Position numbers and translations under genes: made by a program. Below the pieces are notes generated by a model. It was not told the origin of the DNA. It did not search any database and saw nothing but the letters and a program-made list of their open reading frames with translations. DNA of 64,000 nucleotides from Margaritifera margaritifera (taxonomy: Eukaryota; Mollusca; Bivalvia; Unionida; Margaritiferidae), in assembly GCA_029931535.1 (NCBI GenBank), contig JAQPZY010001688.1:3217001-3281000 (forward strand), given 5' to 3'. Positions 1 through 64,000 of this stretch are shown piece by piece (position 1 is the stretch's first letter; every line of letters starts with the position of its first letter).

Positions 1-349
1 GAGAACCATGAAGATGACATAGCAAGGATTCAAATTAAAACTTCTATTGATCCCTAGTACACTTGAATCTGTCTCATTTCTTGAACAGGCATGCACAAAG
101 CAAATAATGCTCTGCGAGATTTTACCACTAATTATACATTTTCCTTGAAAATGGGTAGCCATTTGTCATATTTATAACAGTTTGTACGTCATATGAGATG
201 TTAATTCTGTTTAAATCTGGCAGATTTATGCCCTTATAAGATCTATCATGTTTCTTATCATTTTTATCTCCTCAGGCCGTAAGCCTATGTAGACCTTCAT
301 TCATCATGTGTCAACTGCTTACAATTGCTGTTTACAACTTGTTCTAAAA

Positions 350-1110
350 AAATGCTCGACAGAATTGAACCGATTTTGAATGAAAGCATCCTGGAATGAA
401 ACTTTTTAAGGTTTGTTCAATTATGTTGATTTGCCATCAGATATGACAGCTGTTCCTAAAAATAGAAAAGCCTTTGAACGAGTCCTTCTCAAAAACTGCT
501 TAATAGAATTTGACCAGATTTAGCTAAAAGCATCCTGGCATGAAGGTATTTCAAACTGATCCACCATCAAATATGGATGCTGTTACTAAAAGTAGACATT
601 ACTTTAAATGATTTCTTCTCAGAAACTATTCCTCAAAAAATTAACCAAGTTTCACTGTAAATATTAATGTCATAAGGGCTTAAAAATTTATAAAAATGAT
701 GGGTATTTGCCCTGGCTGCCATGACTCAAATGGAAAATCCTTTATATGACTTCTTTTAAAAAATAACTTGAAAAAATTTGACCAAATTTTAATTAGTATT
801 ATGACATGAGTGTCTAAAGCTTATACAAGTGACGTCAGTCTGTCTTCTAATATAATATGGCTTTTATTGCTATAATAGAAAAACATATGCACAACTTTAT
901 GTTAAAAACAAATGCTTAAAAGAATTTGACTAACTGTGATACAAAAAGTCCTGGTATAGGGGCCTTTCAATATTGGACATATTATGCTGATGTGCCATCA
1001 AATATAAAGGAAGACATAATAAGTTGAGAAACCTTGAAACAATTGTTTTCATAGCATATGCAATAACAGAATAGCAAGAAATTTCTACTGAAAGCATCCT
1101 ACTGACTCGG
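350..1110. repeat. Degenerate ~110-130-bp module array (family 1, locus a)
   Basis: Several diverged modules follow one another. Each has a phrase like 'ctcaaaaactgcttaa', then 'gaccaaatttga' variants, 'aaagcatcctgg', 'catgaaggcctttcaa', 'ccatcaaatatg' and 'actaaaaatagaaaa'. The same module order recurs at 3300-3625 and 21170-21790, so this is a dispersed family of short degenerate arrays. No open frame runs through it. Bases 1-350 before it hold nothing I can name. Confidence 0.6.
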
Positions 1111-1384
1111 ATTTATTTTTAGAGTATAGGAAGGGAAGTAACCCGTGAAAAGGACTATTTAGAATAACAGATTTGGGGTTATGTATAGTTCTTTCCCTTG
1201 CAGAAAAAAAAGTTTAAAACATCAAACAAAATTATTTTTAGAATGCAAGATGCATAAATTTCAGTAGAACAAGTTGTAACAAAAATAATAAATATTACAG
1301 CTTAGGGATTATAGTGAATGATTTACAATTTAAATTTAAAACATAGAAATAGAACAAGTGACACTTGAAGTTGATAATAATTTG

Positions 1385-1560
1385 ACTATATTTATATGGC
1401 TTGTTTGTAAAATACCAATCAAGAGTATTGGGTTTGATTCTCAGACCAGAACGGTTTGGCTGCCATGTTGTGTCCTTAGGCAAGTCACTTTGCTCTCACT
1501 GTCCCCCACAAAGATTGTCCCCACACTGTCCCCTAAAGACACTAGACTGAACTACTTACG
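1385..1560 (+). mobile_element. Degenerate tRNA-derived SINE-like sequence
   Basis: A B-box-like 'gggtttgattc' is followed about 40 bp later by 'ccttaggcaagtcacttt', a central motif typical of metazoan SINEs. A weak A-box-like stretch lies upstream. Target-site duplications are not obvious. The same central motif occurs, inverted, in the better-preserved SINE at 57126-57312. A 79-residue open frame over this stretch is not convincing as a gene. Confidence 0.4.
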
Positions 1561-1599
1561 CATGCTTAGCACAACCAACCCAGATATATTATCGTGATT

Positions 1600-2075
1600 C
1601 TCTGACGCACATCAATATTTTTTTTACAAAGGAAAAATGTACGTGAATTTACTGATGATGCAATATAACCATTAGGCTGAAGTGAATAAGATGCATACCA
1701 ATAAATGTATCTTTGTACATGTATCACAGTTCCTTTACATATTTAATTATGTGCAAGAAAACAATTTTGCTTTAAAGAGAACATATTTATAGTTAAAACC
1801 CTGTCCAAGATTGTGAATTTACCTATAATTGTTGCTAAAAACTTGACTACATTCAGAATTCTTCAATATTTTGAAGCAAGTTTGGTTAAAAAATTGACAG
1901 TTGCTAGTACTGCCAAATAAAAGTGCCAGAAAAAGTTGTTTATATTAGCTCATGCATTGAGTGGGCTTTTTAAGGCATTTCATATATTTATTGTCATTAG
2001 TCACAAAATATTTTAAATGGTTGTTTAAATTACTCACAACAAAGTATTTTAAATGCATGTTTTGTATTTTTGAGT

Positions 2076-2078
<3 letters not shown>
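1600..2078. other. No gene seen
   Basis: AT-rich sequence without a recognisable gene or repeat, leading into a TA microsatellite. Confidence 0.4.

Positions 2079-2148
<70 letters not shown>
2079..2148. repeat. (TA)n microsatellite
   Basis: About 35 uninterrupted TA units. The Ile-Tyr repeat frames across it are artefacts of the microsatellite. Confidence 0.95.
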
Positions 2149-2151
<3 letters not shown>

Positions 2152-3089
2152 CATTCACCACTCCCTCGATAACTCGCGCCAGAATAACTTGCGAACCCGC
2201 TTATAACGCGGGGTCAGGCGTGGATCCAATTTTGTTTAACTGGAAAATAATTTTTTATTTTTTTTTAAATGGCACCTATTTGTTGAAGGTGAAAAAAATC
2301 TCGATCAAAATTAGTAAATGAAACCTTGATATATCGCTCGTTTTATCATCAAAAACAGTGGTTTGTACAAGGAAATTTGAATCAACATCATGAAATTTTC
2401 AACTTTCAGTAAGAAGTCATATATTTTGTTCAATTTTCTTTCCAAACAACATTCTCAGTACACTATAAATAAAAATATTCGAGGAAATTTCGATCAATGA
2501 AAACGTCACTAATACCGACTGGTGGCAACACTTAAAAAAAAAAAAACCAATTAAATAAGTTTTGTCAAGTGAAATTTGTGTTTTATATGGAGAAAGAATA
2601 TTATCATACAGGTTATAAAATTATTAATTTGTACTCTACTGAAATTTGAACCCAAGTCCAGAGGTAATGGCACCCATCACCTTGCCAGCACGCACTAACC
2701 CACATACCCTCTCAACAAAGCACATATCCCCAAAAAAGGATGCTACAAAGTCGTTGATTTAGGCATTCATGCATAGCAGACATGCTTATTGACCCAGTAA
2801 TTAATTCTCATCTAAGTACAGTCACTCCGGATTCCTACGACAGAAATCAAGATATATAGAGGTTATTCTAGTGAGTTACTAATATACACCATACAGAGCG
2901 AAAAGTGCGATCCCTGGATTCTACAGGAGGATGTGTGATATTATGGAGCGAATTTTTAAATATGGAGAAAGAATATTATCATACAGGTTAGAGAATTATT
3001 CATTTGTGCTCTATGTACAATAATCGTCCCAAAGCACTTCCAAATGTAATTACTAAGAGATAAGAAACCCATAAATTAAAAAAGAAAAA
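2149..3089. other. No gene seen; weak tRNA-like stretch
   Basis: Non-coding AT-rich sequence. Read on the minus strand, about 2645-2705 faintly resembles a tRNA-derived SINE head ('gggttcaaat' near a B-box position), but the match is poor. The phrase 'tatggagaaagaatattatcatacaggtta' style segment occurs twice (about 2587 and 2960), a local duplication. Confidence 0.35.
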
Positions 3090-3205
3090 TCATAAGAAAT
3101 TCATTAGTTGATCAATGCTGATCAGATGATGGGACTTGAACCTGCAACTTTCTGGTATCATGTCCAATTCCTTAAACAGAACCACCACCTTGGGTGCAGA
3201 ACTCA
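3090..3205 (-). mobile_element. tRNA-derived SINE fragment
   Basis: On the minus strand there is a perfect B-box-like 'ggttcaagtcc' (complement of 3132-3142), preceded by 'accagaaagttgca' and an A-box-like 'tggttctgtttaagg'. This is the layout of a tRNA-derived SINE promoter. The flanking tail is not clear, so length and family are uncertain. A 61-residue frame here is a shadow. Confidence 0.5.
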
Positions 3206-3299
3206 TTGGTTTCCAAGTTTTGGGGTAGGTCCCCAAAGAGATAAGGACAGACCCAGGAATCCATGCTGACTGCACAGATTAACTGCCCAAAACAAAACA

Positions 3300-3625
3300 T
3301 TCTAGCGTGAAGGTCTTTCAAGTATATACAAATGATGCAGGAGTCACCATTAAATATGACTTCTCAAAAACCACTGAACAGAATTCAACCAAATTTGACA
3401 GAAAGCATCTCGGTATGAAGTGCTCTTAAGTTTATACAATGATCCCAATATGCCATCATATATGACTGCTGCTACTAAAATTAGAAAAAAATTAATTAAC
3501 TTCTTCTAAAAGCTACTTAACCCAATTTGAATGAAAGCATCCTAACTTGAAGGCCTTTCACATTCATATAAATGATGCAAATCCACCATCAGATATGGTG
3601 GTCATTACTAACAAGAGTCCCTAGG
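3300..3625. repeat. Degenerate module array (family 1, locus b)
   Basis: Three diverged modules with the same ordered phrases as locus 350-1110, including 'aaagcatcc', 'gaaggcctttca', 'ccatcagatatg' and 'actaaaattagaaaa' variants. They are non-coding. Confidence 0.6.
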
Positions 3626-4839
3626 AGGGACTGACCCTCTACTGGGCGAAACAAATTTCCAGGAAATCGAGATAAGATCATTTCTTCCTTGTAACCATGT
3701 CTACCATTTTAAATGATGAAAACACGTGGTTTTGCTCCTTTTTATTCGTGCTGCAAGATGGTGGCCAGGTAAACAATAGCTTACAAGTACTTTCTCAAAA
3801 TCAGTGAATATCATATGATTATTCATTCATCTAGGATTTATTCCCCATGGATAGTGTTCATCTAAGTACTTTAATGCTTTGGTAATCCTCATAGTGACTC
3901 GTGCTGTGAATAAATTTATTATTTTTTGAAAATACTATCTGCATACAAATAAAATAGTTGCAAATCTAACAATGTCAATACTGTAGAAAATTTTAAATGG
4001 ATCCAATCTATTTGAGTTCTCTGGATTCACCTAGAGGATATTCATGATGTGGAAGTAAATTCATACAGAAAGGTAATCTCAGATTTTATCCACATCAAAG
4101 AAAATCAAGACAGTATCACTATCCATGTCAGGAACAACTCATCACTGAAGCAGATGAATTAACCTAGGATTAATTTCCAACTCTACAAATACTCATAGCA
4201 ACATGGGTAGGTGTCCAAAATCACTACTTTACATGAAAAAAAAGTTAAATGTACAGTATTCCCATCAACAAATACCATTTTATTTCAGGGCAATGGATGC
4301 TCCGCTTGGACTTATAATGGATTTTTTAAAACTGTGTTAAGACATAAACAATAGATCTAACACGAGCACTGTGTCACCACAGCCATCCTCAGCTTGGCCC
4401 ATAACCTCCACACCTATCAGTGCCTGCGAAGCAAAGCCATAATTAATTATAAACTTGTTTGCTCAAGTTGACATAATATACACAGGTCCTAATTACGTAA
4501 CACCTCCCCTAGCCCTGGTAGATCTAGATACACTTCATCAAATTGTAGAAGACAATGCTACTAATCAAGATAATGAAAATCCAAGTACATGTAGTTATAG
4601 CCAATCAAGACCCATTTTCCTTACACCTTCACCTGCACAAGCAGGCACAAGCCACATAGTATCTAAATATATAACACCTTCCCCTTTCCAAACCCAGGTA
4701 AATCCAGATATACTTCATCACAGTGTAGAAGACAATTAAACTAATCATGACGAGACATCTTTCAAACACATTGCAAGTCACAGTTCACAGTATCATGGAC
4801 AATTATGTTCTAAGTGACTTAATAGTTATGATCAGGGAT

Positions 4840-4842
<3 letters not shown>
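3626..4842. other. Unassigned; Pro/Thr/Ser-rich open stretch
   Basis: No recognised gene. A 94-codon open frame at 4455-4739 (+) is rich in Thr, Pro and Ser. It contains an approximate internal repeat: 'D(L/I)LHx(I/S)VEDN'-like segments occur at both ends. It could be a decayed exon of a low-complexity protein or a transposon ORF. No splice sites or domain support it. Confidence 0.2.

Positions 4843-4919
<77 letters not shown>
4843..4919. repeat. (TA)n microsatellite, interrupted
   Basis: A TA tract broken once by a G at about 4875. Confidence 0.95.
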
Positions 4920-4922
<3 letters not shown>

Positions 4923-6005
4923 TCAAGGTAATCCTGAAAGTAGTTTAGGAGGAATAGCGATAACAAACTTGTGCTAACGGACTGACAGACATAGGACGAC
5001 AGATCAGCACCATTTTCATTTAGGACCAAGTAGACATGATAAGGAGTCTTTTAGTGAATACCCGATGTTGATATACTCATCCATCCAGGAGGAATAGCTA
5101 TACCAAGATTTTCAAGATGGCGGCAATATTGGACGTCAGAGCGGCACCATTTTCATTTCAGACAAACCAGACATCATAAGAAGTCTTTTAGTGAAAACTG
5201 CATGTTGATATTCCATCCATTCAGGAGGAGTAGCGATAACAAAATTTTCAACATGGCTTCCATGGCGGGCATATTGGACGTCAGATCCGCCCCATTTTCC
5301 TTTAGGACCAGCTAGACATCATTAAAGGTCTTTTAGTGAAAACCCCACGTCAACATAACTCTGTTCAAGAGGAGTAGCGATAACAAGATTTTCAAGATGG
5401 AGGCCATATTGGACTTCATATTAGCACCATTATCATTAAGACTAACTATACATCATAAGAAGTCGTTCAGTGAAAACCCCATGTTGATATGACCATCCAT
5501 TCAGGAGTAATAGCGATAACAAGATTTTCAAGATGACGGCCATATTGGATGTCAGATCGGCACCATTTGCATTTAGGACCAGACACCATAAGAGGTCTTT
5601 TAGTGAAAATCTCATGTTGATATGTCTATCCATTCAGGAGGAGTAACAATAACAAGATTTTCAAGATGGCTGACGTGCCGGCCTAATTGGATGTCAGATC
5701 GGCACCATTTTTATTTAGGACCAACGAAACGTCATAATCTCATGTTGATATGACCATCCATTCAGGAGGAATATCGATGACAAGGATTTCATATTGTATG
5801 TCTGAGCAGCACCATTTTCATCTAGGACCAACTAGACTATGGGATGAATGTGTGTGTAAAGTTTCATGGCAATCCTCGAAGTAGTTTAGGAGGAGTAGCG
5901 ATAACAAACTTGTGGTAACGGACTGATGGACAGACGACCGACGGACGACAGACAACAGACCATCCCATAAGCTCTTCTGGTCTATGACCAGTAGGGCTAA
6001 AAATA
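4920..6005. repeat. Degenerate ~130-145-bp module array (family 2)
   Basis: About seven modules. Each contains 'ggaggagtagcgataacaa', 'ttttcaagatggc', 'atattggatgtcagatcg', 'caccattttcatttagga' and 'gtcttttagtgaaaa' variants. The first and last modules share a different block ('gtagtttaggagga' followed by 'taacggactga'). The right edge has an imperfect GAC-GGAC-rich tail and 'ataagctcttctggtc'. This looks like an interspersed element whose middle has expanded in tandem. Minus-strand frames across it are not genes. Confidence 0.65.
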
Positions 6006-6757
6006 GATACACATTTACACAATTTAATACAATACACTGAGTTCATTTTCATAACATAACTGTAAAAAACGTAAAGAGATACACTTCTGTAAGTACTGGT
6101 TCTCAGTGGTTGGATTATTTTATAAATTTACTTGATAGAAATGTTGTAGTTACTTAAAACGATAATGCATAACGCAAAATTGAGATCAGAATAATTGTGA
6201 AATTTTCAATTAACTAATTAAAATAGAAAGAACTGTGCAGTGTATCAAAAATATTAAAATTGTCAGTATGGAAATCTGGTGGATTTGATGGCTTGGACAT
6301 TGCACTCTTCATACTGATTCTGTTTTTAAAAAATTGACTCGGGCATATTTCCCGAGGAATGGGGGGGGGGGGATCATAATGTGTCCATTATATAAGAAAG
6401 GCTCGTTTAAGATCTCAACAATTACTTTGTTTTGTTAATCAATTGTATAGAAGTAATTGTCAAATAAGCGTGGTAGATTTTGCTGTTTATTTTAATTTTT
6501 TTTCTTCTAAAACCTCTGATACCATATCTGATAGCAAACTCAAGGTTTCATTATCAAGAGCAGGTATTCAGGGTAACTTCATGGATGTATTTAAATCAAT
6601 GTATGCTAGTTTGAATTCATGTGTTCAAACTCCTAAAAGTTTCACATATTACTTTTCCTGTCAAGTAGGTACGAAACAAGCTTGTGTGCTAAGTCCCATT
6701 TTATTCTCCTTATTGATTATTGATCTTATTGAATAGCTACGTGTAAAATATCCTCAT

Positions 6758-6760
<3 letters not shown>

Positions 6761-6820
<60 letters not shown>
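6761..6820. repeat. (TA)n microsatellite inside LINE relic
   Basis: A tract of about 30 TA units separates the RT palm segment from the YADD motif. Confidence 0.95.
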
Positions 6821-6824
<4 letters not shown>

Positions 6825-6973
6825 GAAAAAGAGAATATATTTCCTATTTGGTATGCCGATGATGCTGTGAATTGTGCTGAAAAAGTGATTTTAGAGAGTG
6901 AACAGTGATATTTTAGTGGTCATTTGATTGAATGCGTCTCCTTGCATACATATATGGGTTTAGTTTTTCCCTT

Positions 6974-7203
6974 CAAACATACACTGACTGCTCAGACTTA
7001 CCAATCTCTTTTATGTATTTTTAGATATCAGCTCCTTCAACTGAAATGGAGTACAGCCAAACATACACTGACTGCTCAGACTTACCAATCTATTTTATGT
7101 ATTTTTAGATATCAGCTCCTTTAACTGAAATGGAGTACAGCCAAACATACACTGACTGCTCAGACTCACAAATCTATTGTATGTATTTTTAGATATCAGC
7201 TTA
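6974..7203 (+). repeat. 84-bp tandem repeat inside LINE ORF (~2.7 copies)
   Basis: Copies begin at 6974, 7058 and 7142, an exact period of 84 bp (28 codons). In the LINE's direction the unit reads through in frame with a core 'AKHTLTAQTYQSLLCIFR'. This corresponds in position to the segment of the LINE ORF before the C-terminal 'YGSEVWG' block. It is an in-frame amplification of coding sequence inside the element; one copy has a stop. Confidence 0.85.
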
Positions 7204-7413
7204 AGTTTGGTTGCGTTTGGAGTTTTTGTATTTTTAAACATTTCAATAGCTTGATTAAACCAACTTTTGTATTGTGGTTCAGAAGTCTGGGGCAACTAAT
7301 ATTCGGAAGTAATAGACAAAGTACAACACAAGTTTTGTAAACGGTACCTTCAAGTTCTCACCCTTTACAATTAATGCATATACAGTTGAAGAATGTGGCA
7401 GATACTCAATATC

Positions 7414-8311
7414 CAGATAGCACACTGTTATTTTTCTCATTGCACCTTAGGTGGGCCAACATGTCTGACCAGTGTTGGCCCAACTGTGAGGATTTGTCGA
7501 ACCAGTGTCAGTCCAAAGTCACAATTTTATGATGATCCGTTGGGCCGATGTTGGCCTGACACATAGGCCCAACAGATGACTAATGAGCAAAATGACGTCT
7601 GGCTAACATGATTTAGCCAAGTTCTGCTGACATTTGAAACAAGTTGGTATCCATTGGGCTAACGTTGGCCCAACAGAGGGCCAATGAGCAAAATGATGTT
7701 TGACAGTCATGTGCGATGTCACGTGACATTTTACATGAATCGATGTGTGTAATGTACTAAATAAAGATTATATTCGGATGATTTAATCAATCAAGTAACA
7801 AAAAAAGAAAGAAGAGAAAAAAAACTTACTTAGATCTAATTATAAAACTATTATATAAACGGTCAAACTTACCCATCTCATACATGCCATGCTTGAATAA
7901 AACCATGCCGTCTGATTTCTCTGAATATTTTTGTTATTTCTGTGCAGAATATCATTCTCGAATATATGTTAACATAAAGATTCTAAATTCATGAAAACAA
8001 ATCAACTTAATGATACAATATGAAAAATATTCCAATAACTGTATAGTAATATTCCATAAAAAATAAATGATCACGTACTAAACCGTTCAAACCAGCACTC
8101 TGCTTCATTTAGAGGTTTCACAGATCTGGTTTCAAATGGTGTAACCCGATTTATTGTATAGGTCGAAAATAATAAACTTGGAAAAATGCAGCCCAAAGTT
8201 GGGCCAACGCATATATCCCAACGTCGTCATTACAACCACAGAACAACGTTGGCCCAGCTAGTGCTTTTCCAACGTTGGCAATTGAAGAATTGTCCCACGT
8301 TGTACCATCTG
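7414..8311. mobile_element. Non-autonomous inverted-repeat element rich in GTTGGCCCAAC
   Basis: The left part (7440-7690) and the right part (8195-8290) both carry repeated 'cgttggcccaac' palindromic motifs, in opposite orientation. The outer ends 'cagatagcac' (7414) and 'gtaccatctg' (ending 8311) are imperfect inverted repeats. The internal sequence is AT-rich and non-coding. A duplicated phrase 'ccaatgagcaaaatga' variant occurs at about 7580 and 7680. The superfamily is unknown and the boundaries are approximate. Confidence 0.45.
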
Positions 8312-9169
8312 TGTATGTGCTCCTTATTATACAGGATGTATTCAATTTTGGCTACGTTTAATTCACATGGATCAAAACAGGTATTCCTATAATTGTTAGC
8401 TTATCTTAAAGCGTCTTGAAGAAATATAATCATATTACATGGGCAACACACGTGAAAACAATGAATGTAATTATATATGGATTGAGCAAAGCGTTCATTA
8501 AGCTATTTCAACAAAGTGTTCATTAAACTATTAAAGATTGTATGATGCAATAATGACATAGTGAAGCTATGAGCACAACGCAAGGAAGTTACAGATATTT
8601 AAATGTTTGTTAAATCCTAAAACATTTGTATCTAGTGGACTTCCATGAAAATTTAGACATGCAATTCTTTGATTTTTATGTACCAATCATAATTTAGCAA
8701 TACGCAGACAGGTCGACATCATGATTTGGATATATCTGATAGAATGTGTCCGTATTATTATATGAATGGTTTAAGAATTGACGAATATAAACATCAGTTT
8801 CTTTTAATATGTAATGCATATAAGGATCTCAGAGAAACGCATTTACACACATGATGGCTTAAAAATGAATCATTCATGAATTTTGTTAATCTTATGTCCG
8901 ATGGCAATCTTAGTATCTGAACCAGTCTAGCTACTTTGCAATACTATTCCTTCATAAGTAGAGAAAGTTTAGGATGTGTACTTCGATCTAATACATATGT
9001 GCAATTATGTTACCAGTCGTTTGTGTGTACTCTGTTCCAAATTTATAGTTTGCTGTTATATGTATTATGGGCCGGTGACATGAAATGCTGAGTAAATTTG
9101 TTGTACTTGTAATCAGAGTTTATTTACATGAAATAAATAAATGATCATGGTTAAATTTTAACGAAGTAA
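8312..9169. other. No gene seen
   Basis: AT-rich, frequently stopped in all frames, with no motif recognised. Confidence 0.4.
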
Positions 9170-9304
9170 CAGCTGGGCACATTGACTGAGTTTAAATTTA
9201 CCATATGCCCATGGCAGTTGGGCACATTGACTGAGTTTAAATTTACCATATGCCCATGGCAGTTGGGCACATTGACTGAGTTTAAATTTACCATATGCCC
9301 ATGG
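9170..9304. repeat. 45-bp tandem repeat, 3 copies
   Basis: Copies start at 9170, 9215 and 9260 and are nearly identical, each beginning 'cagttgggcacattgactg' and ending 'catatgcccatgg'. Each unit has a 'gggca ... tgccc' inverted core. Confidence 0.9.
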
Positions 9305-9460
9305 CAGCTGACAACTTTATGATTAACTTAAGCCCATTTTTACAGCTTGCATGGCATATATATATATATCATAGGTTAGCAAGAGAGGTTAAGCAGCCAC
9401 GAACACAAATTGTGTATTCTGTACATTGTTAAAAGCAAGAGGTGGCTAGGATCGCAACAA

Positions 9461-9570
9461 TCTAATCTACAGGTAGACCAACAAGTTGTTCTCCACCTTT
9501 TTTTTTTTTAACCGTCGCCAGTAAAAAAAAAAAAAGGTGGAGAACAGCTTGTTGGTCTAATCTACAGGTA
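9461..9570. mobile_element. Small foldback element flanked by 15-bp direct repeats
   Basis: A near-perfect inverted repeat runs 'gaccaacaag...ctccacc' (about 9476-9498) to 'ggtggag...cttgttggtc' (about 9536-9557). Poly-T and poly-A stretches and a short GC-rich loop lie between the arms. Identical 15-bp copies of 'tctaatctacaggta' flank it at 9461-9475 and 9556-9570. This is either a very short foldback/MITE insertion with a target-site duplication or the product of a template switch. Confidence 0.75.
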
Positions 9571-11804
9571 CTTGCATTGCGTACCAGGCAATCTCCGCTT
9601 TTTCTGTAAAGGAGGGATAAGGTTGAGTTATCTGCGTAACGATCACTCACTGTCATTTTTTTCGAGTTCTAGCCTCATGTTGTGTTTAGCTCGTTTGGAA
9701 AGACATTTCTGCACAAACATCTTCAAGAAAAAAAAAAAAATTCTACCCACATCAAAGAGCTGCAAGGTAGATGGGTTCAGAAGGTATCCATTGGAAAGTT
9801 GGTACGCAGGGTCGTCTTATAATGTAACCCTAATAGTTTTGAAGATCCCCATCATAACCATTAGGGTCGATGTCTTACACCGTAGAACTAGTACCCAGGG
9901 GTTACTTTTCCAAGTCACCAGGACTAACACGGGAAGTTTTCAGGAAGCAGCGGAACCTGTAAATCTCCTACAAAAATTAAGATTTTGGGACTCGGTTGAT
10001 TCAACAAACTCAGATATCCCAATTAAAGCTGACCGTCTCATCACTCTGATTAAGTTGAACTTTTTCCCAAAATGCGAGTCATACTGTTGAAGATGACCTG
10101 GTTCATTTCAACCTGCTGTGCACGAGGAAATAATGAGAAATATCATATTTTAAACAAAGGTAAATATCACATTTAAATCCAAGAAGAAACTTAATAATAT
10201 TTGACATGGTCGAATCAGCCCGTGATTTGGGCCGAATCAGCTATGGTCCGAATCAGCCAGCATTCTTCTATGTGCATTTATAATCACAAGGCTTATGCTT
10301 ATTAGGCTCATGCCCTCTACCTATTTGGGTTGGGGGGGGGGGGGGGTCAAAATAGGAAACTATCCAGATAGGCCTTAAGGTGGGCGAGAAAGACAGTCCA
10401 ATAAGGAAATACTCTTTTACTTCACGGAATAAGAACTGTATCAAAATACCCGTAAAAAGCAAAGAGAACGCTCTAGCGTCGTCTAATAAGACAAAACAGT
10501 TATAACTTAATTTAAAGGTACTTGTGGTTATTGCGAATCATGTATGAAAGAGCACAACAAAAAATGGAGAGAATAAAATAAGGACTACCATAAACAATGA
10601 ATGAAGAAACTACTTTAGAAATAAATACCGCAAGGACGAAAACTGCGGGATCTTTTATTTAGCAAGAGTTATAATTGTAAATGCACTGAATCAAAACATA
10701 AAACCAGATACAATTAAAATGCTCTATTGACTTTTATCATCGATGGCTGAAGGTGTGGATCATGCAGTTTTTAAAATGGTCAACTTTATACTTGAGGAGA
10801 TTTCGAATTACACGTTTTAGTCCGTTTGTTTTTTTCAACTACTTCACAACGATGTCTGTACTTAGTATATGCTCAAATGAAATAGACTGGTATCAATGAA
10901 AGAAAACCAGTCTATAGCTAGATTGGTTGCCTACTTTAGTTTGTTGCTTGGACTTAAAGAGACAAATACCTGGGATCCAGTTTCATCAATAGAACGTACT
11001 AGACTTTTTCATCTGCATCTTTCTGTATAATTTTAAGCAGCTATGTCTATGAGGTTAAGAGCGTGTGTTACATGTATGAATGGTAAGTTACACTTAGTAT
11101 CACAGTTGGATTATCAGAATATCTTGAACATATATGTATTTTGATGCAGTCCCCACTATGAATGATTAGGGAGTGTCTCGTATGATGGTGCCGCTTGTTG
11201 TATTGCATAAGTTGACAAGATATTAGTAACTCTTTCCTAAATCAGACTGTCAGACCTAGGTTTGTTTAAAAACGAAATGCTAATGAGACATAAAGAGAGA
11301 ACGGGGAGGGGTGTTCTATTATAAAGTGTTGTTAAATGTAATACGTAGTCCAAATGTGCAAACCACGTGTTACGAAATCAATTTCATCATCCACGTGCGG
11401 AACGGAATACCACACCAGCTAAAAAGAAAAAGACCTAAAAACGTCGACACCGACGAAATTCAATGTTTGAATGAATATTTATTTTGATATTGTTTATTTA
11501 TTTATTGTTTAGTCTATTTATCCAGGCGACATCAGTTTTGGTGCACTATAGCACTTCACCTTGTCAGAAATATACTCCATTCAGATTGATGCCCCCAGAT
11601 TTAATTTCGAACATTCATTATTTCGTAAGGGGGCATCAACTACAATCTAAAACAATCGACAATGAAAATACCACAATCTTCCACAATTTACCTTAAAATA
11701 TCTCGTAAACAGTATATATACAGTGTTTTATAGGTAGACGATTCAAAACAGACATGTAATAATAAGTACATTAAAAATGCACTGTAACATAAGTAATCCA
11801 AATA
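9571..11804. other. No supported gene
   Basis: A 172-codon plus-strand frame at 9572-10090 has unremarkable composition, crosses a poly-A tract and starts in the foldback arm; I do not accept it. Short 'gaatcagc' direct repeats occur at 10210-10260, and a poly-G tract at about 10329-10346. Otherwise nothing is recognised. Confidence 0.35.
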
Positions 11805-12032
11805 TTATTTATATAAAATCAGTGCATTCATAGTTCTGCTACCATTGATATCGGCATCCTTCACTGAGGTTGATATGGAGTCCACGTTAAATATATATTC
11901 CGAGTTAAAGTTCTCTTTATTGTCTTCACTTGTTCTCTCACTTTCAGATATTTTTTGCCTTTTATTAGCATTAGTGTCATTTTCATTGCAAGTCAGTTTC
12001 CTGAAAAATGAAAACAGATTTTGCTGACTCAT
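11805..12032 (-). pseudogene. Possible N-terminal fragment of a hAT-type transposase-derived gene
   Basis: A 75-codon frame starts 'MSQQNLFSFFRK' and continues with a Lys/Glu/Asn/Ser-rich stretch ('ANKRQKISESE'). Short 'xSFFxK' starts followed by a basic low-complexity region are common at the N terminus of hAT/ZNF862-like transposase genes. It lies on the same strand as the hAT relic but beyond its C-terminal end, so it would belong to another copy. There is no catalytic domain to confirm this. Confidence 0.3.
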
Positions 12033-12760
12033 TCAAACGGTTTAGAGTACTGTTATGCACTCCTTTAAAAAGTGTGTACTGATACTGCAGTGCCCTAGTC
12101 TAAATAACACATACTTTATTATTATTATTATTATTATTTTTGTTATTAATGATTTGATGTATTGTCCAACTCAGACTCTGAGAAAGCTTTGATTACTTTC
12201 ACAATTTACATACGTGTTGTCACAAATTTAAACACTGTTATTATCGTTTATTTGCAGAACAATCGCAGGTGCTCACATTCACATTAAATGGAAAATTGGT
12301 TTCTTTCAGAGAAAGATTAACTGTTAATTAGTCACACTTCTTTCTTGCCTCTTTACCCAAGATTATTCCACAGATCAGCCATGGCTGACCATAAATATAT
12401 AAAGGGGAGCGTCAGGGGGTAAATTGAGGTGTCACAAGGACGCATTACATGGAGAAAAGGTCGTCCTTTGAGAATTTAACGCATTTTTTCACATAGTATG
12501 TATTCTTTTCATATTATAATAAAACAGAAAGTTTTGAACATGTATCAGATTCAGAATCTGATGGAAAGTGATAACAATAATAATTAATATGAGCCAGTAT
12601 CTTGTCAATTAAATGAAAAAGGAAGTGTTGTACATCTTATGGTTCACTAGAAAGATTTGTAGAAAATCCACAAGCATTATTGGTTTCCTTCACAAGATCA
12701 CTGTCTGGTGACCACTGATGACATTCATTGAGATTATTAAGCCTCACACTTGACAGGCTT
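12033..12760. other. No gene seen; (ATT)n
   Basis: AT-rich spacer with a short (ATT)n microsatellite at about 12116-12138. Confidence 0.4.
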
Positions 12761-15757
12761 TCATAGTTTTTTGGTCCAGATTTCCCCTTGAATCACTTTT
12801 TGTATTTTGCAAAGAATGGAGAATGTCTTCTCTGCATCAACATTAGAATGTGGCAATGGTAGGACAACCATGCTCAGCCTGCAAAGAAGTTCTAACTTCA
12901 GTTTTTCTGTTGCTGGTTTTTTTAAGGCTACTGACTGCTCTCCAATACTCCTCCAAGCTAAGTTCACCTGAGGAGGAAGTTCCTGGCTTGGACTTAAAGA
13001 TGTATTCCTAAGCCTAATTCTCAAGGGCTTCTTTCTCTTCTTTGCTCAGATTCAGAAATCTGTTGGCAAGGTTAACCACTGTAAATAAGTTTTAAAAATA
13101 GATTTAGACTTTAAATAAACAATGAAAAAATACATGATATGAATAATTTATCCAAACTTTAAAATTATCTTCTAATATATTTTTAACTCGCTAATATATT
13201 TTATCTAGGACTTAAACTTAATTTATGTGCATGAAAAGATCAACTAGTTTATGAATTACAAAGATGCATACATTCATTTCGGGAGACCTTCTCCATGATG
13301 TCTGGATTAAAATAGGCCATGGCTCATTGAACTTTATCATCGAATGGAAACTTTTCAATCATTTTCCTGACAACTTGACAGTAGAACTCTCTCACACTCC
13401 TGAAATTTAAAATGAAATATTATATGGTGAAATTCAGGAACATTTAGTAAAAAGTAAAATATATTATGTAAAGCAGTTATCTTGTGGTGCACTGCAGTTA
13501 TTATCATTAAGAGATTGGTGACTTGCATGCAATAATTTGTATTTTACCCAATGATTTCAGTCCAACCTGTATTTATAGAATTAGATGTACCTAAAGAAGT
13601 TGGTGGTAATTTATGGAGCTAGGAACTCCCTGGCTCTCCAACCAACAGCAAGGATACTGTCATTATGCTGGTTTTCTAGGAGTCTGAACTTCACTTTTGT
13701 AATATTTGGTTCACTGGTGATGACCTTGATTGAAACAAACTTTCCTAGAAGTGTTCTTAGTAGCCAGGTCATGTCTGCATGTAGATGTCCAATCATTGAT
13801 TCACCAGCCTAAAAAGATGTTTAAATTAATAATGTATTAGTTTCATTCAAATTTTATTTTTGCAGATATGCAAAATAAACATTGCTATATTTTTTAATTC
13901 ATTTATATCCCTAAAACATGGTATTGAAGTCATTCAAGATAGTCAGGATGAATTCTAGAAAAACGAAGTACAACCACATCTCTTCACTGGTTAGAAGTTT
14001 ACAGCTCCTCTGCATTCTACCAGGCTTTTCGCATTCTGGATGGCTTTCAAGTAACTTGTTAAGGCTGGTCACTGCTGTAGCATATGATTAACACACCTTT
14101 CCTGTTTCATTGGTTCTACATCAGTAAAATGCTGAAACTCTTTCAACCCCTCTTTTCGTTTTGAGCTGGAAGATACAGACAATGAAATGGAAAGTAAAAA
14201 TTTTAATTTGTTAGATATGTTCATGTACTACATATGAAGTTGGGTGAAAACAGCTTTATGATTGTAAAATGCTGAACATATCCAATTTAAATTATGTTTG
14301 TTAAATTTTTACTTTCTAATGTCTACAATGCAAGTTGAAATGATTACAATACAAGAGTTATGAAAGCCTGATCTTAAATGACAACTAATTTTTTAAATTT
14401 TGAATCTTTTTCACTGTTCGACACCTGCAGTAGAAGTGAAAGAACACTTCAGAAAGAAGCTCTTCTACTGGCGGGGTAGCATCTTTCTGCCTTTCTGTGC
14501 ACATATGTTTGCCAAGTGGCACACACAACAAACATCAAACACTTTAGGGTTCACATTCTTGACTCTGCCGAGAATACTTGTGCTTCCCAATCATCACATT
14601 GCAATTGTCACTGTAAACCCAATACAATTTGCCCAGGGGATGTCTCTGTCTCTGAAAGTGAAATATCTTAATGATTGTAATTTTTCACACCCTCACTGTA
14701 CACCACATATTCCTCTACACCACATATTCCTCAGAAACTTTTTTTGCTATCCGTGCTTTGCAAAGATGTAATTTCCTTCAATAAGTTGTAAAATTTTATG
14801 AAGTATTAAAAATAACAAATTTTAAAAACGATTGTCTATTTTTATACTGAACTGCTGTAAGGCTTCTGAAAAATATTTCATCTGCATAAAATCTGCATGG
14901 CTATGACATATTAAATTATTTTCTTTCAATATAAAAATATAAAAACAAAATTAAAATTTAAAAGATTACATAAAAATCTGGTTCAGGGATCTGAAGATCA
15001 TTTCGTTTGTGCCTATGCTGCATGCTGGAATACCAAGGAATCTGTTTGAATTATGCTTAACTGTTTGATCATATGCACAGACTAGAACATTCAACATTTT
15101 ATCATTCCCTTGATCATTTGATTCTTCAATCATGACGCTGAACTTATGACTCCTACACATATTTTCAACTTTCCTGTCCCATAGAGGGGCTAGGACCAGA
15201 GTGACAATATGTGTTGTCTTTGTACGCTGGCATGAAAATTTGTATGCAATCTCAGAGTCTTGGAAACATGGCATTAACCAGTTTAGTAAAATGATCTGCT
15301 ATGAGGAATGGTAAATTGTGCTCTGCCACAAAATTTTCAAACAAAGTCTCTGCAAGTGTCACTTCATCCACTTATAATCCAGTCTCAAATTATGCCTTCA
15401 TAGTGAGTTATTTTGTTATAGAAGAATTATTTGTCCAATGCGATGGTGTCTGCATATGATATCATTTCTTCCTCCATATACTATCTTAAAATCTGCTTTC
15501 GATGAAACTCACAATACAAGCTCGGGACCTTTGCTACTCGCATGCACACACTTAAACTCTGATATCCAAACATTGTTGAACTTGTAATATTTCTTAGCAT
15601 TGGGAGAAAGTGCACGTTTTTGGCATTTTGACATGAATTGAACCAAAACAAATATAACAGGTGCCCTTAAATATTCATCTTGAATCATTGTGAACAATAA
15701 AGTGACAATTAAACAAGACAAAAAAACAAAACACTTAAGTGTTTCTGCCAAAATCAT
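12761..15757 (-). pseudogene. hAT-type transposase-derived gene, decayed, with intron remnants
   Basis: Blocks of one hAT-like protein lie in order on the minus strand. 15509-15757 carries the N-terminal 'KYYKFNNVWISEF' block. About 15270-15370 carries 'LPFLIADHFTKLV'. 14966-15274 carries 'DSEIAYKFSCQRTKTT' and 'IEESNDQGNDK'. About 14400-14660 carries a DNxNVMIGK-like block and 'VCHLANICAQKG' in shifted frames. About 13985-14180 carries 'GLKEFQHFTDVEP'. 13611-13815 carries 'TWLLRTLLGKFV', and about 13260-13399 carries 'VREFYCQVV'. 12761-13024 carries the C-terminal dimerisation block 'VVLPLPHSNVDAEKTFSI'. An in-frame TGA follows 'NHMLQQ', the segment before it is shortened, and frameshifts break the DNxNVM block, so it cannot make a full transposase. 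Acceptor-like 'tttcag' and 'ttttag' precede some blocks, so the parent was probably intron-bearing and this is a DNA copy, not a retrocopy. The TIRs were not located. Confidence 0.8.
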
Positions 15758-16153
15758 TTTTGGGTTGGTCTCTCCATTTTATCTCCCTTCTGCACAAAGG
15801 TTGGCCGATTTTTAATCAAAGACTCTAAAGCCATCATGGATTACCTTTGATCCCTTTATTACTTAAAACACCTCAGAAAACATCCCGCGTTTGGCCTTAA
15901 ACTGTCCAAATTACAAGAATACGGTGATCAATTAGCAGCTTGTTGTGTACACGTTCGCTGTTCTTCTTCAACAATTATAATCCAAGTACTCTGCCACGCA
16001 TCATCGCACTGGTTGTAGCACAGGTGGAACATTACCGGTCCCAAGTAGACTGGTTCTGGCTGGTTTCTGTAATGTGTTGATAAAACGCGTAAAAATGCCG
16101 TTTTTTTTTTTCTTTAAATTTTCAAAAGTGGTAGATTTCAACTATAAAACAGT

Positions 16154-17506
16154 ATGTGCAGTAGACGGCCTTTAAAACTGTATTTTTGTCCTACCACTGG
16201 TAGAATTACATGTATGAACAATCCCATCCAGTTGACTATGAGTGCACATTTTTACATCTTATTTCCTTTCCTTTCAGTGCTTCGTAGGAGGAAAAATGTA
16301 CCATTTTCTCGTAGACTATGCTATGTTCACAAAGAGACGGACACAGTTCCACATTCACACAAAGGACAAGTACTACCGGTTCTGTTCACAAAAGGGACTC
16401 ACTATGAGGTGGGCTACAGCATTGGATCAGTCTTCGGAGGACGAATACGGAAATATTTAATTTCGTCATCGCTTGTACAGAACCGGCTCCTCCCCTTCTA
16501 TAAGACCCCCAGAGGGAGAGACATCTATGAAGAATATTTGGATGCTGCAGTAAGGAGTTTTCCTCAGTATGTTAAAGAAATTCGGGGAATGGCAGATGGA
16601 AGTGGAATGCCATTTGAGCATCTGTTTCTCATGAACTTTTCAAAGGAAGTATACAGTGTCCATTTCTATGAAATGCAGGCAGAAGCTTCAAAGCAAGTAA
16701 ATGGCTGCTCCACATTGCATGTTAATAGACCTGATCTGAAAATTTTAGCACACAACGAAGATGCAGAACCAATGATCGCTCCAAATAGTTACATTGTGAG
16801 TGCCCATATTATTGACAAAGAGTCAGACTCTGGTACTGTTAAGTGTACTGAGGAACATTTTACTGCTTTTTCATATCCTGGATTTTTGCCAGGCTATGCA
16901 TTTGGGTTCAACAAGCATGGCATGATATTTGCAATAAATGAACTTTGTCCTAAGAAAGCTAGTGTAGGGTCCTCACCAGTAAGCATAATCTGTAGGGCAC
17001 TCCTGTCTGCATCAAATATAGATGAAGTCATCCGCATAGCTCGTAACAAAGGCTATGGATCAGCTGATGGATTTAATATAAATGTAGCATCATTAAGTTG
17101 CAAGGAGATGTGGTCTTTGGAGGTTGGACCAGGAAAACCAGAAAGCCGTCTGCAACTGACAACTATACAGGAACAGGAAGAATCATCGAAGGTCTGCCAC
17201 TATTTCCATTTCAACCAGTACAAACATATAAAGGATGTTGCAGAACGCTCAGGGCTACAGAGTACAGTTGCACGTGCAAAACGTGCAGAAGAAATAGCAC
17301 CACCTAGGACTGTGCAGGATGTCAAGGCCATTCTTGGGGATACTGGAAATAGTAGTTATCCTTTATTCAGGCGTCCTAATGACATAGATGATTCAATCAC
17401 GGCTTGTACAGCAGTGTTTGATATTAAACAGAGGACCATGGAAATTTACACAGAAAATCCTACCACAGACAAGTCACCTCTTGTCAAACTGCCATTGACA
17501 TTTTAA
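16154..17506 (+). CDS. AAT-type Ntn-hydrolase (acyl-CoA:6-APA acyltransferase / carcinine-hydrolase-like), copy 1
   Basis: A 450-codon uninterrupted frame. From about residue 73 ('VLPVLFTKGTHYEVGYSIG') to the end it matches the C45/AAT family. Members are made as precursors that cleave themselves before a catalytic Cys, and they hydrolyse or transfer acyl groups on amide substrates (fungal penicillin acyltransferase; insect Tan, which hydrolyses beta-alanyl-dopamine). Visible hallmarks are the Gly-Cys cleavage/nucleophile site 'NGCSTLH' (Cys185 in this numbering) and 'AHNED' (199-203) after it. Others are 'FSYPGFLPGYAFGFNKHGM', 'RALLSAS', and C-terminal 'FDIKQRTMEIY'. It is clearly paralogous to the gene at 37205, about two thirds identical by eye. 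The first ~70 residues do not align to copy 2. In-frame ATGs also occur at 16214 and 16238, and a pyrimidine-rich 'tttcctttcag' ends near 16278, so the true start may be later or in an upstream exon. The physiological substrate is unknown. Confidence 0.88.
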   Translation: MCSRRPLKLYFCPTTGRITCMNNPIQLTMSAHFYILFPFLSVLRRRKNVPFSRRLCYVHKETDTVPHSHKGQVLPVLFTKGTHYEVGYSIGSVFGGRIRKYLISSSLVQNRLLPFYKTPRGRDIYEEYLDAAVRSFPQYVKEIRGMADGSGMPFEHLFLMNFSKEVYSVHFYEMQAEASKQVNGCSTLHVNRPDLKILAHNEDAEPMIAPNSYIVSAHIIDKESDSGTVKCTEEHFTAFSYPGFLPGYAFGFNKHGMIFAINELCPKKASVGSSPVSIICRALLSASNIDEVIRIARNKGYGSADGFNINVASLSCKEMWSLEVGPGKPESRLQLTTIQEQEESSKVCHYFHFNQYKHIKDVAERSGLQSTVARAKRAEEIAPPRTVQDVKAILGDTGNSSYPLFRRPNDIDDSITACTAVFDIKQRTMEIYTENPTTDKSPLVKLPLTF

Positions 17507-18087
17507 AAGTAACAAATGATATTATGCAGGAAATTTATACAGAAACCTAAGTACTGCCAGTTGACTGCATGTAAAACTACCGTTCAGATTTTAAAGAGGT
17601 CAGATTCTTTGCAAGAACAGATAAATGATAATCTTGTACTTTCCACATAAGTGTATGCACATGTTACAGATATGTAACAAGTTCATACAAAGGCATTGGC
17701 AGATCCAAGGGGTGCACCAATGACAACTAGATACATTTCTTGTGACATGCATGTATATAGAAACATTTTTAGTTGGTCTTCTCCTGTTTAAATGTTTTAT
17801 TTATTTGAATTTTAACAGTTTGAATTACAGGTTTGTTTGCTGGTGTTTTCATATTTAGTTGTATAGCGTACGTGTAAAAGCATGTCATATTTCAAAATGG
17901 GTTCTGTTTAGATGCTAAAATTGGACACCCCCTAATTATATTATCAATATATTCAGTAATTCCTCATGTTAATGCCATTTATTGAGCCATAAAAATGCAC
18001 TGTGTTAAAAGGGGGGCTGCCATATACTGAGGTAGGTTGTTAGCAAGGCTATGTTCTAATGAGGTATGTAGTGAGCAAGAGCAGAGT
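17507..18087 (+). other. Probable 3' untranslated region of AAT copy 1
   Basis: AT-rich sequence after the TAA with no further frame. The first clear AATAAA on this strand is at 18195-18200, after a 31-bp tandem repeat. The transcript end is therefore either far downstream or uses a non-canonical signal. Confidence 0.35.
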
Positions 18088-18180
18088 GTAATTACATATT
18101 GTTATGTGTAATGACATTGTAATTACATATTGTTATGTGTAATGACAATGTAATTACATATTGTTATGTGTAATAACATT
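18088..18180. repeat. 31-bp tandem repeat with palindromic unit, 3 copies
   Basis: Copies start at 18088, 18119 and 18150. Each contains the hairpin-forming 'attacatattgttatgtgtaat' type core (attaca ... tgtaat). Confidence 0.9.
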
Positions 18181-18785
18181 ATAAAAGGCAAGTGAATAAA
18201 TTACAAAAGCATTTTTCAAATTGACTTGAGGTGAAGATTTAATGATTTGTACCAGCCTTGTATGAGGGGCTGCATTATACTGAGTTTTCTTATTGTAAGG
18301 GACCACTGTCTGAAATATTGATATCTGTTCCAGTAAAAACCTGTGAACCTACCAGTCCCAGTACATGTTTTAATTACATCATAAAGATGTTTTAGCTCTG
18401 ATCTTATTTACTGTTTTATTCACATAGCAATACCAAAATTCCAGATCTCGTCATGATATAACTCCACATTTTTAAAAAAGACACAAATTCAAGTATTTTA
18501 CGGGTACTGTAGGGCATTCTTGTTCAATGTATACACTGTGAAAAAAAATTACTTTTATCATTTTATCTGATTTATACTATGGAGTTTTTTCATCTTGATT
18601 AGAGTCATTATGCAGTTAAAAGATGAACAATACTACATTTTCATGGCATATATTATTACACTATGTAGTATTATCCATTCAAATGATTTATGTTGATTAG
18701 TACCACTTTGCAGTTAATAAAAATATCATTTGTCTTCAATAAATATCTCCTAGTTCCTTACTTCAGCTTTATTTTATTTTTATTG

Positions 18786-19320
18786 TAGAACAACTTATAT
18801 TTGGTACTCAGATTGGCACAGATGATTGTAAAACAAACTATATTTAGTACTCAGATAGGCACAGATGATTGTAAAACAAACTATATTTAGTACTCAGATA
18901 GGCACAGATGATTGTAAAACAAACTATATTTAGTACTCAGATAGGCACAGATGATTGTAAAACAAACTATATTTAGTACTCAGATAGGCACAGATGATTG
19001 TAAAACAAACTATATTTAGTACTCAGATAGGCCCAGATTATTGTACAGCAACCTATTTTTAGTCCATAGATTGTCTCTGATGATTGTGAAACAACCTATA
19101 TTTAGTATTAAGATTGGCCCAGATGATTGTACAACAACCGATATTTAGTACTTAGATTGGCTCAGATGATTGTACAACAACCTATATTTAGTGTTAAGAT
19201 TGGCCCAGATGATTGTACAACAACCTATATTTAGTATTAAGATTGGCCCAGATGATTGTACATCAACCTATATTTAGTACTTTGATTGGCTCGAATAATT
19301 GTACAACAACCTATACAGTT
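18786..19320. repeat. 43-bp tandem repeat, about 12 copies
   Basis: The phrase 'gatgattgta' recurs at 43-bp spacing (18821, 18864 and on). The first half-dozen copies are nearly identical ('tactcagataggcacag'); the later ones have diverged ('ttaagattggcccag'). It is a minisatellite with a homogenised left part and an old right part. Confidence 0.9.
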
Positions 19321-19379
19321 AAACATCAATTATACAGATGCCAAGCATTGGCGTATTTGCTAATATGGACTACCGTAAT

Positions 19380-19512
19380 CACGGTAAGTCTTGGGACACC
19401 ATGAGTCTTGGGACACCCTTAATTATTTTCAAAAGTAATTTTTTTATGACCTATAAAAGTTGGGACACGAAGTTAAAGCAATTTTTTCATGTACTATAAG
19501 TCTTGGGACACC
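19380..19512. repeat. Four spaced copies of a GTCTTGGGACACC motif
   Basis: 'gtcttgggacacc' occurs near 19387, 19405 and 19500, with a shorter 'gttgggacac' near 19458. An 'accgtaatcacggt' palindrome sits just before the first. It may be one end of an uncharacterised inverted-repeat element. Confidence 0.5.
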
Positions 19513-21169
19513 TAAAACATTTTTTTTTTCTACTGATCGATCGGCGTATTTTATCGTTCGTAACCTCGTGTAAAATAAACAGGACTTCGTGGTTGTTAAG
19601 GGACTCTCATTATGAATTATTACATGGATATATTATAAATTATTACAATTTGTTTGAAGAGTCAATAAATATATTGAATTTTCTCTGCTTTCTTATTATT
19701 TCTAATAAATTAAAATATGTATAATTTAATCAGACGATGACAAGAACTGAGCATTAGCGGTATGTTACACCCATTCAGCAATAACTTCTCCCTATTGTGC
19801 CCTAGTTTACTATTGTCAGTTTATGCATTATTGCATTAAAATTGTCGAAAGTCACCTGTAATTATTGGGGAGTTTTTTTCCCTGAAAATGGAAATACCTA
19901 AATCATTACAATGTGATACCAGGATGAGAACAATGAAAATGGTGTTTATTTCAACTCTAGTATTTATTGTACGCATGTTTACATCATGGCGTCACCACGT
20001 GCACAATGAAGATTTTACTTGTGATGAATGAAGTACATACATTTGATTCGAATCATAGGCACCACTGCACTAAACTTAAATAATATCTTTAAAATACGAT
20101 AAATAAGTTTAAGAACTAATCCGTGGTAGTTTGCTTTGATGTAAGCGACCTTAAATAAGTCATGTTTACTCAGTTACGGTAATCGTGCTAATATTACGCA
20201 GTAGAAGCCAATCACACATCAAACTACCGGCATTGCCGCCGGACAAAATTCCTCTTTACCCAAGCCAATTTCAGGGTTTTAACAATTAGCTAGCCTGGAT
20301 GGCTGTCGGAAAACAAAAGACAAATCCGCCAATTATAAACAAAGGAGACGCCAAAACAACCAGCTTGACAAAATCAAAAGTTGAATGAATAATGCGTGGA
20401 AAATTATCATTTTGTGAAGCCGAAACACTAAACTAAAATGGATCAATGATGCTCTTAATCGATCTATATTCAGAATTTTAACATATATTATATATGACAA
20501 GTTATTTGAATTTATGCTGGTTATGTGCTTTATAAAATTAAACACGCATGCCTTTTCATATATATAGATTACATCAGTTTGTAGGATCGCTTATACCACT
20601 GAAAAACAGTAACTGTTGAGCGCGTGAATACAAATAAATTAAACAGCAATGAACGTGTAGCTGAAATGTAATCTGGAAGAATGCGATTTGGTAAAAATGA
20701 TGAATAAAGCAAAATCTGCATCGAATATTTTTGGGAATAAACAAGGATATAAGTGACGCCAAGTACGATTTGCACTGTGTAAGTACTGTACACTATAGTA
20801 CAGGTCTTCCCGTAAATGTAAGCGGCCCGTGAATTATGAAGTCTTTATTTACCTTTATTTTAAATCATGTTGGAGAAATCGGAAAATATGCACATGCAAA
20901 ATAATAACATAAACAATCATAGTAGTGTATAACAGTTTATTGACGAATGAATTAAAGACACATAACGGTCCAGTCAAAGGCACTCTGTAGTCCAAGCCAA
21001 CATAATTAACTGAGGATCAATAGTGACTTAACGGATGATAAAGGTTGATCACAAACCGGCGGAGGTGTGACTAGATTCCATGTGAGTCAAGTTTACCTAA
21101 ATCAATGCCCTTTAACACTTGTTCACAGTTCAACTTTTTGAGCAAAATTCGGTCAACCAAACGACCGAT
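19513..21169. other. No gene seen
   Basis: Non-coding, AT-rich; several 60-74-codon frames on both strands lack any domain or splice context. Nothing was recognised. Confidence 0.4.
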
Positions 21170-21790
21170 TATCCAGATGAAATCTGTGACTTCTCAAAAA
21201 CCGCTTAACAGAATGTAACCGAATTTGATAAAAAGCATCCTGACATGAAGTGCATTAAAGTTTTCACAAATGATGCCAATCCGCCATCAACTATGCATGC
21301 CATTACTAAAAATAGAAAAACATAGATATGACTTTTGAAGAAACACTCAACAAAATGTCACCAATATTGACAGAAAGCACCCTGATATAAAGGCCTTTCA
21401 AATTTGTACAAATTATGCCGATCCGCCATCAAATACGGCCACTGTTACTACAAAATAAAAAAAATCCTTTAAACAAGTTCTTAAAAACCACGACAATTTG
21501 ACCAGATTTGACAGCATCCAGGCATAAAGGGGTTTCATATTTGTGCAAATGATGCCAATCCGTTATCAAAATTGAAGGACTTGACAATTTATACAAATGA
21601 TGCCAATCCACCATCAAATAGGGCACCCGTTACTCACAACAGAAAACATTTCCCCCCCCCCCCCCCGCTCCAAAAAAATCTAACAAAAACGCAAAACAGA
21701 ATTAGAATTTGACAGAAAGCATTCTGGCAAAAAGGCCTTTCATTGCTGGTCAAATGATGCTGATATGCCATCAAATACAGATAAAGATTA
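21170..21790. repeat. Degenerate ~110-130-bp module array (family 1, locus c)
   Basis: Five or so modules with the same ordered phrases as 350-1110 and 3300-3625 ('agaaagcatcctgg', 'aaggcctttcaaattt', 'aaatgatgccaatccgccat'). A poly-C tract at about 21651-21666 interrupts one. Confidence 0.65.
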
Positions 21791-21936
21791 AATAAAAAAT
21801 AGACAAATCTTGAAACAATTCATCTTGTAACATGTGCAGTAAAAAGTATTGTGAAAAAGATTTATATAGAAAGCACCTACTGACCCAGATTTCACGGCTA
21901 ACTGTTCTCGCATTTGGCTATTTGGCAGATGTCGGC

Positions 21937-22115
21937 CAGTGGCGTAGCAAGGCAAAGTGCCGCCCAAGACCAACTACCAAAATTACGCCCCCACTCCATT
22001 GGTATTATTTATGATATATACGGTACTCTTACCAAATTGCTGCCCCTAGAAAGTGCCGCCTCCTCCCCCCCCCCCCCCTCTCGCTACGCCACTGCGGCCT
22101 CTCGCTACGCCACTG
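21937..22115. mobile_element. hAT-type MITE (CAGTGGCG family), copy 1
   Basis: The left end 'cagtggcgtagcaag' and right end 'ctcgctacgccactg' form inverted repeats. The right end is itself duplicated, with ends at 22094 and 22115. The interior contains 'gtgccgcc' phrases and a poly-C tract. No clean 8-bp target duplication is seen here. Confidence 0.6.
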
Positions 22116-22408
22116 CGACCAGGGGAGTGATCTCAATGCTCCTTGGGCAGCTTGTTACAGTATAACACATATATTGAGATGACATTGGTTTTCCGTCACA
22201 GAAAACGCACAACCCTATTTACGGCAGGTTGTAAATCGCTAATGATTTTCCAAGGTCTTGTACACTTTCCATCGACTTTATCACTCTTTCAAAGGATGGA
22301 TTATCAAAATTGTATGGGCATATTTTCTTTTTCATTATTTAATAAGAGGCAGAAGTCGGATCAAGCCATTTTTGGTTCAGTCTCTCCAAGGCTTTATGGC
22401 ACTACTAT

Positions 22409-23039
22409 GGTGGCACTCTACATATATTACGTACTTCTGAGAGAGTGACAGATGTAAGATGAAGTTGATGCACATTGGAGAGAATATTGGCATACCTCTA
22501 TGCTACTTTCATGTTCTGTAGCTGAAAGTTCTTTACATATTGTACTTGTGGAAATTGTACATGATCTAAGCACACAGCTAACCAAAATGGCTGCTTCCAT
22601 GTGCTCAAAAATCAGCCTGAATTAGTTCAAAGTACATTAACTTTAGCAGTTATTAAAATAGGTAAGACGAATTTTGTCAGTGTAGGCGATACCAGCTTTT
22701 GAAAGTAAAATGAATGAATTATAAAATATATATTAAAAAAAGTTATCGGTTCGTTTTTTTTACAATTTATCTTTGAAGTCCAGGAAGTGTAAATGACCAA
22801 GCGAAGCTAGCAGTTTTTTTATAAGTGCACATCTGAAGTAAGGCCAAGCTGTGTACTCTATACCCAAATAACACCCATCAATCATACACCAAAATAAAGG
22901 GAATTAAAAGTTCTTTTAACAGCACCTAAGATATACAAGGTCTTTATTAAATAGCCAGGATAACCAGTGAGGAAAGCCAGGGTAATTTTTTAAAAACAAA
23001 TCTAACCCTATGCAAAATATTAAACTGTAGAGCGCCACC
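22409..23039 (-). mobile_element. ~630-bp TIR element, copy A (PIF/Harbinger-like?)
   Basis: Bounded by 'ggtggcactctac' on the left and 'gtagagcgccacc' on the right. It is the inverted counterpart of copies B and C. The interior shares blocks with the other copies: 'gtacttctgagagagtgaca', 'ttgtacttgtggaaattgt', the 'tccaggaagtg' segment, 'tcaatcatacaccaaaat' and 'ccaggataaccagtgagga'. The short conserved open frame found in B-D is broken here by a one-base deletion in an A run. The class is inferred from TIR shape and possible TAA targets. Confidence 0.7.
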
Positions 23040-23202
23040 TTAAAACAAATATAAAAATTTGTGCAATTTCATATTTTCATATCATCATGTATGATTTTCT
23101 CAACAAAATAATACATTAACATTGATGTTATGCATGAAAATAAGCTAAGTATGCCTATTTTGCTCTTGCTTGCAAAATATGAAACTGTAGAGCACCACCT
23201 AT
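23040..23202. repeat. Spacer repeated in inverted orientation at ~24430-24576
   Basis: Sequence between copies A and B ('ttctcaacaaaataatac', 'cctattttgctcttgctt') reappears as its reverse complement to the left of copy C. It ends in a solitary terminal repeat 'ctgtagagcaccacc' (to 23199). Copy A plus spacer is therefore an inverted duplicate of spacer plus copy C. Confidence 0.65.
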
Positions 23203-23850
23203 GGTGGCACTCTCCAGTTTTATACTTTGCATAGGGTTAGGTTTTTAAAAAAAAGAATTACCCAGGTTTTCCTCACTGGTTTTTCCTGGCTATTTAAAAA
23301 AGACCTTGTATATCTTAGGTATTGTTAAAGATCTTTGAATTCCCTTTATTTTGGTGTATGATTGATGGGTGCAATTTGGGTTATAAAGTATACAGCTTGG
23401 TCTTACTTAAGATGTGCACCTCTCAAAAAACTGCTAGCTCCGCTTGGTCATTTTCACTTCCTGGACTTCAAAGGTAAATTTTAAAAAAAAAGAGCTGATA
23501 ACTTTTTTTACTTTTTAGATATTTTGTCATTCATTCATAGTACTTTCAGAGGCTGGTATTGTCTGCTCTGGCAAAATTCGTTTCCCTATTTTAATAACTG
23601 CTGAAAATAGTGCACTTTTGACTAATTCAGGCTGATTTTTCGAGTACTTTGGAGCGACCATTTCTGTCTGCTGTGTGCTTAGATCATGTCCAGTTTCCAT
23701 AAGTACAATATGTAAAGAAATTTCAGCCACAGTACATGAAAGTAACATAGAGGTATACCAACATTCTCTCCATTGTGCATGTTGCAAATGCAAACAACTT
23801 CATCTTACATCTGTCACTCTCTCAGAAGCATGTATTATCTGTAGAGCGGG
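23203..23850 (+). mobile_element. ~650-bp TIR element, copy B
   Basis: The left end is 'ggtggcactctcc'; the right end is truncated within the TIR ('ctgtagagcg' then unrelated sequence). The opposite strand carries an 88-codon open frame at 23527-23793 with the core 'SLHIVLMETGHDL' and 'IKIGKRILPEQ'. The same frame is recognisable in copies C and D. Confidence 0.7.
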
Positions 23851-24019
23851 GCAGACAACATATGCATTGTTATTATATGATTTAAATTTGGTTGTATAGC
23901 TGAAACATTTAAGCCGCAAGCATCTAAACAGTCCTTTTGAATAATTCTCGTGCATTTTTCTCACAGAACAGTATTCATTTGTTGCAAAGTCCCACACAAG
24001 CCCAGCCCCCCCCCCCCCA

Positions 24020-24429
24020 TGATGAAAAGTGGGCTATTTTAAAACTACACCTTGCATTTTCTCAACAATAGCAACCAATGTCTTGGTAAAAGACAGGAAC
24101 ATGAAACTTGCCACAATTATTCATGAGATGTCACTAATAAAATTTACAGACTGAACAGGGATGGAAGAGTTCAGGTTCGCAGAGGTCAGAGGTCAAATGG
24201 TACAAAGTTTGCTAATTCTTCTAACACTAGTATATGGAAGAAAGCGAATCTGCTTTATCATCATTATTTTCCAGAATTGTATTACAAGCGAATGAAAAGA
24301 AACATTTTTGATATATTTTTCTTTGACTTAATACAACAGTTTTAAATTTAGGTTGACTTTACTCCTATGTTCTAAGACTCCTAATTTCCCCATAATTGAG
24401 GTCATTGCACACAAAATACTGCCACAAGG
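24020..24429. other. No gene seen
   Basis: Non-coding spacer between TIR copies; a poly-C tract sits just before it (about 24006-24019). Confidence 0.4.
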
Positions 24430-24576
24430 CATATTGTGTAAGCAAGAGCAAAATAGGCATAATTAGCTTATGTTTATGCATAACATCAATGTTAATATAC
24501 CATTTTGTTGAGAAATGCATACATAAATATATGAGAAAGAGAAAAGCAATTGCACAAATTTTCATATTTGTCTTAA

Positions 24577-25217
24577 GGTGGCACTCTCCAGTTTCGTACT
24601 TTGCTTAGGTTTAGGTTTTTAAAGATAAAGAATTACCCAGGTTTTCCTCACTGGTTGTCCTGGCTATTTAAAAAAGACCATGTATATCTTAGGTATTGTT
24701 AAAAAATCTTTGAATTCCCTTTATTTTGGTGTATGATTGATGGGTGCAATTTGGGTTATAGAGTATACAGCTTGGTCTTAAGATGTGCAACCCTCAAAAA
24801 ACTGCTAGCTCCGCTTGGTCATTTTCACTTCCTGGACTTCAAAGGTAAATTTAAAAAAAAAGAGCTGATAACTTTTTTTTACTTTTTAGATATTTTGTCA
24901 TTCATTCATAGTACTTTCAGAGGCTGGTATTGTCCGCTCTGGCAAAATTTGTTTCCCTATTTTAATAACTGCTGAAAATAGTGCACTTTTGACTAATTCA
25001 AACTGATTTTCGAGTACTTTGGAGCGACCATTTCTGTCTGCTGTGTGCTTAGATCATGTCCAGTTTCCATAAGTACAATATGTAAAGAAATTTCAGCCAC
25101 AGTACATGAAAGTAACATAGAGGTATGCCAACATTCTCTCCATTGTGCATGTTGCAAATGCAGACAACTTCATCTTACACCTGTCACTCTCTCAGAAGCA
25201 TGTATTATCTGTACAGT
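24577..25217 (+). mobile_element. ~640-bp TIR element, copy C
   Basis: The left end 'ggtggcactctcc' is preceded by TAA. The body is nearly identical to copy B, including the conserved minus-strand frame. The right end is decayed ('ctgtacagtagg'). Confidence 0.7.
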
Positions 25218-25342
25218 AGGTAACAATTTGCATCTTATAGATGACATCATAATGTAATGATCACGTTATTTCGAGCTGCGCAGTAAACCTTAATATTACA
25301 AAAGCAAACATCCTTAAGGCTCCTTATTGCCCATTCTTCTAA

Positions 25343-25996
25343 GGAGGCGCTCTACAGATAGTATGTACTTCTGAGAGAGTGACAGGTGTAAGGTGAAGTT
25401 GTTTGAATTTGCAACATGCACAATGAGGAGAATGTTGACATACCTCTATGCTATTTTCATGTACTGTGGCTGGAATTTCTTTACATATTGTACTTGTGGA
25501 AATTGTACATGATCTAAGCACACAGCTGACAAAAATGGCCGTCCCCATGTGCTCGAAAAATCAACCTGAATTAGTCCAAAGTACACTATTTTTAGCAGTT
25601 ATTAAAATAGGGAAACGAATTTTGCCAGAGTAGGCAATACCAGCTTCTGAAAGTACAATGAATGAATTACAAAATATATAAAAAGTAAAAAAAATTATCG
25701 GCTCTTTATTTTTACAATTTACCTTTGAAGTCCAGGAAGTGAAAATGACCAAGCGGAGCTTGGAGTTTTTTTTTTTATAGGTGTACATGTGAAGTAAGAC
25801 CAAGCTGTATACTCTATAACCCAAATTGCATCCATCAATCATACACCAAAATCAAGAGAATTAAATGTTCTTTTACTAATACCTAAGATATACAAGGTAT
25901 TTTTAAATAGCCAGGACAACCAGTGAGGAAAATCTGAGAAATTCTTTTTCTTTAAAAACTAATCCTATGCAAAATACGAAACTGTAGAGCGCCACC
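25343..25996 (-). mobile_element. ~654-bp TIR element, copy D, with possible TAA duplication
   Basis: The best-bounded copy: 'ggaggcgctctacag' at the left and 'ctgtagagcgccacc' at the right, flanked by TAA on both sides. That would fit a PIF/Harbinger 3-bp target. A plus-strand open frame at 25448-25633 ('SLHIVLVEIVHDLS', 'IKIGKRILPE') is the conserved frame of this family. I do not recognise the encoded sequence. Confidence 0.75.
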
Positions 25997-26218
25997 TAAC
26001 TTTGGTTTCTGCGCATATTATTATTACGACTCTATGGCCTAAAAAATATGTAACAGAAAGAAAGTGAAACCAACAAAATCAAGCTAAATCAACAAGCAAT
26101 TTATTTCTAATTCAAAAGACACTTACAATATTGTGAATTAAAGTTCAAATAGTCCAATAATCCTAAGTATGCTAATCACAAGTCGAAAATATAGAATGTT
26201 CCGAATGAATTCAGTAGC

Positions 26219-26322
26219 CTTGAATGTACTGATATGCCAGTAGTCTTGAATGTCCTGATGTGCCAATAATCTTGAATGCCCTGATGTACCTAGAGTCTTG
26301 AATATCCTGATGTACCACAATG
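26219..26322. repeat. 26-bp tandem repeat, 4 copies
   Basis: Four diverged units of 'cttgaatgtcctgatgtgcc' plus a 6-base variable tail. Confidence 0.85.
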
Positions 26323-26759
26323 ATGTAATCCAGAATGTCTTTGAATGATTTCACAAAAATCCAAAAGTCATGTGTTAATCCCAAAAAGTCCTAAACTCTA
26401 TGAGCCCTTTAGTTCTTCCAATGAATATTTTAAATAAATAATTCCTCTCTTTGAATTTGCTCTGATTTTCACAAAACAACTATAAACATCTGATTATTAA
26501 ACCAAATTCCTTAAAGACTGATAGTTTGCATACGAATGAAATACTGCTTACCAAACTTCCTATATATAAACAGGTCACCTGACAGAATTTTCTAAAAAAA
26601 ATCATAAGGCTTACCTGACAATATCAGTAATTCTAGTGGAAAAACCAGTATAATTGTAAACAAAAGCAACCCTGACATAAAATTCTAAGTAAACAACTTG
26701 TTTACATCCTATAACCAAGGACAAAGTTAAATATGTAAACATTATACATAACAATATTA

Positions 26760-27524
26760 CAAAGGATTGTTGGATTTTAACCACATTTGGCATGCAGTTT
26801 TATAATGATATGAACTTGAATGAATTCAGTTTCCAGCCTTTACAGGAGTTTGTATGGTCCCTAATTGCCCGTCCACAATATTTTGGTTTCCGCAAGATAT
26901 CTTGAGCAAGGATTGTTGGATTCCAACCAAATTTGGTGTGCACCTCTATAATGATGAAACATTAAATGAGTTCGATTCCCAATGTTTTGTGACATCATTT
27001 ACAGGAGTTGTGGGCCCTATTATCTTTCGTCCTTATAAACTTTGCCAAGAATCCTTGAAATTCCAACCTTTGGAATGCGACTATATATTGACTAGACCTT
27101 AAATGAGTACGATTGTCTGTCTTGTTGTAGCTGAGCGTGAAGATTTCCATGTGATCATTTAGACGATTTTTGGACCCTGATTGCCCGTTATCCTAAATTT
27201 GGTATCCAAACATACCTTTACCAAGGAATTTTGGATTTCAACCAAATTTGGCATGCCTCTTTATACATTGAATGAATTCGATTTCTAATGTTGTATGACA
27301 GCATTTACAGGAGTTCTTTCCCCTGTTTGCTGTTCTACAAAAAAATGATCGTTACCTAGAATTGTTGAAGTCGAACCAAATCTGGAATGCTACTTTATGT
27401 TGACTAGACGTTAAATGAGTTTGTCTGTCCTGTGACACTTGAGCATGGATACTTCCTATGTGATCATTTAGACAACTTACGGTCACTAACTGCCCGTTCT
27501 TCTAACTTCGGTTCTCGACATAAC
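26760..27524. repeat. Degenerate ~150-bp module array (family 3), interrupted by a LINE
   Basis: Modules repeat 'aggattgttggatt', 'aaccaaatttggcatgc', 'ttaaatgagttcgatt', 'tttacaggagtt' and 'attgcccgt' in order. The array resumes at about 28500 ('ctaggattgtcggattttaacc'), so the LINE and MITEs between 27525 and 28500 were inserted into it. Confidence 0.65.
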
Positions 27525-27608
27525 TTTACCAAGGAAGTTTGGTAAGTGGCATCCCTCATATTGAACAAATGGCAGACATGAGGTGGTATTGTGCCGATCG
27601 CGTATCGG

Positions 27609-27774
27609 CTGTAGCGTACTAACTGGCGGGGGGGGGGGGGGGGGACGGGGCGCTTGCTCCGGTCGCCAGAGGTCTTGGGGCGCCAAAACAGCTGATAAAA
27701 ATTCGGGCCTCATATTCTGGCCCTTTAGGCCATCATCGTCGCCCCGGGCGCCATTTACCCTTAGTACGCCACTG
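27609..27774. mobile_element. hAT-type MITE (166 bp) inserted in the LINE, with 8-bp target duplication
   Basis: The ends 'ctgtagcgtacta' and 'tagtacgccactg' are inverted. The flanks 'cgtatcgg' (27601-27608) and 'cgaatcgg' (27775-27782) are an 8-bp duplication with one mismatch. Removing the insert restores a continuous LINE reading frame through its RIGH motif. The interior includes a poly-G run and 'ggggcgcc'-type sequence shared with the other copies. Confidence 0.85.
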
Positions 27775-28192
27775 CGAATCGGACACGCATACCTGACCAC
27801 AACGCACACCCTGCCAGTATCAACTCACAGTGGAACACATTCTTGTCGAGTGTGTCGACTTGCACCCTGTGAGACAATTTTTTAAAATTATTTTATGTGA
27901 AAGCAGTGAAGAATCTTCCATTTTGATGGAATACGGTTTATATAAAAAAATGTTGACCATATATTTTAAGGATTTTATATAGTTAATGTTTAAATACATT
28001 TTACAGAATATTTTAGCATGTTCACCTTTCATCTTTTATTTTGTAGTACATCATGTTTACATTTATTTGGAAGGATTTATTTAACTAAAGTTTTTGTGCA
28101 ATTCTTCATTTTTACATTTTTAGAACTTTACTTTTAATTGGCACCATATAGTCATTTCTGTGCTGAGGTGCTGTTAAAAATACATACATTAT

Positions 28193-28243
28193 ATACATAC
28201 ATACATACATACATACATACATACATACATACATACATACATA
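28193..28243. repeat. (CATA)n microsatellite, LINE 3' tail
   Basis: A pure tetranucleotide tract directly following the LINE 3' UTR; it probably arose as the element's tail. Confidence 0.9.
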
Positions 28244-28481
28244 CAGTGGCAGCGCGAGGTTTCGAGGCGCCTGGGGCAATGTTCATTAGTGTCGCCCCTA
28301 TTTTGCTACAGAGAACAGTTTTTATGTCAGTTGCCAACCCCCCCCCCCAATCTAAGCCCCGGTTACAGCTGCAAAAAAAAAAAAAAATTTAAAAAAAACT
28401 CCCGACGGCGCCCCCCCCCCCCCCAATCCCAGCACCTGGAAGAAATTGCCCCCACCCCCATCCTCCATCGCGCCGCCGCTT
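28244..28481. mobile_element. hAT-type MITE (CAGTGGCG family) in the microsatellite
   Basis: Starts 'cagtggcagcgcgagg' and shares 'aggcgcc', 'gcaatgttcattagtg', 'agagaacagtttttatgtca' and 'ctcccgacggcgcc' with the copies at 30327 and 35280. The flanking 'catacata' on both sides fits an 8-bp target duplication, but it lies in a tetranucleotide repeat, so this is weak. The right TIR is decayed. Confidence 0.8.
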
Positions 28482-28499
28482 CATACATACATGAATACA

Positions 28500-28950
28500 C
28501 CTAGGATTGTCGGATTTTAACCAAATTAGTTGCAGATTTATATCGATGAGATCGCAGGAAAGTTACATTTTCAGACGCCTTCGTTCCATGACATCAGTTG
28601 TAGGTTACAATAACATTAATTATCGACTTGGATTTTTCGACCTGGAAATATTCGATTTCCTGCGAATTTCACGTGCAGTATGATATCTTTGAACTTTTGC
28701 ACGAGTTTGATTACCACCATCTTTAGTGTAGATATCGTTGAATACATCCCCTTTTCTTTAGTTCATCTGTTTAAGGCCTTGCAGCTTTATATCGATTGTA
28801 TTGTAGCGAGCGGGGCCTTCTGTGATGCACCCATCGCTAATAGTCGTAGTTCCAATGTTACATATAGCTATTAAGTGACAGTTATTATGAGTCCCCTCAT
28901 CCCAATCCGGGGGAAGGAGACGTATTGATTTCGTGCTGTCTATCCAGTGT
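28500..28950. repeat. Continuation of family 3 modules, then unassigned sequence
   Basis: The phrase 'aggattgtcggattttaacc' resumes the array interrupted at 27524. After about 28720 nothing is recognised. Confidence 0.45.
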
Positions 28951-29119
28951 CTGTCACACTAAGCTTGCAAGCAATGCATCTCGGGAACTATTGAACCAAA
29001 CCAGACCTTCATTGGATATACAAGACCTAAGTAAGTTTTGGTGGAAGTAGAATAGGCCGGACGGGCCCCCCCCCCCCCCCGCCTTGTCGTAAGCGGTGAC
29101 TAATGGAGGCAACTTTTTT

Positions 29120-29322
29120 GCCCTGGGATGCGTCCCATGATGATGTTCTTTTTGCCCTGGGATGCGTCCTATGATGATGTTCTTTTTGCCCTGGGATGCG
29201 TCCCATGATGATGTTCTTTTTGCCCTGAGATGCGTCCCATGATGATGTTCTTTTTGCCCTGGGATGCGTCCCATGATGATGTTCTTTTTGCCCTGGGATG
29301 CGTCCCATGATGATGTTTAAGT
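29120..29322. repeat. 34-bp tandem repeat, 6 copies
   Basis: 'gccctgggatgcgtcccatg' plus a 14-base tail repeats at 29120, 29154, 29188, 29222, 29256 and 29290. The period is not a multiple of three, so the two ~100-codon minus-strand frames rich in His, Gly and Lys are by-products. Confidence 0.95.
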
Positions 29323-29470
29323 TAAGGTCTTGGACTTTTTCAAAGGGTGTGCTTTATATTTTTAAAAATTGATTTGTACGTAAACGATTTTACCCTATTT
29401 TGCTATATAGCCAGTATTGTGCTGACGTGCCGTTAAACCCTATACATGCATATATAGATAAAAAATCTTG
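29323..29470 (+). pseudogene. LINE 3' end fragment
   Basis: A 'KVLDFFKGCALYF' like reading is followed by a 3' UTR with 'gctatatagccagtattgtg' and 'gccgttaaaccctatacat'. It resembles the 3' end of the LINE at 27525-28243. Only the tail is present. Confidence 0.45.
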
Positions 29471-29484
29471 GAGATACGTATTTA

Positions 29485-29725
29485 GGGACCGGCCATTTAA
29501 TGGGGGGGGGGGATATTTTCATTCGATCTGGGAGAAAGTTTTTTTTAATTTTACCCTTAGATAATTTTTTTTCAACTAATATAATGGATATAATATGGGT
29601 TTTTTTCTTCTATAAGTGAGAGCAAGAATATTTTTTTTCAAAATATTTGAGAGCCGGGAATTTGTTTGTTAAAAAAAAAAAAATAGGCCGCCACCCTCCC
29701 CCTCGAAAATTAAATGGTCGGTCCC
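29485..29725. mobile_element. MITE with GGGACCGGCCATTTAAT ends
   Basis: 'gggaccggccatttaatggg' on the left is matched by inverted 'taaatggtcggtccc' on the right. The interior is A/T-rich with poly-G and poly-A runs and non-coding. Target duplication is unclear. Confidence 0.7.
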
Positions 29726-30318
29726 ATAGAGATCACTTGAGACGTGATCACGGCTGTTTTACTGTTTTATAGTATATATAATCTTTTTAACATTTAAAAA
29801 CAAAAAACAAAAAAAACTATTCCTGGCTCATGTATTTATTTTCTTTCAAATCAAACAGTATCAGAGTAAGCAAAATCTGCATATATCCTGCCTTACTCTG
29901 AAAACAAAAAGACCCCAAGTTTTTCATAGATGGCCCAAAAGCTATCACTAAGACCACAACAGAAACTCTATACAAATAGGTACAGTGGTGTGAATTTCTC
30001 GAAATTTTGCGACTTATGGAAAAGGAAAATTGAAGATGAATGATAGTATTGAGAGGATTTAATGGACAAAATACTTTCTAGACAAATAAAAAAAATTCCC
30101 ACCAAATTCAGATATTTGTAAAATATACAAATCGAAGCCACATTTCCGGAGTGGAGATGGGGGACCAATATGTCGGATCTTTTTATTTTTTTTTGTTTGT
30201 TTAGCCCGCCTTTGCTGAAGCTCGACATAGCGATTACTTGGCGTTCGTGTGCGTCGCCGTCCGTATGTTCGTCCGTCCACACCCTAGATTAAGGTCAATA
30301 TTAAAGTTCTTTACTTTA
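29726..30318. other. No gene seen
   Basis: AT-rich; about 30200-30290 contains 'gtccgtccacaccctag', a repeat-like phrase related to the CG-rich piece near 42660. Confidence 0.4.
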
Positions 30319-30326
30319 TAGCTAAA

Positions 30327-30626
30327 CAGTGGCGGCGCGAGGGCTTGAGGCGCCCGGGGGCAATGTTCTCTAATGGCGCCCCTCTCCAACCGAGGCGCCC
30401 GGGGGCAATGTTCTTTAGTGGCGCTCCCTATTTTGCCACAGAGAACAGTTTTTATGTCAGTTGCCAACCTCCACCCCCATCCCCATCTAAGCCCTGAAAT
30501 CGGGGGCTTAGAAGGGGCGGGAAGGGGAGGGGGGTTGGCAAGAAAAATAAAGGGCTCCCGACGGCGCTCCTCCTCGCTCGGCGCTTGGGGGCAATCCCCC
30601 CCCCGACCCCCTTCGCTCCGCCACTG
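30327..30626. mobile_element. hAT-type MITE (CAGTGGCG family), 300 bp, perfect 8-bp target duplication
   Basis: The ends 'cagtggcggcgcgag' and 'ttcgctccgccactg' are inverted repeats. 'tagctaaa' occurs at 30319-30326 and again at 30627-30634, an exact 8-bp target duplication as made by hAT transposases. The interior holds two direct repeats of 'aggcgcccgggggcaatgtt' and the family block 'agagaacagtttttatgtca'. It has no coding capacity, so it depended on a transposase elsewhere. Confidence 0.92.
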
Positions 30627-30635
30627 TAGCTAAAT

Positions 30636-31119
30636 GAAAGGCAATCTCGACAAAAAGGGCGTCTCCTGTTGAAACCTAACAGCCACAAAGTCAAATTTCG
30701 AAATTTGAAGTCTGGATCTCAAAAGATGAATATTATACAAGACACAACGCACAGACGGGCGCGACCACGGATTTTTCCAAGTTATCCTCAAAAGCAAGCG
30801 AACAATGTCTACGATGTATAACGATGTAAATAACACATTAGTGCAAGGTTGCCTATATACATGTTCAGGCAGTATATGTAAGTGTACATTGTACCTTTCT
30901 CATGTAGACCACTAGTGTATAAATCCTTTAGATAATACACGTCGAGGAATAATGGCACGCTTGTGATCACCATACTACTGGTACAGTACATGGTATTGTT
31001 TTTGGGTGAAGGTCGATTAGTATGAACACTTGGTAGACGCCGGTAAGTTAGAGCTCTGAATGTCTGACTCGGAAAATCAATATTTCTGTGTAATATTTTG
31101 CCCAGTATACTTCTTTGTG

Positions 31120-31124
<5 letters not shown>
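30636..31124. other. No gene seen
   Basis: Unassigned sequence leading into a CT microsatellite. The Arg-Glu frame on the minus strand is a microsatellite shadow. Confidence 0.4.

Positions 31125-31202
<78 letters not shown>
31125..31202. repeat. (CT)n microsatellite
   Basis: About 39 CT units. Confidence 0.95.
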
Positions 31203-31205
<3 letters not shown>

Positions 31206-31377
31206 ATAGCACGCATGTGATGATTATGTATGCCAGCAGGTTAAATAATCAACTCATCGTAAGTTAGCGATATTTGTTGACAAGATAATTAATTAACAAC
31301 TGTAAACATAAGCTCTAGACTAAGTAACACGGGCGGAAAGGTCGTAGACTAGACTTGTATTGTTGGGGGTGGGGGTC

Positions 31378-31500
31378 CAAATTCTCTGTGTTATATTTAT
31401 TTTGGAGGTGAATTTGACTGGTATTCTTATGAAGTCTAAAGAGGGTGGGGGTGGGGTGGCTATAGTCCGAGTTTCGTATGACCTATAACACAGAGAACAT
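31378..31500. repeat. Short inverted repeat around a G-rich core
   Basis: 'attctctgtgttata' near 31380 and 'tataacacagagaa' near 31484 are inverted. 'ggtgggggt' runs lie near each arm. It may be a small foldback element. Confidence 0.55.
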
Positions 31501-31989
31501 AATCATCACAATATCTATTGTAACGTAGGGATTTACTGTAGGATTCACCGAGAGGTTACGAATGGAAACAAATAGCACTCTGCAGCATCTCCGCTAAGTA
31601 AGTGCCTCTGCTATCCAGCGATTTACTATCCAATTTTGGATAGTATCCCTACGCCGAGCAGCTTGGAGGACATGGCTGTATGTTCAGAGTAACAAAACAC
31701 TTGGCTTCGTTACTTTATTTTCATGACTTGTTATGGTCAATTTGATATATGTCTTGATTATAATTTAAACTAAGTAAAATTCTTCGTAAAAAATGTATTA
31801 ACACGAATTGTTGCAAAATGTAAATTTGCCAATGCTTATTGAAACACTTGTGTTGTCAAATCTTTAGTTTTGGAGGTGCGTAGTTTTGTATGTTGTCAAG
31901 CTCTTCAATTTCGGAGGTAAGTAAATCTTGCATATATAGTCCGCAATCCCATAATGCCTAAATATAGATGTGATCGATTTTGAAAAACA

Positions 31990-32330
31990 CCGGAACTTGT
32001 GAAGTTTGAAGAAAAAAAAAATAGGTCGATCATTCGTAACTTCTCAAACAACCCTTGTTTTGTAAATAGCCGAAGTCGTCCGAATGGCAGTTTATCGACA
32101 TACATTCAAGATAAGATCCGTAGGATTGACCTCGAAGTTTGGAATTATGTTTTCATTCGTAACTTCTCTGTAAATCCTACAAGTAATCCAATCGTATAAA
32201 TAGTCAAGGTAGTCCGAATAGATTCAGGTTTCTTTTTTTTAAGGAGAATATTCCGGCGAACAAAATGTATGATTTTTTTTTCCTTATGTAAATTACTGTG
32301 CCGACATACATCCGAGGGATAGTTTTGTCT
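31990..32330. repeat. Inverted-repeat element, copy 1 (partner at 34185-34485)
   Basis: 'attcgtaacttctc', 'aaatagccgaagtcgtccg' and 'gatccgtaggattgacctcg' recur in direct orientation at 34370-34480. 'gtccgaatagattc', 'ggcgaacaaaatgtatgat' and 'gacatacatccgagg' recur inverted at 34185-34300. Within each copy 'attcgtaacttctc' and its complement face each other. The short 60-80-codon frames here are not genes. Confidence 0.6.
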
Positions 32331-33242
32331 CGCATAAATAGTAGAGGACATTCCGATTGTGTCTTTCGTACTGTGATGCAAGGCAAAATTATGTTATGTA
32401 AGACGTGTAGTGTACCCATCTCTCACGAAGTAAATAAGCAGTGTACGCTACAGGAATATATTTGTATTGATAATATCATGTCCCCTTTCCGCTTCCTGTG
32501 CACATGTAGTGGGGAGGGAGGGGGCTCAGCGGAAACGTAGAAAGCGGCAGTTTTAAAGCAAAATGCTCTAAAAGGAAACTAAGAATAATTTGCTTCAAAT
32601 AGATTGATCTTATTTGGACAGCCTTCTTCAGTCAGACATGGATTTTATAATGTAGTGCGTGCGCAAATACATAATAACTTTTTTTTTTTTTATAAGGTCG
32701 GCTCAAAATAGATTTGTGCAAATTGACATTATTATTAATGTTAGCAACTAAAATTAGGGGCAACACTTAAAGGAGCACTGTTTTATAAATTTTCATAAAT
32801 TTTACTTCTAATTTCTTTATTTCTACCTGATTCAGAATGTTGATAAATCATGAAAATAACATTGTGTTCAATATAAAAAGGTAAAAGCCGCGTTTAAAGA
32901 AGGTCAAAATTAGACGTGCGTACGGATTTTTCGTTTAAAAATAGAGCATGGCTACGAATAATATGGTCACGTGACGCTTCAGTGTGTAGTCTGCGGCGCA
33001 AATAGCAGATAGACCTAGATATCTTTTATCGTTACTTTCTGTGCTAATGAAATACTATTTACTGCTGTCGTCCATCTGATGAAATCGTTATAATGCACAA
33101 TAATGTGCTCTCCAATGAGTAAAGCAGTTTTGATCCGTTGTGTTTAGAGTAGTATATAAAGCAAGTCATTTCTTGTGTTATGGAATCGTGGTGTTCATTG
33201 AATGCTTTACCAAGTGAAAGTTTACGCTGTCAAGTTCTCTCT

Positions 33243-33246
<4 letters not shown>
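32331..33246. other. No gene seen
   Basis: Unassigned; contains 'aaaggagcactgttttataa' and a 'ggtcacgtgacgc' palindromic site near 32965. No exon is supported. Confidence 0.35.

Positions 33247-33290
<44 letters not shown>
33247..33290. repeat. (AC)n microsatellite
   Basis: About 22 AC units. Confidence 0.95.
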
Positions 33291-33292
<2 letters not shown>

Positions 33293-33852
33293 CGTAGTTA
33301 GATACATACAGCGATAATAATTGCTTTGGCAAAGTACGCCAGACACTCATTATAGCTTGTAACTCAGTTTCCTAGACACTGTTGCATGCATGGTCATGCA
33401 GTTTCATGTATGCATTCACATTGATCACTTATGTTAACACCATAAAAGGTAAATTGTGGCTGTAATAACCTACTTTTCATGCTAAACTGGCTTTGCCAAG
33501 TTTATGGATTATGTACTATACAAACGAAGCAGGCGAGACATTATTCAACATAATTTCCTGTTGGTTCATTCTTAGCACAGACCTTCTTTGTATCCAATTA
33601 TAATCGTGGAAGAAAAGAAAAATCTTTTGCACTGATCGTATGTTTCATGCTATATTTCACTCACATCATCTTTATCCAAAGTACCAATTTTATTCTTGTT
33701 ACTTAACCAGTCGGAATACCAATCGGCCATTTCTGTCGTATCCGAACATCACCCAATTGCAACACGGTCTAGCCTTTCCGCCAATGATTGGAACAATATT
33801 TGGTAGAAAAGTCACGCTGTGTTCCGATTGTTCCGCTATATTCAGAACTATT
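33291..33852. other. No gene seen
   Basis: The 95-codon frame at 33640 runs into the following tetranucleotide repeat and has no domain; not accepted as a gene. Confidence 0.35.
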
Positions 33853-33946
33853 TCTATGTATGTATGTATGTATGTATGTATGTATGTATGTATGTATGTA
33901 TGTATGTATGTATGTATGTATGTATGAATGTATGTATGTATGTATG
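33853..33946. repeat. (TATG)n microsatellite
   Basis: About 23 units with one 'aatg' variant; all three forward frames give Tyr-Val-Cys-Met repeats. Confidence 0.95.
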
Positions 33947-34138
33947 CAGGGCCGGATTAAGACCCTTAGAGGCCCTAGGCACTGAAAAGATTATGGTGCC
34001 ACCCCCACCCCCATGTAATTCAGTATAAAAACAATACTAAACCGTAATTTCTCTTTTTTTTTTCTTTTTTTTTTGTGCATCTGTTTTGCCGGTGCCCTAA
34101 GCACATGCTTAATCTGCTTATTGGGTAATCCAGCACTG
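33947..34138. mobile_element. MITE with CAGGGCCGGATTAA ends (hAT-like)
   Basis: The left end 'cagggccggattaa' and the inverted right end (complement of 'gtaatccagcactg') match imperfectly. 'ggccctaggcact' and 'ggtgccctaagcaca' are matching sub-terminal blocks. It directly abuts the microsatellite, suggesting insertion at or into it. No clean target duplication. Confidence 0.7.
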
Positions 34139-34184
34139 TTTGCATTCGGAGCTACCTCGCAATTTCTGCGGAACAAACATATTC

Positions 34185-34485
34185 CTCTGATGTATGTCAG
34201 CGCAGTACTTTACAGAAAAATCATACATTTTGTTCGCCGGAAATTTGTCCGCAAAAAAAGAACCAACCCCCCACCCCCGAATCTATTCGGACTACCTCAG
34301 CTATTTCTACGATCGGATTGACTGTAGGATTGACCGAAAAGTTACGAATGAAAAAAAAAAAATAGTTCGATGCATTCGTAACTTCTCGGTCAATCCTTGT
34401 TTCGTAAATAGCCGAGGTAGTTCGCATGGATGCTATCGGCATATATTCGAGGTATGATCCGTAGAATTGATCTCGAAGTTTCAAT
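34185..34485. repeat. Inverted-repeat element, copy 2 (partner at 31990-32330)
   Basis: The left half is the inverse of 32200-32320 and the right half is the direct match of 32025-32145. A central 'gaccgaaaagttacgaat' faces 'attcgtaacttctcggtc', a strong foldback. Confidence 0.65.
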
Positions 34486-35279
34486 CGTATGTATGTATGT
34501 AGTAGCGTTTTGTGGCTATATTGTGCAAACTAAAGGTAAAGTTCACAAAATTTTAAAAAAATAGATTGCGCAAAAATTTAGGAAGATAAACTCTTCCGAA
34601 ATGAATGCAAACATGAAGTACAACAAGAAAAAATATAAAAGGTAAAGATATTAAAATTCTGTAAAATGTATATAAAATCAAAAATAAAGGTAGCGCATAT
34701 AAAAACCTTAAAACATATTACTATTTATATGATACCTGCTGCTGTGGTAAACATATAGGGCCGCACCTTTTATTGAAGACATCCGTTCTTCCAGCAAATA
34801 TTTTACATCGATTTTATGTAAATCATTGCGCCAGGCACTGTCCAAATCTCCTTCGGGTTTCGGAAAGGGACGAGATATGTTCCGATCCGGTTATAAACGT
34901 CCTCAATTCCATGTCTCCCGCGTACTTCTTTTTTTAAAGTACATTCACATCATATCGGCTAAGGCTATTGGTAGTTCAGTCTTGCATCCTTATGATGGAC
35001 ACTGTGTGGCCTGAATATTAGTGTATCATCCATTCTTTGCAGTCTTTAGTCGTTGTTAATCGCTAGGGGTTAAACTATACAATGATATGTTTCGACAATA
35101 TCGATATTTTCGCGAGGATACGTATCGCCATCCTCGTATCTCAATACGCAAGAAACAACCCGAGAACCTGATATAATATGTGATTTTATAAATAAATTTA
35201 TCTACATTTGAAATTGGACCAAACTGTAAGATTTCTTGACTGGTTCAGCTCATGTTATACGCCCGCCATAAAGCGGAGC
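34486..35279. other. No gene seen
   Basis: Unassigned. A 62-codon frame at 34826-35014 has fairly balanced composition but no recognised motif or splice context. Confidence 0.35.
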
Positions 35280-35505
35280 GAATTATGTTATGAGGGTTCG
35301 AGGCGCCCGGGGGCAATGTTCATTAGTGGCGCCCTTACTTTGCCACAGAGAACAGTTTATATGTCAGTTTCCAACCTCTAACTGCCAATTCCCCCCACCC
35401 CTCTACACATCTACGCCCCGGTTACAGACGAAAAAAAAAAAAATCCCAACGGCGCCCCTCTTCCTCCGACGCCTAGGGCAATTGACCCCCATAGCACCGC
35501 CACAG
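35280..35505. mobile_element. hAT-type MITE (CAGTGGCG family), decayed copy
   Basis: Shares 'aggcgcccgggggcaatgtt', 'attagtggcgccc' and 'ccacagagaacagttt' with the copy at 30327, and ends 'agcaccgccacag'. The left terminus has lost its CAGTGGCG end. Confidence 0.75.
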
Positions 35506-35509
35506 GATG

Positions 35510-36210
35510 GCTTGCATTTGAGATAAGGAAGAAGCTTGTCGATTTCGCGGTTAACAGTTCAGAGGTCAAGGTGTGTGTGACTGAAAGAAGAAAATAGTGT
35601 CCGCACAATATCATTAGTTCTCCATTACCTACATTTACTAGACTTTGTGGACGGTTTGCACTTGGGGTAAGGAAAAAGCCTGTCGATTTGGGAGTCAATA
35701 GGTCAAAAGTCAAGGTCACTGTGACTGAAAGAAGAAAAGGTTTCTGCACACAAATTTCTATTCTCAGCATCAATGTTGGTGTATGTGTAAGAAAAAAAGC
35801 CTATTGATTTTGAGATCAAAAGGTCAAATATAGAGGTAAATGTGAATGAAAGAAGAACATATTTTTGCATAATAATTTTCGTTTTAGACACCGTACCTTG
35901 ACAAAAAGTTTGTACAGAGCCTGTACTGAAGGTATGAAAAAGGCCTGTTGATTTTGGTATCAAACGTTCAAAGACCAAGGCCACTGTGGCTCAAAGAAAA
36001 ATGGGTTTTGCAAAATAACTTTTGTTCCAGAGTATGTTCCCTGGACAAACTTGGTTGATGACTTGCACTTAAGGTAATACAAAAACTATAGATTATAGTG
36101 TTTAGAGGTCAGAGGTCATAGTCATGGTAAGTCTAATAAGACAATAATAGTTTCTTTACAGTAAGTTTAGATCAAGACCGCATACCTTTACCAGAGGTCC
36201 AGGTCATTGA
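35510..36210. repeat. Degenerate ~140-bp module array (family 4)
   Basis: Modules repeat 'ggtcaaaggtcaaggtcac', 'tgtgactgaaagaagaaaa', 'tgcacttggggtaaggaaaa' and 'gcctgtcgattt' variants. Minus-strand frames containing 'LTFDLLTPKSTGFF' are the repeat read in translation, not a gene. Confidence 0.6.
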
Positions 36211-36870
36211 GAACCAATGGTCAGTAATCTTCTGAGTCAACCATGCTCTACGAGTGCATACATAGAGCACTATTAAACACATGGCGGGCGTATAATGTGC
36301 CGTTGTCGGTACTCTTGTTAATATTTTATCAGTTTTCTTTAAAGGTTTGTCATATTATGGCTAGTTTTGATAATGAAATACACTTTGAAATTAAGCAATG
36401 TTTAAAAAGCACCCAATACCAAGTGGTACAGAAAAGTGAAGTTCATCATGTGTTGTTTACATGCAAATAAGCTCAGGATATTTATCGGGATACATATAGT
36501 GTCGGGACTATAGTTTATACTCTAGTTATCGCTAGTTTCAATTGGCCCGTGGGGGGGGGGGGGGGATGGGGGGAGGGGGTTAGGTAGATGAAGATGATGT
36601 TGATCTATCTCCTTCTAGAATTTTGTTATCCATCAAAAATCGTAAATTGATTGTCTCATCTGCGACGATTGTCGCTATATCATTCTGTTGTACGTTGCCA
36701 ATTAAAAGACAAACAGATAAAAGGACATAGAGCCAGATAGAAACCTCTTAACCCTTGATCCACCCGTGAGCAAAGTTTAATAATGAGTCACTGATGCAAA
36801 CGAAAAGATAACACATAAACCAAAAGTAAACGCCAAACTGGCGGAATGACAAAATGATGGACGCAAAAGG
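36211..36870. other. No gene seen upstream of AAT copy 2
   Basis: Contains a poly-G tract (about 36550-36563). A 75-codon frame at 36243-36470 shows no domain. Confidence 0.35.
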
Positions 36871-36874
36871 GAGA

Positions 36875-36880
36875 TATAAA
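36875..36880 (+). promoter_or_regulatory. Candidate TATA box of AAT copy 2
   Basis: 'gatataaatc' lies about 120 bp before the first upstream ATGs and 330 bp before the AAT start, with a pyrimidine-rich possible initiator ('cttctcacttc') about 25-30 bp downstream. Position and sequence suit a core promoter, but this is inference. Confidence 0.35.
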
Positions 36881-36998
36881 TCACATTGCTTCTCACTTCA
36901 TTTTATTCGAAGTTTTCTGAAACGGTAATGCATCCAGTTTGCATTTTCGTAAACTGTTCATTGATGCTTTGCATGTGGGTTCATAGGTAAAATGGAAG

Positions 36999-37205
36999 AT
37001 GCCGAGTGATTCAGTGTCAAACAGATCAAATGTCAAAATTCAAGGTCCAGAGAGTGGGCGACATACGTCGAAAATGAGACCGTTAATTGCCAGAATTTTT
37101 AAATTTTTTACTCCAGTACGTCTTAGATTTTATTCTGTATCATTATTTTATAGATTGAATAAGCAACCACTACCGGGGGAACAAAATCAACAATCGAATA
37201 CGTGA
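36999..37205 (+). other. Upstream open reading frame overlapping the AAT copy 2 start (TGATG)
   Basis: A 68-codon frame. Its TGA stop (37203-37205) shares its final A with the ATG of AAT copy 2. The second half ('RPLIARIFKFFTPVRLRFYS') is basic and hydrophobic, like an amphipathic mitochondrial leader. A pyrimidine-rich 'ttttttactccag' at about 37103-37116 could instead be a splice acceptor. It may be a regulatory uORF, part of an alternative first exon, or chance. Confidence 0.3.
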
Positions 37206-38365
37206 TGGCAAGTTCGGACAACTCACAGGTACTTCCCCTGCTGTTCACCAGAGGAACTCACTATGAGGTGGGCTACAGTATTGGCTCAGTTTTCAGGGAA
37301 AGGATACGGAAGTATTTCAACTCCTCCTCGCTTGTTCAGTCCCAACTCCTCCGCTTCTATGATACACAGAGAGGCAGAGACATCTTGGCCGAATATCTGG
37401 TAGGAGGAGAAAATAGTTTTCCACAATACGTCACCGAAATTAGAGGAATTGCAGACGGCTGTGGGATGTCATTTGAGCACATCTTCCTTTTGAATATTTC
37501 AAAAGAAGTCTACAATATACATTTCGCAGAGATGGAGGCCGAGCTGTTAAAGCACGTACATGGCTGCTCAACGGTGTTTCTAAATAGGCCTGACGTTAAA
37601 CTTTTGGCACACAATGAAGACTGTGATCCAGTGATTAGACCCTATGGTTATCTTGTGAATGCCCATGTGATCGAGTCGGGAGCAAAATCTGGCACCGTAA
37701 CATGTGATGAGGAGCACTTCTGTGCTTTCTCATATCCCGGAACTTTGCCGGGTAATGCATTCGGATTCAACAAACACGGACTGATCTTTACGATAAATGG
37801 TCTCTACGCAAAGAATGCTTGTGTTGGTTCTCCGACTAGATATCTGATAAATAGGGCACTCTTGTCTGCATCAAGCACTGACGAGGTCATCCGCATAGCT
37901 CGTAACCATGATTACGGGTCGGCATACGGTTACAATATTAATCTTGCTTCATTGAATAACAAGGAAATGTGGTCGATGGAAGTCGCACCTGGCAAAACAG
38001 AGAGTCCCCTGGAAGTTACAAAGATAGATGAACAACATGACGTAAATAAACCTTGTCACTACTTCCATTTCAACCATTACCAGCATTTAAAGGGCATCGA
38101 GGAACGCTCAGGCTTAAAAAGTACATTCGCACGTGCCAAACGTGCAGAACAAATAGCACCACCTAGGAACTTCAAAGACGTCAAGGTCATCCTTGGGGAT
38201 ACTCAGAACAGAAGTTATCCCATTTTTAGGCGCCCATCCACCACTGATGAAGCCATCACGGTATACACGGGTGTATTCGATATTTTGCAGAAGATTGTTG
38301 ACGTTTATGCAGAAAATCCGAACAGTGATTATGCACCACTCCTTAAGTTGCCACTGACACTCTAA
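37205..38365 (+). CDS. AAT-type Ntn-hydrolase (acyl-CoA:6-APA acyltransferase / carcinine-hydrolase-like), copy 2
   Basis: 386 codons from the ATG at 37205; an in-frame TAA at about 37160 blocks any longer contiguous form. The whole length is AAT/C45 family. It has an N-terminal 'GTHYEVGYSIGSVF' and the conserved 'FPQYVTEIRGIADGCGM'. The Gly120-Cys121 self-cleavage/nucleophile site sits in 'VHGCSTVF', with 'AHNED' at 135-139 and 'FSYPGTLPGNAFGFNKHG' after it. 'RALLSAS' and C-terminal 'FDILQKIVDVY' follow. Family members form Ntn-hydrolases that free a catalytic Cys by autocleavage and act on acyl-amide bonds, so a beta-alanyl- or acyl-amine hydrolase role is plausible but the substrate cannot be read from sequence. 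There is no signal peptide, so the protein is probably cytosolic. It is co-oriented with copy 1, 20 kb away across transposon debris, and its coding part is likewise a single exon. An AATAAA lies about 175 bp after the stop. Confidence 0.93.
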   Translation: MASSDNSQVLPLLFTRGTHYEVGYSIGSVFRERIRKYFNSSSLVQSQLLRFYDTQRGRDILAEYLVGGENSFPQYVTEIRGIADGCGMSFEHIFLLNISKEVYNIHFAEMEAELLKHVHGCSTVFLNRPDVKLLAHNEDCDPVIRPYGYLVNAHVIESGAKSGTVTCDEEHFCAFSYPGTLPGNAFGFNKHGLIFTINGLYAKNACVGSPTRYLINRALLSASSTDEVIRIARNHDYGSAYGYNINLASLNNKEMWSMEVAPGKTESPLEVTKIDEQHDVNKPCHYFHFNHYQHLKGIEERSGLKSTFARAKRAEQIAPPRNFKDVKVILGDTQNRSYPIFRRPSTTDEAITVYTGVFDILQKIVDVYAENPNSDYAPLLKLPLTL

Positions 38366-38540
38366 AATAACCTTTTCGTGCGCAATTCTAGTGTCAGTAA
38401 GCTGCTTCACTAATACGGTGTTTCACTATTATTGACAGTCATTGAAATTTATAAATTATTTAACAATTCTCTTAGTAGAAATGACGATGATCTGTAAATT
38501 GTATTGGTTGTATTTAAAACGATTTCCCAATCGGGATGAC

Positions 38541-38546
38541 AATAAA
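38541..38546 (+). promoter_or_regulatory. Polyadenylation signal of AAT copy 2
   Basis: Canonical AATAAA in 'gacaataaacg', in the expected place after the stop at 38365. Confidence 0.6.
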
Positions 38547-38879
38547 CGTAACTGTAGCGTACTTGACATATAGGTTTAGTTACTTTGCAATCGTTGTGTT
38601 TTGTATTATACAGTTGATTATATATTATACTTGAAATTCCTATAACTTCATCTTTTGCATCAAGGAAATTAAGGTGTGATTAAATTATTGTACTTGTATC
38701 ACAAGTATTAAAAGTAAATAATTATTTATAGAATTGTATGGATCGTGTACAGTCAGTGGCTATAAGTAGTAAAGACGCAGACTCCAAATCTTCACACCTT
38801 AGAAGAGAAAAAGTGCCCACCGTGGTAAAATTGTTATACATTGTATGTTGACTTTAGCCAGGGTTGCGGTCACTTTATC

Positions 38880-39840
38880 CAAGGGTGCAAAAGTCATATA
38901 GGGTCGTTAAGTGCAGATATGGTCAAAACACTTTTCTTGTCTATTGTATATCGGATTATCTAACCAAAGAAAAGTTATCAACTTGCTAAAACTGCTGTAT
39001 AATGATTCTTCGTTCATCCAGCGAGGTGGCCATTTCTTGTATGGTGTAAAGGCTATAGAAAGGTCATTAAGTGCATGTGGAGTGAATAGTTGATTTTCAG
39101 CCTTTTCAGTTATAAACGCTGTTTTCGAGTTTAGTGTATAAGACATATAATTTAATTTTAAATATTGTGCATACAATTTCCTGCATACATTCAAATGCGT
39201 AAATCAGTTTGAAATGTCATATTATGGTCATTAAATGCAAGTGTTGTCAAATACCACTTTTCTCGTCCATTTCATATATAAACTGTTTCAGTTTTCTTGA
39301 TTGAATTAACTAGCCAAGAAACAAAATATACAGTCTTGCTAATGATGCTATATTATGTATTTTTCTTTTTATGGTGGTATGGTAATTTGGGGGGTGGTTT
39401 GCAAAGGTCATATAAAGGTCATTACGTGCAGATGGAATTAAATTATTGAACTTCTTTATTCTCCTATATATTTGTCTGTATGGGTTCTATTCAAATTTAG
39501 TAATTAGGGCTTAAAGTTAAATGGTAATATTTGTATTGAATATTTTCTAACATACATTCAATGGCATATTTAATCTTTCTGACGGTGCAAATGTTATACA
39601 TAGGTCATTAATGTGCAAATAGGAACAAATTACCACTTTTTTGCATACTAGTATGTGACATTTATTTAATGGTTTACGCATATATGCTGCCTAATGAAGA
39701 AAAGTTACCTCCATGCTGATGTTGTCTGATGTGATTTTAATTTTACCAGTGTGGTGGTCACTCTGTCCTGGATGTAAAAGTCATATAGCGATCAGTTACC
39801 TACAAATGGGATCAAGTTATTATTAAAATTTGCCTTCTTG
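38880..39840. repeat. Very degenerate module array (family 5)
   Basis: Phrases 'gggtgcaaaagtcatatagg', 'ggtcattaagtgcagatg' and 'gaaaagttatc' recur at roughly 170-250-bp spacing. Non-coding; the 95-codon minus frame at 38907 is a shadow. Confidence 0.5.
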
Positions 39841-40340
39841 TTTTTGTCTAAGAGGGGGAGGGGGACAACAAATGAAGTAGATTCTCTCAGTTAGTTGTGT
39901 TAGTTGTGAAGGCTTTGCAGTAAAGACAAGGTGTCAGTTAGGTCTGCAGTGTTTGAATTTGGCAACGAATTCGATTTCGAGGTCATGTTATCCAACTCTA
40001 AGAACGAGTTGAAACGAAGCAAAACCTTTGAATTTTGGCTACGCTGTCAGGATATGGTTCAGATACTCTTAAATTTCATTAGGGCATACAGAGAGAAGAT
40101 ATAAGGATACGTTTATGTTTCGTCATTGGTTTAAAACTGTTCGCATGGTTTGTTGTGTATGACCAGATACATCACTGGTGGGTGGGGGTGGGCTCTATAT
40201 TTTACAAATATGTTGCATTTAAAACGAATTGTGCTACATGTTTACAGATTTTATTAGAGGTATTCCATTATTTAAAGAAAATATGTTTTCAATCAGATTG
40301 CGGTCGATAGGGTTCTTGAACATATATAAAAATTTAGAGA
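39841..40340. other. No gene seen
   Basis: Unassigned AT-rich DNA. Confidence 0.4.
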
Positions 40341-42340
40341 TTGTGGATTAAAGCCATCTCTGTCATGCGTTTTATTGAGATCATAACAGATTTATTTGCA
40401 TTTAAACCTATAATGTACTATGGACATTTATTGCAAAGAGATGTACAGCTAATGCATTGCATTGTAACTGATAGATTGACTCTCAGAAAAAGTTCTAAAT
40501 GTTTCAAACAATCCATGAACAGAAACACAAGTCTCCCAAAACATCAAAGACATCAAGTGTTAAGCAGAAACACAAGTCTCGCAAACCATCAAAGACATCA
40601 AGTGTTAAGTCTGGTCGAAAGTTTTCAATGATTATATGTAAAAAAAAAAAATTCGAGAAGGTGGATGAAATTTGATTTTATAATGTTGTTCAACAACATT
40701 AACAAACATCCACCGCATGGGCATTTCCTTTTGATGGTTGAATCTTTAATCAACAAATCTAGTTAGGAGTAAAAAGAGCCAAGATTTGTCTATGTCCTCT
40801 ATATGTAGATTAAAGAGAATATTATCTTTATACATATATCCATAACGATTTAACATGAGATGTATTTTACAGAAAATTGCAAATACAGACATTTTGCATT
40901 TCAATGGTGAAGCTGTATACTTTCAGTATGCATTCAAGAGACGAAAAATGTTGAATAATAGTATCCACTGTATTTTCGATTGCACTGCAAACGTATATAC
41001 ATAGTTCACTATAGGCATGTTCGATAACGGTTGTTATGTCCCTTTACTTATTTATTCCCCTGATTTACCCATGATGCAACGTTCTCTCAGGTGTAATTGT
41101 ATTGTGGGCCTGAGGCATGAATTACTGAATCGAGTATCATTATCATTTAACCAACATATAAATAATTACTTGGGCATATACCAGAGGGAAGAGAAATTAT
41201 CGATAACAACTCAGTGTATGTGTCTCATCACCGATGGCAAGGCTAGAGTGCAGTGTATGTGTCTCATCACCGATGGCAAGGCTTGAGTTCAGTGTATAGA
41301 GAAACCTTCTTCTGCTCTTGAGTTTGGAGATTCAACTATTTAGTTTCTAGTGATGCTGGTTTATTTCAACACGCACTGTTAAAGAGTAGTTATTCTATCT
41401 GATTATCAAAACGAGGAATTAACATCTGCAAATCATGAGAATTTTGTAAGTACCTTTGACATTGAGACAGTTATGTCATTGGTACCAATGTTGTTTTGCT
41501 TTAAAAACAATGGAGTTTTTAAATGATTTACAAGAAAACAAGTCTGAATCTCGTAAATATCCTATCTCATTAGCCGCTAGAAAAATCTCTAATGGCACTG
41601 AATAAAGAAAAGATTCTTGTTTCTGCAGATGGATGTTCAGATATTATACAGGTATATATGGTGAACATACATTTCATTTTCTTTATCAAACAATGAAAAA
41701 GGGAAACACTAGAATTGTTGCCAAATTACACTACCCATCATTAGATGTCGCATCATTGGATCATGTCTGTATGTTTCGCATGAAGGAACCAGTGTTTGTA
41801 ACCCACAACGGATACCATCATGCTGCATATAGAACAGGATTCATGATCAGACAACTGCTGTTCGTAAGTCTGGAGAACTTGGCTTCTACCCCAATGCTCA
41901 CTATCTTTTATTGACTCTTGTTGGGCAAATCAATTTACTGGTGAACTTTTTCAGACACAGGGCTAAGTTTCAAAAACATGGGATAAATTACTCATACTAG
42001 CTCTACTACTACTACTACTATGCAAGTGTACAGTTGAATATAAAAGAAGAGACTAGAGACACAAGCATGAACATGAGCATTATTGCATTCAAACTTGCGC
42101 TTGTTTGTCATGGAGAAGTTTATATCCTTATAAAAAAAAAACCAGCTGAGATTAATCGATATTGTCTATGGAGTATTATCTTATTGCAAAGAGAATATTT
42201 TCAGCAGAAAACAATAATCTTTACTTTTTTATTTATATTTGCTCCTTGTTTTGCTGTTGTTATTGTTATAGTTGTTGTTATTCGTATTATTATTATTTCT
42301 ACTTCGAGCCATTGTGTCTACGATGAATCATATTAAGGTG
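40341..42340 (+). pseudogene. Unidentified ORF fragments, possibly the left part of the Polinton-like relic
   Basis: Plus-strand frames of 89-100 codons at 40341, 41017, 41633 and 42034 are separated by stops. The reading near 40520-40620 is Lys/Ser-rich with a duplicated 15-codon segment ('KHKSPKTSKTSSVKQ'; period 45 bp). The one near 41212-41290 has a duplicated 13-codon segment ('QCMCLITDGKARV'; period 39 bp). Both periods are multiples of three, suggesting duplications within former coding sequence. I cannot name any protein. Linking them to the capsid/ATPase/polymerase debris downstream rests on shared strand and the same style of internal duplication only. Confidence 0.3.
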
Positions 42341-42654
42341 GATAAATTTGCACATTATGAAACATCATGTTGTATACGTCTTTTATAACCCACGGGTTAA
42401 AGCCACTTTCATCTAACTGACTTTAGTGTGACCTTGACATCCTCATAAGAGGTGACCATGATTATAACATAACTTTTCACACTCTCTGTTATATTTATAG
42501 AATAATGGTACAAATTAGCACTTTTCACATTTTCTCAAGTTTAAAACAAAACAAGTTTGATCCCTATTGTACTTAGTGACTTCTCTGCGACCTTGACACA
42601 ATCTGAAACCTAATTTATGTATTCATGTATATAATTTTGGGGTCATGGTCACTA

Positions 42655-43430
42655 TTTAGCTCGCCTCGACGAAGTAAAGGGCAGGTACTGTACTATCCAC
42701 GGCGACGGCGTCCGCACACATGCAAGCATCTACATATGTACAGCACCATTGGATCTCAACCATGTTTTCTTTCTAGGTCCTAGGCAACAGTTTGGACTGG
42801 GCTTCATAACATCAACCCTCAGGGGCCGGGCCTAAGTGGAGATAACTTTGTACATGTGCATTATTTGTACATTCTTGGCTATGTTTCTGCTTTTAGCTCA
42901 AGATTTTTGTCCACTCTATACATACAGTTATAATCATGAGACTTGGCCTGGGACGCATCTTGATGAGTACTACATCCTAATGACAAAATAGGTCACTGTG
43001 ACCCATGTTTCACAATTCACTGACTTTTGTTTAATTTTGCGATTTAAGTTTATTTCTCAAGCTCTCATGCTTGAGTCATCAAACTAGATGGTTGTATCAT
43101 GTGTTATTACCACACTCTTTCAACAAAAGAAGGTCACTGTGCCCTACATTTCACATTTTACTGGTTTTGCGCTTAGCTTATGATCACATAGGTTTGCACC
43201 CTCTGTACATACTTTTATACATGGAACCATGAAACTTGGTGAGTGGATCCATCACTGTGAGTAAAACAGCCTCAGCGCAAAGTAGGTCACTCTGACACAT
43301 ATCTCACACTTCAATGACTTTGGTTAAATTTTCTGTAGTAGCAGTTTATGCTTGAATAATTAAACAAGATGATTATATACAGCTCTATTAGTACCACACA
43401 CTTACAAAAAATTTCGATGTTTTACGTAAC
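42655..43430. repeat. Degenerate repeat with GGTCACTGTGACC blocks
   Basis: 'taggtcactgtgacccat', 'catttcacattttactg' and 'acatacttttatacatg' variants recur at about 150-280 bp. A CG-rich head ('ccacggcgacggcgtccg') at about 42698 resembles the piece near 30250. No coding potential. Confidence 0.5.
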
Positions 43431-44094
43431 TCCTCATAGTGAAGGCCTGTGGGAATTGGACCTTTCAAAATGTTAATGTCCATATAATTAATAACCTCCT
43501 CAAAATGTATAACTTAAAAATCAAACAAGTATTCCTTTCTTGGTAATAGTTTTGATTCCCTATAAATGAGAATAATAAATTTATTTAATTTTTCACTAGT
43601 AAGTTTCCAATAATAACAATTTAAAAAATTGTAATTTACTACGGAAGTCGGTGGGATTTTCAAGTGTGGGAACTTATTTACGGTCACTTTGTTGTTTGAT
43701 CAATTTCTGTCATAGAAGGGGGCATATTACATTACTGCTGTCCATCTGTACTTCCCAAAGTCAATTATAGCTCAATAGTACAAAATATTTTTGACTTAGA
43801 GCCGTGAAAATTTTACGCACGTTATCGTGCTCATGAGAAGATGACATGATTAGATTTTCAGGTCATTACAGTATATTTTTACACGTTTTTGGACAGAGAT
43901 TTTGTTAGGAGCACAGTTAAGCAAAGATCATTTTTTAAGGTTGTCAAATGAAATTTGATGGGCAGGTTTGTATTCCTATGTATATAACCTGATTAAATTT
44001 CCTGGTCTTACAGGAATCTTTTTGCAAAAAGCGTGATACTACAAAGTTGAAAACATTTGTCTCCATTACGATACGATTGCCACTCAATCAGTTG
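43431..44094. other. No gene seen
   Basis: Unassigned AT-rich sequence immediately left of the 92-bp array. Confidence 0.4.
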
Positions 44095-46765
44095 TTCAAT
44101 CAGTGAATGACACGTACGTAAATGGACTCGCTTTATGTTATCACTACGTAACGAGAGAGAATCAGACATCTGGAAACCAATACACCCTCAATCAGTGAAT
44201 GACACGTACGTAAATGGACTGGCTTTATGTTATCACTACGTAACGAGAGAGAATCAGACATGTGGAAACCAATACACCCTCAATCAGTGAATGACACGTA
44301 CGTAAATGGGCTGGCTTTATGTTATCACTACGTAACGAGAGAGAATCAGACATCTGGAAACCAATACACCCTCAATCAGTGAATGACACGTACGTAAATG
44401 GACTGGCTTTATGTTATCACTACGTAACGAGAGAGAATCAGACATGTGGAAACCAATACACCCTCAATCAGTGAATGACACGTACGTAAATGGACTGGCT
44501 TTATGTTATCACTACGTAACGAGAGAGAATCAGACATCTGGAAACCAATACACCCTCAATCAGTGAATGACACGTACGTAAATGGACTGGCTTTATGTTA
44601 TCACTACGTAACGAGAGAGAATCAGACATCTGGAAACCAATACACCCTCAATCAGTGAATGACACGTACGTAAATGGACTGGCTTTATGTTATCACTACG
44701 TAACGAGAGAGAATCAGACATCTGGAAACCAATACACCCTCAATCAGTGAATGACACGTACGTAAATGGACTCGCTTTATGTTATCACTACGTAACGAGA
44801 GAGAATCAGACATCTGGAAACCAATACACCCTCAATCAGTGAATGACACGTACGTAAATGGACTCGCTTTATGTTATCACTACGTAATGAGAGAGAATCA
44901 GACATGTGGAAACCAATACACCCTCAATCAGTGAATGACACGTACGTAAATGGACTGGCTTTATGTTATCACTACGTAATGAGAGAGAATCAGACATCTG
45001 GAAACCAATACACCCTCAATCAGTGAATGACACGTACGTAAATGGACTGGCTTTATGTTATCACTACGTAACGACAGAGAATCAGACATCTGGAAACCAA
45101 TACACCCTCAATCAGTGAATGACACGTACGTAAATGGACTGGCTTTATGTTATCACTACGTAACGAGAGAGAATCAGACATCTGGAAACCAATACACCCT
45201 CAATCAGTGAATGACACGTACGTAAATGGACTGGCTTTATGTTATCACTACGTAACGAGAGAGAATCAGACATCTGGAAACCAATACACCCTCAATCAGT
45301 GAATGACACGTACGTAAATGGACTGGCTTTATGTTATCACTACGTAAAGAGAGAGAATCAGACATCTGGAAACCAATACACCCTCAATCAGTGAATGACA
45401 CGTACGTAAATGGACTCGCTTTATGTTATCACTACGTAACGAGAGAGAATCAGACATCTGGAAACCAATACACCCTCAATCAGTGAATGACACGTACGTA
45501 AATGGACTCGCTTTATGTTATCACTACGTAACGAGAGAGAATCAGACATCTGGAAACCAATACACCCTCAATCAGTGAATGACACGTACGTAAATGGACT
45601 GGCTTTATGTTATCACTACGTAACGAGAGAGAATCAGACATCTGGAAACCAATACACCCTCAATCAGTGAATGACACGTACGTAAATGGACTGGCTTTAT
45701 GTTATCACTACGTAACGAGAGAGAATCAGACATCTGGAAACCAATACACCCTCAATCAGTGAATGACACGTACGTAAATGGACTGGCTTTATGTTATCAC
45801 TACGTAACGAGAGAGAATCAGACATCTGGAAACCAATACACCCTCAATCAGTGAATGACACGTACGTAAATGGACTGGCTTTATGTTATCACTACGTAAC
45901 GACAGAGAATCAGACATCTGGAAACCAATACATCCTCAATCAGTGAATGACACGTACGTAAATGGTCTGGCTTTATGTTATCACTACGTAACGAGAGAGA
46001 ATCAGACATCTGGAAACCAATACACCCTCAATCAGTGAATGACACGTACGTAAATGGATTCGCTTTATGTTATCACTACGTAACGAGAGAGAATCAGACA
46101 TGTGGAAACCAATACACCCTCAATCAGTGAATGACACGTACGTAAATGGACTCGCTTTATGTTATCACTACGTAACGAGAGAGAATCAGACATCTGGAAA
46201 CCAATACACCCTCAATCAGTGAATGACACGTACGTAAATGGACTGGCTTTATGTTATCACTACGTAACGACAGAGAATCAGACATCTGGAAACCAATACA
46301 CCCTCAATCAGTGAATGACACGTACGTAAATGGACTGGCTTTATGTTATCACTACGTAACGACAGAGAATCAGACATCTGGAAACCAATACACCCTCAAT
46401 CAGTGAATGACACGTACGTAAATGGACTCGCTTTATGTTATCACTACGTAACGACAGAGAATCAGACATCTGGAAACCAATACACCCTCAATCAGTGAAT
46501 GACACGTACGTAAATGGACTGGCTTTATGTTATCACTACGTAACGAGAGAGAATCAGACATCTGGAAACCAATACACCCTCAATCAGTGAATGACACGTA
46601 CGTAAATGGACTGGCTTTATGTTATCACTACGTAACGAGAGAGAATCAGACATGTGGAAACCAATACACCCTCAATCAGTGAATGACACGTACGTAAATG
46701 GACTCGCTTTATGTTATCACTACGTAACGAGAGAGAATCAGACATGTGGAAACCAATACACCCTT
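44095..46765. repeat. 92-bp minisatellite, about 29 copies
   Basis: An exact 92-bp period is seen (for example unit joints at 44187, 44279 and 44371). Copies differ at only a few recurrent sites: 'ggactcgc/ggactggc', 'acatctgg/acatgtgg', 'acgagaga/acgacaga'. Each unit contains the palindrome 'acgtacgt' and a second 'tacgta'. One frame of each unit is stop-free for about 30 codons, but 92 is not a multiple of three, so the frame is lost in the next copy. The mosaic of shared variants indicates recent unequal exchange or gene conversion. It ends directly against the capsid-like fragment at 46749. Confidence 0.97.
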
Positions 46766-46997
46766 AACTAGCATCACTTTTGATTATCCCAGAATGAGCA
46801 TGAAAGGTGTTTTGATACTTTGCGATAAGACTAGTGAAAGTGATCCCAAAAATTTGTACTACTCGGCAATAGAAAAGATCTCAGTGATTATAGGTCTTCC
46901 AGGCATGGCTTATTCTCTGAGTTTTCAATTGAAGCAACCGTGTATAGAGGCAACTAAGCATTTCTTTGATGACCAACAAAAAGCACACAGAGATTAG
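46749..46997 (+). pseudogene. Possible Polinton-type capsid protein C-terminal fragment
   Basis: An 83-codon frame follows the last 92-bp unit. It contains 'ITFDYPRMSMKGVLIL', then 'IEKISVIIGLPGMAYS' and 'EATKHFF'. The pattern (hydrophobic strand, then K-I/V-x-V-x-I-x-G-x-P/M-x-x-x-Y-S, then an acidic aromatic end) resembles the end of the major capsid protein of Polinton/adintovirus-like elements. The gene is truncated upstream by the array. The identification rests on a short stretch and on the neighbours, so confidence is limited. Confidence 0.4.
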
Positions 46998-47050
46998 CAA
47001 TGCAAATACCAACAACTATTAGATTGACATTCATTGCATCTAGCTTGACT

Positions 47051-47128
47051 TGTATTTACTTGCAAATCAACAACAATGTATTTACTTGCAAATCAACAAC
47101 AATGTATTTACTTGCAAATCAACTAAAA
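47051..47128. repeat. 26-bp tandem repeat, 3 copies
   Basis: 'tgtatttacttgcaaatcaa' plus 6 bases repeats at 47051, 47077 and 47103. Confidence 0.9.
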
Positions 47129-47163
47129 AAAATTGATGTTCTCAAAATGTATATCTATTTTGT

Positions 47164-47555
47164 TTCAGATGTCCAAGTTAACATTGAAACAATCAGTTCA
47201 AATAAATTCTCATTCAGATGTCCAAGTTAACATTGAAACAATCAGTTCAAATCAGTTCTCATTCAGATGTCCAAGTTAACATTGAAACAATCAGTTCAAA
47301 TCAATTCTCATTCAGATGTCAAAGTTAACATTGAAACAATCAGTTCAAATCAGTTCTCATTCAGATGGCCAAGTTAACATTGAAACAATCAGTTCAAATC
47401 AATTCTCATTCAGATGGAAACAATCAGTTCAAATCAAATAAATTCTCATTCAGATGTCCAAGTTAACACTGAAAACAATCAGCTCAAATCAAATAAATTC
47501 TCATTCAGATGTCCAAGTTAACATTGAAAACAACCAGCTCAAATAAATTCTCATT
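47164..47555. repeat. 49-bp tandem repeat, about 8 copies
   Basis: 'cagatgtccaagttaacatt' then 'gaaacaatcagttcaaat' repeats every 49 bp (47166, 47215, 47264), with internal deletions in later copies. Its origin is unknown; it lies between the capsid-like and ATPase-like fragments. Confidence 0.9.
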
Positions 47556-47592
47556 CAGATGTGTATAAAATGTATGGGATGAACCCCATAAC

Positions 47593-47841
47593 ATGATCAT
47601 TTGTGGAGTGGCTAATTGTGGTAAAACATTGTTTGAACTAAATTTGTTAGAGACTGAATACAAAGGTGTTTTGGATCATATCATTATCATCTATGCAACT
47701 TTCCTGGAAACAGTATTTGAATTTTTGCACTTCATTCTAGATGAAATTAAATCAGAGATTGTAGATATTTTGAAACAGAACAAAAGGAACCAACTTTTGA
47801 TGAGGTTAGAGTTTCATTTTCATTTCAAGGTAATGATGTGA
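47593..47841 (+). pseudogene. Packaging-ATPase-like (A32/FtsK-HerA type) N-terminal fragment of a Polinton-like element
   Basis: An 82-codon frame begins with a Walker A P-loop 'ICGVANCGKT'. It continues 'LLETEYKGVLDHIIII', the arrangement seen at the start of genome-packaging ATPases of Polintons and related DNA viruses. Walker B and the remainder are not recognisable downstream, so the gene is truncated. It lies on the strand opposite to the polymerase relic that starts 300 bp away, a layout compatible with a Polinton. Confidence 0.6.
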
Positions 47842-48124
47842 AAATAAGGTAAAGTGTTTACATTGTCAACCCCAAACCTCTTATCATTTACATTGACAAA
47901 GCTATTTGTTCACTATGGTGCTGTAGATCTAGTGATTGCATGACCTGAGCAAATTCATTACCTGGTAATTTTCAGATTGAATAAGTATTCTTTGTACATC
48001 TCAAATCTGTAATTATTTTTTAATACACTTTTTTATTTCTTTGAAACGTTTTAGCATCTTTGTTAGTCCTGTATAAATAGAGTTTTGTCCTTAATCCATA
48101 TAACTCTCTGATTGGTGTGCCATT
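47842..48124. other. No gene seen
   Basis: Short unassigned gap between the ATPase-like and polymerase relics. Confidence 0.4.
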
Positions 48125-48620
48125 TAACTCATCTTTGAAAAGCTCTAGTAAAACCACCATAGGTAGGTTTCATTAGCTTCATCTTTGAAAAGCTCTAGTA
48201 CAGTAAAACCACCATAGGTAGGCTTCATTACTTCATTTTTGAAAAGCTCTAGTACAGTAAAACCACCATAGGTAGGCTTCATTACTTCATCTTTGAAAAT
48301 CTCTAGTACAGTAAAACCACCATAGGTAGGCTTCATTACTTCATCTTTGAAAAGCTCTAATACAGTAAAACCACCATAGGTAGGCTTCATTACTTCATCT
48401 TTGAAAAGCTCTAATACAGTAAAACCACCATAGGTAGGTTTCATTAGCTTCATCTTCGAAAAGCTCTAATACAGTAAAACCATCATAGGTAGGTTTCATT
48501 AGCTTCATCTTTGAAAAGCGCTAATACAGTAAAACCATCATAGGTAGGTTTCATTAGCTTCATCTTTGAAAAGCTCTAATACAGTAAAACCACCATAGGT
48601 AGGTTTCATTAGCTTCATCG
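48125..48620 (-). repeat. 54-bp in-frame tandem repeat from the PolB gene, about 9 copies
   Basis: 'accaccataggtagg' recurs at 48153, 48208, 48262 and 48316: 54-bp steps with 55-57-bp exceptions. Read on the minus strand each unit is the 18-residue 'MKPTYGGFTVLELFKDEV'. The K-P-x-Y-x-G-F-x-x-L-E core occupies the place after the palm segment in Polinton-type B polymerases. Because 54 is a multiple of three, six copies stay open (48145-48453). Confidence 0.85.
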
Positions 48621-49975
48621 TTTGCTTTTAGGACTGACTAGCACAAATCGCCATCTATTATTCTTCTCCTATCAAACGATATATCCATTTGGGACTTGAC
48701 AAAATTATTTTCATATGAACATATTTACTGTTGTCTTTTTCCTTAGATTTTTCACTTGAGGCACTGAATAATTCGAGAGTTTTACAAAGTCTTTTTCGAA
48801 TTCGTTTGTAGATTTGTGTATTTTAGCTATTTTAGCTCTGTGTATGATTTCAGCCAGTGTTACTGATCGAACAATACGACTTTTATCTTTTTCATTTTCC
48901 AACCCAATTGTAGGTAAAGCTTTAGGTTTCTGTAATGTGTCAGATATTTCTCCTTATTTTTCAATGTACAGGATAGTTTAAATACAGTTGGTCAAGTACT
49001 CTTAAAATCATTTGTCAAATTGTTTTGCAAGGGGGATAAATCAGTTTTGTCTGGTACAAGTTTTTCGGGTGCTAACGGGTAGTCCTTAAAACGGTTGTGT
49101 AGATGTGTTGGAGACCCACCTCTAACATCCAACCTGTGTCATTAACATCAGAAATGTTTAATAAGTTTTTATCAAGTTATCTAATTTGCTAATGAGTCTC
49201 CCAATCTTAAATGATTAACCGGCAATGTATTGGCTCATTGCCAAATCATATAAATTGTTTGTGTGCTGATACACGATATTGATCGGACTTTATCATCAGT
49301 TTCGCTGAGCTCCACATCTTGAACGTCATCTTGGGACGTTGATCTTTCAAAGTCACCATCACATTTTATTTTTATTTCATCATCAACATAATATTCGTTA
49401 TTTGCTTTGGTGTCTCTGCGTGGGGTCGTGATAATGCAACCTCTGATTCCACTCTCAATCATCAGGAACATGTTATTATCTGTCAAAAGTTCAAGTTCTA
49501 CATCTGGTACTAATCATCAGATGTGTACGAGTCCCTCAGACTTGAATAAAACTTTTCTTTGAGTAGTACAGATGTTTCGTTATATCGTTCAAAGTTATCT
49601 GTGTATTCATATAGGTAAACATCCATTCTGGCATGTCTCTAACATGTTTCAGTGTTTTTGTTAATTTGTCATCAGTTAAATTTTCAGTCATCTATTCTTA
49701 ATGACTGTTCCATGAACCTACAGGTATATACGAATCTATTACTTATTTTAACTGTTATGTCTTTGACATCCTTCATGAACCTATCCTATCTACTATGAAA
49801 TCCTTGCTGAATGAAACGTATTTTTCATCGTAGTTGGGTATGAATTTTACCTCATCATCTGGATCATTTTTACAAGCATTTTAATGAACAGATGACTGAC
49901 GTAACCTTAGAAGCTGTGAATGTATTTTGGGTATTTGAAATTCAAATTACCCTCTCTATGAGCAGGACCTCTGTG

Positions 49976-50820
49976 CTTGCCTGTTAAGTGATCGTGGTCT
50001 AGAACTTTGTCTATAATTATTTCTCTTTCACAGATATGACATGTACTTGCCTGTTAAGTGATCGTGGTCTAGTACTTTGTCATTAATTATTTCTCTCTCA
50101 CAGATATGACATGTACTTGCCTGTTAAGTGATCATGGTCTAGTACTTTGTCTTTAGATATTTTTCTCTCACATATATGACATGTACTTGCCTGTTAAGTG
50201 ATCGTGGTGTAGTACTATGTCTTTAGATATTTCTTTCTCACAGATATGACATGTACTTGCCTGTTAAGAGATCGTGGTCTAGTACTTTGTCCTAAAATAT
50301 TTATCTCTCACAGATATGACATGTACTTGCCTGTTAAGTGATCGTGGTCTAGTACTTTGTCTTCAGATATTTCTCTCTCACAGATATGACATGTACTTGC
50401 CTGTTAAGTGATCGTGGTCTAGTACTTTGTCTTGAAATATTTCTCTCTCACAGATATGACATGTACTTGCCTGTTAAGTGATCGTGATCTAGTACTTTGT
50501 CTTGAAATATTTCTCTCTCACAGATATGACATGTACTTGCCTGTTAAGTGATCGTGGTCTAGTACTTTGTCATTAATTATTTCTCTCTCACAGATATGAC
50601 ACGTACTTGCTTGTTAAGTGATCATGATCTAGTACTTTGTCTTGAAATATTTCTCTCTCACGGATATGACATGTACTTGCCTGTTAAGTGATCGTGGTCT
50701 AGTACTTTGTCTTGAAATATTTCTCTCTCACAGATATGACATGTACTTGCCTGTTAAGTGATCGTGGTCTAGTACTTCGTCTTTAAATATTTCTCTCTCA
50801 CAGATATGACATATACTTCT
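49976..50820 (-). repeat. 70-bp tandem repeat from the PolB zinc-binding block, about 12 copies
   Basis: 'cttgcctgttaagtgatcgt' recurs every 70 bp (49976, 50046, 50116, 50186 and on). On the minus strand each unit spells the CHIC...DHDHLTGK block of the polymerase (visible 'CHICERE' and 'VLDHDHLTGKY'). The period is not a multiple of three, so each copy shifts frame and the array cannot encode a repeated protein. Confidence 0.9.
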
Positions 50821-51856
50821 TGAGTTAAATTGTTTCACACCTTCATCTGTGGATACCAGAGTTTCTTTGCATTTTTCAGTTCATTGTAAACTCTTCTTGC
50901 TACACTACCCAGCCATTTATAAAACGTCTTAATACAATCAGTACGTCTGTAAACAGATTGGTCTCTAACATTTGAATTGACGTACATACAGAAATCTGAT
51001 GGTATGTGCTTAGCTGTTATTAACGCATATGATGTACTAGTTTTTGTTAGCATCATTACAATTTTGTGGTGAGTAGCTTGTAAACAAAGTACAGTATACA
51101 GTATAATGATACTTTCAAAGTCGCAATAAATGTGAATTTCAATTGATGATGATAGTTTTAAATTTGACAGTTGATTCCCTTTCAGGCCGGTTATCTAGTG
51201 AGTTGTCTACACTGTAACATAGCTTTTGTGACCTGATAATTGTTGTGGTGAATTTAAAATATTCAAGAATTGTTTTACAGATGTATTTCTTCCCATGATG
51301 TTTGCTAACTTGTGATACCATTTTTGATAAGTCTGTTACGCTAATGTAATGGTATTTATCCATTCCATCAAATAGAGTCAACATGCCTATATATTTCATA
51401 TCCTGTCACTCTAACTGACCTAATGTATGTGTTTTCAACAATTTCATACACATTTACGGAGATGTCATATTCTGGTTCAATTTTGGATGCACTGTAATGT
51501 TATAAGGCATCTTTAAAACCAATGACTGTATCTAACCAAACAGTACTTTGTATATTTATGGTCTATATCGATGATCACAAGTTCATGCAAGTTTGTTTGT
51601 TTTTCACCCATTGAGACAAATCAATATAGAAGCATCCTTTATCGAATAATACCTGTCTACGTGTTAAATATTTAATCCTGTCAAACATCCACCTAATGCT
51701 TTCATTTATTTCCTGTCCAAATTTAGTATGCAAAATGGCAAACATACGTTCAATGACATCATCCATTTCACCTCTGTTCATTAAGTTTATAGGTCTTGTT
51801 TTGTGATAAAATTCTCTGTATTCAACCTTCTTTCCATCCGGTGTGGGATGTTTCAT

Positions 51857-52469
51857 AGAGTCTGATAATGACTATCAAGCTGAACTTTTACAGAACCAAA
51901 GTGACGGATTTTCTGAATTATTTACTTTTTCAAGTATGGTTCAGCGTCATTTAAAAATTCATGCAAATCTTAATTGTTGCCACCGTAAAATCTGTACTCA
52001 TTTACGTTTCTGTTCAAAGAATCTCGAAGCCTTTATGTGATGATTCTGTTTACATTTTGCTTATTCATACGTCTCAATTCTTTACCACTTTTCAATCATA
52101 TTAAAGGAGGCTTCGATTCCTTTCTAACATGCTTTTTTGAATAGCTTCATCACATATAGAAGTCTTTGTCATTTATTTATTTACCTAGCACATTTTCAAT
52201 ATATTTTACAGCTGTAATTGTTTGTAAATATGTGTGAAAAAAGACATGTTTGAGCTTTTGTCATAAATGTTAGCAATATGCCCACTTAAGTAATATAGTC
52301 TCTGACCTTGTGGGTAGGACATAGGAAAAAAACCACTTACCACACACATAGGGAAGCCACATTTCCCTTTGCAGATCATTTTACCTATGCAGTAGTACTG
52401 TTTAGTTTCTTATGACTGGTTGTAAATCAAAATGTGGTCTAGACTCGGATCATTTTTATCATCTCCAGC
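51857..52469. other. No gene seen; upstream flank of PolB relic
   Basis: A 65-codon plus frame at 51843 is the shadow of the polymerase strand. No terminal inverted repeat of the element could be located by eye. Confidence 0.35.
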
Positions 52470-52872
52470 CCTGTTAATGTACCAAGTGAACTCTTAGCCC
52501 TGGTAAATGTACCAAATGAACTCTTAGCCACTGGTAAATGTACCAAATGAACTCTTAGCCCCTGGTAAATGTACCAAATGAACTCTTAGCCCTGATAAAT
52601 GTACCAAATGAAACTCTTAGCCCCTGGTAAATGCACCAAATGAAACTCTTAGCCCCTGGTAAATGTACCAAATGAAACTCTTAGCCCCTGGTAAATGTAC
52701 CAAATGAAACTCTTAGCCCCTGGTAAATGTACCAAATGAAACTCTTAGCCCTGGTAAATGTACTAAATGAACTCTTAGTCCCTGGTAAATGTACCAAATG
52801 AACTCTTAGCCCCTGGTAAATGTACCAAATGAACTCTTAGCCCCAGGTAAATGTACCAAATGAAACTCTTAA
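52470..52872. repeat. 31-33-bp tandem repeat, about 12-13 copies
   Basis: 'ccctggtaaatgtaccaaat' followed by 'gaa(a)ctcttag' repeats, with single-base length variants. Confidence 0.92.
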
Positions 52873-52906
52873 CAGATACAAGGAAATCTTTGAATGTTAT
52901 TTTGTT

Positions 52907-53149
52907 TTGTTAGATTGTTTAAAAAAGTTGTGCACTGATGAAATAAAATGTAAAGATGGACCATACTATAAATCGCATTATGCTCTTTTGAGAAAAAACC
53001 TTTCCAATAATCTGTGTAAAAAGGCATCTGTCATAGGTATAACGTTATTTTTGAACTGTGATAAATGTACCAGTGTGATTTTAAATAAACTTTCTTTGGT
53101 CTTCGTAATCCAATGGTTCTGGGTCCAAACATACATAGAATTTAAATGA
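52907..53149 (+). other. Unidentified 80-codon open frame
   Basis: Lys/Leu/Asn/Cys-rich ('LDCLKKLCTDEIKCKDG', 'CDKC'). It could be debris of the Polinton-like element or chance; no domain is recognised. Confidence 0.15.
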
Positions 53150-53256
53150 CATGCCATAAATCTATCGAGGAAGGGATCAATAGATAGATATTAGTATGTA
53201 TCAACATATGTCCGTAAAATTGCAGAGAACCAATGGTTTTCATTTTCAACAATTGG

Positions 53257-53258
<2 letters not shown>

Positions 53259-53343
<85 letters not shown>
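53259..53343. repeat. Compound (TA)n(GA)n microsatellite
   Basis: About 15 TA units followed by about 27 GA units. Confidence 0.95.
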
Positions 53344-53344
<1 letters not shown>

Positions 53345-53719
53345 ATGGGATTGGACCACAAGTTTTCACAACTTATCAATGGTCCTCTCCGTTAGAAGTG
53401 TTCTACTGTTATAGACATCTATGTACAAGAGGGGGCACGAAGGATGTAATGAAAAATATAACAAAAAAACAAAATGCCATTTCACAATAGTGAAACAATT
53501 GTTCAGCAACAAAATGGAAAAGAAAAAAAAGGAGTAGAAAGAAGAGGAAGAAGAAAGAAAAATAAATGGTTGACAGGAAAAAAAGCAGAATGACTTAGAG
53601 TATGGTATTGGTATTAATAAATAAGTTCTTTAGATTGTAGGTGACTTTAAACATATTTAAACAGTTCTTTCAAGGACTTCATGTAGAACACTCAATATAT
53701 ATAATTCTGTTGAAATATT

Positions 53720-54440
53720 TTTGAGAAGAAAAAAAAAATGTATTTTGAGAATTAAGGTTTAGGAGTTACCTTGTCATCTCTTCTCGTCCTTCACCGCTTG
53801 GAGAATTTTATTAAAAATTTTTAGGCAAGATATGTTGTTGGTGTCAGTGCGCAATAAGATTTTACTCTTTTCTTTAACCCATTTTTTGGAAAATTTCAAT
53901 TGTCAAAAAAGGGGAATTTTGAGAACTCAGCTTCTTATCGCTTCTGATAATAAACTATTTACAGGATTTTATTGAAACTTTGTATGCAAGATATGTGGTT
54001 GGTCTAGATGAACCAAAATTTACAATTTTAGCTGCCTTAATTTTTAAGACAGCTTTCTATAAAAATAAACACGTGTATATCTCAAAGGGGTATTTTGAAT
54101 ATTCAAGCCAAGGTATATCATTCCATGCTGCTGATGATGTTTTTAAACTTTGTATGCTAAATGAATGGCTGAAATAGATGAGCAGTAAGATTTTCCTTTC
54201 TTTTTTTTCTTCCATTACCTCATATTTTGAGGCAATTTTATTGACCAGTTTTTAGAAAAAGTGAGTCTTTCAAAAGTAAAGTTGTTGGAAGAAGCTTATC
54301 ATCGCTTCTCTCCAACACTGCTTAAAGGATTTTACTGAAACTTTCTAGGCTAAATTAGTGGTCAGTATAGTTACATAAAAAGGTTCCAATTTTTTCCTTT
54401 TGCTTATTTTGGGTTTAATTTCATTAAACATCGTCAAGAA
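53720..54440. repeat. Degenerate ~200-300-bp modules (family 6)
   Basis: Three modules share 'gcttatcatcgcttctc', 'caggattttattgaaacttt' and 'gcaagatatgtggttgg' variants. The 65-codon frame at 53980 lies inside one module. Confidence 0.5.
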
Positions 54441-57110
54441 ATGGGTATTTTGTGAAGTCAAATTGTTGTCAAAACACTTCTTTTCTAAACATCTGGAAGA
54501 ATCAGGATAAATCAGAAGTTATGAAGCTGTGTATCAACGTTTCATCACTTTCCAGTGAAGGTAAATTTCTGAACAGATTCTCAGAAAAGAAGTATTTTGA
54601 AAAATATTATTTGACTTACAGTGTTTTAATTACTCATACTGGACTATGTTAACAAGTTTACTGACCCCTTTGTAGGTTACGTAAGTGGTTGATGTAGATG
54701 TGCAATTAGTGACAATAAACCTGCCGGAAGTACAGGGATATGCATATCTCTGACTGCACCAATCTGCATCTAGTTTTGTAATTGTTAAGCATACGACTTG
54801 TTAAACATTGGGAAAAGTAATGATTTATTTGGCCTGATCCACCATCTATATTCATGGTCTTGTTTATAAAGCAGCTTTGTCAATTTTATTCTTCGAAAAG
54901 CACATTTTAATTTTTTAGCATCATTCAATTTTCACAAATACAGTCAATTTAGAATGTTAGAAAGAGAACATTTTCATAAGTAACTTTATCAAATCATTGT
55001 GGCCAATAAAATATTTGTGCAAATATAGCTTCTTCGGCAACTTTGCTAAAATTTGTGTTTGCTAAAATTGTTGCAATTTATAGTAATTAATAATACGTCC
55101 AATATGCATAAAATTCTTTCCAAGGTAAAGCTAATATTATAGTGACCATATCTAATACTTGTTTCTTGAAGACATATTTCAAGATGGCTAAAATCAAAGA
55201 TGTTGCATGATTTTCTCTCTTTTAAAAGCAAAATTTTAAAAGATTTTAGGTATCTGTTAGATTGGTATTAGATTCGTAACCCAACAGGACAAATTCCAGA
55301 TAAATAACATGAAACAACTGAACAGTTATTGTAACTGAACAAATTGATGTAACACATGTACAATGAAGAAAATAATGGGTTGGGCTACTTTTCCTAAAAA
55401 ATAACTCTCTAATTCTTTTTTGAATTTACATTTAAATTCCAATTGCAAAGTAGGATCTAGAACTTATTGTTTCACTGAAACTGTGTTGAATATCTTTCCA
55501 ATGAATTTATAACAAATTTCAAGTGAAGGAGTTGTGGCTTGCTTCTCAATGAAGAAATATATTACTAGACTTGAATCATTCACTGATAAAACTGAAAACA
55601 AAATCAACATTTTCTAAATGTATATGAAAGTTAGGGTAGTTGAAAATGTGAAGTTTTGTCTTCTGCTAACAAAATATCCCAGGGTCCCATAAATACTCAG
55701 TGTGTTTCTTTCTTTGGTGTAATATGCTTCATTTAAACTTCTTATTTGTTTGTTTCCTTTTTTGTTCTAAGAATTTGAGAAAAAAAGTATACATGTATGT
55801 AGTGGATAAATGTGCTTGATGACTTGTAACTTTCTATCAAGACTCCTTCAACAATTCGAAATGAATGTTTTGAGAGAAACTTCAAAAATGTTCATAAAAA
55901 TAATATCAGATGGCAAAAAGGATGAAAAGCAATAAAAGGGTTTGATAACTTTAGAGTAGGAGGGAGTAATTTGCTGTTATTACATGATTCCCATACAAGA
56001 TGCTTTTCCATTGGCAGACACGACATCATATGATATTTGATATTTTGTAATATTGCACTATCATGACATAATAATGAATTTTTTTGTGTGGAGTTGTGCA
56101 GTTGAAATAGCATTTTTACAAATCTGGAACAAGTTAAATTTCAAAATTTGGCACTAAATCATACAATAAAGGTTTATAAACCTTTGTTTCGGTGAATATG
56201 AAGTTTCATGAACCATCAAACCTATCAAATTAAGCTCTGTTTCGCGTTGGTCAATATGAGGTTTACTCATTCATAAAATTTCATATTCACCTCAATAAAG
56301 GTCAATAATTGTATGTTATACTGAACATTGTATCTATAAGTAGTATTGAACAAAATTTCTGGTTTTATGCATTTTTATTCTTATAACCTACGGAACAACA
56401 AATGAAATTATGCAATCAGTCCAGTGTAAGTTCAAAGATTTGTTCCTGAAAATTCCTATATTGTTTCTATTGGGGGGGAGGGAGGCAGTATTTTTTTGCA
56501 CCGAAGTTGGCTCTACACCCTGGTAGTAATAAAAACAGTATGTATGAGATTTCACTCCTGTTACATGATAAAATCAAAGTATCAATGATACTGATGTTGC
56601 TCTTAAAAGAGAGTATGTGTTTGTTAAACATATATCCCATCGCTTGCCTGTTTTGGCTAAGTCCATGAGGGAAAAAGTGGACCCAGGGGGCTAATGTAAG
56701 CTGCATATGTGCATTTTATCTTTTCACTTAAAGTAAGTATACATACAGCTGTATATCATTTTAAGGTGGAGATCTTAATAATTTCCAAGTAATAACCCAA
56801 ATTAATCTCAATGGGAGGGAGGAGGATACACCCTACGCAGTAAGCGTCTATATAATTAAAATTATATATATGGTTTAAGAGAATTGAAAGTAAACAAGCA
56901 ATGTATTATGCAATCAAAGCATTGAGATGCTGGCTGTTGACTAAGATCCATTCGCTTAGTGTAGGCCTGATATAGTCTGTTTTTAAAACAAACTTGCTAA
57001 ATGACAGTGTTTAAAAGGACTATCTTCAAGTTCTGTTGTTGATGTTGAATGATTAAACTGGGGAGGATCAGATTTGTTTTTTGTTCTATCATTTCCAGTC
57101 TACTAAATCT
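54441..57110. other. No gene seen
   Basis: AT-rich DNA with only short frames on either strand and no motif, RNA gene or repeat that I could support. Confidence 0.4.
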
Positions 57111-57125
57111 GCAGGAATGTGAGTT

Positions 57126-57312
57126 TGGTTTGGTTTGGTGCTTTATGCACAACAACACAAATAGGCTATTTAGTGCCGAGGCAATCGGAGTAAAGTGCCT
57201 TGCCCAAGGACACACCACGGTAGCTGACCCAGGCTGGTCTGATGGTAGGATTCTAACCCGCACCCTTTCGGTCGCGAGTCCTGCACGCTAACCACTGAGC
57301 TACCACAGCTCT
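57126..57312 (-). mobile_element. tRNA-derived SINE, full length, 12-bp target duplication
   Basis: On the minus strand the head reads 'gtagctcagtggttagcgtg' (A box), then a B-box-like 'gggttagaatcc'. Next comes the conserved central motif 'gggcaaggcactttactcc', a short body and a 'caccaaaccaaacc' tail. 'ggaatgtgagtt' at 57114-57125 and at 57313-57324 is an exact 12-bp duplication. The A and B boxes would be the internal pol III promoter. The 88- and 80-codon frames over it are shadows. Confidence 0.9.
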
Positions 57313-57324
57313 GGAATGTGAGTT

Positions 57325-58517
57325 AAATGTGGCCTTATTCAGATCAAGAGTGATCATGGGACATTTTCAAAAGGATTATAATGTTTATAAGTCATTGGTC
57401 AGTCGCTTGCCGGTCTTTGGATATTATGATTACATCAGCCATTGCTTGTTTGCTGTAAATCCTCGTTCACTGTATAGCCTTCAAGTGTTAATATCAGTTG
57501 TTTCCAAGTTATGATCCAGGAATTTAAGTACCTGGGGGCTCAGTATGGACTTGGGGGCTAATGTCACCTACATATGTGCAGTTTTTTATGCCCAGTATGT
57601 GTATATATGGTTATAGGGTGGGGATCTCAATAGTTTCCAAATTATGAGATTAAGGAATGAGATAATATCCTCCTGAATCTGTTTATATGTTTTTATGCAT
57701 TTACCAGCATTTTCATATTGAGCAATTGTGGGAAATCCCCTCAAGGACTAAAATTTGGAAAAAGTCTTTTTTTATCAAAGGGAAAAATGGTAGGATTTTC
57801 TCAAAGTTGAAGAATGCCTCAACTCTTTTTTTAAAAATAAGAACATTCTCTTAGTTTACAATTTAAAACTATTGAGATATTTGTCATCCACTTTACTAAA
57901 AAAAAATACCTCTAAGAAAAAATCCCCACATTGTGTATTACAAACATGATACTAGTATTGTCCAAGTTTAATTTGAAGGAGAAGAAATTTAGTGAAACTG
58001 GGGCCTTGTTATTCAAACTGGGGCCTTGTTATTCGAACTGGGGCCTTGTTATTCAAACTTTGGTGAGACTATTGGCATGAATTTACTTCTCTGAGTTATT
58101 AGAATCCCCCCCCCCCAAACAGAAACAAACTAAGATGTTATCCCACAACCCCACATGATAGGGTGATAAACCCACCCACACTTTGAGGTCTGAAACTAGT
58201 AGATATTTTCTTTCCAGCTTTTAATTTTCTTTCTCAGTACAATTTTCAGTGGTAATGATTGATTTTTGTTTACTTACTACTACATGCATTACTTATTCTT
58301 TTTTTTAATGATTATTTGTATTACTTACCTCTTACAAAATTTGTACTTTCATCAAAGATATTATTATGTTGTTTCACACCACCTGAATTGATTAACAAGA
58401 ACTTTTTTATCACTCTGCTACAAAGTTAATCATTTTTAAGGGCAACTACAATTTTTAAGACTTTTTCAGGGTAAGTCCTAACTTTTACAGTATGTATTTT
58501 CAAGTCATCTACTGTTT
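57325..58517. other. No gene seen; 20-bp triplicate
   Basis: Three copies of 'aaactggggccttgttattc' lie at 57995-58055, and a poly-C run near 58110. Nothing else is recognised. Confidence 0.5.
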
Positions 58518-58689
58518 GAACACTGTAGAATGACATATGAAAACATTCTTTGCCACAGTAGAACACTGTAGAATGACATATGAAAACATTCTTTGCCACA
58601 GTAGAACACTGTAGAATGACATATGAAAACATTCTTTGCCACAGTAGAACACTGTAGAATGACATATGAAAACATTCTTTGCCACAGTT
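58518..58689. repeat. 43-bp tandem repeat, 4 copies
   Basis: 'gaacactgtagaatgacata' plus 'tgaaaacattctttgccaca' repeats at 58518, 58561, 58604 and 58647. The 92-codon minus frame is its translation. Confidence 0.95.
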
Positions 58690-59797
58690 GTTCACTTCTA
58701 GCATAAGTTTGTTAGAACTTTATATATGGAACACAAATACCCAACCTACAAGCAAAATTTAAATGGATGGACATACAGACAAACATACATGGGTAATACT
58801 AAATGCATCTTGTATATTCGCTGTGGTCTTTAACAAGGTAAGAAATGAAAGTTAAATCAATTGGAAAATATTAGAGGTCATCTCAAATAACATTACATCT
58901 AAAAAAAAAGGAAAAAAAGTGACGACAGAGTCTGGACGCAGAAGTTAAAATTTGATCATTTTGCACCTCAGCCATTTTGTGTTCAACCTCACATTATTGC
59001 ATATGCCTGGGAAAGTGGTCACCCAGGTAGGTTCCTTCTGGCTTCCAGTTTTCTTTACCATTAACACCTCCTCACACTTACATCTAGGTCAGCAACAGTG
59101 AGTTGTAGAACTTAGAAGTGGCTGTACCATAGATTTAAAGTATCAACTTTGAAGTGAAAAACAATGAGCCAATATTTTTATAATTATTTTATTGTGTTCA
59201 AGTACAGTGTATGCAGCCAAAGTTTGTGTCACAGTCTAACAACTGATATGAGAACAGTTTGTAAAAGAATTAAAAACACTAACAGAAATGTGTCATCAGA
59301 TCCCTAATTTTACTCTTTCCTCATATTGTTATAGTGAGCAATCAACAATAACTTAAAAACCCTACAACAAATATACACCTGCTTCTGAAGACATAACTTT
59401 CATAAACAAATAAATTAATAACAATATGTCAAGTGCTGAGAATGTTTGTCGGTCGGTGCTTGTCAGGGTTATAGGGTCACGAAAATTGTTCGAAAAATGG
59501 GTCTGCACGAGATTCCTTTTATGAATGATGATGTAAGATGATTGCAAATAAAAGCAGAGCATTCAAGGAATGTCGTTAGATCCAAGAAATGTCAAGTATT
59601 CAAAGCACCGAGAGAGAAACATTACTATCATCATACACTGTACAAAAACCAGAATTCTAAACTACAATTTGAAGCATTTGCTAGAGGTCAAACTAGTTGG
59701 CATGATTCTTTGATTTATTGGATCTTGTTCTTTCAATGATAGTCTGCAGAAATTGCAGACTCAAAGTTGATTGGATGGTATTAACTTGTACTCATAT
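58690..59797. other. No gene seen; downstream of the kinase gene
   Basis: Intergenic AT-rich DNA 3' of the myosin light chain kinase gene. Confidence 0.4.
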
Positions 59798-59803
59798 TTT
59801 ATT
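59798..59803 (-). promoter_or_regulatory. Candidate polyadenylation signal of the kinase gene
   Basis: TTTATT on the plus strand (AATAAA on the gene strand), about 200 bp after the stop. A second one lies at 59714-59719. Confidence 0.4.
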
Positions 59804-60001
59804 GGTTGATATATTCTCATTCTCAAGCTTAAGAGTGGACCACACACCTTAGCAGGGGATCGGCACTCAAGCTTTGTTAATTAACATTTTTAGCACCATT
59901 TTCATTGCAATATGATGGCTTTATACTCAATGATAAAACAGTGAAGATTTGAACACTTAACTCATGTAAGTGAATCATGATATGTGCTTGGGGATGACTT
60001 A

Positions 60002-60802
60002 TCAAATTGCTCCATAGACAATAACCTCAGCATTGCAAATTTCTTCTCCATATTGATTTTCAGCTTTGCAAGAATATTCTCCATCATCATCCTCATTTAC
60101 ATTCTTGATGATGAGAGAATATTCACCACCATCCCCATGTTGGATAATATGACGTGGACTTTCAAGGATGATGTCATCCTCGCAGAACCAGGTGATCTTG
60201 GGTGGTGGTTCACCTGACACAGTGACATCGAATCTTATTACATCACCGGCAAAAGCTTTACAGTTCCTCATTCCTTTTATGAATATCGGAAGGCCTTGAG
60301 CATTGTTCTTAGAATTTGTTTCACCTTTATAGGATATTTCTTCATCTTTTACATTATTATTGACAGAACCTGTCATCACACTTTGAACATTTCTTAAATT
60401 ATCTACATTATTATTGTATAGATCTAAGTCAGCAGAGTCTGATATTTCTTTATTTTGTTTAGTCCTTGAGTAGGAATCAAGCAAGTCATGTCTTGTATTG
60501 TCTCTTGGCACCAATTTATCCACAGAAATGTTGCTTATATTTGGGTCTAGTTGAGTTGTTGCTGCACTTTGTCTCCATTGTGATTTGATTTCATCCACTT
60601 CCTCCGTGTCCTTAACCTTTGAAAATGAAGATGACATTTGGGAACTCACTGACATTGAGATATCTTGAGCAACTATTGTAGAATCACTGGAACAGGAACT
60701 ATTTTCCACATTGCCATCACCAAAACTACTGCTTGATTGTGGTTTTGACATTCTCTGAAGCGCTGCCATCCGACCTAAAGCACGAATAGCATTGCCCGTT
60801 TT
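60002..60802 (-). CDS. MYLK: Myosin light chain kinase, last coding exon (calmodulin-binding half, linker, Ig domain)
   Basis: The exon starts after an acceptor 'ctgcag' at 60803-60808 in phase 0 and ends at TGA (60002-60004), 266 residues. It opens with 'KTGNAIRALGR', the second half of the MLCK autoinhibitory/calmodulin-binding helix. A ~150-residue Ser/Asn/Asp-rich, probably disordered linker follows. Residues ~172-264 form an I-set Ig domain ('PIFIKGMRNC', 'PPPKITWFCEDD', 'DDGEYSCKAENQYGE'). MLCK phosphorylates the myosin regulatory light chain when Ca2+/calmodulin binds; the C-terminal Ig corresponds to the telokin-like module that contacts myosin. The usual first Ig Cys on strand B is absent, as is common for cytoplasmic Ig folds. 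A 255-codon form starting at the internal Met (60769) is possible as a separate small product but unsupported. Stretchin-Mlck is the main alternative name. Confidence 0.92.
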   Translation of the reverse strand, partial: KTGNAIRALGRMAALQRMSKPQSSSSFGDGNVENSSCSSDSTIVAQDISMSVSSQMSSSFSKVKDTEEVDEIKSQWRQSAATTQLDPNISNISVDKLVPRDNTRHDLLDSYSRTKQNKEISDSADLDLYNNNVDNLRNVQSVMTGSVNNNVKDEEISYKGETNSKNNAQGLPIFIKGMRNCKAFAGDVIRFDVTVSGEPPPKITWFCEDDIILESPRHIIQHGDGGEYSLIIKNVNEDDDGEYSCKAENQYGEEICNAEVIVYGAI

Positions 60803-61083
60803 CTGCAGGGAGAAAAGAAAGCACCATCACCAAAGCCTTAAAGCATATGTTAGGTTCCACTCACTGTATTAATACAAAGAGATAGAATTACATCTAAGGA
60901 CAGGAATGAATGAGTCTGTGGTAGGACATGCAAAGGAAATTCCATCACCTTTTTAACATTCTGAGATTGACCAGCAATGCCCCAAGCCTACTGCCCTATT
61001 TTCCACTCCAGCTAACTTGACATGCATTTTTAAAAAAAATCAATTTCAGATCTCGAATCTGTTTCTGAAGGATATGTTTGTTT

Positions 61084-61085
61084 AA

Positions 61086-61128
<43 letters not shown>

Positions 61129-61131
61129 ATA
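61084..61131. repeat. (AAAT)n microsatellite in kinase intron
   Basis: About 12 tetranucleotide units. Confidence 0.95.
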
Positions 61132-61154
61132 GCCCTTCTACACTGGTAAATATG

Positions 61155-61890
61155 AGACAATCTAAGCATTATTATGCAGCAGACATGCTAAACATACACC
61201 CATCAAATAAATCTGAATAATAAACCAGTTTCTATGCAACTATTATGACATGCTAACCATGCACCCATCAAATATATCTGAATAATGAACCAGTCTCTAT
61301 GTAACTTATATGACATGTTAACCATGTACCCATAAAATAAATCTGAATAATGAACCAGTCTCTATGCAATTGTTATGACATGCTAACCATACACCCATCA
61401 AATAAATCTGAATGAACCAGTCTCTATGCAACTGTTATTACTTGCTAACCATACACCCATCAAATAAATTTGAATAATGAACCAGTCTCTATGCAACTGT
61501 TATTACTTGCTAACCATACACCCATCAAATAAATCTGAATAATGAACCAGTCTCTATGCAACTGTTATTACTTGCTAACCATACACCCATCAAATAAATC
61601 TGAATAATGAACCAGTCTCTATGCAACTGTTATTACTTGCTAACCATACACCCATCAAATAAATCTGAATAATGAACCAGTCTCTATGCAGTTGTTATGA
61701 CATGCTAACCATACACCCATCAAATAAATCTGAATAATGAACCAGTCTCTATGCAACTGTTATTACTTGCTAACCATACACCCATCAAATAAATCTGAAT
61801 AATGAACCAGTCTCTATGCAACTGTTATTACTTGCTAACCATATACCCATCTAATAAATCTGAATAATGAACCAGTCTCTATGCAACTGT
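61155..61890. repeat. 65-bp tandem repeat in kinase intron, about 11 copies
   Basis: 'gaaccagtctctatgcaact', 'gttattacttgctaacca' and 'tacacccatcaaataaatct' repeat every 65 bp (for example 61291 and 61356). The outer copies are more diverged. Confidence 0.92.
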
Positions 61891-62286
61891 TATTGCTGTA
61901 AAACAAGTAATATCTTAAAATCAAGCAAAATTTCTGCATTATTTCAAAGTGAGTCACGGAATTTTTTTTTTTTAAAGCAGTGAGAAATTTTTTCAAGAAT
62001 GAGACAATTTCTGATATGAAACTGAAATGTGGAGTGTTAGAGTGGTAAAAGTGAGACAAGTTTTCCTAATTGTTACTTTTAGCCATATTTCAGCAGGTTT
62101 CAAGGGCATCAGAACTTGGGGACAATTATCACAAAACTGTTTGCACATTATTAATGTGGAGTGATCACTTCACTTATTAACAAAAAAGAAAAAATTCCTC
62201 TGCCCTGAATAAAAAATAATTTTACCTCAAAAAGTTTTGACACCCATGGCCTCTTTGATTAATATTATCACTGTCAGTGATTACTG

Positions 62287-62495
62287 TATATACTTGTTTT
62301 TAAGTCAAGTCCAACTGCAAACTGTTCAGACCCAGATCTGCTGTTGCATAATGTGCCAGCAGATCTGGGTCCATGCAGTTTGTTAGAAGTAATCAGTAGA
62401 ACAAACATAACAGACCCTGATCTGCTGGTGCATTATGTAATAGCAGATCAGGGTCTATGTAGTTTGCACTTGAACTTGACTTATGAGAATATATA
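62287..62495. mobile_element. Foldback MITE with two internal hairpins, in kinase intron
   Basis: The outer arms (62287-62324 and 62458-62495) are imperfect inverted repeats ('taagtcaag', 'gcaaact'). Inside are two strong hairpins: 62329-62371 ('gacccagatctgctg' with its inverse) and 62412-62456 ('agaccctgatctgct' with its inverse). Non-coding, and the strongest secondary-structure signal in the intron. Confidence 0.8.
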
Positions 62496-62499
62496 GAAA

Positions 62500-63365
62500 T
62501 CAGGATTTTCAGGACAGTTTATTCTTGTTAACCTGACTTCGACTTATCTGATTATTTCTTTAATGCAATGACATGACTGGTAACTATTATTATTATTACA
62601 GGGGAGATCACTCCACCTTCTCAAACAAAATTTTATTTAGATTTTTTAGACAATAACATAATATAAACATAACATGAAAGTCAAGTACATACTGGTAATT
62701 TTGAGAAAGTCAGATGAGAAATGTTGAAGTTTTGAACATTTGAATTTGTACATGTCATACAGTGACAATCATCTAGGTGTTGGACATCAGGACCAAAACC
62801 TCAAAAATAAATTTCCACTGTGACTGCCAATATTTAATCATTTACAACAAGAAAGTAACAGTTCATGTATTGGTTAGGGGAGTACTGGAATTAATTTGTA
62901 AAATGTTAAAGTTTAGCCAACAGGTGAGCAGAGTCCGCCATACATCAATTATAACTGAATGCATTGATTTTATAGCTGACTTTGTCTACCACTTTTTGGA
63001 AGTTAATGGGTATTTAGTGAAAGTATAACTTTGAAGTCCTTAAAGATTTCTTTTCAGTATTTCAACAGTTTCTAAATTTGAATTGACAAGTATCTATTTA
63101 TTCATCTCCCATGCAGTAAACCTAAGATTTCAAAACATGCATTGCAGAATACTAACACTGTACTTTTTAAGTTTCAGTTCAAATTCTTGGTGTAGGTTAT
63201 TTTGTTGTAAATATTTTTCAATTGAAAAAAATAAGCATACTTGCAGAGTATATATTATATTCTTGTGCTATTCAATTTGTTTCCCCCAAAATTATTAGCT
63301 TCTCTTTTTAAATATTGAAAGATTTTTTTTCCCAGAAAGGCTTGTTGTGTATTTTATATACCTAC
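62500..63365. other. Intronic sequence of the kinase gene
   Basis: No further exon is seen; the plus-strand frames at 62777 and 63083 are antisense to the intron and have no domain. Confidence 0.5.
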
Positions 63366-63489
63366 CTGCCATTTTCTGCGGGCCATGAATCGCCTCAGAT
63401 TCTTTGTGCTTATCCTCATTGTTTTACGATCAGCTTCATCCCGGGCCAGCCAGCTGTGTTCTAAACACTGAGATACTGTCATTCTCTTT
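63366..63489 (-). CDS. MYLK: Myosin light chain kinase, penultimate exon (end of kinase domain, start of calmodulin-binding helix)
   Basis: A 124-base exon between acceptor 'gcccacag' (complement of 63490-63497) and donor 'gtaggt' (complement of 63360-63365). It encodes one split codon plus 41 residues. 'KRMTVSQCLEHSWLARD' is the end of the protein kinase domain (subdomain XI), and 'RRFMARRKWQ' is the basic start of the MLCK calmodulin-binding helix, continued by 'KTGNAIRALGR' in the next exon. It is followed on the gene strand by a 2563-bp intron (60803-63365) filled with minisatellite and MITE sequence. The rest of the kinase lies beyond the window. Together with the Ig-bearing last exon this fixes the identity as a smooth-muscle-type MLCK. 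Confidence 0.92.
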
Positions 63490-63598
63490 CTGTGGGCAGC
63501 AAAAATATACCATTAAAATTGCACTAAGATGATAATCAAAGAGATATTTATTTCATTCCTTGACTTTCATTTACTCTTTTCATTTCAGGCCAAACAAT

Positions 63599-64000
63599 GG
63601 TAATCTTAATACTGTGAGGCAGTAGTTTTATTGGTAATCTTAATACTGTGAGGCAGTATTTTTATTGGTAATCTTAATACTAACAGGCAGTATTTTTATT
63701 GGTAATCTTAATACTGTGAGGCAGTAGTTTTACTGGTAATCTTAATACTAAGAGGCAGTAGTTTTATTGGTAATCTTAATACTGTGAGGCAGTAATTTTA
63801 TTGGTAATCTTAATACTAAGAGGCAGTAGTTTTATTGGTAATCTTAATACTATCAGGCAGTAGTTTTATTGGTAATCTTAATACTAAGAGGCAGTAGTTT
63901 TATTGGTAATCTTAATACTGTGAGGCAGTAGTTTTATTGGTAATCTTAATACTGTGAGGCAGTAGTTTTATTGGTGATCTTAATACTGTGAGGCAGTAGT
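63599..64000. repeat. 34-bp tandem repeat in kinase intron, ~12 copies, continues past window edge
   Basis: 'ggtaatcttaatactgtgag' plus 'gcagtagttttatt' repeats every 34 bp (63601, 63635 and on), with 'ctaag' and 'ctaac' variants. Confidence 0.95.

Follow-up and report, generated by a model that had tools for sequence, protein, structure and literature searches.

The locus described here raises the question of how several tandem arrays came to be built from pieces of a dead polymerase gene. Studies of how minisatellites arise from unique DNA are hampered by the usual loss of the starting state; here, a large family of dead gene copies has preserved this state many times, so that the edges of the units, the choice of the unit, the order of events and any recurrence can be read directly. 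We analyzed a 64,000-nucleotide stretch of the Margaritifera margaritifera genome (the window; part of contig C1477 in a genome of 2.45 Gb) and compared it with related loci elsewhere in the same genome and with public sequences.

A decayed polymerase gene and its relatives

The part of the window that is relevant here contains the following features:

44096..46764, plus strand: array of a 92-bp unit, 29 copies, 98% matches, in the left gene of the relic's element; one unit in relatives
46728..46997, plus strand: open piece of the left gene (FDYPRMSMKGVLIL..), with a similar frame in the relative L061
47051..47123, plus strand: array of a 26-bp unit, 2.8 copies (Tandem Repeats Finder)
47164..47562, plus strand: array of a 49-bp unit, 8.2 copies, 84% matches; single copy in the relatives L061, L062 and L063
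47569..47841, plus strand: P-loop-containing open piece (GVANCGKT) that resembles A32-type ATPases (Pox_A32 at E 0.012, short of the curated cut-off)
48030..52388, minus strand: type-B DNA polymerase gene, a broken relic whose 5' end is on the high-coordinate side (profile matches in gene order; the similarity of the relatives stops near 52388)
48129..48624, minus strand: 55/54-bp array, period 54, consensus 55, 9.2 copies, 95% matches, KPxYxGF fused to FKDE (Tandem Repeats Finder)
48565..48577, minus strand: deletion junction in the first 55-bp unit, with about 70 residues including DTDS gone, repeated in all nine units (from the relatives and the public fragment P0048)
49972..50818, minus strand: array of a 70-bp unit, 12.1 copies, 93% matches, from the CHIC..DHDHLTG zinc-type segment (Tandem Repeats Finder)
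52469..52871, strand not assigned: array of a 31-bp unit, 12.9 copies, just past the end of the similarity to the relatives (Tandem Repeats Finder)

A profile built from 120 public polymerase-B fragments was compared with the 2,882 stop-to-stop pieces (at least 15 residues) from the six frames of the window. At E ≤ 0.05, the relic locus alone is matched, by seven minus-strand pieces that follow the order of the gene (best E 3e-10, compared with 0.64 for the best match outside the relic); none of the five shuffled controls reached this threshold. The relic pieces fall on profile positions 40-83, 90-107, 137-174, 185-222 and 239-275, and the array units on 309-329 (first 55-bp unit, E 0.03) and about 314-331 (a five-unit piece, E 7e-6 as a whole, with the units singly weak at 1.5 to 12 each). 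Thus, the original prediction that two arrays lie within a minus-strand relic of a type-B polymerase is borne out by Tandem Repeats Finder and by profile matches in gene order, and the units of the 54/55-bp array, which it had proposed to compare with such a profile, are matched by it. Stops and frame shifts are numerous throughout the relic.

The identification of the polymerase is a chain that leads from the relic's relative L076, through a public protein and the profile, back to the relic. An open 177-residue piece of L076 matches one public protein, P0001 (E 7e-12). Of the 7,999 proteins then scored with P0001, 7,930 match it at E ≤ 0.001, and PF03175 (DNA_pol_B_2) is annotated on 9 of the 120 listed. 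Pfam gave no polymerase match in the relic pieces, in five open pieces of relatives or in P0001 itself, and a PHROG scan of the relic pieces gave none either. Nor did the relic pieces have a tblastn match at E ≤ 0.01 among 30 loci of a second polymerase family in this genome, one that is better preserved. The relic is taken as part of a decayed copy of an old, probably Polinton- or adintovirus-like element, of which a type-B polymerase of the DNA_pol_B_2 kind is the part shown.

The zinc-type segment falls outside the polymerase profile, and its identity rests on the reading CHIC..DHDHLTGK..HRGPAH, on the relatives and on a sub-threshold match to Endonuclease_7 (E 0.0016 for the segment of L043, below the Endonuclease_7 cut-off). 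Pattern scans of viral contigs for the DHDHLTG block yielded no match, and the segment used as a protein query returned no candidate. Pfam and PHROG give no match for the open piece at 46728-46997, which may be part of a capsid gene. The ATPase-like piece lies tail to tail with the polymerase, and a related place is present in L042.

DNA searches with the upstream and the downstream part of the relic gave 58 and 81 matches, respectively (40 of 2,478 and 40 of 2,881 candidates scored). In the upstream search, the best match at each place is only 68-77% identical to the relic, indicating that the relatives are old copies.

Origin of the arrays within the element copy

The 70-bp unit reads CHIC..DHDHLTGK, and the final copy of the array continues directly into HRGPAHREGNLNF, in agreement with the zinc-binding block from which the unit had been predicted to derive. 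The array is absent from the corresponding site in all 29 other family loci examined: the unit is present once in 27 of these by one query and in the remaining two (L047 and L059) by another; in L036, L039 and L045, part of this site has been deleted or has diverged. A genome search with two units, in which 40 of the 293 candidates were scored, detected 39 places outside the window that match about one unit each, and the sole longer match turned out to be a single copy on inspection. Because the relatives are free of the array and the genome matches amount to about one unit, the 70-bp array is, as far as seen, private to this copy and grown in place.

The relatives also show what the edges of the future unit looked like before amplification. 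At the 26 scorable loci (three of the 29, with gaps, were left out), all array-free, the edges share a mean of 4.7 of 8 bases, compared with 2.2 for other eight-base words of the same stretches; at least five bases are shared in 13 of the 26 (control, 3.3%), and in L052 all eight are. These edge repeats fit a duplication between short direct repeats, as posited by the Haber-Louis model. The units of the array differ by 7.2% in the mean pairwise comparison, with no significant relation between difference and distance (permutation p 0.21).

The units of the 55/54-bp array measure 55, 55, 55, 55, 54, 54, 54 and 54 bp, followed by a shortened last one, and since the two lengths are mixed, the array is not simply in frame. 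The KPxYxGF segment was correctly recognized as the source in the original prediction, but the array described there as in frame is not strictly so, and its unit is not one coding piece; it is a deletion composite, in which KPxYxGF is joined to FKDELNG and the catalytic DTDS segment has been removed. Five relatives (L062, L063, L064, L076 and L079) keep the sequence that the relic has lost from between the LELSK and FKDELNG positions; L062 and L079 retain TDTDSLC, and the other three have decayed forms of it. In 36 of the 120 public fragments, KPxYxGF is followed by the DTDS motif 32-34 residues on, and the spacing from KP to KDEL is about 85 residues in the public fragment P0048 (KDELGG) versus about 15 in the relic; past the first array, the relic continues with a piece whose match to P0048 lies at KDEL (9 of 20 residues, E 1e-4). 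A different deletion at the same place is seen in L061, which is the downstream portion of the top match in the upstream search. Because the junction sits inside each of the nine units, the deletion occurred before the amplification or together with it.

The KPxYxGF segment is found as a single copy in 6 of the 20 downstream stretches of relatives (it does not show in the other 14). Another 11 short stretches were compared, and 10 of them have it once (it is absent from L102); in this array-blind sample of 31 stretches, all 16 that keep the segment have it once. The last unit of the array falls about eight bases short and might, though not necessarily, correspond to the incomplete unit of the Taylor-Breden model.

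Two further arrays belong to the same element copy. The 92-bp array aligns, with both flanks included, to one place in L080 and in L061, and the 49-bp array is matched by single-copy sequence in the three relatives listed above, so that four arrays (70-bp, 55/54-bp, 92-bp and 49-bp) grew in place within one copy. The mean pairwise difference between units is 1.7% in the 92-bp array, against 7.2% in the 70-bp array, and therefore the two probably differ in age, allowing for homogenization. The 31-bp array has no counterpart in the relatives examined.

We consider it likely that this one decayed copy accumulated several minisatellites, all of which arose locally by slippage-type duplication of element DNA that had been single copy. 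Under this scenario, replication slippage or template switching would have produced a first tandem duplication of a segment (at the 70-bp site, between two short direct repeats), and repeated slippage or unequal exchange would have enlarged the array afterwards. The arrays probably arose in separate events, and the 55/54-bp array would have arisen with the catalytic segment already deleted or deleted in the same event. A single seeding mechanism for all arrays is unsupported because the edges are weak elsewhere: the edges of the 54-bp unit match at 9 of 13 bases, and in the 92-bp array, the overlap is about one base (29 x 92 + 1 = 2669).

Array frequency and recurrence

Arrays were counted with a period of at least 20 and at least 2.5 copies. 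Under this definition, eight random stretches (32 kb, a small sample) contain 3 arrays, or 0.94 per 10 kb; the 29 family relatives (113.6 kb) contain 13, in 10 of the 29 loci (1.14 per 10 kb); the 20 downstream stretches (34 kb) contain 4 (1.18 per 10 kb); and 30 loci of the other polymerase family (107 kb) contain 2 (0.19 per 10 kb). Within the window, there are 7 arrays at 1-44 kb (1.59 per 10 kb), 6 at 44-53 kb (6.67 per 10 kb) and 4 at 53-64 kb (3.64 per 10 kb). The Poisson probability of six arrays in 9 kb is 2.5e-4 to 6.8e-4, uncorrected and for a region chosen after the fact, and that of two arrays in 4 kb of polymerase is 0.055 to 0.077, hardly beyond background. The relic copy is an outlier in an array-rich stretch, and the rate in its relatives is about that of the small random sample; the family copies are kin, so that counts over them are not independent.

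Polymerase-derived arrays of at least 2.5 copies are present in 4 of the 29 relatives, at places other than those in the relic: L043 (42 bp, 7.0 copies, relic equivalent 49884-49922, open over 196 residues), its close relative L049 (28 bp, 3.2 copies, same segment), L057 (51 bp, 3.1 copies, relic equivalent 49801-49855, unit open in one frame) and L058 (68 bp, 3.0 copies, relic equivalent 51403-51468). In L042, an array lies at the ATPase (56 bp, 3.9 copies, relic equivalent 47568-47617). Two-copy cases were observed in L050 and L070, and the remaining arrays of the relatives are outside the polymerase or have no assigned place. The relatives probably undergo the same process as the relic, at about the ordinary rate and elsewhere in the gene.

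The KPxYxGF segment departs from this pattern. A genome search with three 54-bp units (3 candidates scored) recovered the 55/54-bp array itself at the relic only, along with one further locus, on contig C359, which is a polymerase copy (L090). This locus contains 19 copies of the KPxYxGF segment, at spacings of 48, 39 (16 times) and 48 bp; the frame is kept and stays open for 385 residues, and DTDSLC comes next. Six such units, used as a protein query (150 of 1,653 candidates scored; weak matches on C625, C285, C685 and more were left out), led to a 39-bp array of 14.1 copies on contig C227 (L091), with polymerase sequence on both sides. Given that the units and the flanks differ, the arrays of the relic, C359 and C227 are taken as separate births. 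Both searches were aimed at the motif, and the finds on C359 and C227 accordingly give no rate. Among the weaker matches of the protein search, L093 (flanks not seen) has a possible 33-bp array without Lys-Pro and is a candidate; L094 (flanks not seen) was not accepted as a polymerase array, and neither was L092, a 39-bp array that resembles the motif and lacks polymerase sequence on the side seen.

The original prediction also suggested local or element-specific instability or slippage and took recurrence of arrays at the same polymerase positions in independent copies as the sign of an element-specific effect. No such recurrence was seen at the 70-bp site (0 of 29 loci), and the overall rate near that of the random sample and the different places of the arrays in the relatives also speak against element-wide instability; for KPxYxGF, recurrence was found, with an array arising independently in two more copies. 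The opposite expectation, that the same satellites would occur widely without polymerase flanks, found no example among the candidates scored (40 of 293 for the 70-bp unit, 3 for the 54-bp unit), with L092 leaning the other way. Collinearity with the gene and expansion in place, also predicted, agree with the order of the profile matches and the array-free relatives. The recurrence at KPxYxGF is not predicted by plain random slippage and suggests that the sites may not be equal.

Alternative explanations and known systems

The arrays might instead reflect a weakness of the KPxYxGF site itself, for example, a codon hairpin that stalls replication, given that the Lys-Pro codons (AAACC, AAGCC) are complementary to the Gly-Phe codons (GGTTT, GGCTT). 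Three in-place arrays of the segment with polymerase flanks (54/55 bp x9 in the relic, 39/48 bp x19 on C359 and 39 bp x14.1 on C227) point in this direction, as do the folding of the relic unit, which beats 198 of 200 shuffles, and the longest perfect stems, which are 5, 6 and 6 in the array copies compared with 3 to 5 in the 16 array-free copies with the segment (L102, which lacks the segment and has a stem of 7 elsewhere, was left out). However, stems of 5 are also found in 6 of these 16 array-free copies, the fold z-scores are unremarkable both for C359 (-0.4) and for six array-free copies (-1.1 to 0.9; C227 was left out), the candidate array of L093 does without Lys-Pro, and the motif-aimed origin of the two further arrays deprives them of weight as a rate. 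A general hairpin cause was dropped because four of the five window units tested fold no better than shuffles and array-free and array copies overlap. Site-specific instability as the explanation of the arrays therefore seems rather unlikely; and that the KPxYxGF codons of virus-like type-B polymerases are a recurrent birthplace of minisatellites, through a local DNA weakness, perhaps the Lys-Pro/Gly-Phe inverted repeat, is a conjecture that we regard as improbable. Were it true, a protein motif would be linked to DNA fragility.

A cause that resides in the chromosome stretch rather than in the element is a serious possibility, although we would not quite count on it: array density is high both in the 44-53 kb and in the 53-64 kb part of the window against 1.59, 0.94 and about 1.1 per 10 kb elsewhere, but the region was picked after the fact, and the Poisson value of 2.5e-4 is uncorrected. 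Such a regional cause is compatible with in-place birth of the arrays by slippage and may account for the array-rich stretch. There is very little to recommend the view that a transposable element brought the arrays here as its central repeats, in the manner of Helentron-type HINE elements. Although array-carrying mobile elements are described as common in an oyster (PMC7492417), the 70-bp array occurs nowhere else among the candidates scored, the 54/55-bp array only here, and the flanks are polymerase sequence. Retention of the arrays by selection as coding repeats is similarly far-fetched: some arrays of the family do hold the frame open (those of L090 and L043), and L057 has one open frame through its 51-bp unit, but in the relic, stop codons are common, unit lengths of 55 and 70 bp occur, and the counts of variation at the three codon positions of the 70-bp units (16, 7 and 10) lack an excess at the third. 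Birth of each array on the spot by slippage-type duplication thus remains the reading that we favor.

Growth of arrays from mobile elements, coding parts included, is already known. One study counts 7,276 tandem repeat arrays derived from transposable elements in the human genome, of which 300 have direct repeats of 5-20 bp at their flanks, and also sets out the Haber-Louis and Taylor-Breden models of array birth (PMC3389668); models of minisatellite birth are also covered elsewhere (PMC3599147). As far as those accounts go, the human minisatellites derived from transposable elements, including Alu, share with the relic the in-place growth from an old mobile element and, as far as the 70-bp site is concerned, the short direct repeats at the edges; the relic differs in its virus-like polymerase source, in having four arrays in one copy and a deletion junction within one of the units, and its family differs in that the KPxYxGF segment gave rise to arrays in three copies. 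Satellite DNA derived from coding parts of mobile elements, LINE-1 ORF2 and CR1, has been described (PMC9659126) and resembles the relic in that a coding segment is the source of the unit; by that description, these satellites are families, whereas the 70- and 54/55-bp arrays are found at one locus each among the scored candidates. The Helentron HINE elements of Crassostrea gigas (PMC7492417), which contain central repeats, likewise have satellite-like arrays tied to mobile DNA, but, in the account given there, the array travels with the element, unlike the 70- and 54/55-bp arrays, which are private to one copy among the candidates scored. Judging by titles and the beginnings of abstracts, we found no report of arrays inside Polinton-type polymerase genes. 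What stands out here are the unusually informative relatives and one unexplained recurrence; through the relatives, the order of events at this locus is readable, with the deletion no later than the amplification.

Arrays of the KPxYxGF segment in other polymerase copies

The conserved KPxYxGF segment, part of the unit of the 55/54-bp array in the broken polymerase gene, is repeated in tandem at further loci of the same genome, the last one listed being a candidate:

G000:C359:2858700-2860000, positions 257-1034: 19 in-frame copies of KPxYxGF in a polymerase copy (L090)
G000:C227:724250-724950, positions 73-621: 39 bp x14.1, 96% matches (L091)
G000:C1122:2125050-2125650: 33-bp array, unit ITIYDGFTMLE, candidate for the same segment (L093)

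In L090, the units are spaced at 39 bp inside the array and at 48 bp at its outer ends, as if the core had been re-expanded out of a shortened unit. The L091 array has polymerase flanks and is the third at KPxYxGF. L093 is a candidate case, its unit being similar to this segment; the array spans all 601 bases of the fetched stretch.

Other segments and a second polymerase family

The catalytic DTDS segment is itself duplicated in L070 (G000:C1371:1460168-1461868; 429-605, polymerase orientation; 89 bp, 2.0 copies). The zinc-type CHIC..DHDHLTG segment of L043 matched Endonuclease VII (PF02945) below the cut-off (E 0.0016).

A second polymerase-B family in this genome (L001-L030 and further matches) is much better preserved, with many long open frames. 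Arrays of at least 2.5 copies were found in two of the 30 loci examined (L001-L030), namely L019 and L020 (37 bp x5.1), which are separated by ~7 kb.

Arrays elsewhere in the window

The 92-bp array of the element's left gene (44096-46764) has, at position 34 of its unit, a variant shared by units 1, 8, 15, 22 and 29 and by units 9, 16 and 23, with a further occurrence in unit 26; the pattern hints at block-wise copying, seven units per block.

52469-52871: 31-bp array, x12.9
61186-61894: 65-bp array, x11, outside the element
63598-64000: 34-bp array, x11.9, outside the element

The 31-bp array starts ~80 bases past the point where similarity to relatives stops and may mark the element's edge; arrays are also dense outside the element (53000-64000).
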